A stretch of 64,000 bases of DNA from Phellopilus nigrolimitatus (taxonomy: Eukaryota; Basidiomycota; Agaricomycetes; Hymenochaetales; Hymenochaetaceae). A program made the translations under genes and the position numbers. Position 1 is the stretch's first letter; each line of letters opens with the position of its first letter. Below the pieces are notes generated by a model. The model worked only from the letters and a program-made list of their open reading frames with translations, had not been told where the DNA came from and ran no database searches. Positions 1 to 64,000 of this stretch are shown piece by piece. The stretch spans positions 186,001-250,000 of the forward strand of contig JAJOHG010000015.1 in NCBI GenBank assembly GCA_021029095.1. Direction: 5' to 3'.

Positions 1-1
1 C

Positions 2-268
2 CGCGCCAAGCTCGAGCTTGCGCTTTGTTCCTCTCCTTTCCCAAACATCCCTCTAACGCCAATCGTCAAGAACTTTGTCGCAAATTGCTCAAAGAAAGAT
101 GCAGTATTTATATCTGGATTCGCGGAGTATGTGACTGCGTTGCACGCAATGCTTGCGCACCAGAGCCAGCTCGTATGGTTCCGCTGGCTGTACGTCACGG
201 CTTCGCGCTACATGTGGGTGAACGAGTGGGAGGAGATCAAAATGGAAAGCGAAGGCACATCAAATTAA
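2..268 (+). CDS. GPI12: GPI12/PIG-L, N-acetylglucosaminylphosphatidylinositol de-N-acetylase, 3' end only
   Basis: Only the last ~88 codons are in the window, reading from base 2 to a TAA at 266-268. The C-terminal stretch reads HAMLAHQSQLVWFRWLYVTA followed by SRYMWVNEWEEI. This is the usual tail of PIG-L/Gpi12, where a conserved H-x-S/T-Q-x-VWFR element precedes SRYMWVNE. PIG-L is an ER membrane enzyme that removes the acetyl group from GlcNAc-PI in the second step of GPI-anchor synthesis. The catalytic AHPDDE region would lie upstream, outside the window, so activity cannot be judged. A divergent paralog lies at 20938-22071. The call rests on recalled family features. Confidence 0.7.
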   Translation, partial: RAKLELALCSSPFPNIPLTPIVKNFVANCSKKDAVFISGFAEYVTALHAMLAHQSQLVWFRWLYVTASRYMWVNEWEEIKMESEGTSN

Positions 269-933
269 AAATATAAACGTGCTTTCTGGGGTCATCGCCG
301 GAGAAGGAGTGAGTCGCTTGAGTCGACCTGCGGGTAAAATCGAAGGTATACAGGCTCCTAAGAAAACTGTCGATTCTCGAATAATGGATGTTCCTGCGCC
401 TTTGAAGAAGATGCACAACCCATGGGTCGAAAGGCTATCGCACTGGGCGCTTCCAAGTTTCCGCAAAATTGTACGTTAACTTCGTCTTCAAATCACACTC
501 GCGGTAATTTAGAGCATGCAGATATTAAAACTTCTTCCGACATTTTTTTTTTTTTGCATGAGCAAAATCGTGAATCGTTGTATTGACGTAGCCATGAGCC
601 GTGAAGTTTTGTTGTACAACTGGTACAGTGACAGTAATGATATAAATGCGAGTAAACGAGACGTGAATGAGGACGTGTAGCCTATCTCAGGCGAAGACAA
701 AAAACAATCAGGACAGAATCCATCGAAACGAACGTGAGAGTGTCGAAAAAATAACAATAACGGTTGCGTCCCAGCACGGCCGAGTGTCAAGCGTCCGTCT
801 TCCAATGAATAGGAAGCCTGTTGAGAAAAGATGGTACAAATGAAAGAACTGCAAGCGATCGCAGGCCCCGAAATGCAGAGGACAATAAGTCAGGAAGCAA
901 GAGAAACACATCTATCGTCCGAATGCGAAATTA
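269..933. other. convergent 3' intergenic region
   Basis: This stretch separates the 3' end of the PIG-L gene from the 3' end of the OPT transporter on the other strand. It should hold both 3' UTRs. Short open frames occur on both strands but none shows recognisable protein features. A run of about 12 T at 544-555 is the only notable low-complexity tract. Confidence 0.6.
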
Positions 934-3692
934 CTACCATGTCGACGGCCCGAACGTCTCACCGGGTGCGAGCGTGGTAAGCGGCGCGCCCATCGCATCG
1001 AGTGTGTTCGACGAAACAGTGTTGCCCCACCACTCAAGCGTAATCCCACCCTTCGGCAGTTGCAGCGAGAAGAAAATCACGATCAGCGCGATCGCAACGC
1101 CCGCGTCGAGCGCCGCAGAGAGGATGTAGTTGTAGCGCATCCACCAGCGGAAGTGGAAGCGGCGCATGAAGAATTGGAAGATCGCGCCGACAGTGAACCA
1201 CGCAGAGTAGTTGATGCCCGTCGCGGGTGGGAGCATGCTGATGCCGGCGAAGATGACGGGCACGTTGACAAAGCGCCAGCTCGACAGCGGGTAACGGCGT
1301 GCGAGGAAGTAGAACGGGATCGGGAGCACCGCACCAATGAGGAAGAAATACAGCAGCGGGTGGTACAAAGAGCCGGCGTTGAACATGCGCGACGGGCCGA
1401 TGCCGCCCCAAACGAGCGCGGCGGTGGCGAAAACAGACGTGCTCGGACAAATGAAATGATCAGCCTGGGTGGGAGAGCACAGATCCGGGATATTCGTGAA
1501 CATCCAGTTCTGCACGGCCACGACCACGAACACCGAAATGATTGTTGCCAGGCACTGTGCCATAAACATTGTGCGAGGGGGAATCTTCATGTAGTGGCCG
1601 AGCTTGAGGTCACCGAGGAACGAGATGGCTTGCGTGAGCGAGATGAAGGAGAAAGTCTTGAAAATCATCATCGCGACGGGCCGGCCAGGGAGCGCGTAAC
1701 CAACGATAAGTTCCGCGAGCACTTGAAGAGCGACAGTTTGGTTCGTGATCGCTTGGATCATGCCGACAGGCACAAGAAATATCAGTGCGACGCCAAGCGC
1801 AAGGACAAGCCCCCACACAGGTAGTTTCGTGTCGAAAACTTCGATGACGATGACCGACAGGATGAACGCGAAGAGCCCGAGCGCGCCGTACCAATAATGC
1901 GGCACCTCCGCATAGGCAGACATCAAGCGCGAGTGTACATCACGGTGCTCCTTGAGCGAGCGACGGAACTGGCGGACAATGTCATGACGGTACCACACTG
2001 CCAAAAGTAATAGGATAAGAGAAAGAATAAGATAATGAAATTGACCGTGTACATACGGAACGTGTGCACGAAGACGCCGGTCATCGACGCGAAAGAGATG
2101 CCGTATCCCATCGCCAGCGTGACAGGAATGAACGCTGGGGAGTACGCAGTGTACGCCTCAAGACTGAACGTGCCATTCTGAATGATGAGGCTTGGGTCGT
2201 ACTGAAGGCCGGTGTTGTCGAACGCAACCGAAGCAGACATCGGGAGGAATTTCGCGAAGAAAACGTTATTATCTGTGTTACAACTGCTGTAAGTGGTCTG
2301 ATAAAATGGACAAATTTTAAAAAGCATACAGTAAAGAATCGGAGTCAAGATCCAGAAGACTATAAAGAAAGCCACGATTGTGTTCACCTGTGCCCACCAC
2401 GGCACAACGAGCGGGCTGGCGATGTACGAGATCATGCTCCAGTCGAACGTCAGGAAGCCCATACCAAGACCTGTCGAGTAGCCGAAAAGCTGATTGACGA
2501 CAATGTTGTTCGGTGCGATCCAACAGACCCAGTTGAATATACTGAGCGCGGTAAAGATATATCCAGGGAACCAGAACCAGATGAAACTCGCGAGTAACGC
2601 GAACACGAAGAACCGCTCGCGGCTCATGTGTTTCGTCTCGACGCGTCCGTAGTTTCTGTGGAGCGTATTGAAGACGGCAGTGTTGACGAGTGCGCCAGGC
2701 CAGAGCATCGCTGCAGGCCAGACGAGAAACTGGCGAACAAGCCCGGCGAATGCATACCCGATAAGTTGAGAGCTCAGGCAGAGCATGATCTGGTAGCCAA
2801 AGCCCCAATTCTGGTCGAAGTATACGCGCTGGGTCGCGATGATGTCCGTCGCGTACGCACCGCCTGCGACAACGTTCGACATGACTGTGATTACCGTATG
2901 TTCCTTGATATTGAACGGGCCCGGGTTGAGCGACCATACGTAGCCTAATGTGTTGAAGCGTTTCGTGGGCAGGAATCGCTCGAAGGCCTTCCCAACAGGA
3001 AGCGCAATCAGTTGCGAGACAAGGCCGGATATAAACACAGAGGGATCTTCAAGCGACCGTCAGTCCGTTGCTTGTTAAATACTTGACGTACACTCACATC
3101 GCATGGAGAAGAATTGGTTAAGTCCGGAAATGAGAACCGTGAACAAAATCCCAATGAACCACATCCTGAATGTGTTCACAGGCATCGTCGGGTCATCCGT
3201 GTTGGACACGGCCGCTCGTACCTCCGCGTAGGGAGATTCACTGATAGGGAGTCAGCCAAAGTCTCCAAATGCTGCACGCAGTACTCACTCTTCATATTCG
3301 AACGTGTCTGTAGATCGCATGTGCAAGCGCGAGTCGCTGGTCCGCTCGTACGCGGAGTCGACCCGCGACTCGGTGTCAAAGTCGGACGGCGCTGTACCAA
3401 TGGAGGGGCCGATGTCCACGTCGCTCGCATATTTATGCTTATGGTCGAGCTCGAACGACTCCCCACTCAACGAGCTCCTGTCGGAGGGGCCGAAATCCCA
3501 GTTTGGGTCATTGAGATGGAGGAGAGCCTCTTGGATGTCGGTGTCGACGTCCTCGGGCACGTCTGGGTCCACGCGGCGGCGCGTCAGCGTCGGGAGAGCG
3601 AAGACAGGTGCGCTCTTCGACTCCATGGTACTGGGGAAGAAAGAGGGGAGAGGGGGAGGGGAGTGTAGGTTCAGATCACCCATCGAGCCCAC
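934..3692 (-). CDS. OPT-family oligopeptide transporter
   Basis: Multi-exon plasma-membrane proton-coupled peptide transporter. The N-terminus is cytosolic and acidic (exon at 3285-3692). Spliced exons then give ESPYAEVRAAVSNTDD and MPVNTFRMWFIGI, followed by the OPT signature SLNPGPFNIKEH near 2925 and the MKIPPRTMF motif near 1580. Both are hallmark motifs of the OPT superfamily. Many hydrophobic segments follow and the protein ends at 934. Introns are ~45-60 nt with GT-AG borders, for example around 3240-3285 and 3058-3105. Start: the first Met at 3692 opens the frame; a second in-frame Met at 3626 (MESKSAPVF) is also possible. OPT proteins import tetra- to hexapeptides or glutathione; the substrate cannot be read from sequence. 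No disruption was seen. Confidence 0.93.
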
Positions 3693-4439
3693 CAGTCTTT
3701 TTGTATCCTGTTGGAGTGTGGGCTCGGTTTCACATTTCTATTCGCATATGGGCCTTGCGACCAAGCACTATTGTGCAAGCGATACGGAGACAGTGCATGC
3801 GTAAATTGGTAGACATTGCCACGGTATCAGCCTGAAGACAATAGAGGAGAGACGCGCCCTGAGTGATCATGGAAGACTTCTTAACAAAAAGCAAGTGTTC
3901 CCTCGGCCCGTGGAGTCACTTTCAGTCTTTACTGGCTTCCGCAAAGCTTGCGCCGTGCCAATAGAAGTCGCAATTGATCGAAAATTAATACCGGCTTCGC
4001 TTTTTGCGAGTTTTTGCGAGTTTCACAAGTTCCGGCCAGTGAGACCAGTCGAGTTGAGCTTTGCGCGCCTCGTGTCAGACATGGCCCAACATTGCAGCCA
4101 GTGCATTTCTTTGTTGCTAGCGGATCTTCAGCAAAAAATGCAGGGACAGATTCCATACTATCTCAATCAATCTCAGTTGCCACTGACGGGGAGGCGGCGA
4201 CGTCGGGACGATCGAACAAAAGGCCGACTCAGAACAAAAGGGCTGCCGACAAGAGCGTCTCGGAAGCATGTAGTCATCAGTGACCACGTCACATAAAGTC
4301 ACACACTCGTCACAGCGTGTCACTTGCGGCGCGTTTGCTTCGCGGTGCAATTGTTCTTTGCTCGCCAACGCTGCCAGTGCCGCCGACATCAACGATCGCA
4401 GAACTCTAGCTCCATCAGGGACAGTTCAATTTTCACAGC
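3693..4439. promoter_or_regulatory. shared divergent promoter region
   Basis: Intergenic region between two divergently transcribed genes (OPT on minus, the small gene at 4440 on plus). It contains no ORF I can support. I did not find a convincing TATA element or operator pair. Confidence 0.4.
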
Positions 4440-5004
4440 ATGACATCGATCGATCCTTCCCATCTCGCGCACTCCTCGTCCTCCGCTGACCACGCCGAGG
4501 CGGTCGTCCGTCCTCGCTCGGGCTCCGCCTCCTTCAAACATATTCCTGCCATCCCGGACCTGCGTTTCGAGCAGAGTTACCTCAAGAGTATCGCGCCATA
4601 TATTACTACAAGACGTGTTCCTTCGGGAGAAGAAGAAGACGAGGGTCTGGAGGTGATTGGCGTCGAGTGGAGAAAGGTCTTATGGATCACGACGCGCGAC
4701 CAACTCATTAGCCCACTACTTCAGGGCGCTATTTGGTATGTCATTTGTCCCGCATGAACCCTTTGTTTCGTAACAGATATGTGATTGACGTATGCAAATC
4801 GACTCTAGGGGTGTTGCTACCATTTTCATCCGTCCACTCGTCTCTCGCGTTGGCTCCTTCCTCGGTTTCTCGAGACGACCTCGCATCCCCGAGCCATCTA
4901 AGCCGCCACGACCGAAAGAGGGCGAGCTCACACGTCGATTGCGTGAATGGTCGAAGAGCCTTACTTCAAACGGACTGGAAACTAATATAACGGTCGTAAA
5001 TTGA
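4440..5004 (+). CDS. small conserved fungal protein, possibly DUF1770-like
   Basis: Two exons, 4440-4735 and 4809-5004, joined across a GT-AG intron so that GAIW continues as GVATIFIRPL. The product is about 163 aa. It has a Ser-rich start, then IPDLRFEQSYLKSIAPY followed by an acidic EEEDEG stretch, one short hydrophobic segment (RDQLISPLLQGAIWGVATIF), and a basic Pro/Lys tail with RRLREWSKSL. The PDLRFEQSYL element resembles what I recall of the fungal DUF1770 family; function is unknown. An alternative third exon from about 5039 (reading TWTLKFPDAFVYH) could replace the last three codons, but its donor (GTCGTA) is weak. The first exon and intron 1 are well supported; the 3' end is less sure. 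Confidence 0.6.
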
Positions 5005-6039
5005 CTTGCATTCCTTGACTTTCATTTCTTGATCAGACGTGGACTCTCAAATTCCCCGATGCATTTGTATACCACGCACGCATTAATTTATTTCATCTTA
5101 TCGTACTTGACAAACCTAGCTGCTTTCAAACTTTGCTCTGAACGTAGCTTGTCTATGCGATACGCTTTCGCTCTAATTAAAATATCGGAATCGTCGAAAA
5201 CCTCGCGTAATGTACAAGCAAATTAAATTGATGGCAGTCAATTCAGAGAAGGAGAATCTAGTCGTGTCTTTTGGATTCGGACAGAAAGGTCTTCCTGCGT
5301 TCCGGTTTGTTTTTCGCACAAACGTACCCGACGTACATGACACTTCCACTTGAGTCTTCGAGCGGGTCGTTCAACCACAGTGAGCAGAGCCGTATCGTTG
5401 ACGAATTGCGCGAGTTAGGGAGAGAAGGAGCTGAAATTAATGGTTACGCTTCAATTTGGTGCTCCTACGAGCCAGCACCTGAAGCTGATAACGACATGGC
5501 GATGTGCCTAGAAGCATTACTGATGCAACGTTCCTGAGATGCGCAGATACTAAGTTAATAATTCCACCTATCACGGGGCCAAAATCTGTCGGAACGAGCC
5601 ATCCAGCGCGAAAATCTAGTTCATTATCCTGAAGCACTGTCGCAGAGGATTGAATGGCATCCAATTGAGAAAAGAATGACGCAAGTGAAAATGGGTCTAC
5701 GACGAGGATGTAAATAGCAAATAAGACAATAAGACTTTGTAGTGTCGGAGCGCATTTCCTTCTCTGACCACGCATGGGATGGATAGCGAACGGAGTTTAA
5801 GAAAGGATGCATATCGCCCAGAAAGGAGGACTTTTGGAAACAACACGATATTTCAGTGTTAAATCTAGTATCCAATCAATCATGATGAGTTTAAATTTAC
5901 TGTGCAAATTTGATCTGGATTTTAAAGAGGAAAAGGTGAAATTAAAAATATTACACAATGACCACTCGCATATTCTACGATTCACAGTAGCCTGACTATC
6001 AATTCTCGAGCACTATACCTGAAGTTTTTGAAGTTCAAA
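5005..6039. other. AT-rich gene-free stretch
   Basis: AT-rich sequence between the small conserved gene and the truncated hairpin transposon. Open frames at 5271-5537 (+) and 5437-5775 (-) overlap each other and show no family feature. Apart from a possible alternative last exon of the upstream gene near 5039-5140, I see nothing that can be annotated. Confidence 0.5.
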
Positions 6040-6590
6040 TGAGGGGAGGCAACGCCTGCCAAAAGAGTGTGCACGCTTTGTAATCTGACAAATGATCGGC
6101 ACTTCCCAAATTAAGAAATTTTGGTGGCAAAATTTTACAGATGGCCAACTTGATGCAATTCAGCCACTCCTTGCTGATTTTTATTCTTTTAAAGTCATAG
6201 AACTGTATTTTAAGGCTATACATACAATAATCATTTAATATAATGTAGCTTGTTTCTGAGGGAAGACTTATAGCAAAGAAAAGAGCAGGGGGAGAGCGCA
6301 TTTTCGGCTGACACGTGACCTCAGCGCACAGGAATGCCCGCGCATACATGCAAACGCGCAGAACGAGTTTTTGAGCTCAATTCTCATCTGTTTTACACGA
6401 TTTAAGCTGGAAAATTCTCGGGTGATATGGGGCTAGGAGGTCTACTTTGTCTATTTTTTAATTTCGCCCTCAAAGTACCAGAACAACGGTCTTACATGGC
6501 TGTTCTGGTACTTTGAGGGAGAAATTTTAAAATCGACAAAGTAGACCTCCCAGCCCCATATCACCCGAGAATTTTCCAGCTTAAATCGTG
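6040..6590 (+). mobile_element. hairpin MITE, truncated copy 1
   Basis: Homologous over its whole length to the complete element at 35214-35898. The left terminal repeat starts at 6040 (TGAGGGGAGGCAACGCCTGC, one G-to-A change against copy 2). Inside is a large inverted repeat with arms 6398-6485 and 6501-6588, separated by a 15-nt loop. The right terminal repeat is missing: similarity to copy 2 stops just after 6590 and unrelated sequence follows, so this copy is 3'-truncated. No coding capacity. The copies differ by many substitutions and small indels, so neither is very recent. Confidence 0.8.
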
Positions 6591-7194
6591 CAAAACTATT
6601 CAAAAACAAATTCATACTACGGCTTTAGCCGAATTGAGCGCTTACGTGCCCTTATTTGGAGCGAATTACTCTCTTTCTTTCCCTCCCTCCGCAAAAAAAC
6701 CCGAACTCTTGAGCCTGATAAATAAACGTTGAATTATACTTACAAAGAAATATAAGGTCTGGCAAGAAAAAATTGGGTCTACAGATTTCTAACAATACAT
6801 CACGTGACCACGTACATGTACATGTACTTGTGGCTGCCCCCTCTCCCGGCGGCCGGGCCACGGTGAGAGCTTGTCATGATGGCTTGTTTTCGCAGCCTTA
6901 TTGGAGCATAAAACAGCTCAGATTAAGCCTTAGTCATACACGCTTCGCTATCCCCCTAATATGTGGGCACCCCACATATCCAATCATGGTTTTATGTCTT
7001 ACGAACTTGAAATACGGGCGCTAAGCGGCGGTAAGGAGTCCAAGCACTTATAAAATGTAACTTCTTACGAGGTTTAATTAACCCGTAACATCTTAAGTGA
7101 ATTTACGTTTTGCTGATGTATTCAGTCACGTGACGTTTTTTTCTAACTTTCGGCGTGCCAAAGTGTATTTCCTTCCTCCGTTATTCTGTCAATT
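6591..7194. other. gene-free stretch beyond truncated transposon
   Basis: No supportable gene. It contains a short alternating palindrome near 6811-6827 (GTACATGTACATGTAC). It lies between the broken end of the hairpin element and the first dioxygenase relic. Confidence 0.4.
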
Positions 7195-7700
7195 TATTGA
7201 TCTCCTCCTTTGGTTGTATGCCTTTTCTTAATCCACCAGTGTCCTGATGGTACGCTCATAGTCAGAATCATCTTTAAAAAATACGCTAACTTAATGTCAT
7301 ACTTTGAAGTTTTCGGGATAATATTTCCGTATGTTTCTCGCTTTCTATATCTCTGGTTTCTCGACCTTGCGCCCGTTGGATTGATATGCATTCTCGAGTT
7401 TGCCGAGCTGGCGACTGAGGGCGATAAGTAACTCGTCCGTCAAGCCGGTCTTGCGATAGACCGTTATACCGAACCTAAAGTCGATTATGGTGAGATTTCG
7501 AAGGCTCTACTATGCTTACCTATTCTCTGCGTCTTGATGATATCTTCGATTTGCTCATCTGAGACGGACTTACTGAAGTCAACACCCTCGATCCTGCAAA
7601 ATGAAAATTCGAATGATCAGCTTTCCAAATTCTCGACCTATTCGACGCGTCTCACTCGGCTGCAAACGACGGGTGGAGAGGCTTGCATGTCAATGATTGG
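7195..7700 (-). pseudogene. TauD/TfdA-type alpha-ketoglutarate dioxygenase, N-terminal relic A
   Basis: On the minus strand, three short exons splice cleanly: one ending HPSFAAE (about 7656-7680), one encoding IEGVDFSKSVSDEQ and IEDIIKTQ (7520-7593), and one giving RFGITVYRKTGLTDE followed by LLIALSRQLGKLEN (to a stop at 7345). The introns at 7594-7655 and 7475-7519 have GT-AG ends. The pattern HPxF-AE-GVDFSKxxS, then a YG/FGxxVxRKTGL turn and a SRQLGxLE segment, is the N-terminus of TfdA-like Fe(II)/alpha-ketoglutarate dioxygenases. The frame then hits a stop. The HxD iron ligands, substrate core and C-terminus are absent, and no start codon is evident upstream. I therefore call it a truncated relic. 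A more decayed second copy is at 11105-11395. Confidence 0.65.
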
Positions 7701-8718
7701 TTCAAGTGCACGTGCCGTCGTCGGTATCGCGAGGTCTGCCTGTCTGTAGACGTTTCAGTCCGTGTCACGGTTATGGTGCGAGGGACAGTCCGCTTTCAGC
7801 GACTTCGGGTTTGCGATGACTCCGAAGGGTTTGTATCGTTCAGTTGGAAGTTGAAATTGCAATAAGCTTCGGACTGCGTAGTCCTGGCCTCAGCGCCGCA
7901 GCATGTTCGACTTCGACGTATTCTCACAAATCAAGATCTACGAGCTTCCGTAAAACAGTTGAACAGCTGTCCTGCTGTAACTGTCTTTCAAAAGCTTGGT
8001 AGCGTATGGAGGTTCCGGGTTCTGCACTACCGGTGTTAAGACAGATATCCCATGCTGCAGAAGTAGAATAACCTGGCAATCACAACTTCTCGAACTCTGA
8101 TACTGGAAGCGGGTTGGGATTTCCTTCTAAAAAAAGGTACGTTCAAACTTTACTTGCCATTGCGAGCGCATCGCATTGAAACGTCATCCTCCAGATTGCA
8201 TATTGATTGCCCTGAGTTCGCCCGTCCTGACCATACCGAACGAAACAGAACAAAAGCTGGCGCAAAATTCGTGTCTATCAGCCGCTTTGCAGGTGGTTTG
8301 TCGGTACAAATCAACATCTAGAAGTGTCTTGGTCTACATCTGTCAGCTGTTGCCTGGAAAAGCGATGTTGAAGGACTGAACAAAATGTCACTAGTGTTTC
8401 TCATTCTTCAATTCAATCCTCTGGGTTGTTTTCGATAGATCCCTCACGTGTCTACACCACTTTCTGGTTCTTTCTTTTGGGCTCCTCACTATATGTTTCC
8501 TACGTTTGGCAATTCTGTACTCGGGGCCGCGTGTGCTTCTAAAACTAACGAAAGTTCTAGTACGTCCTGATATTTTTAAGTGGCATCAAGAGATGGGCTG
8601 ACTGGTGCTCGATCGCTCGCTCTTTCATCCAAACCCCATTTGTAAACTCCTGTCTTTTATAAGACGCGGGACTGTAAGAGCAGGTTTCGATAACTCAGAA
8701 GAGCTTCCACGAGACAGC
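7701..8718. other. upstream region of P450, no gene supported
   Basis: Contains the region upstream of dioxygenase relic A and the P450 promoter. Plus-strand frames at 7683-7865 and 8176-8379 show no recognisable features. Further decayed dioxygenase sequence could be hidden here but I could not align it. Confidence 0.4.
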
Positions 8719-11022
8719 ATGTCCATACCTGCAGTTAGGCTGGCGATCTCCTCCCATATTAGCTTCTCCCTGCTAGCATTGACGATATGTGTCCTGACTT
8801 TGTCTTGGATCCTGAGCAAAAAGTCTCAAAGTTCTCGTCGTACTAACTTCTTCCCTGGGCCGCCAGCTGACCCCGTACTAGGCCACCTGCGTATTATGCC
8901 TGCAGACTTCCAATGGCTGACGTTTGCAGACTGGGGAAAGACATTTGGTGCATATCTTTATATTCGACATATTTTTAACTCCTCACATCATTACCAGGGG
9001 ATGTTATTTACACGAACATTGTCGGTCGTCCTATCATCATTCTCAACACCGTCGAGGCGGCTAGGGATCTCATGGATAAGAGAAGTGCCAATTACTCCGA
9101 CAGACCGGTCTCGATCCTCCACGGAGATATGTGTGTCTACTCTAAAGCCTCTCATGAGCAATTTCGTTAAAACTTACGTTGCAGGATTAACTGGAGATAC
9201 CAGATGTCATTTCTCCCTTATGGCGATCGATTCAGAACTCAACGTCGGTTCATGCAGCAGTATCTTAACTCACATGCAGTGGTCTCTCTTCGCCCTCTCC
9301 AAGCAGAACAAATCAATATTTTGCTCAAGAACCTTTTAAACTGCCCAGAGGAGTTTCGGAATCATATAAACCAGTTAGTCGCAGAAATGCTATTATTTGT
9401 GGCTGTCATCTCACGCCTTTCGAGAATGAGTGCAGCTGGCCTGATGAAGTTGACATACGGTCACAATATCGTATCTGGTAATGACAAGTTCGTCAGTCTT
9501 GCAATAGATACTACGACCCGAGGGATAGCCGCTGGTATCCCAGGCATGACTCCTGTGGATTTTTTCCCCATCCGTGAGCACGTCGAGCTTCTGTTTTGTA
9601 CAAAAACGAATCTTTTTTGTAGTGCGTTATATACCGACCTGGTTTCCTGGAGCCGGCTTCAAAAGAGAAGCATTGATTACGCGAAAGCTGTCAGATATGA
9701 TGACGGAAATCCCATTCAACAAAGTGAAGGAAGAAAGAGTAAGAGCGAGCGTATAACGCACGGCGTATTTTTAACTTATTTGCTAGGCCTCCGGAACAGC
9801 CGAAACGTCTTTAGTCAACAATTTGCTTGAAGATTACGAAAATTCGAAAGTTATCGACGAAGACTACGAGGTCAATATAAAACATGTTGGGGCAGTCATG
9901 TATGCTGGTATAGTCGCTCCTTTGTACATCTCGAAGGAACGATTTCATGTTTTCGTCGCTTTTAGCTGGCGTTGATACGGTCGGATTTTTTCTTCTTCTG
10001 ATAAGAATGACTTGCTAACATTCGATAGAATAAACGTACCTTACGCTTTTTTTTTTCGAACCAAAAAGACTGAAGTCACCCTCATGTCGTTTATTCTCAT
10101 GATGGCTCGCAATCCAAACGTTGTCAAGCGGGCGCAATTGGATATTGACAGAGTGGTTGGAGACGGACGTTTACCTACGATGGAGGACCGGACCAACCTG
10201 CCGTACATTGATTGTATTTTGAAGGAGGTCTTTAGGTGCGTCTCCGCAATTTGAGATATTGCAAATTAAAGATGAACGTTTAGCCAACAGGATCAATCCT
10301 CCAGTTCCTCTTTGTAAGTCATAACTCGAAGTACATTTCTAATTGTCCCTTTTGGATAGCCCTACCACATCAATCAGTGAAAGAAGATGTCTACCGGGAC
10401 AAGGTCATCCCGGCTGGCTCGATGATTATCCCAAATGTATGGTGAGTTAGTCTCATACTCAACTCCGAAGACATTAAATTTAGTGGCCTGTAACTTGCTA
10501 GGCAAATGATGAAAGATGAACGCTACTTCCCGAGTCCTGAGATGTTTTCGCCCGAAAGACATCTAAATAAAGTTCAAGCTCAAATTCGCGATGGAGGTGC
10601 TGATTTTAGTTCGCGCTCGTTGAACGGATTGGAAGCAGATGACCCGAGCTCTTTGGCATTTGGGTTTGGACGCAGGCAAGTTCCTCGTTGTCCCCATGCC
10701 CCCGCTTTTCTCTACTTGCATAACATGCTATGATCCTCTCAGAATTTGCCCCGGAAGGTTCTTTGTGGACGCTAGCATCTGGCTGGCGATAGCCAACATC
10801 CTTGCGGTGTTTGATATCCTGCCTCCTATTGATCCTGCCACCGGGAAAGAGACTATGCCACTTGCCGAGTACTCATTCGGGTTCACTAGGTGAGCTGTCG
10901 CTTTTCGGAAGGGGCAAAAAATGCAAATGCTTACAGTCGGTGTTTCTAGTAAACCGAAACCCTTCAAGTGTAGGATCATCCCTCGCAGCGCAAAGCATAT
11001 AACATTAATTGATCAAGACTGA
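8719..11022 (+). CDS. cytochrome P450 monooxygenase, ER-anchored
   Basis: About 13 exons. Start at 8719 (MSIPAVRLAISS) because it directly precedes a hydrophobic anchor helix and the proline hinge FFPGPPADPVLGHL. An earlier in-frame Met at 8605 adds a tail that does not fit the family. Landmarks: I-helix AGVDTTEVTLMSF, K-helix ExxR in ILKEVFR, PERF-like SPERHLN, and the heme signature FGFGRRICPGR. The heme Cys is encoded just after an unusual GC-AG intron (10676-10742). The last exon (after a GT-AG intron) gives SKPKPFKCRIIPRSA, the usual P450 C-terminus, and ends at 11022. All key residues are present, so it looks functional. The role is oxidative metabolism of a lipophilic substrate; the CYP family cannot be assigned by eye. 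Relics of a dioxygenase lie on both sides. Confidence 0.88.
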
Positions 11023-11104
11023 ATACTTGAGCCTGCACGGAAGTACTGTATGTGTACTGGGCTCGGAGAACTTAAAACGCAACATCTGTTTTCTTCGCTT
11101 TAGA

Positions 11105-11395
11105 TATTATGATTTCTCGACCTTATACATGTTAAATCGGCATACATTTCGAGTTTGCTAGGCTGGCTATTGAGACCGGTGCGACCTCACTCTTATCTAT
11201 CAGACAGGTGATGCCATAAACTAGAATGTTGAATCATAGTGAGATTTCTGCAGCTGTCCGTATAATGATTGCCTATTCTCCGAGTCTGCGTTGATGATAT
11301 CTTTATTTTCTACTCGGAGATGGATTTGTTTAAGCCGATACCCTCGATCCTCCAAAGAAATTTTCATATGACTCTGCGCTTGTGATACTTCCGAG
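11105..11395 (-). pseudogene. TauD/TfdA-type dioxygenase, N-terminal relic B
   Basis: Aligns base for base on the minus strand with relic A at 7340-7595, including the shared stretches GAGGGT, GATATCATCAA and GGTCGAGAAA. The corresponding protein frame starts RIEGIGLNKSISE but is then broken by an in-frame TAG and frameshifts. It is more decayed than relic A. Both relics have the same orientation and the same extent, so they look like a duplicated and abandoned N-terminal gene segment. Confidence 0.6.
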
Positions 11396-11622
11396 GTTTT
11401 TTTGTCCAAGACTCGCAATAAGTTCTGGACTGTGCCATCGTTGTGGCAGATTCCAATCTCAAGTGGAAGAACTTACGTTACTGTGACATACGCTGACAAT
11501 TGTATGTGACCTGCGCGTCGCAGTCGCGTCTCTGCGCTCGGACTCCGCGTCCAAGTCGAGCATCCTTCGTGTTCTCCGTGCACATCCCTCCTCGATTGAA
11601 CCAAACATAAGTCTACAGCTAC

Positions 11623-12278
11623 ATGGATCACATAACCCCACGAGTCAACTCTGCGCTCCTCGGCAAGTTCATCGGGCGAAGCGTCCGCCTTGTCTGCAAG
11701 GTTGAGCGGGTGCGTAGTCTTCTTTCCTGGATGGCATGTTCGAATCTCAATTTCACGTATATGATTCGCTTTCGACTTCCTTTCTTTGGTGTACAGGTGA
11801 AGGGCATGTCCGCAATTGTTCGCTCGACAGACATGGGTCAAGTCGAGGTAAAGATGACCACGGTGCGCACCTCCTTATTCTTTTTTTACCGGATATACTG
11901 ACGCAACACGCAACCATGCTGTCGCTTTGATGTCGTTGGCTCTCAAATCAACCACAACATTTGCTTGTGGCAACCATGAACAGGAGGGTCAAATCGAGGA
12001 TACATTTGTCGAGGTGATTGGGATGGTTGAGGATTCGAATGTCTTGAAGCTTCAGGCATGCATCAACCTCGGCGGGGAGCTTGGTGAGTGTTTTTTCTAT
12101 CCAAGCGTTCGGCTGGATACGAGACAAATGGCTGACTATTTTCATTTTGTAACATTCTCGTACATCGGACATCGCTTCGAATCTCTACATCAATAACGTT
12201 GTGCACACCGCAGACATGGAACTAGTAAACGACTGCATCGAGCTCTGCCACGATGAACGCTTCAAAAACATTTTTTAG
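11623..12278 (+). CDS. RPA3: Replication protein A 14-kDa subunit (RPA3)
   Basis: Four exons joined by GT-AG introns. Exon 1 is MDHITPRVNSALLGKFIGRS and on to VRLVCKVER; then VKGMSAIVRSTDMGQVEVKM; then EGQIEDTFVEVIGMVEDSNV with LKLQACINLGGELD; then MELVNDCIELCHDERFKNIF ending at 12278. It is about 112 aa, the normal size of the smallest RPA subunit. The MxxxxPRVN start, the GRSVRLVCKVE strand and the EVIGxVxDSxxLK strand are those of the single OB-fold of Rpa3. It is the third member of the nuclear single-stranded-DNA-binding heterotrimer used in replication and repair. The reading frame is intact across all exons. Confidence 0.88.
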
Positions 12279-12775
12279 GCAGCTTCGACTCCCAAAAATT
12301 TGCTTTCCCTTTTTTCTGTTCCAATTCGTCTAGATCTGTAAAATATTTGTAAACTGGCTGTTTCATCTACTCGTGGTGTACACATAATCCATCAGCTTGC
12401 AACCAATGCTTTCAACCTATTTCGTGCCCCTTCAAAGCTCTCATAGTGCTTGCAGCAGTCCTCGGTCTCATCACGAAGCAGTAAACAGGAAAAGCTGAGT
12501 TAAATATGACGACCTAAGCAAGACACGCACAGCACGTTACACTTCTAGATTCTGCATTATACATGTTTCAAATAATGTTTTAGTACCGTATCACTCCGGA
12601 GTGCTACAACGTACAATGCATTGTACAGTCTTGTACATGGTACATGGCAATTGTCATGCTATCGCATCGCATCCACATAGTCAAATTATCCCCGTCAAAG
12701 TGGTGAGCGGCGGGCCTCAGTTCTGTTCTGGAGCGATACCGCGGAGGGCTCGCAAAGGCTTCCCAGGGAGCGTAT
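12279..12775. other. convergent 3' intergenic region
   Basis: Separates the 3' ends of RPA3 (+) and RLI1 (-). A short near-palindrome around 12594-12606 (ACTCCGGAGT) and TGTAC-rich sequence at 12610-12650 are present, with no coding signal. Confidence 0.5.
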
Positions 12776-14952
12776 CTATTCCTCAAGGAAAAAGTAGTTG
12801 CCCGCAGCTGCAAGTTCAAGCGCATGTCGTCAACTCTGTACGACTTAACAGAGAAATGCTATGAACTCACCCTTCTGCTCTCTGTCCTTGATACTGTTGA
12901 GCTTGTTGACGCGCGGACGGAAGTTCGTCGGATCACGCCGGAACGTGATCTCGAGCGACGCGAGAAACTTGTTCATGCCGGTGAGGAGCGACTGAGGGGG
13001 CGTTGCGGTCGCGGCCACGGCTGGCTGACCTTCGAACACGATGACGCGGTCCGCGAGGTACGTCGCCATGATGAAGTCGTGCTCAATCACGAACGCGGTC
13101 TTCTTCGCATGCAGGATGAACCGCTTGATAACTTTACTCGCAATGATACGTTGCTCAGAGTCGAGAAAACTGAGGTCGGGTGAGTAAAGAGCACGTAAAG
13201 GAAGAGAACAACACTTACGAGCTGGGCTCGTCGATAAGGTACACGGAGACGTTAGGCTTGCCGAGGGCAAGGACAATGGCGACACGCTGGAGTTCTCCTC
13301 CGGATAGCGTCTTGACGTCTTGGTCTATAATGTTATCGAGGTTCATCGGCTTGAGGACATCAGTTTGGAACTGCGGGTGCATAAAGGAGTTTTTGATCTG
13401 CTTGATAAGTAACATGCGGACAGAGCCAGGGAACTTGGGCGAGATCGTCTGCGGCTTGAGCGAGACGGCCAGTGATTGACGATCCGTCTCATTGTCGGGC
13501 GTATCTCCAGCAAGAAGCTTCACAAACGTCGTCTTCCCCGTGCCATTCTCGCCAAGCATGACAATAATTTCCGAATCAGTGAACGAGCCTTCCTCGACCG
13601 TGAGCTTGAAGCCGCCATTTGTCTTTGTCATCGCCGGGTACGAATAATGCCGTGTTTTGTCGAGCACAAGCTCCTCCGCCGTCTCCACCATCTTAAACGA
13701 TAACGACTCCTGGCGAAAGCGCAGGTTTTCCGTCGGGATGAAGCCATCGAGGAAAATGTTGATACCTTCTCGTACGGAATAAGGCATTGTTACGACACCA
13801 TACATCGAGGGCTTCCCGTAAAGACAACATATGAAGTCAGAGAGGTAGTCGAGAACAGACAAGTCATGTTCGACGGCGATGACATAACAATCCGGGCGTA
13901 GCAGCGAGCGAATGACTTCAGCGGCCTTTAACCGCTGCCGGACGTCAAGGTAACTCGACGGCTCGTCAAACATGTACCTAGTCAAGTCAGTCATGCCACT
14001 GCATACATCGTGTCTCAAACACTCACACATCTGCTTTCTGAATACATGACATCGCAATTGCAAAACGCTGGAGCTCTCCTCCCGAAAGTTGGGTGACTTC
14101 GCGATCGAGGACTTCGTTCAATTCCAGTTCATCGCACATGTGCTGCTTGTTGTTGAGCTCGAGTTTCGAATCCAGCATCTGAGATACGGTCATGGTTCCC
14201 TTGATGGCACGCGGGATGTGATCGACATATTGCGGTTTGATGAGAGCCTTAAGATTATCCTCGAGCACTTTTGTGAAGTAATTTTGCAGCTCAGACCCAC
14301 GGAAGTACTTGAGGATCTCTTGCCAATCTGGAGGATCCTGGCGACGATCTGTATTATAAAAATGAACAGTAAGATGCGTGGAGACTTACGTCGTATCTCC
14401 CCAGATTGGGCTTTAATTTCCCTGCCAAAATCTTCAACGCCGTACTTTTCCCGATACCGTTCGTCCCGACGAGTCCTAACACCTGCCCTGGCCGTGGCGT
14501 AGGTAGACGATGTAGTTTAAAAGCGTTAGCGGTATATCGATGAGTGACTTGCGACTCCAAGTCTGTCGGCAAATTGATGATAGCAATAGCCTCAAAGGGA
14601 CACCTGCACACCGATGGGTAAGACGATTGAAGGAGAGGTCGTCCGTACTCACTTTTTGACACAAATACCACAGCCAATACACAGAAATTCAGAAATGAAT
14701 GAGATCTTGTCAGTCGGCTTGACCTCAATGCATAATTTGCCTGCATGGCCGTCAGTCCAACGCTTTCAATAAGATTTCGAAGATGCCGAACCCATTTTTA
14801 CGACCGGGCATGACTGCAGAGTATCTTTATTCAGTACCAAACAATGTCCACGACATCTGAAGAAAACGTACTTTTTTGCACTCTTGTGCACATCGTTTTG
14901 GCTTGCATCTATTGGCATCGACGATGGCGATTCGAGTGATTTTGTCGGCCAT
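12776..14952 (-). CDS. RLI1: RLI1/ABCE1, ribosome-recycling ABC ATPase with Fe-S domain
   Basis: Start at 14952 gives [20 protein letters not shown], and small exons then build the two Fe-S clusters ([17 protein letters not shown], then [15 protein letters not shown]). NBD1 has Walker [13 protein letters not shown], signature [12 protein letters not shown] and [18 protein letters not shown]2 has Walker [13 protein letters not shown], signature [12 protein letters not shown] and DEPSS split from YLDSEQRI by an intron near 13170-13215. The true last exon is short: after an intron the frame reads [10 protein letters not shown] and stops at 12776, matching the conserved AGNYFFL tail. Without this splice the frame would end at 12845 with unrelated residues. 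The protein splits terminated ribosomes and supports initiation; it is essential in eukaryotes. Intact. Confidence 0.96.
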
Positions 14953-15119
14953 GGTCGACGATGTCGTAGTAAAAATACAAGTTTCGAAAGTCTCTAGATC
15001 ACTGAATGCGCCTCTCCCGATTCGTCAGACAGCGTGACGCAGACAATGTGACTGAGCGTGACTCGACCAAAGGTGTTCGCTCCCGAAGCCGCGTGCCATC
15101 AAGCAAGCTACATGTAGTA
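14953..15119. promoter_or_regulatory. RLI1 promoter region
   Basis: Short upstream region of RLI1, bounded on the far side by a transposon whose target TA lies at 15118-15119. No specific element was identified. Confidence 0.35.
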
Positions 15120-15780
15120 CAGTATAGTACGCCTCCTTTAGACACCGGTGGTCCTTTTAGACACCCCACATTTTTTCCTTCGTTTCTTCGTATTTTGGCC
15201 TGAAATTTTAATCATGCGTTGCAGTAGGACTGCTCTAACTGTGTATAAATTCTGAGCAAAATAAATGCATTTGCTCGTCCTCGAGAGTCTAAAATGTCCC
15301 AAAATCTGCATTTAGCAGGAATGATGCAATCAACATCTGCAGTTTTTAATTTTTTGGAACCTCCTATTACCAATATACCTATATGATAATATGTACTACA
15401 ATGTACGCTTCATTTACAAATTTCAAGCTCGGAAATCGGTGGTCAAAAACATTAATGGTAGGCAGGATACTGTACATTTGCTGTCTGAGTGTGACACCTA
15501 CAAACCGCCAATGCGCGTTGTCGTGCGTCTCTCCGACACATCTGGCACGTTTGTGATGGCGTCACAGGGTGTCTAAAGGACCTGTATCTGTGACAGAATC
15601 CTTGTTTTCGTTTATCATTTGTTTTCATTTTTTCCTGAACACAGAATCTCCTTATATTTTCATATAGTACTCTCAGTATAGTTAGCAGTCATTCTATAAA
15701 TTTTAATTGACGAAAAGTAATCTTGTACGGTGAAACGGGCGAAAATCCGATTGGGTGTCTAAAGGAGGCGTACTATACTG
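15120..15780 (+). mobile_element. 661-bp TA-flanked miniature inverted-repeat element
   Basis: Perfect 27-bp terminal inverted repeats: the left begins CAGTATAGTACGCCTCC and runs to 15146, the right is its exact complement at 15754-15780. Both ends abut a TA (15118-15119 and 15781-15782), the target duplication expected for Tc1/mariner-type elements. The sequence TTTAGACACC sits inside each terminal repeat and occurs again as a second inverted pair about 20 bp and 180 bp further in (15150-15166 and 15567-15582). Only a 61-codon frame is present, so it is non-autonomous. It sits between RLI1 and the beta-glucosidase gene. Confidence 0.82.
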
Positions 15781-16061
15781 TATGTATCCCTTTTCTTTCT
15801 TTTAGCGGGCCGCTGCTGCTACCTTGAACTGAATGGGCTTCATTCAACAGTCATATGACAAGCGAGACGTTGTCATTCTGAAGTGTTCTTCCGAGCTATA
15901 GCCAAGTCTTCATTAGAAGTACAGTGTTCTTCTAATTTTCCTTAGAAAATAATACGATCTCTTCAGATGTGATTCCACTGCGAGGGGTCTCGCACATCGT
16001 ACAGTCTGCGAATGCGCTATAATTAACTTACTCCTTGGGCATCTACGTCGAGTATGCTTGA

Positions 16062-16077
16062 GCGGACTTGTGTCCGC
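16062..16077. promoter_or_regulatory. palindrome GCGGAC-N4-GTCCGC, candidate Zn2Cys6 factor site
   Basis: A perfect inverted repeat, GCGGACTTGTGTCCGC, about 280 bp upstream of the beta-glucosidase ATG. The same CGGAC-N4-GTCCG core recurs 36 bp downstream. CGG half-sites in inverted orientation are the usual target form of fungal Zn2Cys6 regulators; the factor is unknown. Confidence 0.4.
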
Positions 16078-16096
16078 GTTTCACGCATTTGCTGAC

Positions 16097-16114
16097 ACCG
16101 GACCAAAGTCCGGT
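16097..16114. promoter_or_regulatory. palindrome ACCGGAC-N4-GTCCGGT, candidate Zn2Cys6 factor site
   Basis: A perfect 18-bp palindrome, ACCGGACCAAAGTCCGGT. It shares CGGAC-N4-GTCCG with the site at 16062 and lies 240 bp upstream of the glucosidase start. Two such sites at near-integral helical spacing suggest a regulatory pair. Confidence 0.42.
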
Positions 16115-16291
16115 TCACACTGGAAGCTCTGTCTAATTCTCTTGCCGCTGTCAAGATGAGCTATTCTACATCTTTGTGATCCTCCTAAAGATTTTGACAT
16201 GTTTCACAACATGCATAATGTCTTGCGAGACGGCCCGGTTCGTCGCATCACCGTCATGGGTCATAGGTCTTCTAAATTCGAAAAATTCCGA

Positions 16292-16298
16292 TATAAAA
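16292..16298 (+). promoter_or_regulatory. TATA box of the beta-glucosidase gene
   Basis: TATAAAA located 62 nt upstream of the ATG at 16354. This position suits a short-leader fungal promoter. TATA boxes are typical of regulated genes. Confidence 0.45.
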
Positions 16299-16353
16299 CG
16301 AGCTGATTCTCGCGGAGTTCTCGCGTCTCTGAAGCCTCAGACCCTACCAGACC

Positions 16354-19234
16354 ATGGCAGCTCTTCGCGCTCTCTGGCTTGCGCCTCTCGTCCTGCTAAC
16401 TGTGCGGGCTGCGTCAAACCAGTCTGCGTCAAGCGGCTTTAGCAGTTTAAGTGCGACTTTGACGACTGTAGTTGCCAGCTCGTCGAGCTTCACTCCGTCC
16501 ACTATCACACCGGCTCCCTCCAGCACTGTAGCCATTTCGGGCTCATCTACGGCCGCGCAGACTTCAACAACTGCTTCATTTGTCGCCATCGGTTCGATTC
16601 CCCGCAATTTCTCCGATGTCGAGCTGGAGCTACTTTGGGCTCTCGTACGTTCTCGTTAAAATTTGTGTTTGATGAATTTCCTCGAGCTCAAATGGATGTG
16701 CGTGTGTCAGGTTGGCCCAGTTGAAGAGCCGCCGTTCACGACAACGCCAGTCCCTGATGTACCCGTAACGTTGCCTACCGCGCCCCCGCCGCTCTACCCT
16801 ACGTGGTACGCGCTACAGCCGAAGAACATCTTCCCGAACTTGACTTTCCCGAGTGGCTTCAAGTTCGGTGTCGCTACTTCAGCGTACCAGGTCGAGGGCG
16901 CAGCAAAGAGTGACGGTAAAGGCCCGACTGGTTGGGACTGGGGTGCACGGCAAATAGGTTCATTCCCCGTGCAAATAAGTGTAAGTTATGGAAATTGATA
17001 TTCTTATTTCAAGGCCAGAGCGGAGACATTGCGGACCTCCAATACTTTCTATATAAAAACGACACAGCTAGCACGGCTGCCTTGGGCGTGAATGCTCAAT
17101 CCTTCTCGTATGGCTCTTTTTTTCTCCTGCTTCTTGTGCAAAGCTTAATACTTATTTCCGTCGAAGCATATCATGGGCTCGTATTTTCCCATTTGGTACG
17201 AAGGACTCTCCCGTAAATCAGCCGGGATTGGACCATTATTCTGACCGTGGGTGTTATCTGAGCGATTTAGTCGTAGAAATTCTGATTCCTTTCTTTGTGG
17301 AACTTGCAGTGATCAATTACTCCCTCTCTCTTGGCGTCGAGCCCGTTGTTACCCTATGTGTGTCCTCATTCCTACAAATAACCACCTAAGAAGAAAAAAA
17401 ACTTAACTGCAGAACTTTTTAGTTCACTGGGATCTCCCGCTTGCGCTGTCAGCTTACTATGGAGGCTTCACTTCGCCTGATATCGTCGATGATTACGTCC
17501 AGTGCGCTCGCGTTAAGAAACATTCCTCGTTTATTTTTACTGATTTTCCCCCCTTATACAACAGTTATGCAGAGACGGTCTTTAAGGCGTACAACGGCAG
17601 TGTCAAGATGTGGTACACGTTCAACGAGCCGTACGTTTACTGTGAGCAACTTGCCGTATATCCATTTGGTATGTGATTCTGCCCTGCTTCAAATAAGGAA
17701 AAATCTTAAATACTAGTTTCCTCTAGACTTGACACTGGCTCCCGGTGTGAACTCGAGCACAGCACCGTTTCTGTGCGCATACTATTTGTGTGAGGCATTA
17801 TATTGTCTATTTGAAGTTACAATATAACCTGAACTGGTGGTTTTTCGAACGCAGTGAAGGCCCACGCGGGTGCAGTGAAGGCGTTCAGAGCCATGAACAT
17901 AACTGGTGAGATTGCATTCAAGAACAACGGCTATGTGTAAGTTTGTTTTTTTCTCCTTTGTTTTTCGACTTTCTTTAATTTAGCCAATAACTCCCTTTGA
18001 TCGAACAGGGGAAAACCATGGCGCACGAATACAACAGAGGATACGGAGGCAGTTGAGCGGAACGCCGCTTTCGGGATTGGCGCTTTCTCGGAGGCCGTTT
18101 ATGGTTCAGGCGACTGGCCTGACATCATGAAGGAAACACTCCCGGAGTCGATATTGCCGAGGTTCACAGAAGAGGAACAGAAGGATCTCAAGGGTGAGTC
18201 CATAATTTGTTTCTGTCATTTCTTCCGGGCCTTTCTGACATGCATATTGTGATTCCCCCCTCCCCCTGTTATTCCAGGCTCGGCGGATTTCTTCGCGATC
18301 GACGCGTACTCCAGTCTTTGGGTTGCCGCGCCACCTAACGGCATAGCGAGCTGCTTAGCGAATCCGAGCGATCCATACTTTCCATTCTGCTTCGTGCAGG
18401 TGGACTATGACTCAAGCACAAACTGGCCTGCGGGGGTCACCGGGTCAGGCGAGCAAGCATCGTGGCTCAAGGCCACCCCGAACAACCTCAGGCACGAGCT
18501 GAGCGCTATCAAGAAAAGGTGGCCGTATAACAAGATCGTGAGTACTTGTCTTCCCTCGTTCCTCAACTGAGAGAAGGTTAGAGTTTTCGGTTTTACTCAA
18601 TGCTTCTATTGCAGTACATTTCTGAGTTTGGCTTTGCGGAGCCCGAGGAGCAGTCTAGAACAAATTTGGCTTGGGTTTTGGACGATGCCGATCGCACCAG
18701 TGAGAATTTGACCTTCGATTTTTTTAATTGCCTTTGGTCAGCTGACCACATATCTCCGACTTCTGCAGACTATTACATGACCATGCTCGGCGAGGCCCTT
18801 CTGGCTATCCACGAGGATGGAATACCCCTTGCTGGAACGTTCGCGTGGGGTAAGTACATCTTCTTTTACATGGGTCTATGCTTGCCTAACTACGCGGAAT
18901 TAATAGGGATGATTGATGACTTGGAGTGGCAGGTCGGACAGGAGTCGAGGTGAGTGGCTATGTAGCACCGTCTGCACAGCGCACGACATTGCTCGAAGTG
19001 GGCGCTGAACTGGAAGGAGATGCTCTTGATAATTGCGGACTCGAACTCGAACTAATACGTTTTTGTTGTACACAGGTTCGGGATACAGTATGTCAACTAT
19101 ACGACTTTCGAAAGGTCATACAAGCGCTCGGCCATGGCTCTATGTAAGCACTCCGGCTTATCTATCAGACACAGGATGAGGACTCACGCGGAATCGATAA
19201 CCTTCCAGCGGAGTTTTTCAGCTCTCACACGTAA
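16354..19234 (+). CDS. secreted GH1 beta-glucosidase
   Basis: Starts with a signal peptide (MAALRALWLAPLVLLTVRAA), followed by a ~90-residue Ser/Thr-rich, probably O-glycosylated region. The GH1 barrel begins with FPSGFKFGVATSAYQVEGAA and GWDWGARQ. The acid/base is in WYTFNEPYVYCEQ (exon near 17610-17670). The nucleophile region reads YISEFGFAEPEE rather than the common ITENG, and the late aglycone motif is TFAWGMIDDLEW. Many short introns; the last joins SAMAL to SEFFSSHT and ends at 19234. It hydrolyses beta-linked glucosides or oligosaccharides outside the cell. The promoter carries a TATA box and two CGGAC palindromes. The FG in place of NG after the nucleophile Glu marks a GH1 subgroup, so true substrate preference is open. 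No break seen, although exon borders in 17100-17450 are less certain. Confidence 0.85.
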
Positions 19235-19803
19235 GCATGCGCCGGGAAACGCCACGGTGTCTGGATCTGAGAGCAGGAACGGAAAGGGGCCTTCCGTCCA
19301 CCGAGATGAGTATGATAGTGATCATGAGCACGCATGGACGAAATTGAAGGAGAAGAAACAAGCTCGATGAAAGGGACTCTTCTAGAATAAATACATGGAT
19401 GTAATAACGATCGTAATCAAAAGCTATGTTAACCAGTGTGGTTGACAGTTTGACCGCTTTTTTTTCGTCCCGAAGAACACCGCCACCTGGTGACCAACCA
19501 GGCTGTAGTTGGTCACAAAACAGGATAACAAGCGTCACTCTCCTCTTGTTCTTAACCACCATCATTCGCCCGCTGCACGTCTCCTAACCCACCTTCCTCC
19601 TCCCTTTGTTTGTGAGTGCCCTCATCGTCCTCATTGTCGTTGCGCGGCGCGCTAATCTGTCCACGATTTGTATCCGATCTCCCCACTGTCGTCTTTGATC
19701 GTTGCGATCTCGTGAATAATCTGCACTTTCGGATTGCCCGCTCTGAACGGAACGCTTCTTGCACCTGCAGCTGTTCGCGACTTCTGCCTAGCTCGCGTTC
19801 ACC
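19235..19803. other. intergenic between glucosidase and UBC4
   Basis: Holds the glucosidase 3' UTR and the UBC4 promoter and leader. A pyrimidine-rich tract precedes UBC4 around 19540-19640. No further gene is supported. Confidence 0.5.
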
Positions 19804-20615
<812 letters not shown>

Positions 20616-20937
20616 TAGTAGTAGCAGCTTTCATTTCACGTGTATAGCTATCGTTTGGGAATGTACTCTCTTTTTGCCTTGACTGTTATCGATTTTTGTG
20701 TCAAGATCCGTGAGACCATTTTTTCTGAGCTTGAGGCCAAAAGTGTGTTTCTGAGTTGTACTGCGCATCTCGTCTATAGCCGGAGCTTATTCTGCCTTAT
20801 GATCAGTGGACGACGGCCTCGTCCGAGACTATGATGTATTCGGCAGGCAACCTGACCTGATCAGTAAGAAAACCGAAAGTTCATGCGAATCCTGAGATTT
20901 ACTCTTCAACGTACACGACGTCGTTGAAGTACTGAAC

Positions 20938-22071
20938 ATGGCAAAAAAAGCGGCGGGAACCCCGAAGAAAACGGCACCGTCTAGCAAGGCAAGCAACAGC
21001 AAGGCCGACGCTGCCGCAGCAGCAGCAGCAGCTCCAGCACCCGCCGCGCCGCCAGCGACCACTGAATCATCGGTTCGCCCGGCGGTCCGGGGGACGCTCC
21101 TCTTCCGCCTGCTTTTCCTCCTCTTCCCGCTTCTGCAGATGATGTGGACCGCCGAGGCGCCGCAGCGGCCGTTCGGGTTCGTCCGCGATCCTGCGACGGG
21201 CGCCATGCTGCTCACGGAGCTCATCCAGCCACGTATCCTGCTTGTCGCGGCCCACCCGCGCGACACCCCGCTGTTCGCGCCGACGGTCGTCTCGCTGCTC
21301 AGCAAGGAGAAGAGGGAGGATGCGACGTTCTTTGCGCTGACGTTGGCTGCAGGCGAGGACAAGGGGCGAAAGGAAGAGTGGGCGAAGAGCTGGGACGAGT
21401 TTGGTCTGGAGGAGGAGAGGAGGTTCCTCCTTGATGTTCCGTGAGTATTCTCTATAATTGCGGGTTTCGGTTGCGTTTGTTTATTGAGAATAATGCCTCA
21501 GAGAGCTCAAAGACAGTCCTGAAGTGACATGGAGCCCAGATTTCATCGCAGAGCAAGTCAAGCCATTCGTTCTGGAGCACAAAATTGATACTGTAAGCTC
21601 CATGGCTACTGGATCTTCTTATATTGTCTAATGTTCCTTTCTTTTCAGATCCTCACGTTCGACGAAGGAGGGATTACCGGGAACCCGCACCATAAAGCAC
21701 TATCCGCAGGGGTCGCCGAGCTTGTCTCGTCTCCTTCCCTCGCAGCAGCGCTCGCTGCACAGCCGGCCGCGCTGCGGAATCCGACGGCGCCGCGGCGCCT
21801 CGTTTTGCGCTCACGGTCGTGGGCGCGCAATCTTGGTTTATTCACACCGATCGTCGAACATGCCGTGCTTGGCGCGCAGGCGCTGCGCTCTGACCCTGCG
21901 AAGATGAGAGCAGAGGGCACGCGCGTGCCGACTTACTTCGTGAGCGACGTGAAGGGCTACATCAAGGCGTGGAAAGCGCTGCTGAACCAACCTAGCCAAA
22001 TGGGCCCAAAGGAGCTCGCGTTATGGGTCCTTGGAAGGAGTATGTGGATTAATGAATGGGTAGAGGTTTGA
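20938..22071 (+). CDS. PIG-L/LmbE-like protein with altered catalytic motif
   Basis: Three exons (20938-21440, a middle exon reading ELKDSPEVTWSPDFIAEQ, and one starting ILTFDEGGITGNPHHKAL) give ~345 aa. The layout follows PIG-L: N-terminal Lys/Ala-rich tail, one membrane anchor (LLFRLLFLLFPLLQMMW), the LmbE core, and the tail LGRSMWINEWVEV. The catalytic motif AHPDDE reads AHPRDT, and the second motif HPNH reads NPHH. By analogy with MshB, the three zinc ligands (His, second Asp, last His) remain but the general-base Asp and the other His are lost. It is probably an ER membrane protein with weak or no deacetylase activity, or with a new substrate. It is distinct from the PIG-L end at 2-268. 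The reading frame is intact. Confidence 0.8.
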
Positions 22072-22413
22072 GGCTGTTCATTCGCAGCCTCGTTTTGTTC
22101 CGCTCTCATGCAGAGACAAGAGAGCCAGGAGTGCCGGAGCTCACTCCAAAGTGCTGATGTATTCGGAATACTTTATTGCAGTAACCTTTTTCCATTACGC
22201 ATGTATCCCTAGGCCTTCCGTTGCTCGTTTTCTTTCTTGCATAGTCGTTCTCTTATTCTAACTCGTCAACGAATAAAAGAACGTATCCATCGAACGGCAT
22301 AGTTGAATCCATAGGGTTGGCTAGTCGGAGCTCATGTGGGAGCAGGGGATCAGTATGATACAAGCTTCGGTATACACTGACGAATTCGAAAATGCGACTT
22401 CGTCAGCATAGGT

Positions 22414-23081
22414 TCAGCGCCGGCCTTCGACCATGATGATATGGTACCCGTATGTTGTCTTCACGAGTGGAGAAAGCAAAGGTTTGTTCACTGTCGAAGG
22501 CGTCAGAGCAAAGGCGGCGTCCTGGAAGGGACCCTACATTCCAGTTCAAATCAGTATTGTGGAAAGTCGGAGGATCTAAAGAACTCACGACCATGGACCC
22601 TCGCGACATCCAGCCTAAACTTCCGCCCGCTGATGAAGGAATACATCAGTAGTTGTTCGAGTATCCGGCTCAAGCAAAAGCTGGAAAGCCAGCAGGTTCT
22701 CACCCTTTGCTTTATCCTCAGAGTAAGTCTGAGCGACTTTATCGAATGCTTCTCCAGACTACACAAAGTAGTGATTTCCGTTTGCAATCTGCTCTCCAGG
22801 CAAATTGAAATTATATATGACTCACGTCTAGCTGTGCCAATGCTTCCAGTGCCCTCGACTGCTTCTCACACAAGATGTGTCGAACGTTAATAGCGGTGGC
22901 AGGCTTCAATCCGCCTTTCCCCTGTTACAAAGTTGAAGCATTAGTACGTCGCAGAACAATCGACTGGAAGACGATCAATCCGAGGACAAGAATCGCAACA
23001 CACCTTAGCTTCCTCTTTTACTTTCTTATCCCCGCCTCCTTTCTTATCTGCAGTTTTTTGATCCGCCGCTTTCTTTGCCAT
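22414..23081 (-). CDS. PIN4/Par14-type parvulin peptidyl-prolyl isomerase
   Basis: Start at 23081: [20 protein letters not shown], a Lys-rich basic tail, then after an intron [20 protein letters not shown]. Further exons give [31 protein letters not shown] and [19 protein letters not shown], and the last exon ends [11 protein letters not shown] at 22414. The [10 protein letters not shown] strand, YSEDKA helix, GGxLGW turn and [10 protein letters not shown] strand are all parvulin-fold landmarks, and the basic N-terminus is typical of Par14/Pin4, which associate with pre-ribosomes and DNA. About 130 aa, normal length. It converges with the PIG-L paralog and is divergent from the F-box gene. 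Confidence 0.92.
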
Positions 23082-23349
23082 TGTCAGACTGAACTGGTTT
23101 TGCTGGCAGATTGAACAAACGCGGCGACTGTGGCTGTTCCGAGCACGCGACGCGTCGTTTCGTGGCGGTGAATTTGAAGTTAGCGTACAGCTACCACAAC
23201 CAGCACGAATTGTGGCTACAAGAACAATGGAAGTGGCCCGATGGACATCATTCTTATACACAGCTTTGTCTCACCATGGATGCATCGTTCAGAATGTTGA
23301 ATCCCTACTTCATCTTCCACTCATGAATTATCCATAGGCGTTGAAAGCC

Positions 23350-25328
23350 ATGACGGATCCAACAGAACGGTCCGGAAACGATGCTCAGTCGTTCAGTAAC
23401 GAACAAGTCAGTTTATCGCCTTGCTATACTCCTATTTTATGATATCTAATCATGCTATTCTTTATTTTCAGATTTTGATCGTCACTGAGAACCAAGGCCA
23501 GGAGTCCTCGACGGTTCAAGTGAGGCAGCCGCTTCATATCAACGACCTCATGCCTGAACTACTCTCATCGATCTTTCTCAAACTCATGTCTCATCTTACG
23601 AGAGGCGACGAGGATGGAGACCCATATGCGTGGCTGTACGTTACCGAGGTCTGCAAGCTGTGGCACGACGTGGCCCTCTCGTGCCCTGCTCTGTGGTCAT
23701 CCATCTCCCCTTCTTTCAAGCCCGAAGTCATCGAAATGCTCTTGAAACGCTCGAAGTCGTCTCTGCTCGATATAGATCTTGATATCTCACCCAAACGGAT
23801 AAAAAGCCACGAAACTGCGGAGAAAATAATTTCCCTGGTGAACCGGACGCACGATCGTACTGGACAGTTGGAAATCAGAGTTTGGGATGGAATCATCCCG
23901 CTTGTTCATATAAGTGACATATCCTTTCCTCGCCTGCAAGACCTCAGAATCAACTGCTACGCTCTCACAGGCCTACCGCTGAAAATCCCAGGAGATCTTC
24001 TGCCGAATGACTTGCGATCGCTGAAGAAGGTTTCTCTGGAATTTTGCCAAACAGCATGGAACGCCCCGATTTTCGCCGGCCTGACAAGCCTTTCCTTATG
24101 CTTTGTTAGTGGGTTTGAACCGTCAAATACTCTTAACATGAATTCTCTACTCACTATCCTCGAGAAATGTCCTGCACTGGAGGAGCTTTCCTTGGTGGAG
24201 CATCAGTATGGGGACGAGTTAGACGGGTTCGTTTTTCCGCATTACGTTAAACAGGTCCCACTTATCCGTCTACGCAACCTCCAAATAAAGACGGGCATTT
24301 GCCAGCTCGCTATTCTTTTGCGGCTCGTCAAGCTGCCTACTAATTTTGATTGGGATATTTCTTGTTTTGATGTCGAGAATAAAGACGTTCGCATGCTTGT
24401 CGCGCTCTCGGATCAACTGAGGAACGACTTCCGAAATGATTTCGCAAACGAACGCCAAATCAACATCGAGAATGGTCCTCAGAACAAAACGGCGTCGGTA
24501 GTCCCGACAGGACGTTTATTCGAGGAGTACCCGCGGACCATGAATAACAGCGCCATGTCCATAAGCGTTACAGAGATGGGTGTTACAATTTCTGCAACTG
24601 TCTCCTCTGCGAGTCGACCGGACCGAACGTTCAAGAACTCCCTAACTTTGCAGTCTTACGGTCTCGATAGCAGACAGTCCCCTCTCAAAGTGAAAATGGA
24701 TGGGTTGCGCAGGGCTTTTTTGCTTGCATTTCCGATGAGTCCGCAGATTTTGGCGGTAGACCTGAGCTCGCCTAGCACTCGCATCTCTCTCTTCGACAGC
24801 CCGATGGCGTGGGCGGATTTTCTCGACGCCTGTCCCGATCTCGAGCAGCTTACTATCAATCTCGATTTAGTCTGCTATGAGTCGATCGCGGACGTAGCAG
24901 AGACGGTCCTGAAAGCAATGACGTGGAGTGCACTCCCGGACGTGCTTCCGCCGGATTTCGGCCTGCCACAAGAAGTCATGCCTATTGTCATGCCTGTCCC
25001 CATTTGTCGCCGACTCAAGACAATTATATTTGAGTCCCGCAATATCAAAGCACTCGCCCCTTGCGCGGCCCCAGAGTTTTGGGATTTGATGATGAACATG
25101 CTCGAGCATCGCAGAAACCAGACCGGTCGACAAATCAATGTGCAGTTTGCTGTTTCGCGCGAAATTAAATTTATGGGCCGGCCAAGGCAAATGGGCCGCC
25201 TGTGCGCGCTGGTCAGAAAACCCGGTGAGGTCCATGCATTCTGCAAGGGATGGTTTCACCGAAAAATAAGGAGACAAGATGGCGACAATGAAGATATACG
25301 GACAAACGAGAACGCAGGTCAAGGTTGA
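23350..25328 (+). CDS. F-box/LRR-like protein
   Basis: Exon 1 (from 23350, MTDPTERSGNDAQSFSNEQ) splices over a 64-nt intron to ILIVTENQGQESSTVQVRQP, followed by one long exon to 25328; about 635 aa. The F-box-like start is LHINDLMPELLSSIFLKL, then a conserved VCKLWHDVALSCPALWSSI. Irregular leucine-rich segments follow (LRINCYALTGLPLKI, LTSLSLCF, CPALEELSLVE). This is the standard Agaricomycete F-box family, expected to bind Skp1 and present substrates to an SCF ubiquitin ligase. The family is large and fast-evolving, and the substrate cannot be inferred. The intact frame suggests a working gene. Confidence 0.85.
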
Positions 25329-25677
25329 AGGCTTCATAGGTACAGGCTTGAAGTGAAGGCCGGAAGTCGAATCTTCAGCACGATCCAATGTTCTAAACAA
25401 AAGGTGCTGATTTCACCGAAATCGGAATAATCAAACAAGTCGTTTTACCGTCCTTTCTTAGCGCTTATAGTAAGCGGGACTAACTATGTCTTATTTCAAA
25501 GAAATCCAGCACAAACTGGTAGGTGTATAATCATAAAAATATCGGAAGCCCCAAAAGATAGCTCTTCGAATAAAATATTAGAAAAATAAACATAACTTCT
25601 GCCTACTCATTCGGCTCTTTTCAAAGGAGGGACACAATTTGATACGGAAGTGTTCGAATAGGAACCACTGGAGCATT
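25329..25677. other. convergent 3' intergenic region
   Basis: A+T-rich stretch separating the 3' ends of the F-box gene (+) and the SANT corepressor (-). No coding signal. Confidence 0.5.
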
Positions 25678-28600
25678 TCAAAGTGTATTTGCAAATGGGA
25701 GATTCGAATGACCAGCAGATAACGCGTGCGAAGGTAGGCCATTTTTTATACTCCATAGGACTAGGGATGCTCGGTGTAAGTCTCCAGAAAAAAGGCTGCT
25801 AGCACTTGCAGGGACGAAAGGCGGCGCGGTTATGTGTATCGGAACAGACGGCATTGGCATCCCGGGAGGGGATCTAGCGTAGGGATGGTGTGTGTTAACT
25901 CCAGGAGGGGAGACGGGTTGCGTTCGACATTCTGTGCTCAGCGATGACAGATTTTGATGTGGAGGTGGCGTCGATGAGGGTCACAGCAAGGAAGGCTGAT
26001 CCGGGCCACCCAACCAGTGCAATCAGCGCGGAGGGCGACGCATACCGAGCGAGTGGAGGGAATTCCCCCTGGCCGAGGTAATTACTCCGCGCGAGCTATC
26101 AAAACCAGTAGTCTGGAAGGCGCCGGGATTTAGGACGTTAATGAATGACTTGTTGTTAACAACTCGCGAGTTCGATTGGTCCCCGGGGAATGGGTACCCG
26201 GTCTGCTCAAGCGTTAAAACCCCGATGCCTGAAGTTGCATCCAACACCTGCCTGTCATCTGGCTCTCGAGATTCCAAAGAAATTTCATCTTTTGGCGTCT
26301 GAGACTGAGAGGCTTCCGCTCGCGAAACCGTTACAAACCGATCTCTTTCTGGGGAGGATGAACGACTGTTGGCGGTGGCGACTATCGTGTTGAGATCCCA
26401 ATCTCTGAGATGACTTTTGTAATAATTGCTGACTTGTATGGTCGTCTACGTTCAATGAGCCAATTAGCTTTATAACAAAATGGTCGTACAGCGCAAATAC
26501 CTTGTTCGGCATAGATGATGCTATTCTCTTGAAATCCTTACCATGCCGACCCAGCAGCCGAATGAATTCATCTGGAGATCAAGGACACTGATCGATCTTG
26601 TGCTGGAACACAACTGTATGGGAAGAATTACCTCTGTCAGTTTCAGTCCAATGACTTGACGAGGCTGTAGACTTGCGTCGTCCTAAAGCCTCGTTGACAT
26701 CAATGAACTTGGTTTCACCTGGGGCAGGACTGTCAGCTGGACATTCTGCAGCTGTTTTCGGCTTGCGGCCTCGACGCTTCTTCGGAGGAACAACAGATGC
26801 TTCCCGGGTTTGGTCAGTATCCTGAGAAGAAGGTGTTGAGAAAATTTCAAAATATGTAACAACAATCTCTTCACCATTGAGGCATCTTCAATCTCCGTCT
26901 CTTTTGCCAGGACAACTTTTGGCATATTCGTAACTCTGCGACGCTTTGGACGCTGATCCCGATCAACATTTGCGTCGGTAGGCTGAGCACCGAAGCCAAC
27001 ACCAGCACCACGACCGCGACCACCATCACCAGGAACGACACCTCTTCCACGTCGCCGTCCGCGACTGGCAGGTCTTTTGCTATCAGCCTGCTGCACGTCC
27101 ACCAGGAGTGCGTTGCCCTTTTGCTTCCCGGCCTTCCGCATACCTTTCCGACGTTTACCATTTCCAGCATTTGCAGCATTGCGGAAATCGATAAGCCTCT
27201 TCTTCCGAACGTAGTAATATAAGACACATTGAGAGGACGTTTTGTGTGGAAGGAATGTCGAAATTATCCCAAATTGCTTTGGAAATTCTGCATATTTAGC
27301 ATAAAAAGTCGCTTCTTCTTCCGGAGTCCAGTCAAAGAAGCCGCTTCGCGGGTCGTAGAATACTTCGGGATTATCTATACGTCCGTTAGTGTCGTCGAAC
27401 ATGTGTTCGATGAGTCCCTTCTCCACAGATATCATGTCAGGAATTGCCGCAACATTGCGAACAGCCAGGTGATTAGGATCAGTCAGATCTTCATTGCCAA
27501 GGCTAGCAATAATTTGCTCCATCTCTAGGTCAGATCGCACAGCGTCGCCAAGAGTAGCGGCAGACCGACGAGTTGTTCGCCCTGTGATAGCTGCTGCCTC
27601 CTGCATGTCATTCGCTTTGAAGAGCGAGTCTAATTGTGAGCAATGCACGAGCCAACTCTCGTGCAACTTCAGATACTCGTTCCGTAATTTCTGCGTCTTC
27701 TCGGCCATAAGTTCCTGCTGGCCAGCGAAGTTTGTCGCCAGGACAGAACGTGTGTTCATTTGGTGCTCTTCCTTGCTGTGCGAGAAAACGCGCTCCAGAA
27801 CTTCCTCGATAACCGTCTCGGGCGACTTCGACGTCCGTTTCACTGGCTCGTCAGCTTTTGCCAGATTATCCATGAGGATAGGATTGACACGTTGCTCGCG
27901 CGTCTGATTTGACAGATGCCGTCTAGCAAGGATCGCCTTGCGCAAGGTCTCCGCTATGGCTCCATCGTCAGCGCGAGGTCGCGGGGGCAGAATGCGTATC
28001 GCGCCATTCTGAGCAATAGTCCTCGTATGTGGCGTAACGGGCGGCAACGGCCTTGGAGAATATATCGAAGCTCTAGCGACTTTCGCCTCTACTTCAGCTA
28101 GCATTCTGTACGCATCTGGTTCTGGAGTTTGCGTGCTTGGAGTGACTCCTTGAGAAGGACCGACGACGGACGGCTCGATAGAAAGACTAGGCCCCCGGTC
28201 GGATTCATGTGGACTGGCGTCCCGGATCGGTGTCGCAATTGGAGAAGCGAAGCGGTTTGGAGCAGCATTCTCCTCTTCCACACGAGCCTGGGAAACCGAA
28301 GGCACAAAGACATGCAAGACAGTAGAACGTTGATTTGGTGAACGATGTTCGTTTTGAGCCGTATCAACTTGCATATCATCCTTATGAAGAGATGAGGGTG
28401 TCACGGGCTTCTGTGGTACGGCAGCCGGGTTATAGAGTTTTACTGGCAAGTGAGAAGTATTGGTCAAATGTTTCGCACAATCTTTTATCATATGAAGAAT
28501 GACAGACCAGGCGTAGGTGATACTAAATTTTGCACGCTCATCACACCTTGTCGAGCAGATGCACTTCCTTGTGGAAGTGAGCTGGGGGATTCTGCTGAGG

Positions 28601-30274
28601 CAGGCGCAGATGATTCTTCAACTTTCACGGAGGAAATTTTATTAGGACGTGATCCTGACAACGTGTGTCGAACTAGAGCGTAAGAATTTGAATAGGGGAA
28701 TTTTTTTGTTGATAATAAAATCAAGACCAACCAGGTGAGAAACGTCTTGATGATTCCTTTGGTTTCGAATTAGCAACAGGCACATCGGCGACAGGTAAGG
28801 ACTGAGAAGCCTGGCTGCTCCAGCTAGAGTAGTCATCATCGGTAGAGTACGAACGTTCATCGCTAGATGGATCTTGAGGAACTTGCGGGCGCTTCGGTGA
28901 GATCCGCAAATGTTTATTACGTGGAACTGGTTGCGCAATGCTAAAGGCCGCAGCTCGCTCGGGTTCGCGAAACCCTGATGCCCAAACAAAGATAGTACAT
29001 GATTTTTAAAAAGAATACAGGAAAAGAAGTAAACTCACCAGCGCCAGTCTGTTTAGGGTGTTCACTCCCCCGGGACGATTCATTCGAAACTAATCTTGAG
29101 CTTTGATTTGATCGTCCCGAGCTTCTGCCATGATCATCTGTCGGGAAACCAACTTCTTCATTGGGTGTTCCCCAGACAGGTCGTGCGGATTTTGCAACCG
29201 GTGATGATGGAATTGAAGTAAACGCAACGCTTCGCGCTGCAATCTGAGACGAGTTCGGGCCAAGCCGTTCGCGATAATTTGTCCCTACAGGGGATGACAA
29301 AGAACCCTCTCGCGAGTTTTTGCTCGAGTCACCGCCCTTTTCTCTACCCCAACTAGGAGTGCCATTATCTGATGGACGAGGAGAGTGACCAAGGGACATT
29401 TGTCGTGGACGTTTATAGTCCCTGATAGCACTCGGACGATTCGAGCGCGGAAGCGGTGGGGATGCAGGCCGATACGTAGAAGACGTCCATTGCACAGGTC
29501 GTTCATCGTGCGAATGAGGTGGCCTATAGGCATCAGGCTCTGGGTAGGATGAGCGCTCGTAGTAAGCTGGCTGACGAAATTCATAAGAATGGTAGTCTTG
29601 CGGATATGGACGGGTATAATCGCGAGGTGGAGGCGGAGGCGAAGGATTAGGCTCTCGCCAACGGCGATCATCAGCTGCTGGACTCGAAGGAGCAGGGTTA
29701 AGCAAAGAGCTCCTACGACTGTGATGAGTAAAATGATAATAAGCAGATATCGGGAGAACTAACAATCGAGAACTCGGAGGTTCACGGTGGTTGTGTCTCC
29801 ATGCACCCGATGGTGCAAAGCCGCGACTCTCGGGAGCACTTTCCCATCTTGCGTGTTCTTCCCAATGAGGAGACGGAGGAAGTCTATAGCTTTGATGTTG
29901 CGGAAGATAAGCAGCTGGGGGTGGTGGTGATTGCCTTCGAGGGTAATTCGGATGACGGGGATACCATGGGTCGTCGCGACCCCACGGATCGCCACGCACA
30001 TCTCTAGTGGAAGGCCCTAAATATTCCTGTGGAGGATAGTAAGATCGATCCTCTCGTCTCGGTGCGATGCGTTCATCCTCGATATAATCTGCATCTGGTG
30101 GAGGGAAGACAACCCGAGGATCCCTGTCGTAAAAAGGACCACGAGAAGATCCGGCGATCGGCGAGGGCCGAGTGGCGTAAGGTGCAGGTGGTCTCTACAT
30201 AACAAAAGGTAGTATCAACATGAAGGACTGAGAACGTGCTAGTAAACAGCACTGACATCGTAGTGTGAAGACAT
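25678..30274 (-). CDS. SNT1-like double-SANT corepressor (Set3/NCoR type)
   Basis: A long multi-exon gene of ~1,350 aa. Start at 30274: a 6-residue exon (MSSHYD) spliced to RPPAPYATRPSPIAGSSRGP. The N-terminal half is a Pro/Arg/Tyr/Ser-rich disordered region. SANT1 reads FFDWTPEEEATFYAKYAEFP with KQFGIISTFLPHKTSSQCV and YYYVRKKR (27150-27360). A basic, AT-hook-like KKRRGRKPK follows. SANT2 is SSHWTETDRDEFIRLLGRHG, KDFKRIASSMPNK and TTIQVSNYYKSHLRDW, and needs introns at about 26580-26632 and 26445-26502. If the frame is read through at ~26880 without splicing it ends falsely at 26683. Two SANT domains with this spacing are the mark of Snt1/NCoR/SMRT, the scaffold of the Set3 histone-deacetylase complex. 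The last exon (Pro-rich, to 25678) is less certain. Confidence 0.82.
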
Positions 30275-30751
30275 CTGCTACTGCTGTTCCAGTTACAGGT
30301 AGATGCGTCGACAACTCAGTTGGAGAAGTAAATAAAGCCACGAAAAGATCCTTCTCAAAGACAGTCAACAGTGCCAAGGTAAGAGATATTAAAAGTTTCG
30401 GATCGACTGAGGTATGCACAAGACACTATCTTGTTGAGCAGGCTTTGAAGAAAAATAAGACACGTTGTGTGAGTCTACTCTATGATTCTGCCTTAGTGGA
30501 TTGACGTAGTATATCGTTCGTAGCTTGAGTAGCACAGATATTCTCAGAATTTGAACCAGAGTGAGGCTCAGAACCTCATAAAGTCGAAGCAGAGAGTTCG
30601 AACATGGTGATGGAGAAAGAGACTCAGGTTGACTACGATGATGAGGCTTGAAAGATTCATTCTCTCCCATAAACCGACTTTCTCACGGTCACGTTACTTA
30701 CCGTGTCAGTCACGACCTCAATTGGTCGTGTTCCTCTTGCGTATCGACGAC
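30275..30751. promoter_or_regulatory. divergent promoter, SNT1-like and GPI17
   Basis: About 480 bp between two divergent start codons. A plus-strand frame at 30265-30504 starts almost on the SNT1 start and shows no protein feature. No clear TATA or operator was found. Confidence 0.4.
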
Positions 30752-32595
30752 ATGCCAAATGACTGGGTTAAATCTATTTCTTTCCAGTCAGACAGGACAC
30801 GCCGGCAGATACTCTTCTCGTATTGGGCTGTCGTTCTGCTAGCCGTACCATTATGGTGGATAACGACAAGCATCACGCGCCTGCCGCTTCCAGAGGCTCG
30901 CGTCAAAGAACTCGAGGCGAAGCAGGTCAGTGGATTTGTTTGAACCATAGGCATAATTGATATAGCTACTGAATTCTACACAGCTTAAATTTCCACTTCA
31001 TATTTTCCTTGACGAAAGCATTGAATTTGCCTCAGACGTAGTAAGGAATGGACTGAAGAATCATGTGCACGATGGTCATCTTGAGGGTACCTTTTCGATC
31101 GCCGTTTCATCGGATGGTAAGAAACCTCGAAATTTCTCGTATGCCTACTACTTAATGGCTCAAAGTATTACAGGATGTTGATGCATATGAAGTTTCTGAA
31201 AACAGTGATATGTCGGAAACATATCTAGAAGGGAGACGGCTGTCATTGGGAACGAAGTTGATACCGGCGCGTGAGTAGTCATTTCTTCCTTTCTTCCCCC
31301 TCCTCCTGCAGAAACCCACTTGTCTTCCAGCAGCATCAACATCCCAGTTGCTGACAGATACCCTGTCTAATTTATTGCTCGCAAACTTTGCCCAGGACCA
31401 ACAAGCTGCGCAATACGCTCCACGTTATCGCCTAGCCTTTACTCTAATGAATGAAGATGCTGCCTCTGGGGGCAGCCCTCTTGGATGGGATGTGAAAGCT
31501 GCTATTACTCGTGTGTTATAAACATTTCAATTATCTGGACACATCCTGATTTGCTGCGTAGGCGAGTTTGAACCCACGCTGCAGAGACTATCAGCTTTGC
31601 ATAATTTCACCATAGAAAGCCAGGTTCAATTCTTCGCTCCGCTGGCTTTTGAACCGCGAAGATTGGAAGATGGGAGCTTCGGTCTGACACAAGAGCAGCT
31701 TACGATCTTCGTGAACTCAGCAGAGTGGACATTATGTAAGTCGTGGTTTGGGGAAATAGAAGGTGTAATATATAAGTTGACTAATTACAACAGCCTCTAG
31801 TGTGTCCAATGATCCCGTTCTTCACTTTATTATCTTTATCCCGTCTGCAACGAGACGGCCTCTGCGTATTCTTCACGACGATGGTACTTTTTTTTTAAAT
31901 TCGTTCTTCAATGATGTCAGGTAATAACGCATTTCTTCGACAGGCTCACCATCTGAGTCAACTGCGTTTATACTGCCCCAATGGGGCAGTATTTACATCC
32001 ACAACCCCCTTGAATTCACCCAAACTCAGCTCACTTCGCACGCTCTTCACCCGGCGTTCTCGTTATTTTGTGATCAGCTGCTTAGCCTGCTCGGCATACC
32101 ACCCCTGCCTACAGGAGTGCGCTCGTCCGACGTACTCTCGGATTGGCAACTAGATGCACTGCTTCGGCGGCGTGCTTACGAAAATGCGAATGGGAGTAAA
32201 GACACACTCAGCAGCATCGTGAGCCTCGTGAACCAAATTGAAGGTATGCCCGTTGAGAAGGACGTGACAGACGACGTTCGCGAAGCGCTCGATGCGCTAG
32301 ACAAAGTATGTCTTCTTATTTTATTTTATTCTCCACGGTGGTCTGATTGAACCCCGCGTACCAGATGTACGCTGTCGCTCGCGAGTCATCATGGCTCGCC
32401 TTACACTACTCCAGCAGAGCTCTCGAGCTAGCCTCACGCGCGTTCTTCAACCCAGGCATGCTTGCACTGCTTTATTTCCCGCCTGAGCACAATTTAGCTG
32501 TATATACGCCTCTGCTTGCACCTGTAGCAGTACCGCTCGTTGCCGCCGTGATCAGAGAAGTGGCGAGCTGGCGCAGAAATCGTCGGTTGCCATAA
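30752..32595 (+). CDS. GPI17: GPI transamidase subunit PIG-S (Gpi17)
   Basis: Start at 30752 gives MPNDWVKSISFQSDRTRRQI, then the first membrane helix LFSYWAVVLLAVPLWWITTS. Upstream in-frame Mets add residues that do not fit. Luminal exons follow: LPLPEARVKELEAKQ, LKFPLHIFLDESIEF, LSNLLLANFAQDQQAAQYAP, FTIESQVQFFAPLAFEP, QLLSLLGIPPLPTGV and DWQLDALLRRRAYEN. The C-terminus has YAVARESSWLALHYSSRALE and a second membrane segment (LAPVAVPLVAAVIREV), ending at 32595. A membrane helix at each end with a large luminal domain is the PIG-S layout. PIG-S belongs to the ER complex that swaps the C-terminal signal of proteins for a GPI anchor. All exons stay in frame. Confidence 0.88.
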
Positions 32596-33045
32596 GGAAA
32601 TTTATGTCCTTGCCAAGTGCTTGCTCATGTATGTCTTGCAGTAGATTGATATGTGATATGCATTCTGCATATAAAATGCTGATGGTAGCTCAGCAAGGCT
32701 AAAGACGGATCCATGCATGACATGTCCACAGTTCTTGGAGATCGACACGCCGGCCGCTGGACAAAACTTCGACGTGTTTTTCATTCAAGTCTATCTGCGT
32801 GTCGACTACCAGAATTCAAAGCTTATTCATGTGATCCGTACTCGCGGTCATCAGCATCTCCCGGGTAATGTGCCTCGAGGAATTCAGTGCGAAGAAAGGT
32901 CTGTGCAAATGCAGACTTCTGCGTAAACTAGAGTACACCTGTGCGGCGCAGTTCAGGTAGGGTGGCTCCGGTCGCTGAGTACAAGAATGCAAGAAATCAA
33001 TCACAACTATTGAGTAAACTATTGCATGATCGCAAACTACTATCG
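32596..33045. other. intergenic, start of the transposon-rich island
   Basis: No gene supported. Short frames only. Marks the transition from the housekeeping block to the 33-39 kb repeat-rich region. Confidence 0.4.
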
Positions 33046-34474
33046 TCAGTTTGTTATGCCACCGGCAGCCGTGGTTAAAGCATCCCCAAGGGATGTGTTT
33101 GTTGTAAACCTCTTCCTGAGAAGTACAATTCCCGTGTATGTCGGGGGCGATTTCCGTGGTAGAGGTATCGCCTCCTTGTCGGGTGGTGGCAGTTTGGAAA
33201 GCTGCAAGCTGGCACTGAAAGATCCGTGCCGTGGCCAGATGACAATCATGTCTCCTGCCCTGGCCTCTTGTCCTGAGGCTCTTTCCTTTCCTTTCCCTTC
33301 AATAGAAAGACGGGAAACCTGACTTTGACAACAGCCGGCCTCAAAGCCAAAGTGGCCGAGACCTAAGTCATTTAGAGAGCAGTCCAGCTCTTCCTGTTCC
33401 TCCACTTCTGTGTTCCCACTGTTATGTCCTATCACAAACTTGTTTTTGATGGGATCTAGCTGCGAGAGTGGCCGATGACGATTTGATTGGTGTGGATCTG
33501 TCTTTTGCAAATGGATTGGTGTAGGTTCCATCATCATAGTGTGGCTAGGTGATGGAATGATTGGCAGCACTGTGGTAGAGAAGGCAGCACAATCCTTAGA
33601 CAGCTTGTCAAATGCAATGCAAGAGCTTGATGGCCCTGCAGAGCCGGGCTGAAGGTACGAAGATTGATGAAGGACATCCGAAGATCGTTCCATCCACTGG
33701 TAGGCCACCTGGTGGTGGACCTCAAGGAGGTGACCACAGAGGAGCTGGTGGCGAGGGGATACAAATACACAATCTGTGATACAAGATATTGAAGCAAAAG
33801 AGAAAGAGGATCAGTTCCTAGAACACAGGTGCACAAGAGCAGCCCCTCACCTTTGATGGGGCATGGCAAAGGTAGTCGGGACAGGTGTGACAATTCAATA
33901 TGCACTGTAAGTGCCTCTCGTGATGAGTGGGCTGGAAAAGCACATTTCTTCCATCCACATTGGTGTTCCTGGAATGACATAACCATCGGTTCTTAAGGGA
34001 GATGAAAAACATGAAAAACCTGCCTTTGAATACTTGCAGTGAAGAGCAATATGCTAAATTGTCATAGACATAACGGACATGTAAGTCCCAGACTATCATC
34101 CCTGAACCAAAGGAAGAAATCACTCACGGTCTTGTATGTTTGCCATGAGTTAAGCCTTGTGGGACATGCACCCCAGTCACATTGGTAAACATGTAGTGTC
34201 TCTTTTGAGAGAGTAACAATTCCAGCAGTGTCCAGGAGAATACGGCTTTTGTTCATGTTTCAGGTTGATGAACACTCGCTGATACGCAAGTTGAACCAGA
34301 TTGACCAATAGCCCGTCTCAATTCTGTATCTCCACCGGCAGAAAAATCCAGACAGGGTGTGTCAACTGGAAACTTGTGGCTGTCACAATTTGAACCAATT
34401 GTGACCTCAACCCTGAACCCACAGAATGCCGAACCAATGGAAAGCACCCAGATAGTGTCAACACTTAGGCCCAC
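33046..34474 (-). CDS. putative C2H2-like zinc-finger protein, model uncertain
   Basis: Minus-strand pieces that can be spliced: an N-terminal frame from 34474 or 34256 ending LHVYQCDWGACPTRLNSW; an exon reading EHQCGWKKCAFPAHSSREAL with TVHIELSHLSRLPLPCPIKG (about 33860-33975); then DCVFVSPRHQLLCGHLLEVH and a long tail QWMERSSDVLHQSSYLQPGS to a stop at 33046. The C-x4-C...H-x4-H spacing and the CDWGxC / CGWKKC repeats resemble C2H2 modules seen in expanded Agaricomycete families. Intron borders between the first two pieces are unclear. It may be a degenerate copy, given the surrounding transposons. I do not assign a function. Confidence 0.35.
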
Positions 34475-34868
34475 AAGACAAACACCATGAAAGAGTATTT
34501 CTTGCTGTCAGAGAGTCTTGAAATACATACAGGAAATGTATCTACTCACCTCTTTGTTGCTGTCAGAAAGACTGAGGCAACAAAGGCGATGATGCACTTT
34601 GGAATAGGTCTGATTACATAAGAGGAACTGTACAGTACCAGTCTGATGGGGATCCGACGTGTATTTACTCTTGAAGCACATAAGTCACTTTTCTGACACC
34701 TGTCGGAAAGCCGGAAAGTTGGAAATTCAGAAAGTCGGAAATCGGAAAGTCAGACATTTGGTCGGCCTGTCGGAAACTTGAATGTGTCAGGAGCACTCTG
34801 GCGGGCTTACACAAGTGCTTCAATATCCCTGACACACCCGCCAGCACCCATCCCATGGGTCATCCACA
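34475..34868. repeat. gene-free stretch with short GGAAA repeats
   Basis: No gene. Around 34690-34760 the sequence repeats GTCGGAAA/CCGGAAA/TTGGAAA units of 8-11 bp about six times, imperfectly. It borders the left arm of the inverted repeat at 34869. Confidence 0.4.
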
Positions 34869-35179
34869 GGTTTTTGCTAATTTGCTGATAGTGTAATGAG
34901 TTCTTCTCCGATTGCAGTGCTCTTATATGCAAAATGTGTGCACTGCCACATGCTACAAGTTGCAAAAACACGCACCAAGTCTGTGCGGTCATCAAAACCC
35001 GTAGAAGTGAACTTAGATGACCCGTTTGCATCTTGTGTTACCATTATTAGCCCCCTACAGTTTGAACCCGCATGTTGCCCGTCTCCAGCGGCTTATGCCT
35101 TTCAGGGTCTTCCGGCCTTTTCCGTTCCCACAGCTGCTGGAATTTTAAAGGTTTCTGGCGACGGCACCATTCGGCAAAT
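34869..35179 (-). repeat. left arm of a large inverted repeat
   Basis: Reads, in reverse complement, as a close copy of 36139-36399: both begin near GCCGAATGGTGCCGTCGCC, pass through GGCCGGAAGACCCTGAAA and end at AGCAAAAACC. This arm has ~50 bp extra in its middle. The hairpin element at 35214-35898 inserted in the spacer between the arms. Neither arm has a supported gene, although a 98-codon frame crosses this one. Confidence 0.75.
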
Positions 35180-35206
35180 ATACAACACGTGATTACTTGC
35201 TAGTCC

Positions 35207-35213
35207 TTTCCAT
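35207..35213. repeat. 7-bp target-site duplication TTTCCAT (left)
   Basis: TTTCCAT directly precedes the terminal TGGGGGG of the hairpin element. The same seven bases follow its other end at 35899-35905. Confidence 0.7.
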
Positions 35214-35898
35214 TGGGGGGAGGCAACGCCTGCGAAAAAAGTGTGCACGCTTTGTAATCTGACAAATGATCGGCACTTCCCAATTTAAGAAATTCCAATG
35301 GCAAAGGCCTACAGATGGACAACTTGACGCAATTCAGCCACTCCTTGCTGACTTTTATTTTTTTTAAGTAATAAAACTGTATTTTAAGGCTATATATACA
35401 ATAATCACTTGATATAATGTAGCTTGGCTATAAGGAGAAATTTGTAGCAAAGAAAAGAGCAGGTGAGCGCATTTTCGGTTGTCACGTGATCTCAGCGCAC
35501 GCAGAAATCGCCGCGCATACATGCAAATGCGCAGAACGATTTTTTGAGCTCAATTCTCCATCTTTCCGCACGATTTAAGCTGGAAAATACTCGGGTGATA
35601 TGGGGCTGGGAGGTCTATTTTGTCGATTTTTTAATTTCGCCCTCAAAGTGTCAGAACAGTGGTCTTACATGGCTGTTCTGACACTTTGAGGACGGAATTA
35701 AAAAATCGACAAAATAGACCTCCCAGCCCCATATCACCCGAGTATTTTCCAGCTTAAATCGTGCGGAAAGGTGGAGAATTGAGCTCAAAACATCGTTCTG
35801 TAACTTTTCTTTCGCTCATGAGCCGCAAAAATTCCGTTTTTGGTAGACATGTAAACAACTACAAATGCACACTCTTTTGCAGGCGTTGCCTCCCCCCA
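35214..35898 (+). mobile_element. hairpin MITE, complete copy 2 (685 bp)
   Basis: Terminal inverted repeats of ~33 bp: TGGGGGGAGGCAACGCCTGC at 35214 and its complement ending at 35898, extending with an AAAAGTGTGC-like tail. Flanked by identical TTTCCAT duplications. Internally a 127-bp inverted repeat (35532-35658 against 35674-35800) leaves only a 15-nt loop, so the right half is essentially one long hairpin. No coding capacity, hence non-autonomous. The superfamily is not clear: a 7-bp duplication is compatible with several cut-and-paste groups. A truncated relative is at 6040-6590. Confidence 0.85.
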
Positions 35899-36138
35899 TT
35901 TCCATGTTTATTTTTCATCCGTTTCGCAATTTTTGCATGTACAAGTAGGGTCAAAAATAATACAGTCTCAAATAAAATGCAATTTTTCACTGACAGCTAC
36001 ATTCAAGTATGGTACAATGAGCAATCGGGGTACAGTAACTTGCTATTGCGAGATACACTTTTTTTTTTGGAGGATTCGGAGGTTCGGGGACATGTCACAG
36101 ATGTTCCTTTCAGTTCAAATCGAGCAGGTGTTACAGTA
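35899..36138. other. spacer between inverted-repeat arms
   Basis: Starts with the right TTTCCAT duplication. Together with 35180-35213 it is the original spacer of the inverted repeat before the hairpin element inserted. AT-rich, with a T-run near 36059-36068. No gene seen. Confidence 0.4.
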
Positions 36139-36399
36139 ATTGCCGAATGGTGCCGTCGCCAGAAACCTTTAGAATTCCAGCAGCTGTGGGAACGGAAAAG
36201 GCCGGAAGACCCTGAAAAGCATAAGCCGCTGGAGACGGGCAACATGCGGGTTCGAACTGTAGGGGGCTATTGCACTAAACTGGGTGTATGTTTTTGCATC
36301 TTGTAGCACTTGACAGCGCACACAGGTCAAATATATGATCATTGCAATCGGAGCAGAACTTGCTGTGTTATCTACACTGTCATAAAATTAGCAAAAACC
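36139..36399 (+). repeat. right arm of a large inverted repeat
   Basis: Complement of 34869-35179. On this strand a tRNA-like B-box, GGGTTCGAACTG, lies at 36248-36259, with a weak A-box-like AAGCATAAGCCGCTGG about 28 bp before it. The arm may therefore derive from a Pol III-transcribed SINE. The left arm has GGGTTCAAACTG at the same place. This is inference; no 3' tail or target duplication was found. Confidence 0.6.
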
Positions 36400-36609
36400 C
36401 AGGGATCAACTCGCACTGCGCAGTATGCCCTACCATGCAGCAGCCTCTTGCAAACTAGGGCATACCACGAGTCTTTAGAACCCGTGGGTACCCATGACCC
36501 GACCTGGACTACAGATCCGCATTCACGGATCACCCGTACACGGGTGATCCGTGGGAAACGGATTTTTGCGGGTCCGGGTTGAGAATTCTCGATTTTTCAA
36601 TACCCGTGG

Positions 36610-37128
36610 GTAATTTCCACGAACAACATCTCCTTCGCGCTCTTCCACCCGAATCTGCCGCTGCTCATCAGCGGCAGCGAAAACGGCCCGTCGAGAACAC
36701 GTTCAGCTACGCGCTCGAGTGCGCATGGTGCGTCGCGGTCTTCGATGAGGGCGTCGTCGTCGTTAAGCTCGGCCCTGCTCAGCATGGACCCGCCGGCAAG
36801 CTCATCTACACGCGCAACATCAATGCGCTCTCCGCAAACCTGCAGGCCGCCGCAAACGTCGAGATGCCTGAGGGCCAGCGCATCCACCTCCCCGTACTCA
36901 AGCTCGGCTCGACAGAGCTCTATGCAACCTCGTTTCAGCACTCTCCGAACGGGCGCTTTATCATGCTGCGCTCGAATCCGGCGCTGATATCGGAGACGAG
37001 GTGTTGACGGAGGCGAGGGTGTTTAGAAAGCTTTGGCCATCATCGCGGAGATCTCAGAGAAGTACATTTGCTTTTGCCTTTCATTGATGAGACCTCCCTC
37101 TCGCTGGACCTCATAGAATACCAATCGG
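36610..37128 (+). pseudogene. captured fragment of coatomer beta' subunit (SEC27/COPB2)
   Basis: Reads NNISFALFHPNLPLLISGSE up to about 36690, then in another frame VENTFSYALECAWCVAVFDE and GVVVVKLG, then PAGKLIYTRN, MPEGQRIHLPVLKLGSTEL, SFQHSPNGRF, and near 37075 SLSLDLIEYQSAV. These are in order the last WD repeats and following domain of coatomer beta'. Several short deletions, one frame break and premature stops show it cannot make a full protein. The fragment breaks off at ~37128, where FHA sequence begins. Confidence 0.8.
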
Positions 37129-37725
37129 CCGTTCCTCGTCCCCCACCACGATGCCTGCAGCCTTCCCGCCGCATTCGCAGTCATTTCCCGCTTTCTACCT
37201 ATACTCGCTCAACGATTCTTCCATTCCCAAGCACATCAGCCTTCTCAACAATCAGCGAGTAAAGATCGGGCGACAGACCAATGCAAAGACTGTCCCCGGA
37301 GAGCGCAATGGCTATTTCGACTCCAAGATCCTCAGTCGCTGGCATGCCGAGGTCTGGGAGGAGAGCAACAAAATCGTTATAAAGGATGTCAAGAGCTCGA
37401 ACGGCACATGCATGAACGGCGAACGTCTGTCCGCAGAGGGTGTCGAGTCAGAACCGCTCAAATTGGACGACATAGTGGTCAGTAGTCCCCTTTTCCATTT
37501 TTGCGCATCCTTACAGCCTAACAGGATTTCGGTATCGACATCGTCTGCGAGGACAACAAGACGATCGTACACCACAAGATTGCCGCATACATAACCTGTA
37601 TCTTCAACGTCGAGGACGCGCTCGGTGCCGAGCGCGAGGCATACAACTTCCAGCAGCAGCAGAACCGGCAAACCGTTGCTCGCCCCACGGACACGCTCAA
37701 CGCCGCTGCGCACGGGCGTCCCATG
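37129..37725 (+). pseudogene. captured fragment of an FHA-domain gene
   Basis: From 37151: MPAAFPPHSQSFPAFYLYSL, then HISLLNNQRVKIGRQTNAKT and the FHA core FDSKILSRWHAEVWEE and IKDVKSSNGTCMNGERLS. An intact-looking GT-AG intron lies at about 37480-37527, after LKLDDIV. Exon 2 reads DFGIDIVCEDNKTIVHHKIA and a Gln-rich part, breaking off near 37725 at the FCP1 junction. GR, SRxHA and SSNGT are the phosphothreonine-binding signature of FHA. The source is probably a Vps64/Far10-like gene; that name is tentative. Confidence 0.72.
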
Positions 37726-38225
37726 CTACAGCCGCAAATCTGCGAACATTCCGGTCCTCCCAAGCTGTGCCCTTTGCGATCCAGTCCCCGACTGTCGGGT
37801 CAACTGTCGCATGGAGAATTGTCTGATCGAGGTCGACAACGAGAGTCTGCGTGCTTTCAGCAATTGCTCAGCTGTCTCCCGTTCGAGCCGCTGGGCCTCT
37901 TCAGAAGAGATGGTTGGCCCCGACGCTGAGTGTGTCATTTGGATCGTTGCGCGTGACGACTCGAAGCTGAGCCAAAGCCGTCAGCAACACCCGGAACACA
38001 AAATCAAAGAGAAACAGAACGCACCTGTCCATGTCGATACCACATAGCGCGCACATGCCATTAAACTGTACACCATGCTTGCAAGGCTCGACAATGCGCA
38101 AAGCCGGGCGGCCCTTCGCGCGCTCACGCGTGACCGTGTCGCCGACCTTGACGTTCCATGTCTTGTGTTCGCCTTCAAATGTCGCATCCCATGAGCCGAA
38201 GCGCGCCTGCACGAACAGCAAGCGA
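37725..38225 (-). pseudogene. captured fragment of FCP1, RNA polymerase II CTD phosphatase
   Basis: On the minus strand: LFVQARFGSWDATFEG, then RIVEPCKHGVQFNGMCALCG (the FCP1 N-terminal Cys motif), an intron at about 37975-38031, then MTHSASGPTISSEEAQRLER and ETAEQLLKARRLSL. A small frameshift follows, and in the next frame come the DxDxT catalytic motif VDLDQTILHATVDPTVGDW and WEDRNVRRF before it ends at ~37725. Only the first part of FCP1 is present and the frame is broken, so it is not functional. Confidence 0.78.
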
Positions 38226-38269
38226 ACGCACTGTGAAGGGGAAAGGAAATGTGTCGAGGAAGAATATCT

Positions 38270-38640
38270 CTGTGTCTACCTGTGCAGCAGTTGCGAGGGG
38301 AGGAAATTGACGATGATGACAGACTGAGCATTAACACCATTGTTCCGCACGAACTCGAGTCGATTCCGGAGGAGGATGAGTCGGTCTTAGATGAGAGTGA
38401 TGAGGAGCACAGTGAGCGGCGAGATGAGTTCGGTCGGCCGCGAACACCTGAGCTGTCGTCACTTGGCATGCACATACCCTGCTGCCTACGTCGCCCGCGC
38501 CCATCGCCGCGCTCGCATACTCGCCGCCCGTCTGCACTCCGGGCGGGACAGTGGCGGCGCTGCGGCGCTCCTGCTGCTCGCGTACGCCGACGCGACACTC
38601 GCGGTGTTCGACGTCGAGGCATGGCACTTGCTCGCTCAAT
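38270..38640 (+). pseudogene. captured fragment of an unidentified gene
   Basis: A plus-strand frame reads an acidic stretch (RGEEIDDDDRLSINTIVPHE then LESIPEEDESVLDESDEEHS), RRDEFGRPRTPELSSLGM, and in a shifted frame PAAYVARAHRRARILAARLH with AALLLLAYADATLAVFDVE. The composition and the frame change at ~38470 look like a fourth captured host-gene piece. I do not recognise the source. Confidence 0.45.
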
Positions 38641-38901
38641 ACCACCTTACATTTTGTCTTTTGTCTTTTTTATTACATGTATAATAAATTTGTATTTAAT
38701 CAGTTTAAGATCCGCAGGGAGCCGTGAACAAACCCGTGACCTCCGTGACCTGGACCCATGGGTTTTGGGGGACCCGTGAATCCGAGTCCCAACGGGTCCA
38801 GGTCAAGCCGGGTCCGGGTTGAGGATTTTGGGTCACGGGTAGATCCGCCAACAGGTCCGGGTCAACCCGGGGATCGACTCGTGGTATGCCCTATTGCAAA
38901 C

Positions 38902-39765
38902 CCATGTACATTTCCTGATGTCCTACACGAATACCCTCCATGTGCAGGCACTTGCCTGGAAGGGTTCAACAATGTCTTGGATTGGAAGAGACCAACTAGT
39001 TCCCATCCAGGACTACACCGAGCTCCTTGATTTTCTCAAGGTCCCATCTACCTTCGGTGTTCCCGGAGACAGCTCCCACAGATGCATAGCTCACATTTAT
39101 AAGGGCCCCAAGACCGCTTACCGCTGTATAGGGCAAACACATATCTGTAGGATATGTTTATTTCTCTGCATCACCCGACTTTTCTGAGATAGATCGTAAA
39201 ACTCAGAAATGTATTCGAGACTCGGTGAAATTAAGAGACGACACCTCTGCGAACAACATATGCACAGTGCAAAAAATGCAGTGTCTGCGAAAGCAGAGTT
39301 GAAGGCGATGTGGCTGCGGGGAACGGAAATAAAAGGAATATTCGATACTGGACAGTCAAGCGGCTAATCGCGAATCGCTCGAAGCCACAAAAGTACTTTG
39401 TTACCAACTCTCAACATGTAAGTTACGAATTCTATGCCATTAGAAAAAAAAATTATCCAAGATAACTGCTATGTACGAGTGAGAAACGAACATGTGCATG
39501 AGCAAAGCGAATTTGCAATGAAAAAAAAGTGATAAAAAAGGAGTGAGGGAGAAAAAAGATCTCGGGGCCCTTTTGGGTATCATGATAGCGTATGCGGCGA
39601 GGTAGGTTTTACACAAGTATACTTTTTTCTCCAATCCCAGGAAACAGTATGTCCGTTGACCCGACTTCTGAATATATATGTACAGAGTCGATTGCAAGAT
39701 TATTAGACGAGATGGAGCTGATGTAATTCGCGAGGATTTGGGCGAGGGAGCTCCATCAACATGCT
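38902..39765. other. intergenic, beyond Pack-TYPE element
   Basis: Sequence continuous with 36400-36455 if the transposon is removed. A frame at 38894-39187 (YTELLDFLKVPSTFGVPGDS) could be a remnant of an older gene or element but I cannot identify it. The remainder is the 3' flank of the MFS gene. Confidence 0.35.
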
Positions 39766-41547
39766 TCATGCCGGTCGCAGAGTCGCCGGGGCGCTCTCCT
39801 CTGCGCGCGGGACAATGACGAGGCCGGTCATGATTGCCGATATCGCTAGCGCGAACGCGCAGCCCGCGAAGACGAACAGGCGTGCGGATGAGACGCCTGT
39901 CATGAGCGTGGCCACGACAAACACGTTCAGGGGGACGCGGAACAGCGAAGACAGCTAGAATAGAAGCAATGGCCGTTCGCATCAGTGTTCGGGGATAGCG
40001 AGTAAGGAGAAAAGCAGTGCTGCTTACCGTCGCGCGGTGATCATTCGAGACAAGCGCGCCGCGCAGCATGCCTTGCACCGGGTAGTACACGCCCACGCAC
40101 GCCTCGAAGAGGCAGAACGCCCAGAAGCGCAGCCGTACGTCATGTGTGCTCACGCTGGTCGCCAGAGCGAGCGCGCCAAGCGTGCACACGAGCGAGCTCA
40201 GCTTCGCGTGGACCGTGAGGCTGTTGTCGCTTGCCTCGGCAGACTTCAGGTTCGTTGCGGCAGGCGCGCTGGACACGGAGGATACGACGGCGGTGTAGAA
40301 AAGCGAGCCGAGCATCATGGAGACCATGAACGCGGAAAATATGTAGCCAAGTGGGAGCGGGGGACCCGCGGGTGAGGATACTTCTTGCAGGGCAGGTACC
40401 CAGGCGAAGACGAAGAGATACATGGATCCCTCGAAGCATGTCTGCGTGAGACCAAGAGTAAGGAGAGTGGGATCTTAAAGAAAGAAACTTCAGGACATAT
40501 CGATCTTAAATCTTCATAAGCACTCACCGTTCCGTACGATAGACCAAGCTTGTCCAAGACGTTTTAGCTGGAACGGGTCAGAATAGACTTCCGTGCCTCC
40601 GCCGTTCCCGTAGTTCTCCGTCCAGAGCGACTTGATAACCACCCAGGACAAGACGAGAAGCACTCCGCTCGCAATGAAGGGCGTCGTGAAGTCGTGAAAA
40701 GTGCCGACAAGCTGATTGCTCACGATTCCAGCCCCGAATGCAACAAAACCGTTCACGAGAGTTGCACGCCCAAAGATAGATGATAATTCAGCCTGATCGA
40801 GCCCGAGGGAGGTCGAAGACGAGATAAGCCAGGACTCGAATGCCGAGAAGAGGATGGAGGTCGAAATGCCGCCGAGGACGCGCCCTGCGTAGAGAGTGGG
40901 TAACGAGTTGAATTGCATGCATACACACGCGAGCGTGTAAGTAACACAGAAAGCCTGGCACACGCGCTTTCTCCCACTGAACATGCATCATGAGATATTT
41001 TCATATTCAGTGCTGGCTAGTGTACAACGTACTGTTGATCAGCCCAGGCTCCAACAAGCGGCGCAGTCAAACCAGCAGACAGGAAGCCAGTTACGAACAG
41101 ACTGGCGACTACACGCTCAGGGAACTCATACTGCTCTCTGTAGAGCGAGTACACATATGGACCTTGCAGCCAGTCGGCGCCTGCGTGTCAAGCTGCTATC
41201 AGAAACTGCCAAAGAAAGAACAAAAAAAAAAGGTAAAGACGCTTACCCATTACAACGCCATAGACTATGAGATATTGACGTGCCAGCGCCGATGCTGAAG
41301 AGGCTCGTTTCCAACCTGCAGAGCCGTTCGCGGTCGTCGCGCTGCCGGTTTCGACTGTTTGAGCGACCAGCGAGGCTGATCTGGCATGGCCGCCGCTGAT
41401 TGGCTGTTTCTTTTTGCTTGATGCGCGTCGCTCGACGAGAACAGCGAGGACGCAAAAGACAGCGAGGACGCAGAGCTGGCTTTCGTAGAAGGAGGAGACG
41501 ATCATGGCGGCCAAAACTATCTTGTGTTGTAGGCTGCGGTCTGCCAC
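39766..41547 (-). CDS. MFSD5-like major facilitator (molybdate-anion transporter family)
   Basis: Start at 41547: MADRSLQHKIVLAAMIVSSF. Exons then give GRKRVCQAFCVTYTLACVCM (motif A-like GRK loop), GRVLGGISTSILFSAFESWL (the conserved GRxLGGISTSxLFSxFESW of MFSD5), LDQAELSSIFGRATLVNGFV, TCFEGSMYLFVFAWVPALQE, and EACVGVYYPVQGMLRG. The last exon, after the intron near 39957-40028, gives LSSLFRVPLNVFVVATLMTG and ends at 39766; without this splice the frame runs on into noise to 39440. Twelve hydrophobic segments are expected. Algal and animal members are tied to high-affinity molybdate uptake; the substrate in fungi is inferred. No break. Confidence 0.9.
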
Positions 41548-43309
41548 GAAACTCTGCCTCTGAAAAAGGAACTTGCGCAGTCGCTCCTACCCGCCGCTAG
41601 AGCCTGATACAACTTTCCGAAAAATACCGGTGTCGGCGATTTTCATTTTGGGCTTCAGTTTTGCTAGTTGCTGGCTGGATCCTTTTTCACCTTGATGCTC
41701 TCCTCTTCACTGAACTGAAAGCGAGAAGGTTTCGACTTCCCTCCAAACATACTCTTAACTTCTAAGACGGCCAGTTCTCTCCGCTATTGCCGACCCGGAA
41801 CAATCTGAAGTTAGAACAGTTGATCTCGGCACAATTCGGCACAGCAAAAGAAAAAACTTTATGTAACATTTCCACAAAGAAGGCCGTGTCGATCTTCTTA
41901 CATGTACTCTTAACTCACTCGGCTCTTCATGACGGTGAGCATTACAATCTTGGAATATATCTTATGATCTGCCTATCATTGTTCTGCTTGCTCAGAAATG
42001 CAATCAAATGGAGCCTCGTATGTTTTGAAGCCTATCAATATCTCGCGTCGACCGCGTCATTCACTGCGCATGCTTTCCCCATTGAAACCGCTTTGTAGAT
42101 CGGTGGTGTTTGGGAGGAAGGGGGCTCGGCCAGGATGATAATCGATTTGAAGCTGACTTTGGGCATGCAGACAGGCAGATGCGCAGCGCTCCAGATCTCC
42201 AGCCTCGTTGTGATATCCCCGAAGCTATTGCTCCGAGCGCGTTTTCCTTTCACTGAGGTATCGACTCGGACGTCATGAGTTTCTGGAGCTTGTCTTTGAT
42301 GCTCATGCAGGCTCGAGGTGCACGACTAGATGATGATAGTTGAGCTCTCCAACCTTATATTTTCTTGCGGCGCATTTACTCATCCAAACATATAAGCTCT
42401 CTTCACGCCTTCAAAGAGTTCTTTTATCGCCGTGTTTCATTTCTTTCACGGTACTCCTAAGTAACTCGTCAGCGACACCATGTGCATGCGCAGCTCACGT
42501 CAAAGTGCAGGGAGGTGAGGACGGAATGCGACATTAACTGTGTATTATCGATTTTGACTGACTTGATGGGGCAAACGCAGGCCGTCAGCGCCTTTTCTGC
42601 TCGCAGTCATCTCTGTAGGAATATCGGATGAAGGATAGTTCAGTCTGGGATCCAATATGTGCCTTTCGGCGCTATATTCGAACCCGATACGTATATGTAC
42701 GGTATGTATTGAGTCTGGATTGATTCCCGTCTGCATCTTCCAAGCCCTACTACGTGCATAAAAAAATCCCGAGCAAGGCTTTACTTCCCGAAACCGCAGG
42801 GACAACGTCCGATCGCGGCCACCGTCTTCAAGTCAGCCCTGGAAGCCGCTTCTTAAAGTCCGCTTTTTACGCCGTGGCTCCTCGTAAGTATGAGTATCAA
42901 CCCCATACCCTATCTTCTTCTTCCCGTTGACCCTGGCAGTTATTTGTACACGGGCAAGCCAGCCTGACCCAAGGAACGTTGTATTCGCGTGTGCGTGTAA
43001 TTGCGAATGAGAACAGATGTCGGTTAAGTATAAACATAAGTATATGTCTGCGAAGAAAAGATACAAGGAGGCGTTCATGAGTACAGTATTGTTGCGAATG
43101 TTCCAAGTAAGCGAGTCAGCAATTCCCCAAAGAAATCTTCTACGTGTATAAGGAATCTGTTTTGTTTTTATCGGGTCGTGGGTCGAGGTCATGTCACTGA
43201 GAGTAAAAGGCGTGAAACCAAAGAAGGAATTATACGGAGAAGGCATAAGATAATTTAAATAATTTATGAAAGGCAGTCAATGCGAAAGAAAGAGAAAATG
43301 AAGTCATCG
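41548..43309. other. 1.8-kb intergenic region
   Basis: Promoter side of the MFS gene and 3' side of the Ser/Pro-rich gene. I found no ORF with family features, no terminal repeats and no tandem array. It may contain an unrecognised non-coding transcript, but nothing in the bases supports one. Confidence 0.4.
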
Positions 43310-45129
43310 TTACAGTCTCCTCAGGGAGTCCACGACGTTATCGTAGTTGTCGACTTCCCAATGATTCCCCCCGACCTCGCGCACCCATTGTTGTGCATTA
43401 GGTGGCAGATCAAGCGTAGAAAGGCGCAGCGGCGGGCGTTCCTGTGGCTTTTTGGCCGCCTTCATTTCGGAGGGTTTTTTGCCGCGAAAATACGACACGG
43501 GCGGCTTTGAATTCGGGTCCGGCGTGAGCTTGAATGCCATGCGTTTCGGAACCGGGGAGGACGCGTCGCCGCTGAGCGAGACGACATAACGCGCTGCGCG
43601 CTCGGCGTTTTCGCGCCCCTTCTTGGCCCGCAGAAAGAGCCGGGACGGCGTCAAAGACAGCGGTGTTGGGGAATGAGGTCGCAGACCGTGTCCCGCCTCC
43701 GGGTCTGAGAGCGACTTCTTGACCTTCCTGATTACATCGCGCCCTTCCTCTTCGTCACCCACTGGCACGCTCGCACTTCTCTCGCGCGATGGTCCAGACG
43801 AGGAGGAGCCGGGCCTGCGATCTTCGGCTTCCTCGACGATCGGCTCAGCCGAAGGCCCATGTTCCCCTCCGAACACCATGTGGCTAGGCGGGCTCTCCCC
43901 AAGTACGCGAATAAGTTTCGCCATCTTGCCGCGGTTGCGGCGCCTGATCTCCGCCAGCGGAGGCACAGGAGGCACGGACACCTGGGACGACAACGACGTC
44001 GTGCTGTAGCGCGTCGGGCCATGCGCGTACTTGTATGGCGACGCGTGGGGCTGGTGGTATTTCTTTTTGCCGCGGTTCTTGCGCGGAGAAAGTGAGAAGG
44101 GTCTGAACGCACCTCCCGCTGAGTTAGGAGTAGATGGGCTTGCGGTAGACGGGCTCGCGGACTCCGATTCAGAAGGCGGGACCGCCTGAGCGACAGCCAG
44201 CGGAGATAAGGTCAGGGGAGGCGTACGCGCGTCTATCGAGCGCCGCGGTGAAGGCGATTCGCTCGCATGACGGGGACTTTCTAGCGCGTGCGACACGTCA
44301 GGGGAAGACGCCTTCCCAGGCGGTGTTGGGAGCGGGCGTGGACTCCCGTGTGAGCTGGCGGAGCCTACAGATAATGCAGGCGACGCGGGACGCGAGAGCG
44401 GTAGAGGAGGCAACGGACGAGGGTAGCGTCTCGATGCGCCTCCTCGCATAGGAGATTGTGTCGGGTTTAGGCTCTGGCTGCGCCCGAGGCTCGATGCGCC
44501 TGCGTTCACCCCAGCCACTTGGCGGCTCTGATCCTGCGAGTGTTGCATTTGTTTCGGCTCCTCCTGAGCGAACACTGTATCGCGCTGCGCGGTAGTCATC
44601 CCCATCTCGATCGCCGCGAGGCTGAGGCTCTTGCGGCGCGGCCGCCTTTTGAGGCTAAGAGGGGCCACGTATGCGTCCGCATTAGCTGGAAGCGAAGTGG
44701 GACAGTCGGATGCTTCAGATCGTAGTGAACCTGATGCAGATTCCGAGGCCGTCGGAAAATGGATACGAGAATCCGACGTCCTAAGCAGTCGCAGAAAGCT
44801 GATCAGTGACCATAGCGGCAGTTATGTATCTTAAGTACTTACTGAGAGGCGCCTGAGCCATTTTGTATATCCCAGCAGAAGCTCGAGGGAGCAGTCGTGA
44901 CAGGGGAGTTGAGAATAATGGAAGAATCGCGACCGAGAAAGTCAAGTTCCGGGTTTGAATTCTCGTCAAAGAAATCTGGATTTGTAGTCCTGAGCTTGCG
45001 CCCCAGTGTCTTGTTCGTGCTCAGTTGGCGTTCTCTCTGCTTAGCCGACAGGACAAGAGAATCCTTTTCGGTGTGCATCCTAGACGGCCCCGCGACCTGC
45101 GAAGGGTCCTCTACTCGGGTGATAGACAT
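43310..45129 (-). CDS. uncharacterised Ser/Pro-rich basidiomycete protein
   Basis: Two exons. The first starts MSITRVEDPSQVAGPSRMHT (45129), runs to GAS and splices over a ~60-nt intron to QTSDSRIHFPTASESA, and the frame is then open to 43310. About 570 aa. Almost all is low-complexity Ser/Pro/Arg with SPR and TPP dipeptides. A compact conserved-looking block is RRRNRGKMAKLIRVLGESPP, and the C-terminus reads LRLSTLDLPPNAQQWVREVG with NHWEVDNYDNVVDSLRRL. This suggests a phosphorylated regulatory or scaffold protein, but I do not recognise a family. An upstream in-frame Met at 45183 is possible. Confidence 0.65.
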
Positions 45130-46794
45130 CGAAGAGTCTAGAGAAAAAGCAAGGAGCAGAGCGCGAGACGCAAGCCGCTTCACAGCTTATGAGGAGAGAC
45201 GGATCGCGGCGGCGACAACTTGATTGGTGCCAGTTGGGCATTATACTACGCGTCGAGATTACTTATATACATCTGTCCCAAAGGCCTGAAGGGTCATTGT
45301 GCTGATGAGAGATTTGATCGGTGCAGCGTTACGCGATGACTCGCTAACGGCATGGAAACGTGATTTTCCGCAAGGTTTACACCAAACCTGAAGGTTCGTA
45401 TGTCCAAAGCATCAAGGAATAACACGAAGCTCCAGAGTAAGCACATCCATCCAGGGGTGCAGTCTGCGCGAGTTTGTTTGCTCAACAAGCTGGCTGCAAA
45501 TGAGGCGTGCAATTGGTGAGTCACCGACTCCGCCGACGTGCATGCCCTCTGTGAAAAAAGGGAAATATCAATTTCTCACCCGCGCATCAGTGACTTGAAG
45601 GGACGAGATGGCAAAACAGGCAGAGAGTCGAGACCGCATCAAAGGTAGCTGCTAATCGGGCCGTATGTCAAGACAACGATTGTCGGCCATCTCGTTTTGT
45701 CCCGTTTCGGCCGACCCCCGACGCTTAGCCAAACAGTCGCGCGCGCACGCATAGGTGGTGAGCCTATTGCACACGTTTTATTTCCTTTGAGCCAAGTACA
45801 AAATCAAAGGCACTGGTACTCGTGATAAAGACACGGACACGCTTGACATGATACAGTAATTATTTGAGGTAATAATTGCGGATGTTTGCCTCTGTGCGAA
45901 CTGGCGCTCTCACGCAGGCGGCTGGCGGCTGGCGGCTGGCGGCGACAAGGCGACGCCCTGCAAGCGAGCGAAGGACTCCGCCAATCCGGTCTCAAATCGC
46001 AGCGCAAATCAAGGGACAGGCGACGGTGCCGAAATTCTCTTCTGCATTTTGTTATTCTTAATTTCCATGTTATATTTTTCACCCCTTCTTCCCGGCTCTT
46101 GAATATCAAAGTGACCCTACTAAAGTATATTATAAGTTCGCGTAAAAGGATTCTGCAATACGTTGGCGACGGTTATGTGTTACATGAGAGCGAGAGAACG
46201 CAGAAATCGTGTTGGTCAAGTATTGGCAGCCTCCCTTCTTATTTTATAAACTCACATCGCGTCACATTAGACTTTGCTGATCCGAGATCATGCCGGATCA
46301 GCATGCACTGCTTACATCCTTCTCAAGCTCTAATGTACAAACGTGAAGTAATTGTACACGAGCTCTAATTACACTCTAATAGGATCGATCGTCGAAGTCT
46401 GCAAATGTTTTGGTTCCCTGAAACTACGCCACAATATCGACCATCGTATCATCTCAAATCTGTCCAATCCCGGGAGCCCGTCTCGCTAGCCGCCAAACAG
46501 CGTATGGGTCCCCCGGCTCTCCTTAACAGGTCTGCAAAATCAACGCCTACACCTCATAAAATATCAAGCAACAAATCATAATGGACATAAAGGAACGAGC
46601 TTTGTGACAGTAACATGCAAATAAAAACGTTAGACTTGCTAGAGACGGGCGGGGGGCACTCTAACCAAATTGACGATGAACAAGAAGAGGGAAACACTGG
46701 ACAACATTTTAAAATCGTAATATATGAGATCTAGAGCGTTCTCTAGGCCGCTAAACGGACGAATCAGTGAAGCAAGAAAAGAAAAAGAAAAAAA
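45130..46794. other. 1.7-kb intergenic region
   Basis: Upstream of the Ser/Pro-rich gene and downstream of the HECT_2 gene. Contains a short tandem repeat of GGCTGGC units at 45921-45947. No convincing gene. Confidence 0.4.
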
Positions 46795-48688
46795 TCACGC
46801 CTTGCGGAGCCAGCCAGTCAGGAGGCCCGTCATGACGCGCACACCCATCGGGTACGCGGTGTTGCTCTCGCGGAGCTGCGTCGTCAGGCGCTCGCACACG
46901 TCGCGCGGATACAGCAGCCGCTCCGCCTGCGGGAAGCCCGTGTATTTCTGCAAGATGCTCTCGAGGGTCGAGGATGCGGGCGGCGACGCGGGCGACGCGG
47001 GCGCGGACGCGTCTGGCCCGACCTGCAGGATCTTGAATAATACTTTTGAGGCCTGCACAGATCCGGTCTGTGGCAGCGCGAACTGTGCGGTCGTTGCGTA
47101 TGCGAGTCGGATATGCGGCTTAAACAGCCAGATCTGAGACAGGGGCCATAACTCAGCATCATTCATGATCAAAACGCCTTAGACTGTAAGATGCTGACCA
47201 GAAGTCTCGGCCGTTCGTCTTCCTCGTCCAGAACGACGAATCGGTAGGTCGCATGCGCTTGTACAATCTCTAGCATATCCTCTAGTATGAACGCGGTAAA
47301 GGGAATTCGAGACGGTCTTATAAAGAGCAAATTTGTTTTGAATACGAGTGTGTAGTTGAATTTAAAGAAACTCACTCGGCAGTCAAACTGACTGGTCGGA
47401 CGGCATACTTTGGGATCCGGTACACCGATGACCCTGCCGCCTCATTCAAGGAATGAGTCTGGCAGCGTCCGACGACCGAACCGCATATGCACTGCACACG
47501 TTTCCAGTCGTCTCCCTGAAACACAAAGATATCTATTAGTAATCATAACTCAAGGAAGATGTTAAGTAGGCTGGAAAAACATGTGCCCTCGAGAGTAGCT
47601 CCCAGACAGTGGACCTCGGCACCTGAGAGTTGTTAACTAGAGGGAAGCCTACGCAACGAGCACGCAGACCATTGATATAGGACGCTTTGTATCAGCCGGA
47701 AGCGTTGCTTGGTGGCGTCCGACTGGATCGAGAAGAGCTGCCAGCCAAAGAAAACCTACCAGGGGCTTTGCGATGACCTTGGCTCCTCAAGATCGCAGCC
47801 GAAACGCAACCCATTGGTAGGACCCCAATGCCGGCCTTCTTATACGCCCGAAAAGAAGTGAGAGAAAGCGTTTGGGACTTAACGCACCTTCCTCGGCTCA
47901 ATGACGCGGAGGTTCGACGTCATGACCGCGGACTCGTCGAACAGGAAGTAGCTCCCGCCGACGAAGACCTGGCCCGGTTTGGGCCAGAAGCCCCTGCTGT
48001 GCTGCGCGACGCGGTCGGTGAGCTTCTGGTCCTGGTGGCACATCCACGCCTCGAGCAGCTCGGCCCAGTGCTCGGACGGCAGGTCCTGGTACGTCAGCTT
48101 CGCCGCGCCGCCAGCGGACTGCTGCTGCACAAGCGCGGAGGAGCATGACGCGCAGATGAAGGACGTCGGGTCCATGTCCGCGACCTGCGTCGCGTCGAGA
48201 AGCTGGTTCGCGTGTTCGCCGCTGCTGCAGCCTGATGTGTCCGCGTAGGGCGAGGGGGCATTGCTTGACGATGGGGAAGGCACGGTGATCGGAAGCTTGA
48301 TCTCATAGTGCCCGCCCTGGACACGGACATCCGCCTTGCCCGCAGTCACTGAGACTGGAAGACTGAGCGGGGCGGACAGGCTTGAGCCGCATTTTAGAAT
48401 AAGCTTGTCTCCGATTAACGGATCACCGACGCTCGGAAGAATGTCCGCTTCCAGATCTACCCCAGGATTCATCCCTTCGTCGACGCCTAAAAATACGAGA
48501 ACGTGGTTCAGGTTCTCATGGTGCTCCGCAACATAACGCACGGTGAGACCTACGTAAACATGAGTCAGCAAAAGCGGGTGTATCTGGACATTCGGTAGAA
48601 CGCACGCTTTGCTGCATCTGCCGGGCCGTCTTCTGGGATCGACCCCCGCAATGATGGCGGAGAACGATTCAGCGATGGTATTAGCCAT
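46795..48688 (-). CDS. HECT_2 family, E2-binding ubiquitin ligase-like protein (UBE3D type)
   Basis: Exons on the minus strand give LKCGSSLSAPLSLPV with VRVQGGHYEIKLPI, a CxxC module (FICASCSSALVQQQ), HWAELLEAWMCHQDQKL, GQVFVGGSYFLFDESAVM, then WKRVQCICGSVVGRCQTHS and YRIPKYAVRPVS, IPFTAFILEDMLEIVQAHA, and the C-terminus IWLFKPHIRLAYATTAQFAL with ASKVLFKILQ, ending at 46795. This is the order of UBE3D/HECT_2 proteins, which bind E2 enzymes such as UbcH10 and act as atypical E3s. A gap of ~330 bp (about 47556-47885) separates two conserved exons, far longer than other introns here. The start (48688) overlaps the end of the upstream gene; see findings. Confidence 0.78.
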
Positions 48689-50554
48689 GAGAGCGGCGGC
48701 GCGGAGAGGCTTCGGCTTCTTTTACTCAGAGACCTGAAGTGTTTTTTGCCCATCCTCAAAGTATCCAACGAAGGCTGGGCTTTTAGAGGTTTAGGCGGCG
48801 GCTCCTTGACAATTTCTGATAGTGTCAATAGTGCCTCGGGGTCGAGTTCCTGTTGCAGTTCATCGGGGACTTGCTCGCGGATGAACTCCGGGAGCGAGAG
48901 GAGCGCGTCAGGATTTCGCGTTTTGATGGGCTGAAAGATGGCGTCTTGCGAGGCGATGCGGCGCGAGTGCGAGTGCGACATGAGCTGTTCGACAAATTCG
49001 TCGCGCTATAAGCATTTTCTCAGTTGTCATAGAAAAGAACATGACATGAATGAATCTAAATACCTTCGCATTATCTTTCTGCCTGGCCTTTTCGAAGCGC
49101 GACTGCATGTCGCCATCAAGGACGACCGACTGGTCGTCCATCCGCCGACTCGACGCCTTCCCGACCATATCTATAATTCTCTCCAGCTCCTTCACGTCCC
49201 GTCCCCTTCCCCTTCCCATTAGCCGCCCGCGCTGCCCGCTGCGCGCGCGGCGGCCCCGCGAGGCGCGCGCGCTCCAGCTCCTCGAGCTTGCTCTTCCGCA
49301 GCTCGACGCGCTGGTTGTGCAGCTGCGGCGCGACGAGGTACAGGCGGTCGATCGCCATCGTGACCGCCTCGAGGTCCATGCGCATCTTCTCGTTCGTGTC
49401 CGCCGCCGGCGCGTGCGCGTGGTGCGTATGCGCCGCCCTTCTCCTTCTCCGCGCCCGCCGGGTGCGCGTGCTCGTACTCCGGCGGGCGCAGCGCCGCATC
49501 GTCGTCGTCGCGTACTCGTACTCGTACTCGTACTCTGGCGGCTGCTGCCCGGGGCTGTACGGGCGCGGCACGGGCTCGCTGCGCTGCCGGCAGAGGAGCG
49601 AGACGGCCTCGAGCTCGGTGTCGATCTTGGACCACAGGAGCGCGGCCTCGGCCTCGGTCCGGCCTGCGCTGCGGCGGCGTGCCGCGCGCGCTGCCGCCGG
49701 CCGCCTGGTCGAGGCGAATGATCTGCAGGTCGAGCACCTGGCGGGAGAGCTCGTCGTAGATGTCGGCGTGGGAGCGGTGCGCGGGTGCGTCGAGCGAGAG
49801 GGAGCCCTCGGCGCGCGCGCCGGAGAGCCGGGCGTCGATGGCGGACAGGCGGCTGACGTGTGCGAGGAGCGAGGTGAGCGCGCGTGCGAGGCGCGCGTCG
49901 GCGGCGAGAGTGCGGCCGAGATGGCGTCGACGCGCCGCCGCAGCTCGCCGAGGAGGACCGCGTCGTCGGCTGAGCTTGACGAGGACTCGGACATCTGGCT
50001 CTGGTCGCTGTTGCGCAGGTTCGCGAGCAGCGTGTGCAGCGCGGAGGAGGGCTCGTTCGAGGCTGTGTTCTCTGGCCGCGGAGGCATCGAGTGTCGCCGG
50101 GGCGGAAGGATGGGCTGCCAGGTGGACGAAGACTCGATGATGCCCGAGAGCAGATTGTTGAGGGTCATTAGGCAGGACTGCTGCACGTAGACTAGCGATG
50201 GCAGCAGCTCGTTCTGAGGAAGACGAAAGTTGAGCTGTAGACGGATTAAGTATTTTCGGCGTGTCCGCTCACCGATATCGACCCTTCTCCTTCCTGCGGT
50301 TCTAGCCTACTCTGCACGTCGTCGCCGCCATCACACTCGCCCGCCGAGTCTTCTGCAGCTTCCACAGTGACCTCGCACGGGTCGACGAACGGGTCGACGT
50401 CGAGCTCCTCGCGCGCCAGGGCGTCCAGCACGTCTTCGTCCTCCTGCTCCCTGCGGTAGTCCTGGAAGGGAAACGGGGCTGGGACGTGAGAGGCGAGCGC
50501 AACGGGGGCTTGCGCCTGCGCGGGCGTTGATCTGGCGCGAGTGAGCGTCGCCAT
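48567..50554 (-). CDS. uncharacterised coiled-coil protein with shifted frames
   Basis: Start at 50554 (MATLTRARSTPAQAQAPVAL). After the first intron it reads NELLPSLVYVQQSCLMTLNN, then LRRRVDAISA. The best protein reading then moves to another frame (DARLARALTSLLAHVSRLSA, SRQVLDLQIIRLDQAAGG), back to the first (ALLWSKIDTELEAVSLL and an EYEYEYEY repeat), and later EKMRMDLEAVTMAIDRLYLV and KELERIIDMVGKASSRRMDD. A downstream exon reads EFVEQLMSHSHSRRIASQDA and ends at 48567. Paired one-base frame changes at ~49910 and ~49680 in GC-rich sequence suggest indels, in the assembly or in the gene. The helical content suggests a coiled coil. Family unknown. Confidence 0.5.
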
Positions 50555-51059
50555 GGTGGGAGGACGTCGTTCGGCGGCTTGCTCGCCTGGCAGGGCCGTC
50601 TGCACAGCACTCGCGTGCTTGCAGCCACAGGCACACCAATTGAGGCAACGCACCTTTATTTACATACAATACATGTATGTAGAACCGCGCCGCCAGCGCT
50701 TGCCCGTCTTCGACCTTGCCATTCATTCACTAACTCTATCTCAACCGCTATGTATGTACACCATATTTTTGTTATTCGGGGTTTGTTACGCGTGTATTTA
50801 TACTTACTCTTCTTCTCAAGCTAACGCCGTTCCCCGCAGGTGGGTTCTCGAGCTACCTGTGAATATAAAATTATCCTTCTCGTTTGAACAAAATCTTTCG
50901 ACTTGTACATACTGAACGGCGAGAGCTTACATGAGCACATCCTCATGACTTTACGGTGCGCTCGGACGAAGTACTTACATAATTTCGGCCCGGACATGAG
51001 TCACCAGGCTGCATACACACACCCCGAGTATCTCTCGATTGATATGTCTCCGACTTACC
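50555..51059. promoter_or_regulatory. divergent promoter region
   Basis: Intergenic between the coiled-coil gene (-) and the tartrate dehydrogenase gene (+). Pyrimidine-rich and AT-richer than its flanks. No definite element. Confidence 0.35.
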
Positions 51060-52191
51060 ATGACCTCAACCCCGCGCACCTACACCATCGCCGTCCTTCC
51101 GGGCGACGGCATCGGGCTCGAAGTGACGCCGCCCGCGCTGCGGTGCCTCGAGGCCGCCGCCGCGCGCTTCGGGTTCGCGCTCGCCTTCCGGCACTTCGCG
51201 TGGGCGTCCTGCGCGTACTACCTCGCGCACGGGGACATGCTGCCGGACGACTGGAAGGCGCAGCTGCAGGCGTGCGACGCGATATTCTTCGGCGCGGTCG
51301 GCGACCCCGCGCGCGTGCCGGACCACGTCTCGCTGTGGGGCAGCCTGCTGCGCTTCCGCCGCGAGTTCGACCAGTTCGTGAACCTGCGCCCGTGCCGCCT
51401 TATGCCCGGCGTGCCCTCCCCGCTCGCGCACCGCGCGCCCGGCTCGATCGACTTTTTCACCGTGCGCGAGAACACGGAGGGCGAGTACTCGTCGATCGGG
51501 GGCAAGATATTCGAGGGCACGCCGCGCGAGACGGTCATCCAGAACACGGTCTTCACGCGCACGGGCGTGGACCGCGTCGTGCGCTACGCGTTCGAGCTCG
51601 CGCGGAGCCGCCCCGCGAAGAAGCTGACGAGCGCGACGAAGAGCAACGGCATCTCGATCACGATGCCGTACTGGGACGAGCGCGTCGCGGCGATCGCGCA
51701 GGAGTACCCGGACGTCGCGCTCGAGAAGTTCCACATCGACATTCTGTGCGCGCACTTTGTGCAGCGCCCGCACACGTTCGACGTGGTCGTCGGCTCGAAC
51801 CTGTTCGGCGACATCCTGTCGGACCTCGGGCCCGCGTGCACGGGCACGATCGGCATCGCGCCGTCCTGCGAACCTGAACCCTGCCGCTAAGCGCACGGAC
51901 GCGGAGTGGATGCCGTCGCTGTTCGAGCCTGTCCACGGAAGTGCACCGGATATCGCGGGGAAGGGCATCGCAAACCCGGTTGGTATGATATGGGCTGGCC
52001 AGATGATGCTCGACCACCTCGGAGAGAAGGAGGCAGCGGCAGCGGTACTTAAGGCGATTGAAAAGGTACTCGGAGAGGGGAAAGAAACGCAGCAGCAGGG
52101 CGATGGGAACTTGCTGACTCCAGACATGGGTGGGAAGGGGACGACAGAGGGACTCGGGCGGGCCATCGAGAGCGCCATTATCGGAATATGA
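51060..52191 (+). CDS. tartrate/D-malate dehydrogenase (IDH/IMDH family), frameshifted
   Basis: Starts [20 protein letters not shown] at 51060. It shows the NAD-binding start, [20 protein letters not shown], the catalytic [31 protein letters not shown] and the Asp-rich metal site [14 protein letters not shown]. At 51867 one extra T (CCG TCC T GCG AAC) shifts the frame: the first frame stops at 51890, while the next continues [33 protein letters not shown] and to 52191. Corrected, it is ~377 aa, close to the normal length of bacterial TtuC/DmlA-type enzymes that oxidise and decarboxylate D-malate or tartrate. It has no introns, unlike almost all neighbours, and is very GC-rich. Either the break is real (recent pseudogene) or it is an assembly error. 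Confidence 0.72.
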
Positions 52192-52676
52192 TAAACAAAT
52201 TTCAGTGTACAACTTGAAGAAATATACTTAGATGTAATATTTGAAATTCCCTGCATACGCAAATCATTTCTATTTTTGTGACATCATTAGCGCGTCGATC
52301 TTCCGCTCCGAGTTCACTTGGGCCATGAATTATTTTATGCAAGTCTGTTCATCCACCTTTTATTCAGTCAATGTCACTGCTGCTGCTGACCTAAATCCGG
52401 AAGTAGTCTGCTGCAAGGAGTATTATCTAATATTTATTAATGAACGAGCCGCCGGTTAGCGATCAGGGCTCGACGCGTTGACGCCCGCCTCGAGGACGCG
52501 ACCGTGTGCTTGTCCGGCGTTCTCAGTCCTTCGTTGGCGACGCCGTCCCTTTCACAATATCTGTCCACGACGAGCCGCGACGACAGCTAACGCCCACTCA
52601 CCATCTTCACGCCTAACGATCAACCTCACGACAAAAAAACGACTTTGAACAAGCTCGACTTGGGAGCCCAGCCAAC
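52192..52676. other. intergenic between dehydrogenase and WD40 gene
   Basis: 3' flank of the dehydrogenase and promoter and leader of the membrane-WD40 gene. No gene supported. Confidence 0.45.
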
Positions 52677-55600
52677 ATGCCCGCTAATAATAGCAGATGT
52701 ACGTGTTATATACCGTGGCAGAGCTGACCTCGAATAACATTTTTCTCTCTCTTTTGGTCTGGACAGTGCAGCCGCCACCTGCGATGCCGTCGGGTGCAGG
52801 AGCGTATGCGGGCGATCTGACGAACGCGACGACCATGAACACGCGACTCGGGCCGCGCGCTGTCACCCCGACGCGCAAGGAGCACAAGCCCGCGATCGAC
52901 ACAAAGCGCAAGCAGACGCTGCTCAACTTGCTCGACATACTGGCCGAGCTGCAGAAGGAGGGAGACTCGCCTCTAGACGGTGCGTGCCCCCAGGTCTCTA
53001 GTCGTGCGGTTCTGATAAGCGAAACGCTGCTCAGACACCTTTCCGCACGCGAAGGCAGCGGAGAAGCTGGAAGAACGTGAGTGGTTGTGATTATGCATTC
53101 ACTCTACAGTAGCGAAGTTTAAGTGCAAGACAGCAACGGAAGCCGCCGACGAGCAGCTCCAAAAGGTCGGCGCAGAGGAGTTCTTCAAGTTCCAAAAGTG
53201 AGCCGCTCCGCCTTCCGCTCCCGCTCCCCTCGCTCACACGCTCCGCAGGCGGATCAACAGCCTCGACCGCGAGCTGCGCAACTTCGCGAACGCAGTCGCG
53301 CCAGCTCGGCTCGTCCGTCGGGATCCTGTCCTCCGCGTTCCACCTGCGCGAGCGGCTCGTGCAGGTGCTCTTCCTCTTCCGCGAGAACGCCGCGGACCTC
53401 TTCCCGCGGCGCGTCAGCCGCCAGAGCGCCGAGTCGCTCGTCGAGCAGCGCCACCGCACCGAGGAATCCTCCATCGCGACGGGGAACCGCAAGGGCCCGC
53501 GCCGCCGGCCCCTGCCGCACGTCGCCCGCCCGTCGCTCCCGAAGGACAAAGTGATGGAGGTGGACGAGTTCCCCGACCAGCTCAAGCAGTTCGCGAGGGA
53601 CATCAAGACGTTCTTGAAGAGCCTCAATGAGTTTCCAGAGTTCACGGACGAGGCGGTCAACAATTCCATCGAATCCTTCGAGGCAGACCTGAAGGTAGGC
53701 GTTTTGCTTCTAAAACAAAATGGATATATCATTGATTACTAAATGGTCTTTATCTAGTACTGGGCGTCTTGCCTGAAAACATATGAGGGTACACCAGACA
53801 ATACTCTCAGCCTAAAAGCATTCAATATGAACACACAGGACAGGACAGTTCAAATATCCGGCCGTGCAGCGCTACCTCCACGACTTATGTACCGAAATGG
53901 GCGACCATCTGGACACTATCACGTCCTCCCTTTCCATGTTCCTCGAGATCGGTAATAGTCCATCGCTTCTATTTGTTTATAGCCTCTAGCTTTTCTAATC
54001 AAGCTGCCGTCCAAGGTATCCCGACCATCCGCTTCGCGCAAAAGCACGCGGCCGACAACCTTCTGAACCTGAGCACTGTAGCCACCTTTTTCTCCGCCGT
54101 CACGGCGACGACGCTCCAGTTCTCCTTCGACGAGAAAGGCCATCCACTCTCGGACGCTGTCAACTCGTTCTGGTTTCTCTCGCTGGTGTTCAGCATCGCG
54201 TCAGCTGTGAACAGTCTGCTTGGGGTGACGTGGAAACAAGCTATGTAGTAAGCACTGGATCGCATGTCGCCTTGAGCGAGAGGAGTTGAATAAGGCCCAT
54301 AGCCGTTCGCCTGGCCATCGCGTACCGTGGTGGGTTCTGATCTGGATCAAGAGGAGCCCGTTGATCTTCCTGGTCATCTCCGTTGCCGCATTTTCAGTGG
54401 GCCTCTGCTTATTCGCATATTCATCTGATCAGGTCAGTGCTCGCTACCTTTTCCCGCAAAACAAAATCCGTGCTAAGCCTTCCGAAATGTAGAGTCCAGT
54501 GACGTCCGCGTTGACCACGGTGTTCACAGCCTTCAGCTCGTTCGGCCTCGTCGCCGTGTCGGCCTGGTTCGTGTTCGAGCGCTGGACCTTCAACCGCCAC
54601 CGGGGCAGGAAGTGGCTTATGGACGTCCTCGGCGAGGTGAACCAGGAGTTCTACCAGATCCCGCTGGTCAACTGGCTCTGGAGCGTGCCCAGCGGCCACG
54701 CAAAGCGCGCTGCGTCGGGCACGAGAGTCACGCTGACGCGAGTGCGCACGGGCCTGGGCCGCGTCGGGACTACGCTCGGCACTGCAGTCCGCACACGCGT
54801 CAGGAACCACGCGAGCAGCGACGCGGGCGACTGCGAGAAAGGGGCACAGAACGGCGGCGTTACCAGCCCAGGCGGGTCGGCCGCGCACCCGCGCGCCAGC
54901 CAGACCTCGCCCGCATCGCCCACCCTCGCGTCTCCATATTCGGAGCGCGTCGCATCGCCCCTGTCGGTGCCGGGGACGCCCACGGGCCCCGCGCTCCCGT
55001 GGGAGACGTCCACCGCGTCGCTGAGCATCGCGCCGTCCGAGACCTGCCGCGTCCGCCGAGTCCGCGCAGACCGCGGGGGCGCTCGCGGGCCGCCGGCGCT
55101 TCGCAAACGTCGTGCGCGGCGTGATCAGCGCGAACAAGGTACTCGGCGCGGGCGGCCTCGGCGCGAAGGCAGCTGCGGCGCCACCGCCGCTCGCGGAGCG
55201 CGACGAGGCGGCCGCCACGGCCAGCGTGCGCGTCTCGCGCGTGGCGACGCTGATCCCGGAGCTCAAGTCGCTCCAGCCCATGCAGCTGTTCCAACCGCAC
55301 ACGGCGCTCGTGCGCCATCTGCAGTTCAGCCCGAACGGCGAGTTCCTTGCGACGTGCAGGTGAGTCCTTGCACTCCGGAGCCGAAGGATTGTGAAAGGGC
55401 TTATGGGTCGTCCAGCTGGGATCGCACGTGTCTGATATTCAAGGTCAAAGTGCGTGACGTTTTTAGTCTTTCGGTGGGCAGATCGCGATTGGCTTTAGAC
55501 GTTGACTTCTCTTGATTAGGACTTCTCGCAGCCTCATCGCGTACTGGCACACCCCCAGGGCTTCGTTGGGCAGGTCGCATGGCGAGTACCTACACGCCTT

Positions 55601-57125
55601 TTTTTTCTCAATCGGGTGCAATCTAATCTTTTCACTCCAGGTCTCCGAAGGGGGACCTACTCCTCACGAAGATGCTTCGGGGTATGAAGATCTGGACTGC
55701 TGACGTACGTACAACAGTCGATGTTTTTAATTATCAGCTCTAACTCTCGATGCTTTAGTCTGGCGTGTGTCGGAAGACGATTGACCGCCAAAGAGCTGTA
55801 CATTCGATCGCGTGGTATCCTCAGGGAGAAGGTAAAGCTCAAAGAGAACATCTGACAAAGGGAAAGAGAGCTTGACGCACCAGACCCTCTACAGCATTCT
55901 TGACCGTCGAAGGCTCCGATGTCAACAAATTGGTGAGTCTCCTGGCTCTAGAAAAATACGACCAATTTGACAAGCTGCTCTATACAGGACCTCAACGGCC
56001 AGGTTTGCACAGCTCCTTACTCGTCGAGGCTCACCTGCTCAGCCTTTCTGCATAGCTACTCGCGACGTACTCGTTTGAGCGCATGATAATACACGACGTT
56101 ACCATCACTAACGACCAGCAGCGCATGCTCTGTGTTGCATCGCTGACTGCGTCTCCCGACGGACTGAAGCCCAGTGTATCTCGGGAGGAGAAGCAGATCA
56201 TTGGCGAGTACTCTAGATTATAAAAGACTTCCACAAACTAATCCCTACGTCCCTCAGTATATAACCTCGACAGAAAAGAAACCGAAAAGTAATTGCTGCT
56301 GAAACATATTGCGAGGCAAAATAAAGGTTACTGATTGAGCTTCTTTGTAGCCAGGTCCCTATTTTGCACGAGGTACGCGATATCACGCTGGCGAGGAACG
56401 GCAACGTCGCCCTCGTCAGTTATGAAAACAAGGCGTCGCCGCAGCTATGGAAACTAGAGACAGTCAGGGACCGAAGCAACGAGACGGGGAACATAGTCCG
56501 GCTTTCGCTCCTGCATACGTACATGCCAAAGGGAGCTGTAGACTTTGCCGGCCCGAGCTATTTCGGCGGCAAGGACGACCAGCTTGTGTTGTGCGCCGGG
56601 AAAGGTGAGCGCGTCGTCCTCATCCATGATTCCTCGAGTCGTGCTCACGATCTCTGTTTTTTCCCAGCGGGCGACATCCACATCTGGGACCGCCGGTCGG
56701 GCTACCTGCTGCACTCGATCCACGCGCAGGACCTCGAGGACGACATGACGTCCATCGCGTGGAACCACGCGGCGTCGCCGTTCATGTTCTCGACAGGCAG
56801 CCACGACGGCACGGTGCGCATCTGGATGTCGCCGGCGCACCTCCTCGCGCGCAGCTCGTTCGTCGACCTGCGCCAGTCGGGCGCGAACACGCCCGCGCGC
56901 ACGGTGACGCCGCAGCCGCAGCCGCAGCTGCATCCGGCGTTCGCGCTGGAGGTCGTCGAGCTCCTGGAGAGCCGCGCCGGCCCTGCGCAGGATATGCTGA
57001 GCGTCAACTCGCGCGCGCCGTCTGCGCGGAACAGTATGGACGGCCGGGCGCCGTCAATCGAGTCGCGCGTGCGTTCTAGTCCGACAACTTCGACACAAAC
57101 GCAGAAGGATATTATGAACTTATGA
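52677..57125 (+). CDS. membrane-anchored WD40-repeat fusion protein
   Basis: Many exons. Start MPANNSR, spliced to LQPPPAMPSG. The N-terminal helical region includes KRKQTLLNLLDILAELQKEG, FHLRERLVQVLFLFRENAAD and FARDIKTFLKSLNEFPEF. A membrane part follows: VATFFSAVTATTLQF, FWFLSLVFSIASAVNSLLG, SPLIFLVISVAAFSVGLCLF and TTVFTAFSSFGLVAVSAWFV. The C-terminal half has WD repeats: HTALVRHLQFSPNGEFLATC, VAWSPKGDLLLTKML, HSIAWYPQGEAFLTV, SGSHD-like FMFSTGSHDGTVRIW. It ends at 57125. The WD part resembles WDR26/Gid7-type propellers; the membrane half has no known match to me. Two introns need GC donors (55582-55640 and 56204-56257). Two single-base frame breaks (about 53298 and 55045) interrupt otherwise coherent protein. 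Confidence 0.7.
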
Positions 57126-57364
57126 TAGATTGTGTTGGACTGGGTAGAAAACTGACTTCCATTTTCCTTTTTCTTTTCCTTGGTGCATAACGGATTATAT
57201 TATACATGGATGTACATTATCATGGTCGAGTTACGAATTACCTCTATTCATTTTTTATCTTTCTATGTCGATTTTTGATTCCCCTGCTCGTCGTTCCTGC
57301 TCGTTCGCAGAGTTGTTCTCGATTGCTGATCTATTGCGCAAAGACGATACTCCAACACTGTATA
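57126..57364. other. short convergent 3' intergenic region
   Basis: 3' UTRs of the WD40 gene (+) and the AIM32-like gene (-). Nothing else seen. Confidence 0.5.
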
Positions 57365-58460
57365 TTATATTCCCCGGGCTCTACCGACGGACGGTATAGG
57401 GTCCTGTATATGCGCCTCTAGCAAGTGAATCTGCTCTTCCTTCGTCAACCCCATGCGCCCGCGCCAGATCGTCGCGTTGGAAATCAGGGGGGCCAAAGGC
57501 TCCGGCAGGGCGGTCGTAATGGCGGTGTCAGTCCGCGTACTCTCTGCGGAGATGCGGGAAGAGCCAGCTTTCAGTTGCGCGGCGACGGTGTCGAGGACGA
57601 GGGGGACGTCTGCGGGAGTGAGATTACCCAGCCTTTTTCTTTTCTTTCAACGATGTTGTGTAGATAAGGACAGATAAGATAAACTTACCAGTCGCCAGAG
57701 GGGAACGCGAGGAGGTTGGCCGCGTGCCTGCAGATTGTCCGTTAGTTATATTTGTTGGAGTTAGACATCAGACGCACTTATGTCCTCCGACATGCGCGAT
57801 TTCGCCCAGTCGTATCTTCCACCATACGTGCTCAGCGTGCGTGCCCTTACCGCCGGAGTCAGCAGACCCGACGCGTGCGCGCCGCGCCGCGAGCTCCTCT
57901 TTGAGCGCACGTGCCACTGCGCCGCCAGTGTCCCCGCAGCGGCAGTCGCGTGCGCCGTGCGTGCACACGAGCAGGAGCGCATTTCCTGGATCAGCCTCGC
58001 GCGCCTGCGCGGGGGCGGACGCGTCGAAGAGCACCTCGACGGCGTGTGTGGACTCGCGGTCGACGCGTATGGGTCCGCTCGCTCGAGCGCGCCATGCGTG
58101 TAGGGGGTCGGGTGCAGCAAACAAGGTCGCGGGATAATGCTCGTCGTCCCGTGTCTGCCGCTGCTCTACCTCCGCCGACTCTGCCTCGGCATCCCACCAG
58201 AAATTGACAAGTCCGCCGCGGAGCTTCGCGCGGAGCATCAGGTCGCGGTACAAAGGCGAGAACGCTGAATCAAATATCGAAGGGTAGGTCGCGGGCGGGT
58301 CTGGATGACGCAAGAGGAGGTAGGACCTGTGGTACGGGGTCGTGCCGACGATGTTGTCCTTGACGACCTCGCGTCGATGCACTGAGCTGGCGGACAGCCA
58401 ACGTGGACGACCTAGGAGCTCGGGGTGCCGCCGACAGGCGCGTGAAGTCGAGGAGAACAT
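57365..58460 (-). CDS. AIM32/Apd1-type sucrase-ferredoxin-like protein, mitochondrial
   Basis: Start at 58460: an Arg/Ser-rich amphipathic N-terminus (MFSSTSRACRRHPELLGRPR) fits a mitochondrial presequence. Then VGTTPYHRSYLLLRHPDPPA, the cysteine motif LLVCTHGARDCRCGDTGGAV and HVGGHK, which after an intron continues HAANLLAFPSGDW. Those motifs form the thioredoxin-like [2Fe-2S] site of Apd1/Aim32 (Cys plus the HxxGGHK His). The third exon gives LGNLTPADVPLVLDTVAAQL and IWRGRMGLTKEEQIHLLEAH and stops at 57365. Family members are redox or Fe-S proteins in the cytosol (Apd1) or mitochondria (Aim32). It shares a 212-bp divergent promoter with RUD3. Confidence 0.82.
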
Positions 58461-58672
58461 GGGGGGAACAAGCTAAGTGATCATTTCTTTTAAACAAGTT
58501 GCGGGCGCCGTCGAGCGCGCCACTGGTCGCCGCTGCCGCTGAGCTGACGTCGATCGGACTGAAGCACATGCCGACGAGTAGCCATCATAGTTGTAATCGT
58601 GGGAGTATATTACTGAGAACGGCGCGCAGCCTGGCTAACGTGTCGGGTAGGCTTTGAACTGTTTCTCAAACT

Positions 58673-60570
58673 ATGGCTCACTCTGAGTCCGAGCCCGACT
58701 CTCACTCCTCCCCTCCTCCTCCCGCCCCCTCTTCCGCGCACGATACCACCCAGCAGGCCCTTGCAGAACTCAGGCTATCCATAGATAGTGACCGAAATGA
58801 CATCGCCGTCAAACCGCGCATGGCCAATGGAACTAACGGCAAGGGCACCGCTGGCAGCTCCCCAAGGAGTTCTGGCGAACTATCTGCGCTCGATAGAGTG
58901 CAGCGCGAGCTCGACCGCTGTCGAGAAGAAAAGGAGGTCCTCTCGACCCAATACCAACACCTTGTCTCGCGCCTGAACAATATGCGCACGACCCTCGGCA
59001 ACAAGCTCAAGCAGGACGCGGTACGTTGTGCTTCACACACTCGTACAGCTTATGGTGGGCGAATGGAATAATAATAATTGAAGCACTGCGCGTTCAGGAA
59101 GAGCTCGATCGACGCGAGCAGCTCATCCAGCAGCTATCTGGCCAGAACGACGACCTGTCCACGTCGCTCCATGCGCTGCAGAGCGAGATCGAAACGTCCA
59201 ATGCGGAGGCCGAGCGTGCGTCGAGGGAGCTCGAGTCCATGCGCAGTCGCGCGTACGAGGAGAGCTCGCAGGAGGCCCTTGTGCGCGAGCGCGAGCTCCG
59301 CGAGACGCAGGTTGAGCTCGAGCGATGTAAAATGGAACGCGATGAATGGGAGCGGGAGGCCCTCGAAGGGCGTGTCGGACTGGACGAGGCCAGGACGGTG
59401 TCGGAGAACCTCAGGCGCGACCTGGAGATCGAGCGCAAGGAACGCGAAAAGGAAAACGCGGAGCTTGTCGACGAGCGCGAGAAGTCAGTGAACTTGCAGT
59501 CGGTGCTCGAAGACTTTCAAATGGGTCAGTCGTTGTTTTTGCTTAAAGAGTTTAAATGACTTACAATAATATTTATGCAGCGAAGGATCACGAACTGCGG
59601 CAGGCTGTTCGAGACCGGGATGCGCATCTGACGCAGATCACTCAAGCCTTGGCCGAGTACAAACATCGCGCTCACACTGCGGAGGTGAGCGACGTCATTT
59701 CATGATGATAAACGCGTTGTTAACGTCTTGTTTTAGATGCAGCTAGAAGAGACGTCTGCGAACACAAGTAGGACCGCTGAGCTTGAGAAGGAAGTTAAGG
59801 AGAAGAACCTTCTTATCGGCAAGCTTCGGCATGAAGGTGGGATTCAGCAACCTCCGTATGCCGACCAAACCCATAAACTAATACTTAATATTCAATGTGC
59901 AGCCGTCATCCTCAATGAGCACCTCACGGAGGCACTTCGGCGGCTGCGGCGGAATCAGACCGACACGAACGTCGACCGGCGGCTCGTCACGAACGTGCTG
60001 CTTTCGTTCCTGACGACGCCTCGCGCGGACAGCAAGCGCTTCGAGATGCTCAACCTGCTGTCGACGATCCTCGCGTGGGGCGACGCCGAGCGCGAGAAGG
60101 CTGGCCTTCAACGCGCCGCGGCGCCCTCCCCCGGCTCTGCAACCCCCGGCTCCCCGTCGAAGGGCAAGGGCGCAGCCATGCTCGACACAGGCGACGAGAC
60201 GGAGGTAAGTGCCCGGCTTTCGCTGGACTGTTCGCTCGCGCGCTGACTCCTTCTTTTGCCTCGTCTCCGCGTGTAGTCCTTCTCGCAGCGTTGGGTCGAG
60301 TTCCTCCTGAAGGAATCCGGCTCGGGTGGAGACGCGTCTTCCCCGCCCCTCCGCCATCAGCACCTCCAGCATTCGCCGCCGTCGCTCACAGTTACGCCTT
60401 CGCGCTCGAACCTCTCGCTACCCGGCTCTCCGGGCGGGCAGCGCACGCTGCGCCTCTCGTCGTTCACGGCGATGGCCAGCTCGCCGAATCTCTCCCAGGC
60501 CGCGTCTGCCGCCGCTGCCGCTGGCGCCCAGCCTTCCGCTTCGCACCATGGGAGATCGTTAGACCACTAG
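58673..60570 (+). CDS. RUD3: golgin Rud3/GMAP-210 homolog with GRAB domain
   Basis: Starts MAHSESEPDSHSSPPPPAPS. A long coiled coil follows (DRVQRELDRCREEKEVLSTQ; REQLIQQLSGQNDDLSTSLH; ERELRETQVELERCKMERDE), then the GRAB domain AVILNEHLTEALRRLRRNQT, VDRRLVTNVLLSFLTTPRAD, SKRFEMLNLLSTILAWGD. GRAB domains bind Arf1-GTP and recruit the golgin to the cis-Golgi. The last exon, after an intron at about 60205-60276, reads SFSQRWVEFLLKESGSGG and a Ser/Pro tail, ending at 60570. It acts as a vesicle tether. Frame intact in all seven or so exons. Confidence 0.88.
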
Positions 60571-61127
60571 TGTGATTTTTGGCCCTCGTTTTCGTTCTTT
60601 CGTTTTTTCCCCGTTTTTCGAGCTTGCTTTGCATATCTTTCTTTAAGTATTTTCTTTCTTTCCGTCTCTCGCTTTACCGGACATTCATGTATACGATGGC
60701 ATTTGTACAATTAATCCTACAATTCCATTACTGAGCATCGACTGGATATCGAGGACGAGAATCTACTTTCCAGAGGTACCGAGAGTGTACCAATAAAAGC
60801 CCTCGTAATGACATTGTATACTTCAAAGAAATCTCAGAATGAATGAACTCTTGCCGGACGAACACGCCTTCTTTGAATTTTGCGCGAAAAGAACAGGAGT
60901 TTACAGTGGTCACTGCGCTAAACACGATATATAAATGGTCGGTCGGCAGCCACGTTATCAGTAAATAAGAAAAGGGGCCAGATATCTTTCACAAGAAAAA
61001 AGAATATAATGTGAGGGCCGTCAGTTATGTTTTTATAATAACCTGCAGAACGCAGGGCTCAAGAGATGGGATACGGCAAGTAGCAAAGGAGAAAGAAATG
61101 GTGAAATGAATACGAGATGAAGTGACT
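60571..61127. other. convergent 3' intergenic region
   Basis: Between the 3' ends of RUD3 (+) and the RRM gene (-). AT-rich with no coding signal. Confidence 0.5.
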
Positions 61128-63847
61128 TTAAACAGCCACGTCGGCCTGCATAGGCATGGCTGCGCCACCCCTCGCAGCAGTGGGGGTAAACGTGTGCCAG
61201 CGGTCGTTGAAGCGCACATCTAGCAAATAACGAAAAACAGTTAGAGCAAGAAACTTCAGATGACTTTCCAAAAGCGTTACTTACCGAGCGGGCGTCCGCC
61301 ATACATGTACTGCTGGAACTTGGCTGATGGACGTGTTCATCATAATTAGAAAAACGCACTCCCATCATTCACGGCATAAGCCAACGCACCAATAGCAGTC
61401 TCCGCCTCCGTGACCTGTGCGAACTGTACGACACCGGCGCCCTTCGAGCGTGCGCCATCGAACAGGATCTCGGCAAGCTCCACGGTGCCAGTGGTCTCGA
61501 AGAGCTCGACAAGATCTTCATTTGCAGTCGACCAAGGCAACTAGAAGAAACGAAAATATGTTTGAAGCATGTATTTTTATGCAATGAAGAAGGCGCTCAC
61601 ATTGCGGACCATGATTTGCTGGCTTGGCTCCGCGTCGTACGCCGCGGCTCCGCCAAATCCTCCACCAAACGCTGGACCGGTAGGGAATCCGCTGGCGGGA
61701 GCGCCACCAGCCGACTGGTCGGGACCGGAGTAATCAGCATACAAATCCTGGTTGAACGCACGATCCCCAGCACCACCCGCAAACCCGCCACGGAAGCCTC
61801 CTCGGAAGCCTCCGCCGCCGCGAAGCCCACCGCGGAAGCCCCCACCCCCGCCTCGGAACCCACCTCGGAAACCTCCGCGGCTCCCTGGTCCAGAAAGCCC
61901 TGCGTAACGATCCTGAAGCCACTGTGTTAGCTTGTTATAATACATTACCCGTCATTTTGTATTTGATCTGATACGGACCTCGCGGACTTCGAGTGTCCGG
62001 CCGTACCAATCGAATCCATTATACATGCCTGCACGGACTGAGTCAGGCTAAGTTAGGAAGAAGAAAGTAAGGGAAACACACTGATGGCTTGCTGAGCGTC
62101 CTTCGTAGTCTCGAAAATAACTGTACCAGAGCCCTTCGCTCGGCCATCAGCACCGATGTTGATGTCCGCTCGAACGATATTCCCGGCCGTGCGGAAAAGA
62201 TCCTTGAGGTCCTGCCAACCTGCCTGGTACGGCAACTAGAAAGCCAAATGTCAAATGAGCATTCAAACTCAGAATTGCCTGTACAATGAGAAAAGAGAAG
62301 AGAACTTACGTTGCCAACATAGAGCTGGTTTCCAGGGTTCTGTCCGCCACCTCCGCCACCTCCAAAAACATTGTGCGAAGCAGGACGCGGGGGAGGCTGA
62401 GCATTGAATCCTTGTCCTGCCATTGCCATGCCAATCTTACCGGGAACGGGCGAAGCGCCAAATCTTGCTTCAGTTTCACGATCCTGTAGTGCAATCAAAT
62501 TGCATTCAGAAAGTGCACAGGGTAAGTAAAAAAGTATGCCCTTACTTCTCGAATGAATACGGGCCTTCCCAGGAGCGGGACTTCGGAGAGTTCGCGGATG
62601 GCGCGCTGCGCATCCTCTTGAGAAGCGAACTCGACAATACTGAAAATTCAAAGTTATAAAGCCTAACCTTGAGCAACATGGGATCCACTCACCCGCAGCC
62701 TTTTGATACACCAGTGGGCGTAATCAAGACTTCGGCAAAAAGGACTTCTCCAGCTAGTGACCCCAAGAAAAACCCTCATCAGAAAAACCGTCCTCACAAC
62801 TTTCAACAATAGTCATCCAGTAACCACGAAATACGAAGTCGAGAAAGAATCCGGCACGGCCATGCCCCCCAGATCTCCACGTCTCTGCCTCAACTATCTG
62901 GCTCTGGCCCTCATCAAGGATCGCGCCAAATGCTAGCTCGAGCTAACTCGTGATCGGCATCGCGTCATAAACGTGCGTAAAAAAAACCGTGCGACGTTGT
63001 ATAGTGCTCCCTTCCGGCCCACTAACCACAACCGCTAACCGCCGTCGCTGAGATCCACACCACACAACATCGAAGAAAACCAGAAACAACACAACGAATC
63101 GGATCGGGATTCCCCCACCCACCTCCCCGCATGAATTCCATCAGGTCGCGATACTTGACATCGTAGCTGAGGTTACCGACATAAACACGGTTCTCGCGTT
63201 TGCTTTGCTTTGACATTTCCATTGCTTCGTCGTGGTCGGCGTTGATCGGCCCGCCTAGCGAGCGCGAAAACTGATCATTTTTGCGGTCGCGGCTACGCGA
63301 ACGAGAGCGCGACCTGGGTGAGCGCGTGCGAGTACGAGAGCGAGAGCGGCGAGAGCGCCGACGAGGAGATACGGACCGGCGACGAGGAGAACGAGAACGA
63401 GAACGGGAGCGCGAACGCCTCTTCGAGCGGCGCTGCAGATCGCCGTGAGTCTACTTGATATCAAACATCAGTAAATAGAGATAGTACTCACATCTGGCTC
63501 CCAATGGTCATTTCGGCGGCGGCCTACCGGAATAGAATGTCAGTATCGAGAAATAAAAATGTAAAACATGAAATAAAAGTCATCAAAAAATATTCTCAAC
63601 ACGCAATGCTACCACGTATTCAGCCGTGATATCATCACTCACCTGTTTCGCGCCTGTCGCGATCTCTTTCCCTCTCTCGGTCTCTGCTCCTGTCTCCACC
63701 TCTGTCGCGCGGGGCTCTGTCCCTGCTCTTGTCCCTGTCGCGCCTATCTCTACCCTTGTCGCGCTCTCCACCACTACCATTCAGGTCTCCGCGCACCAGA
63801 GACTTATCATCCAACAAATCCTCCTTATTCTTCATGTCAACGTCCAT
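61128..63847 (-). CDS. Gbp2/Hrb1-like RNA-binding protein (RS region, three RRMs, RGG box)
   Basis: Start at 63847 (MDVDMKNKEDLLDDKSLVRG). An Arg/Asp and RS-repeat region follows (RSRSRSRSPRRRS). RRM1 has RVYVGNLSYDVKYRDLMEFM and GCGIVEFASQEDAQRAI; RRM2 has NQLYVGNLPYQAGWQDLKDL and GSGTVIFETTKDAQQAI, then MYNGFDWYGRTLEVRED; a Gly/Arg-rich RGG box (61775-61885); RRM3 has QIMVRNLPWSTANEDLVELF and GAGVVQFAQVTEAETAI. The last exons give AKFQQYMYGGRPLDVRFNDR, ending at 61128. The order RS-RRM-RRM-RGG-RRM is that of yeast Gbp2/Hrb1, which survey spliced mRNA and accompany it through export. RNP1/RNP2 strands are visible in all three RRMs. Intact. Confidence 0.87.
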
Positions 63848-64000
63848 GGTGAGTAAGTGCAGCGAGTGGGCTCGCAATGGTTAAGCTAGACTTTAGAACG
63901 AAGATGGTGGTGCTGAGCAATAAGACGACGCAATTTTTGTCTCTGACACCTTCTAAATGAAGAACGTTATGTCAGCGCTTTGCAAGCCTTTTGCAATTGA
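63848..64000. promoter_or_regulatory. upstream region of the RRM gene, window end
   Basis: Leader and promoter side of the RNA-binding protein gene. Too short to say more. Confidence 0.3.

Follow-up and report, generated by a model that had tools for sequence, protein, structure and literature searches.

Positions 36456-38893 of the window (the whole 64,000-nucleotide stretch analysed) hold a 2438-bp non-autonomous hAT-type element of Phellopilus nigrolimitatus, framed by terminal inverted repeats (TIRs) and a target-site duplication (TSD) and carrying fragments of host genes between its terminal regions. P. nigrolimitatus is a wood-decay mushroom of the Hymenochaetales (Basidiomycota), and the basidiomycete host supposed in an earlier note on this DNA is thus the right one. 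The features of the element are arranged as follows, with other loci and elements of the assembly named by contig.

36448-36455, no strand: left TSD, TTGCAAAC, which occurs once in C144, a paralogue lacking the element
36456-36473, plus strand: left 18-bp TIR, exact TAGGGCATACCACGAGTC
36456-36617, plus strand: hAT left terminal region, family-wide, 85.6% to positions 1-160 of the C423 element
36618-36963, plus strand: coatomer beta' (COPB2/SEC27-like) fragment, first block, from parent L082 reverse 798-1216
36963-37088, plus strand: coatomer beta' fragment, second block, from parent 1674-1784, 91.7% gap-free
37089-37131, no strand: 43-bp filler between the coatomer and FHA pieces, assigned to none of the four parental loci
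37132-37738, plus strand: FHA gene fragment, first block, from C555:504333-504952, 92.1% gap-free
37478-37524, plus strand: FHA intron GTCAGT...AACAG, also in the parent locus, splice sites by eye
37739-38204, minus strand: FCP1 fragment, first block, with DLDQT motif, from C1:724651-725137, 96.1% gap-free
37967-38024, minus strand: putative FCP1 intron GTGCGT...CTCAG, also in the parent locus, splice sites by eye
38201-38276, minus strand: FCP1 fragment, second block, from C1:724499-724574, 93.4%
38274-38473, plus strand: FHA gene fragment, second block, from C555:505421-505629, 91.5% gap-free
38473-38620, plus strand: WD-repeat gene piece (probably UTP4-like), from C1:2358239-2358387, 89.2% gap-free
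38621-38722, no strand: stretch before the right terminal region, partly AT-rich, unmatched by any of the four parental loci, present in relatives
38723-38893, minus strand: hAT right terminal region, 85.5% to positions 6421-6592 of the C423 element
38876-38893, minus strand: right 18-bp TIR, exact TAGGGCATACCACGAGTC
38894-38901, no strand: right TSD, TTGCAAAC, identical to the left flank

The two perfect repeats that the earlier note had read at these ends are the sole matches to TAGGGCATACCACGAGTC that the window contains when as many as 3 mismatches are allowed, both of them exact (0.03 expected), and none of 100 shuffled controls (0/100) yields two matches. The identical 8-bp flanks reported with them lie immediately outside, and the TAGGG start of the repeat is in agreement with the hAT pattern. 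An 8-bp TSD bordering short TIRs, here 18 bp and perfect, gives the element the features of the hAT superfamily, while the five element open reading frames (ORFs) scanned contain no transposase domain, as had been claimed and as characterizes a Pack-TYPE or Pack-TIR element. Among other classes, a Mutator-like element (Pack-MULE) is rejected because the TSDs measure 8 bp, those of Mutator-like elements being 9 bp long, and a Helitron is rejected because inverted repeats and a TSD are both present, Helitrons having neither. Kyakuja-Dileera-Zisupton (KDZ) transposons are common in basidiomycetes, but none of the 73 genome matches to PF18758 falls within a TIR pair among the 100 listed places of the 141 at which the 18-mer occurs, and the hAT domain carried by the C423 element also opposes this assignment. 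At the insertion site, the joined flanks of the element match C144:29771-29947 at 88% across the junction; this locus reads CAGCCTTGCAAACCTGTG, with a single TTGCAAAC and no element, and represents a diverged paralogue (88%), an allelic empty site not having been found in the assembly.

The search for a hAT element with the same 18-bp ends, proposed in the earlier note, leads to a 6592-bp element on C423 whose perfect TIRs are those of the window element. Approximately 160-170 bp are alike at each end of the two (85.6% and 85.5%), and in longer blocks the similarity is 84% over 165 bases and 81% over 185. Joined from 11 exons, with splice sites placed by eye, the C423 transposase comprises 770 aa and contains the Dimer_Tnp_hAT domain (PF05699) at 37.9 bits against a cut-off of 21.4. 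A genome scan with PF05699 returned 7 matches and missed this transposase because its domain is split by an intron; exon reading recovered it. Among 7991 candidates scored, 116 are homologues, the best at 50%, with the best named one, from Antrodiella citrinella, at 47% followed by those of Phanerochaete, Coprinopsis and Trametes, and kindred transposase exons occur at loci including C603, C488, C290, C4, C346, C611, C25 and C622. The C423 element and a neighbouring copy form an inverted duplication, flanks included. Together, the 8-bp duplication, the TIRs and a hAT transposase enclosed by the same ends uphold the hAT assignment, and we regard the window element, with a probability of about 0.93, as a non-autonomous Pack-TYPE (Pack-TIR) member of the hAT family with a chimeric host-gene interior. 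A transposase of the C423 type, or a close relative of it, is predicted to move the element in trans by cut and paste.

The interior traces to four parental loci, except for the 43-bp filler and the 102 bp preceding the right terminal region. The coatomer pieces occupy element positions 163-508 and 508-633; the first block has lost stretches of its interior (89.9% gap-free, 74.2% with gaps), and the parental DNA between the two blocks is missing from the element. Taken alone, the fragment scores 20.0 bits in Pfam, under the cut-off of 57, and its identity derives from the DNA match to the parental locus on C23, which carries a COPA/B propeller (133.5 bits, cut-off 57) as well as WD40 domains. 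This match secures the plus-strand coatomer beta' fragment proposed from the letters alone. A second coatomer-like locus lies on contig C612.

The FHA pieces (element positions 677-1283 and 1819-2018) lie on either side of the FCP1 insert. The fragment contains an FHA domain at 39.8 bits (Pfam cut-off 20.7) and keeps its intron on the plus strand, as previously described, which indicates that genomic DNA and not mRNA was captured. The second FHA block is the stretch that had been called an unknown acidic fragment and proves instead to be the downstream part of the same locus on C555. FCP1 fills element positions 1284-1821 in reverse, and its parental locus, C1:724499-725137, has a second copy on C397. 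The FCP1 fragment scores 13.9 bits for NIF, under the cut-off of 21.8, and a Pfam scan of the parent ORF gives no NIF match; the ORF does match FCP1 phosphatases of solved structure (3ef1, E 3.8e-15), which sustains the earlier minus-strand call with its DxDxT motif, here DLDQT, the intron being putative. The fourth piece, at element positions 2018-2165, is 89-90% alike to its locus on C1, with a second copy on C176. Its parent has a WD40 match of 21.9 bits, under the cut-off of 27, and weak matches to UTP4 (E 0.36 and 0.43), and is tentatively labelled UTP4-like. The count of at least four captured genes given by the earlier note therefore stands as a number, the fourth being this overlooked WD-repeat gene and not the acidic piece, which belongs to FHA. 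The abrupt junctions formerly placed at about 37128 and 37725 are located at 37131/37132 and 37738/37739, and the proposed search for parental genes found loci for coatomer (C23), FHA (C555) and FCP1 (C1). The loci on C23, C555, C1 (twice) and C397 are free of TIRs at up to 3 mismatches and match no element end.

Exact copies of the 18-mer number 67 + 74 = 141 in the 56.4 Mb searched, against 0 for its reversed control. Pairing plus and minus matches less than 10 kb apart among 100 listed places of the 141 gives at least 39 TIR pairs, of which 14 span up to 500 bp, 23 span 1.8-4.3 kb and 2 span 6592 bp, so that the check for other copies of the termini, suggested at the outset, reveals a family. 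A set of 27 elements results when all convergent pairs of the fetched loci are taken without a flank filter, two cross-pairs of a nested insertion are excluded and C614, read across two loci, is added. Identical 8-bp flanks border 26 of these 27 elements, each read at both ends, and the 26 sequences are all different; the flanks of C423, GCTCAAAG/GCTCCAGG, are imperfect, matching at 6/8 positions. In 4/27 elements, one end carries 1-3 mismatches. Moreover, identity reaches 100% between C13a and C13b and 99.95% between C606a and C606b, each pair with different TSDs, which points to recent movement. The private 8-bp flanks of 26/27 elements, the retained FHA intron and the empty-site paralogue C144 all argue against a segmental duplication, a retrocopy mosaic or an assembly artefact without transposition; although some loci do lie on second, near-identical contigs, as with the FCP1 locus on C397 and C1 (97%), we consider an origin of this kind extremely improbable.

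Comparison with relatives that share cargo reveals the order in which the pieces were assembled. In parental positions, C24, C18 and C606 contain coatomer 798-1217 and 1676/1677-1789, FHA 1501-1929 and 2706-2988, and a long WD piece; C112 and C614 contain shorter parts of the coatomer, FHA and WD pieces, and C357 contains all three together with NOT1. In the window element, C24, C18, C606, C112, C614 and C357 alike, FHA begins at parent position 1501-1504, pointing to a single capture followed by descent. In C9, FHA runs uninterrupted from parent position 1802 to 2797, with the same right junction at 2797 as in the window element. Since FHA in C9 is continuous through the site that FCP1 occupies, FCP1 has replaced 468 bp of older FHA cargo in the window element. 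FCP1 matches 1/27 of the element sequences compared, and a single instance of the complete, FCP1-bearing composite turned up among the best 40 of 280 candidates. Transposition after capture is accordingly read from the coatomer/FHA/WD relatives, in which C24, C18, C606a and C606b have common cargo and different TSDs, and not from the singly found FCP1 version.

Gap-free divergence from the parents amounts to 23/541 for FCP1, 65/807 for FHA, 44/455 for coatomer and 16/148 for WD, in a comparison that ignores possibly unequal evolution rates of the parents. FCP1 is significantly less diverged than FHA (p=0.0066, Fisher), coatomer (p=0.0009) and WD (p=0.0043), and the divergence of FHA does not differ significantly from that of coatomer (p=0.35) or WD (p=0.26). 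In the four tabulated relatives with all three older pieces (C24, C606a, C9 and C112), FHA shows the lowest divergence (6.8-8.9%), and coatomer is less diverged than WD in C24, C606a and C9 and more so in C112. Because the FHA contrasts are nonsignificant and the parents may evolve at unequal rates, the rule that outer cargo is older cargo is firm just for FCP1. In a tree of the joined ends, several branches of which are weakly supported, the window element groups with C357, C18, C24 and C606 (support 0.495), and these group with C112/C614 (0.937). The ends of C90 and C98, which carry coatomer and WD cargo, fall with C423, C13, C20, C38 and C43, and this conflict means that the history of the ends is not in every case that of the cargo, likely through recombination or conversion among elements. 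An ancestral element would have carried the coatomer, FHA and WD pieces, internal deletions would have yielded the present lineages, and FCP1 would then have taken the place of the 468 bp of FHA in the lineage of the window element.

The open frame of the FHA exon (ORF 37091-37591, 167 aa) is what would be expected of a chimeric host gene, or of a domesticated locus under selection, lying by chance between old transposon ends. Against such a gene, the coatomer and FCP1 pieces have lost sequence from within, FCP1 runs opposite in strand to the other pieces, the composite is a single find, and relatives hold other cargo between the same ends, so that we judge it very unlikely. The Pack-TYPE element most likely spreads gene fragments as raw material, and the captured fragments are probably for the most part broken and not functional proteins.

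Capture could begin with the double-strand break that excision leaves, or with a stalled fork inside the element, which would be repaired from both ends inwards; during repair, the copying strand would switch to an unrelated gene. Inward repair combined with such a template switch would leave the ends in place, replace the middle and put the newest cargo at the centre. Two models of how DNA transposons pick up host genes are weighed in work on animal elements (PMC8277862), and the junctions, which by eye share about 0-3 bases, do not discriminate between them. One of them, fork stalling and template switching followed by transposition (FoSTeST), would have gained the cargo without excision-gap repair. 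It accords with the short shared bases and with the position of all four parental loci on contigs other than that of the window element, and it is the route assigned to multicopy animal Pack-TIRs in the same source (PMC8277862). The replacement of mid-cargo with both ends kept, as seen between C9 and the window element, is however also predicted by interrupted gap repair, and the two models have the template-switch step in common; FoSTeST is a plausible route, somewhat less likely than not.

Sister elements enclose further cargo between the same ends. ORFs picked from them by eye passed the Pfam cut-off in 9/20 cases (9/10 in one batch, 0/10 in the other), identifying CPSase (C38, C20), WD40 (C20), Piwi (C43), AMP-binding (C346, which we take to be an acyl-CoA synthetase), eIF2alpha (C255), NOT1 (C357, two stretches) and EF-G (C434). 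The C43 Piwi piece is an Argonaute fragment, and the EF-G piece sits in a 2084-bp element nested within a 4259-bp element. Among the best 40 of 77 candidates scored, candidate parents at 94-98% over part or all of a piece were located for CPSase (C2), acyl-CoA synthetase (C13) and NOT1 (C511/C174). The names glycyl-tRNA synthetase (C90), SUV3-like helicase (C112) and GH16 (C346) were read by eye and received no Pfam confirmation, and three cargo types, those of C13/C68, C334 and C83, yielded no name from ORF inspection and Pfam. Since sense and antisense pieces of housekeeping-type genes meet in one element, and the genome contains 73 Piwi-domain matches (counted exon by exon), the window element might chiefly give rise to small RNAs by which its parent genes are silenced or tuned; the 4-11% divergence from the parents limits pairing, and we hold this as its main role to be unlikely.

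Among rice Pack-MULEs, multi-gene chimeras occur; the present elements likewise carry gene fragments and differ in their hAT ends and 8-bp TSD. Pack-MULEs are also mentioned in two of the articles compared below (PMC8277862 and PMC6710886). Plant Pack-hAT or Pack-TYPE elements (Gisby and Catoni 2022, PMC8903248) are similarly non-autonomous, with hAT-type ends and captured coding DNA, whereas the present host is a basidiomycete; the string "fung" has 0 occurrences in the main text of that article. Animal Pack-TIRs, 208/370 of which are hAT (Tan et al. 2021, PMC8277862), resemble the present elements in enclosing non-TE sequence within hAT ends and, in a multicopy case, in having distinct TSDs. 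According to the same source, they are nearly all single-copy (four multicopy, 1.4%), with a median duplicated size of 224 bp (PMC8277862), whereas the P. nigrolimitatus lineage is multicopy and combines several gene pieces per element.

Closer at hand, hAT transduplication of histone H3 is described in the ascomycetes Pyrenophora tritici-repentis (Manning 2013, PMC3538342) and Pseudocercospora fijiensis (Dhillon 2019, PMC6710886), where, as here, a fungal hAT captured a host gene and was amplified. In those accounts a single known host gene, histone H3, is involved (PMC3538342, PMC6710886), and in P. fijiensis an intron-less transcript or retrocopy was captured (PMC6710886), in contrast to genomic DNA of several genes in P. 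nigrolimitatus. Moreover, the ascomycete elements keep hAT coding sequence, at about 9.5 kb in P. fijiensis (PMC6710886) and 5.6 and 2.3 kb in P. tritici-repentis (PMC3538342), whereas the P. nigrolimitatus cargo elements measure 1.8-4.3 kb and no transposase was found in them where it was looked for. Among the best matches of an open-licence literature search, none described a fungal Pack-hAT family that packs several genes. The earlier opinion that such elements are little or not described in basidiomycetes agrees with this result as regards a multi-gene fungal family and has to yield on fungal hAT capture as such, which has been published for ascomycete histone H3 (PMC3538342, PMC6710886). 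The P. nigrolimitatus family shows that multi-gene hAT packing extends beyond plants and animals.

A single assembly contains the loci from which the cargo came, a source of transposase, copies that have and copies that lack the newest capture, and a paralogue of the target site with no element in it, and because these stages stand together, rival capture models become comparable junction by junction. Tentatively, and with rather more doubt than conviction, we picture this mushroom hAT family as a running gene-fragment shuffler, in which the ends are kept and the centre is repeatedly replaced by host DNA, so that coexisting ancestors, intermediates and descendants would form an ordered, inside-newest record of capture, with an Argonaute piece among the cargo and with cargo small RNAs that may act on essential parents. 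Argonaute belongs to the silencing pathway that would be expected to keep in check the very hAT family that carries its piece. The element family documents, one step after another, how the genes of a fungus can be shuffled by mobile DNA.

The family of elements sharing the 18-bp terminal inverted repeat (TIR) of the window element includes a nested pair at C434, where a 2084-bp member with its own target site duplication (TSD), AGAGACGC, sits inside a larger one:
C434:196350-200670, locus of a 4259-bp family element, perfect TSD GTTGGTAG
The nested 2084-bp member carries a piece of elongation factor G, which several further genomic places match. The 6592-bp transposase-encoding relative occurs twice within C423:5721-19284, arranged as an inverted duplication that includes the flanks and may be either real or an assembly effect.

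Just upstream of the window element, the segment at about 34830-36432 probably belongs to a related family and has degenerated; its right end is followed by CCATGCAG:
36421-36432, right end CAGTATGCCCTA, two mismatches to the family TIR
At the C144 locus, a diverged paralogue of the target site that lacks the window element, this upstream element is absent too. A better-preserved end of its type lies at C35:14434.

A genome-wide count of matches to coatomer beta' pieces gives 31, of which 13 fall neither in the parental loci nor in elements already identified; some of these 13 may be further family members, the TIR places being listed only in part beyond contig C533. The C43 family element carries an Argonaute PIWI-domain fragment as cargo, and Piwi matches number 73 in the P. 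nigrolimitatus genome, counted exon by exon. KDZ (Kyakuja-Dileera-Zisupton) transposase matches total 73, several with open frames, and show that the genome houses another population of DNA transposons besides the hAT family.
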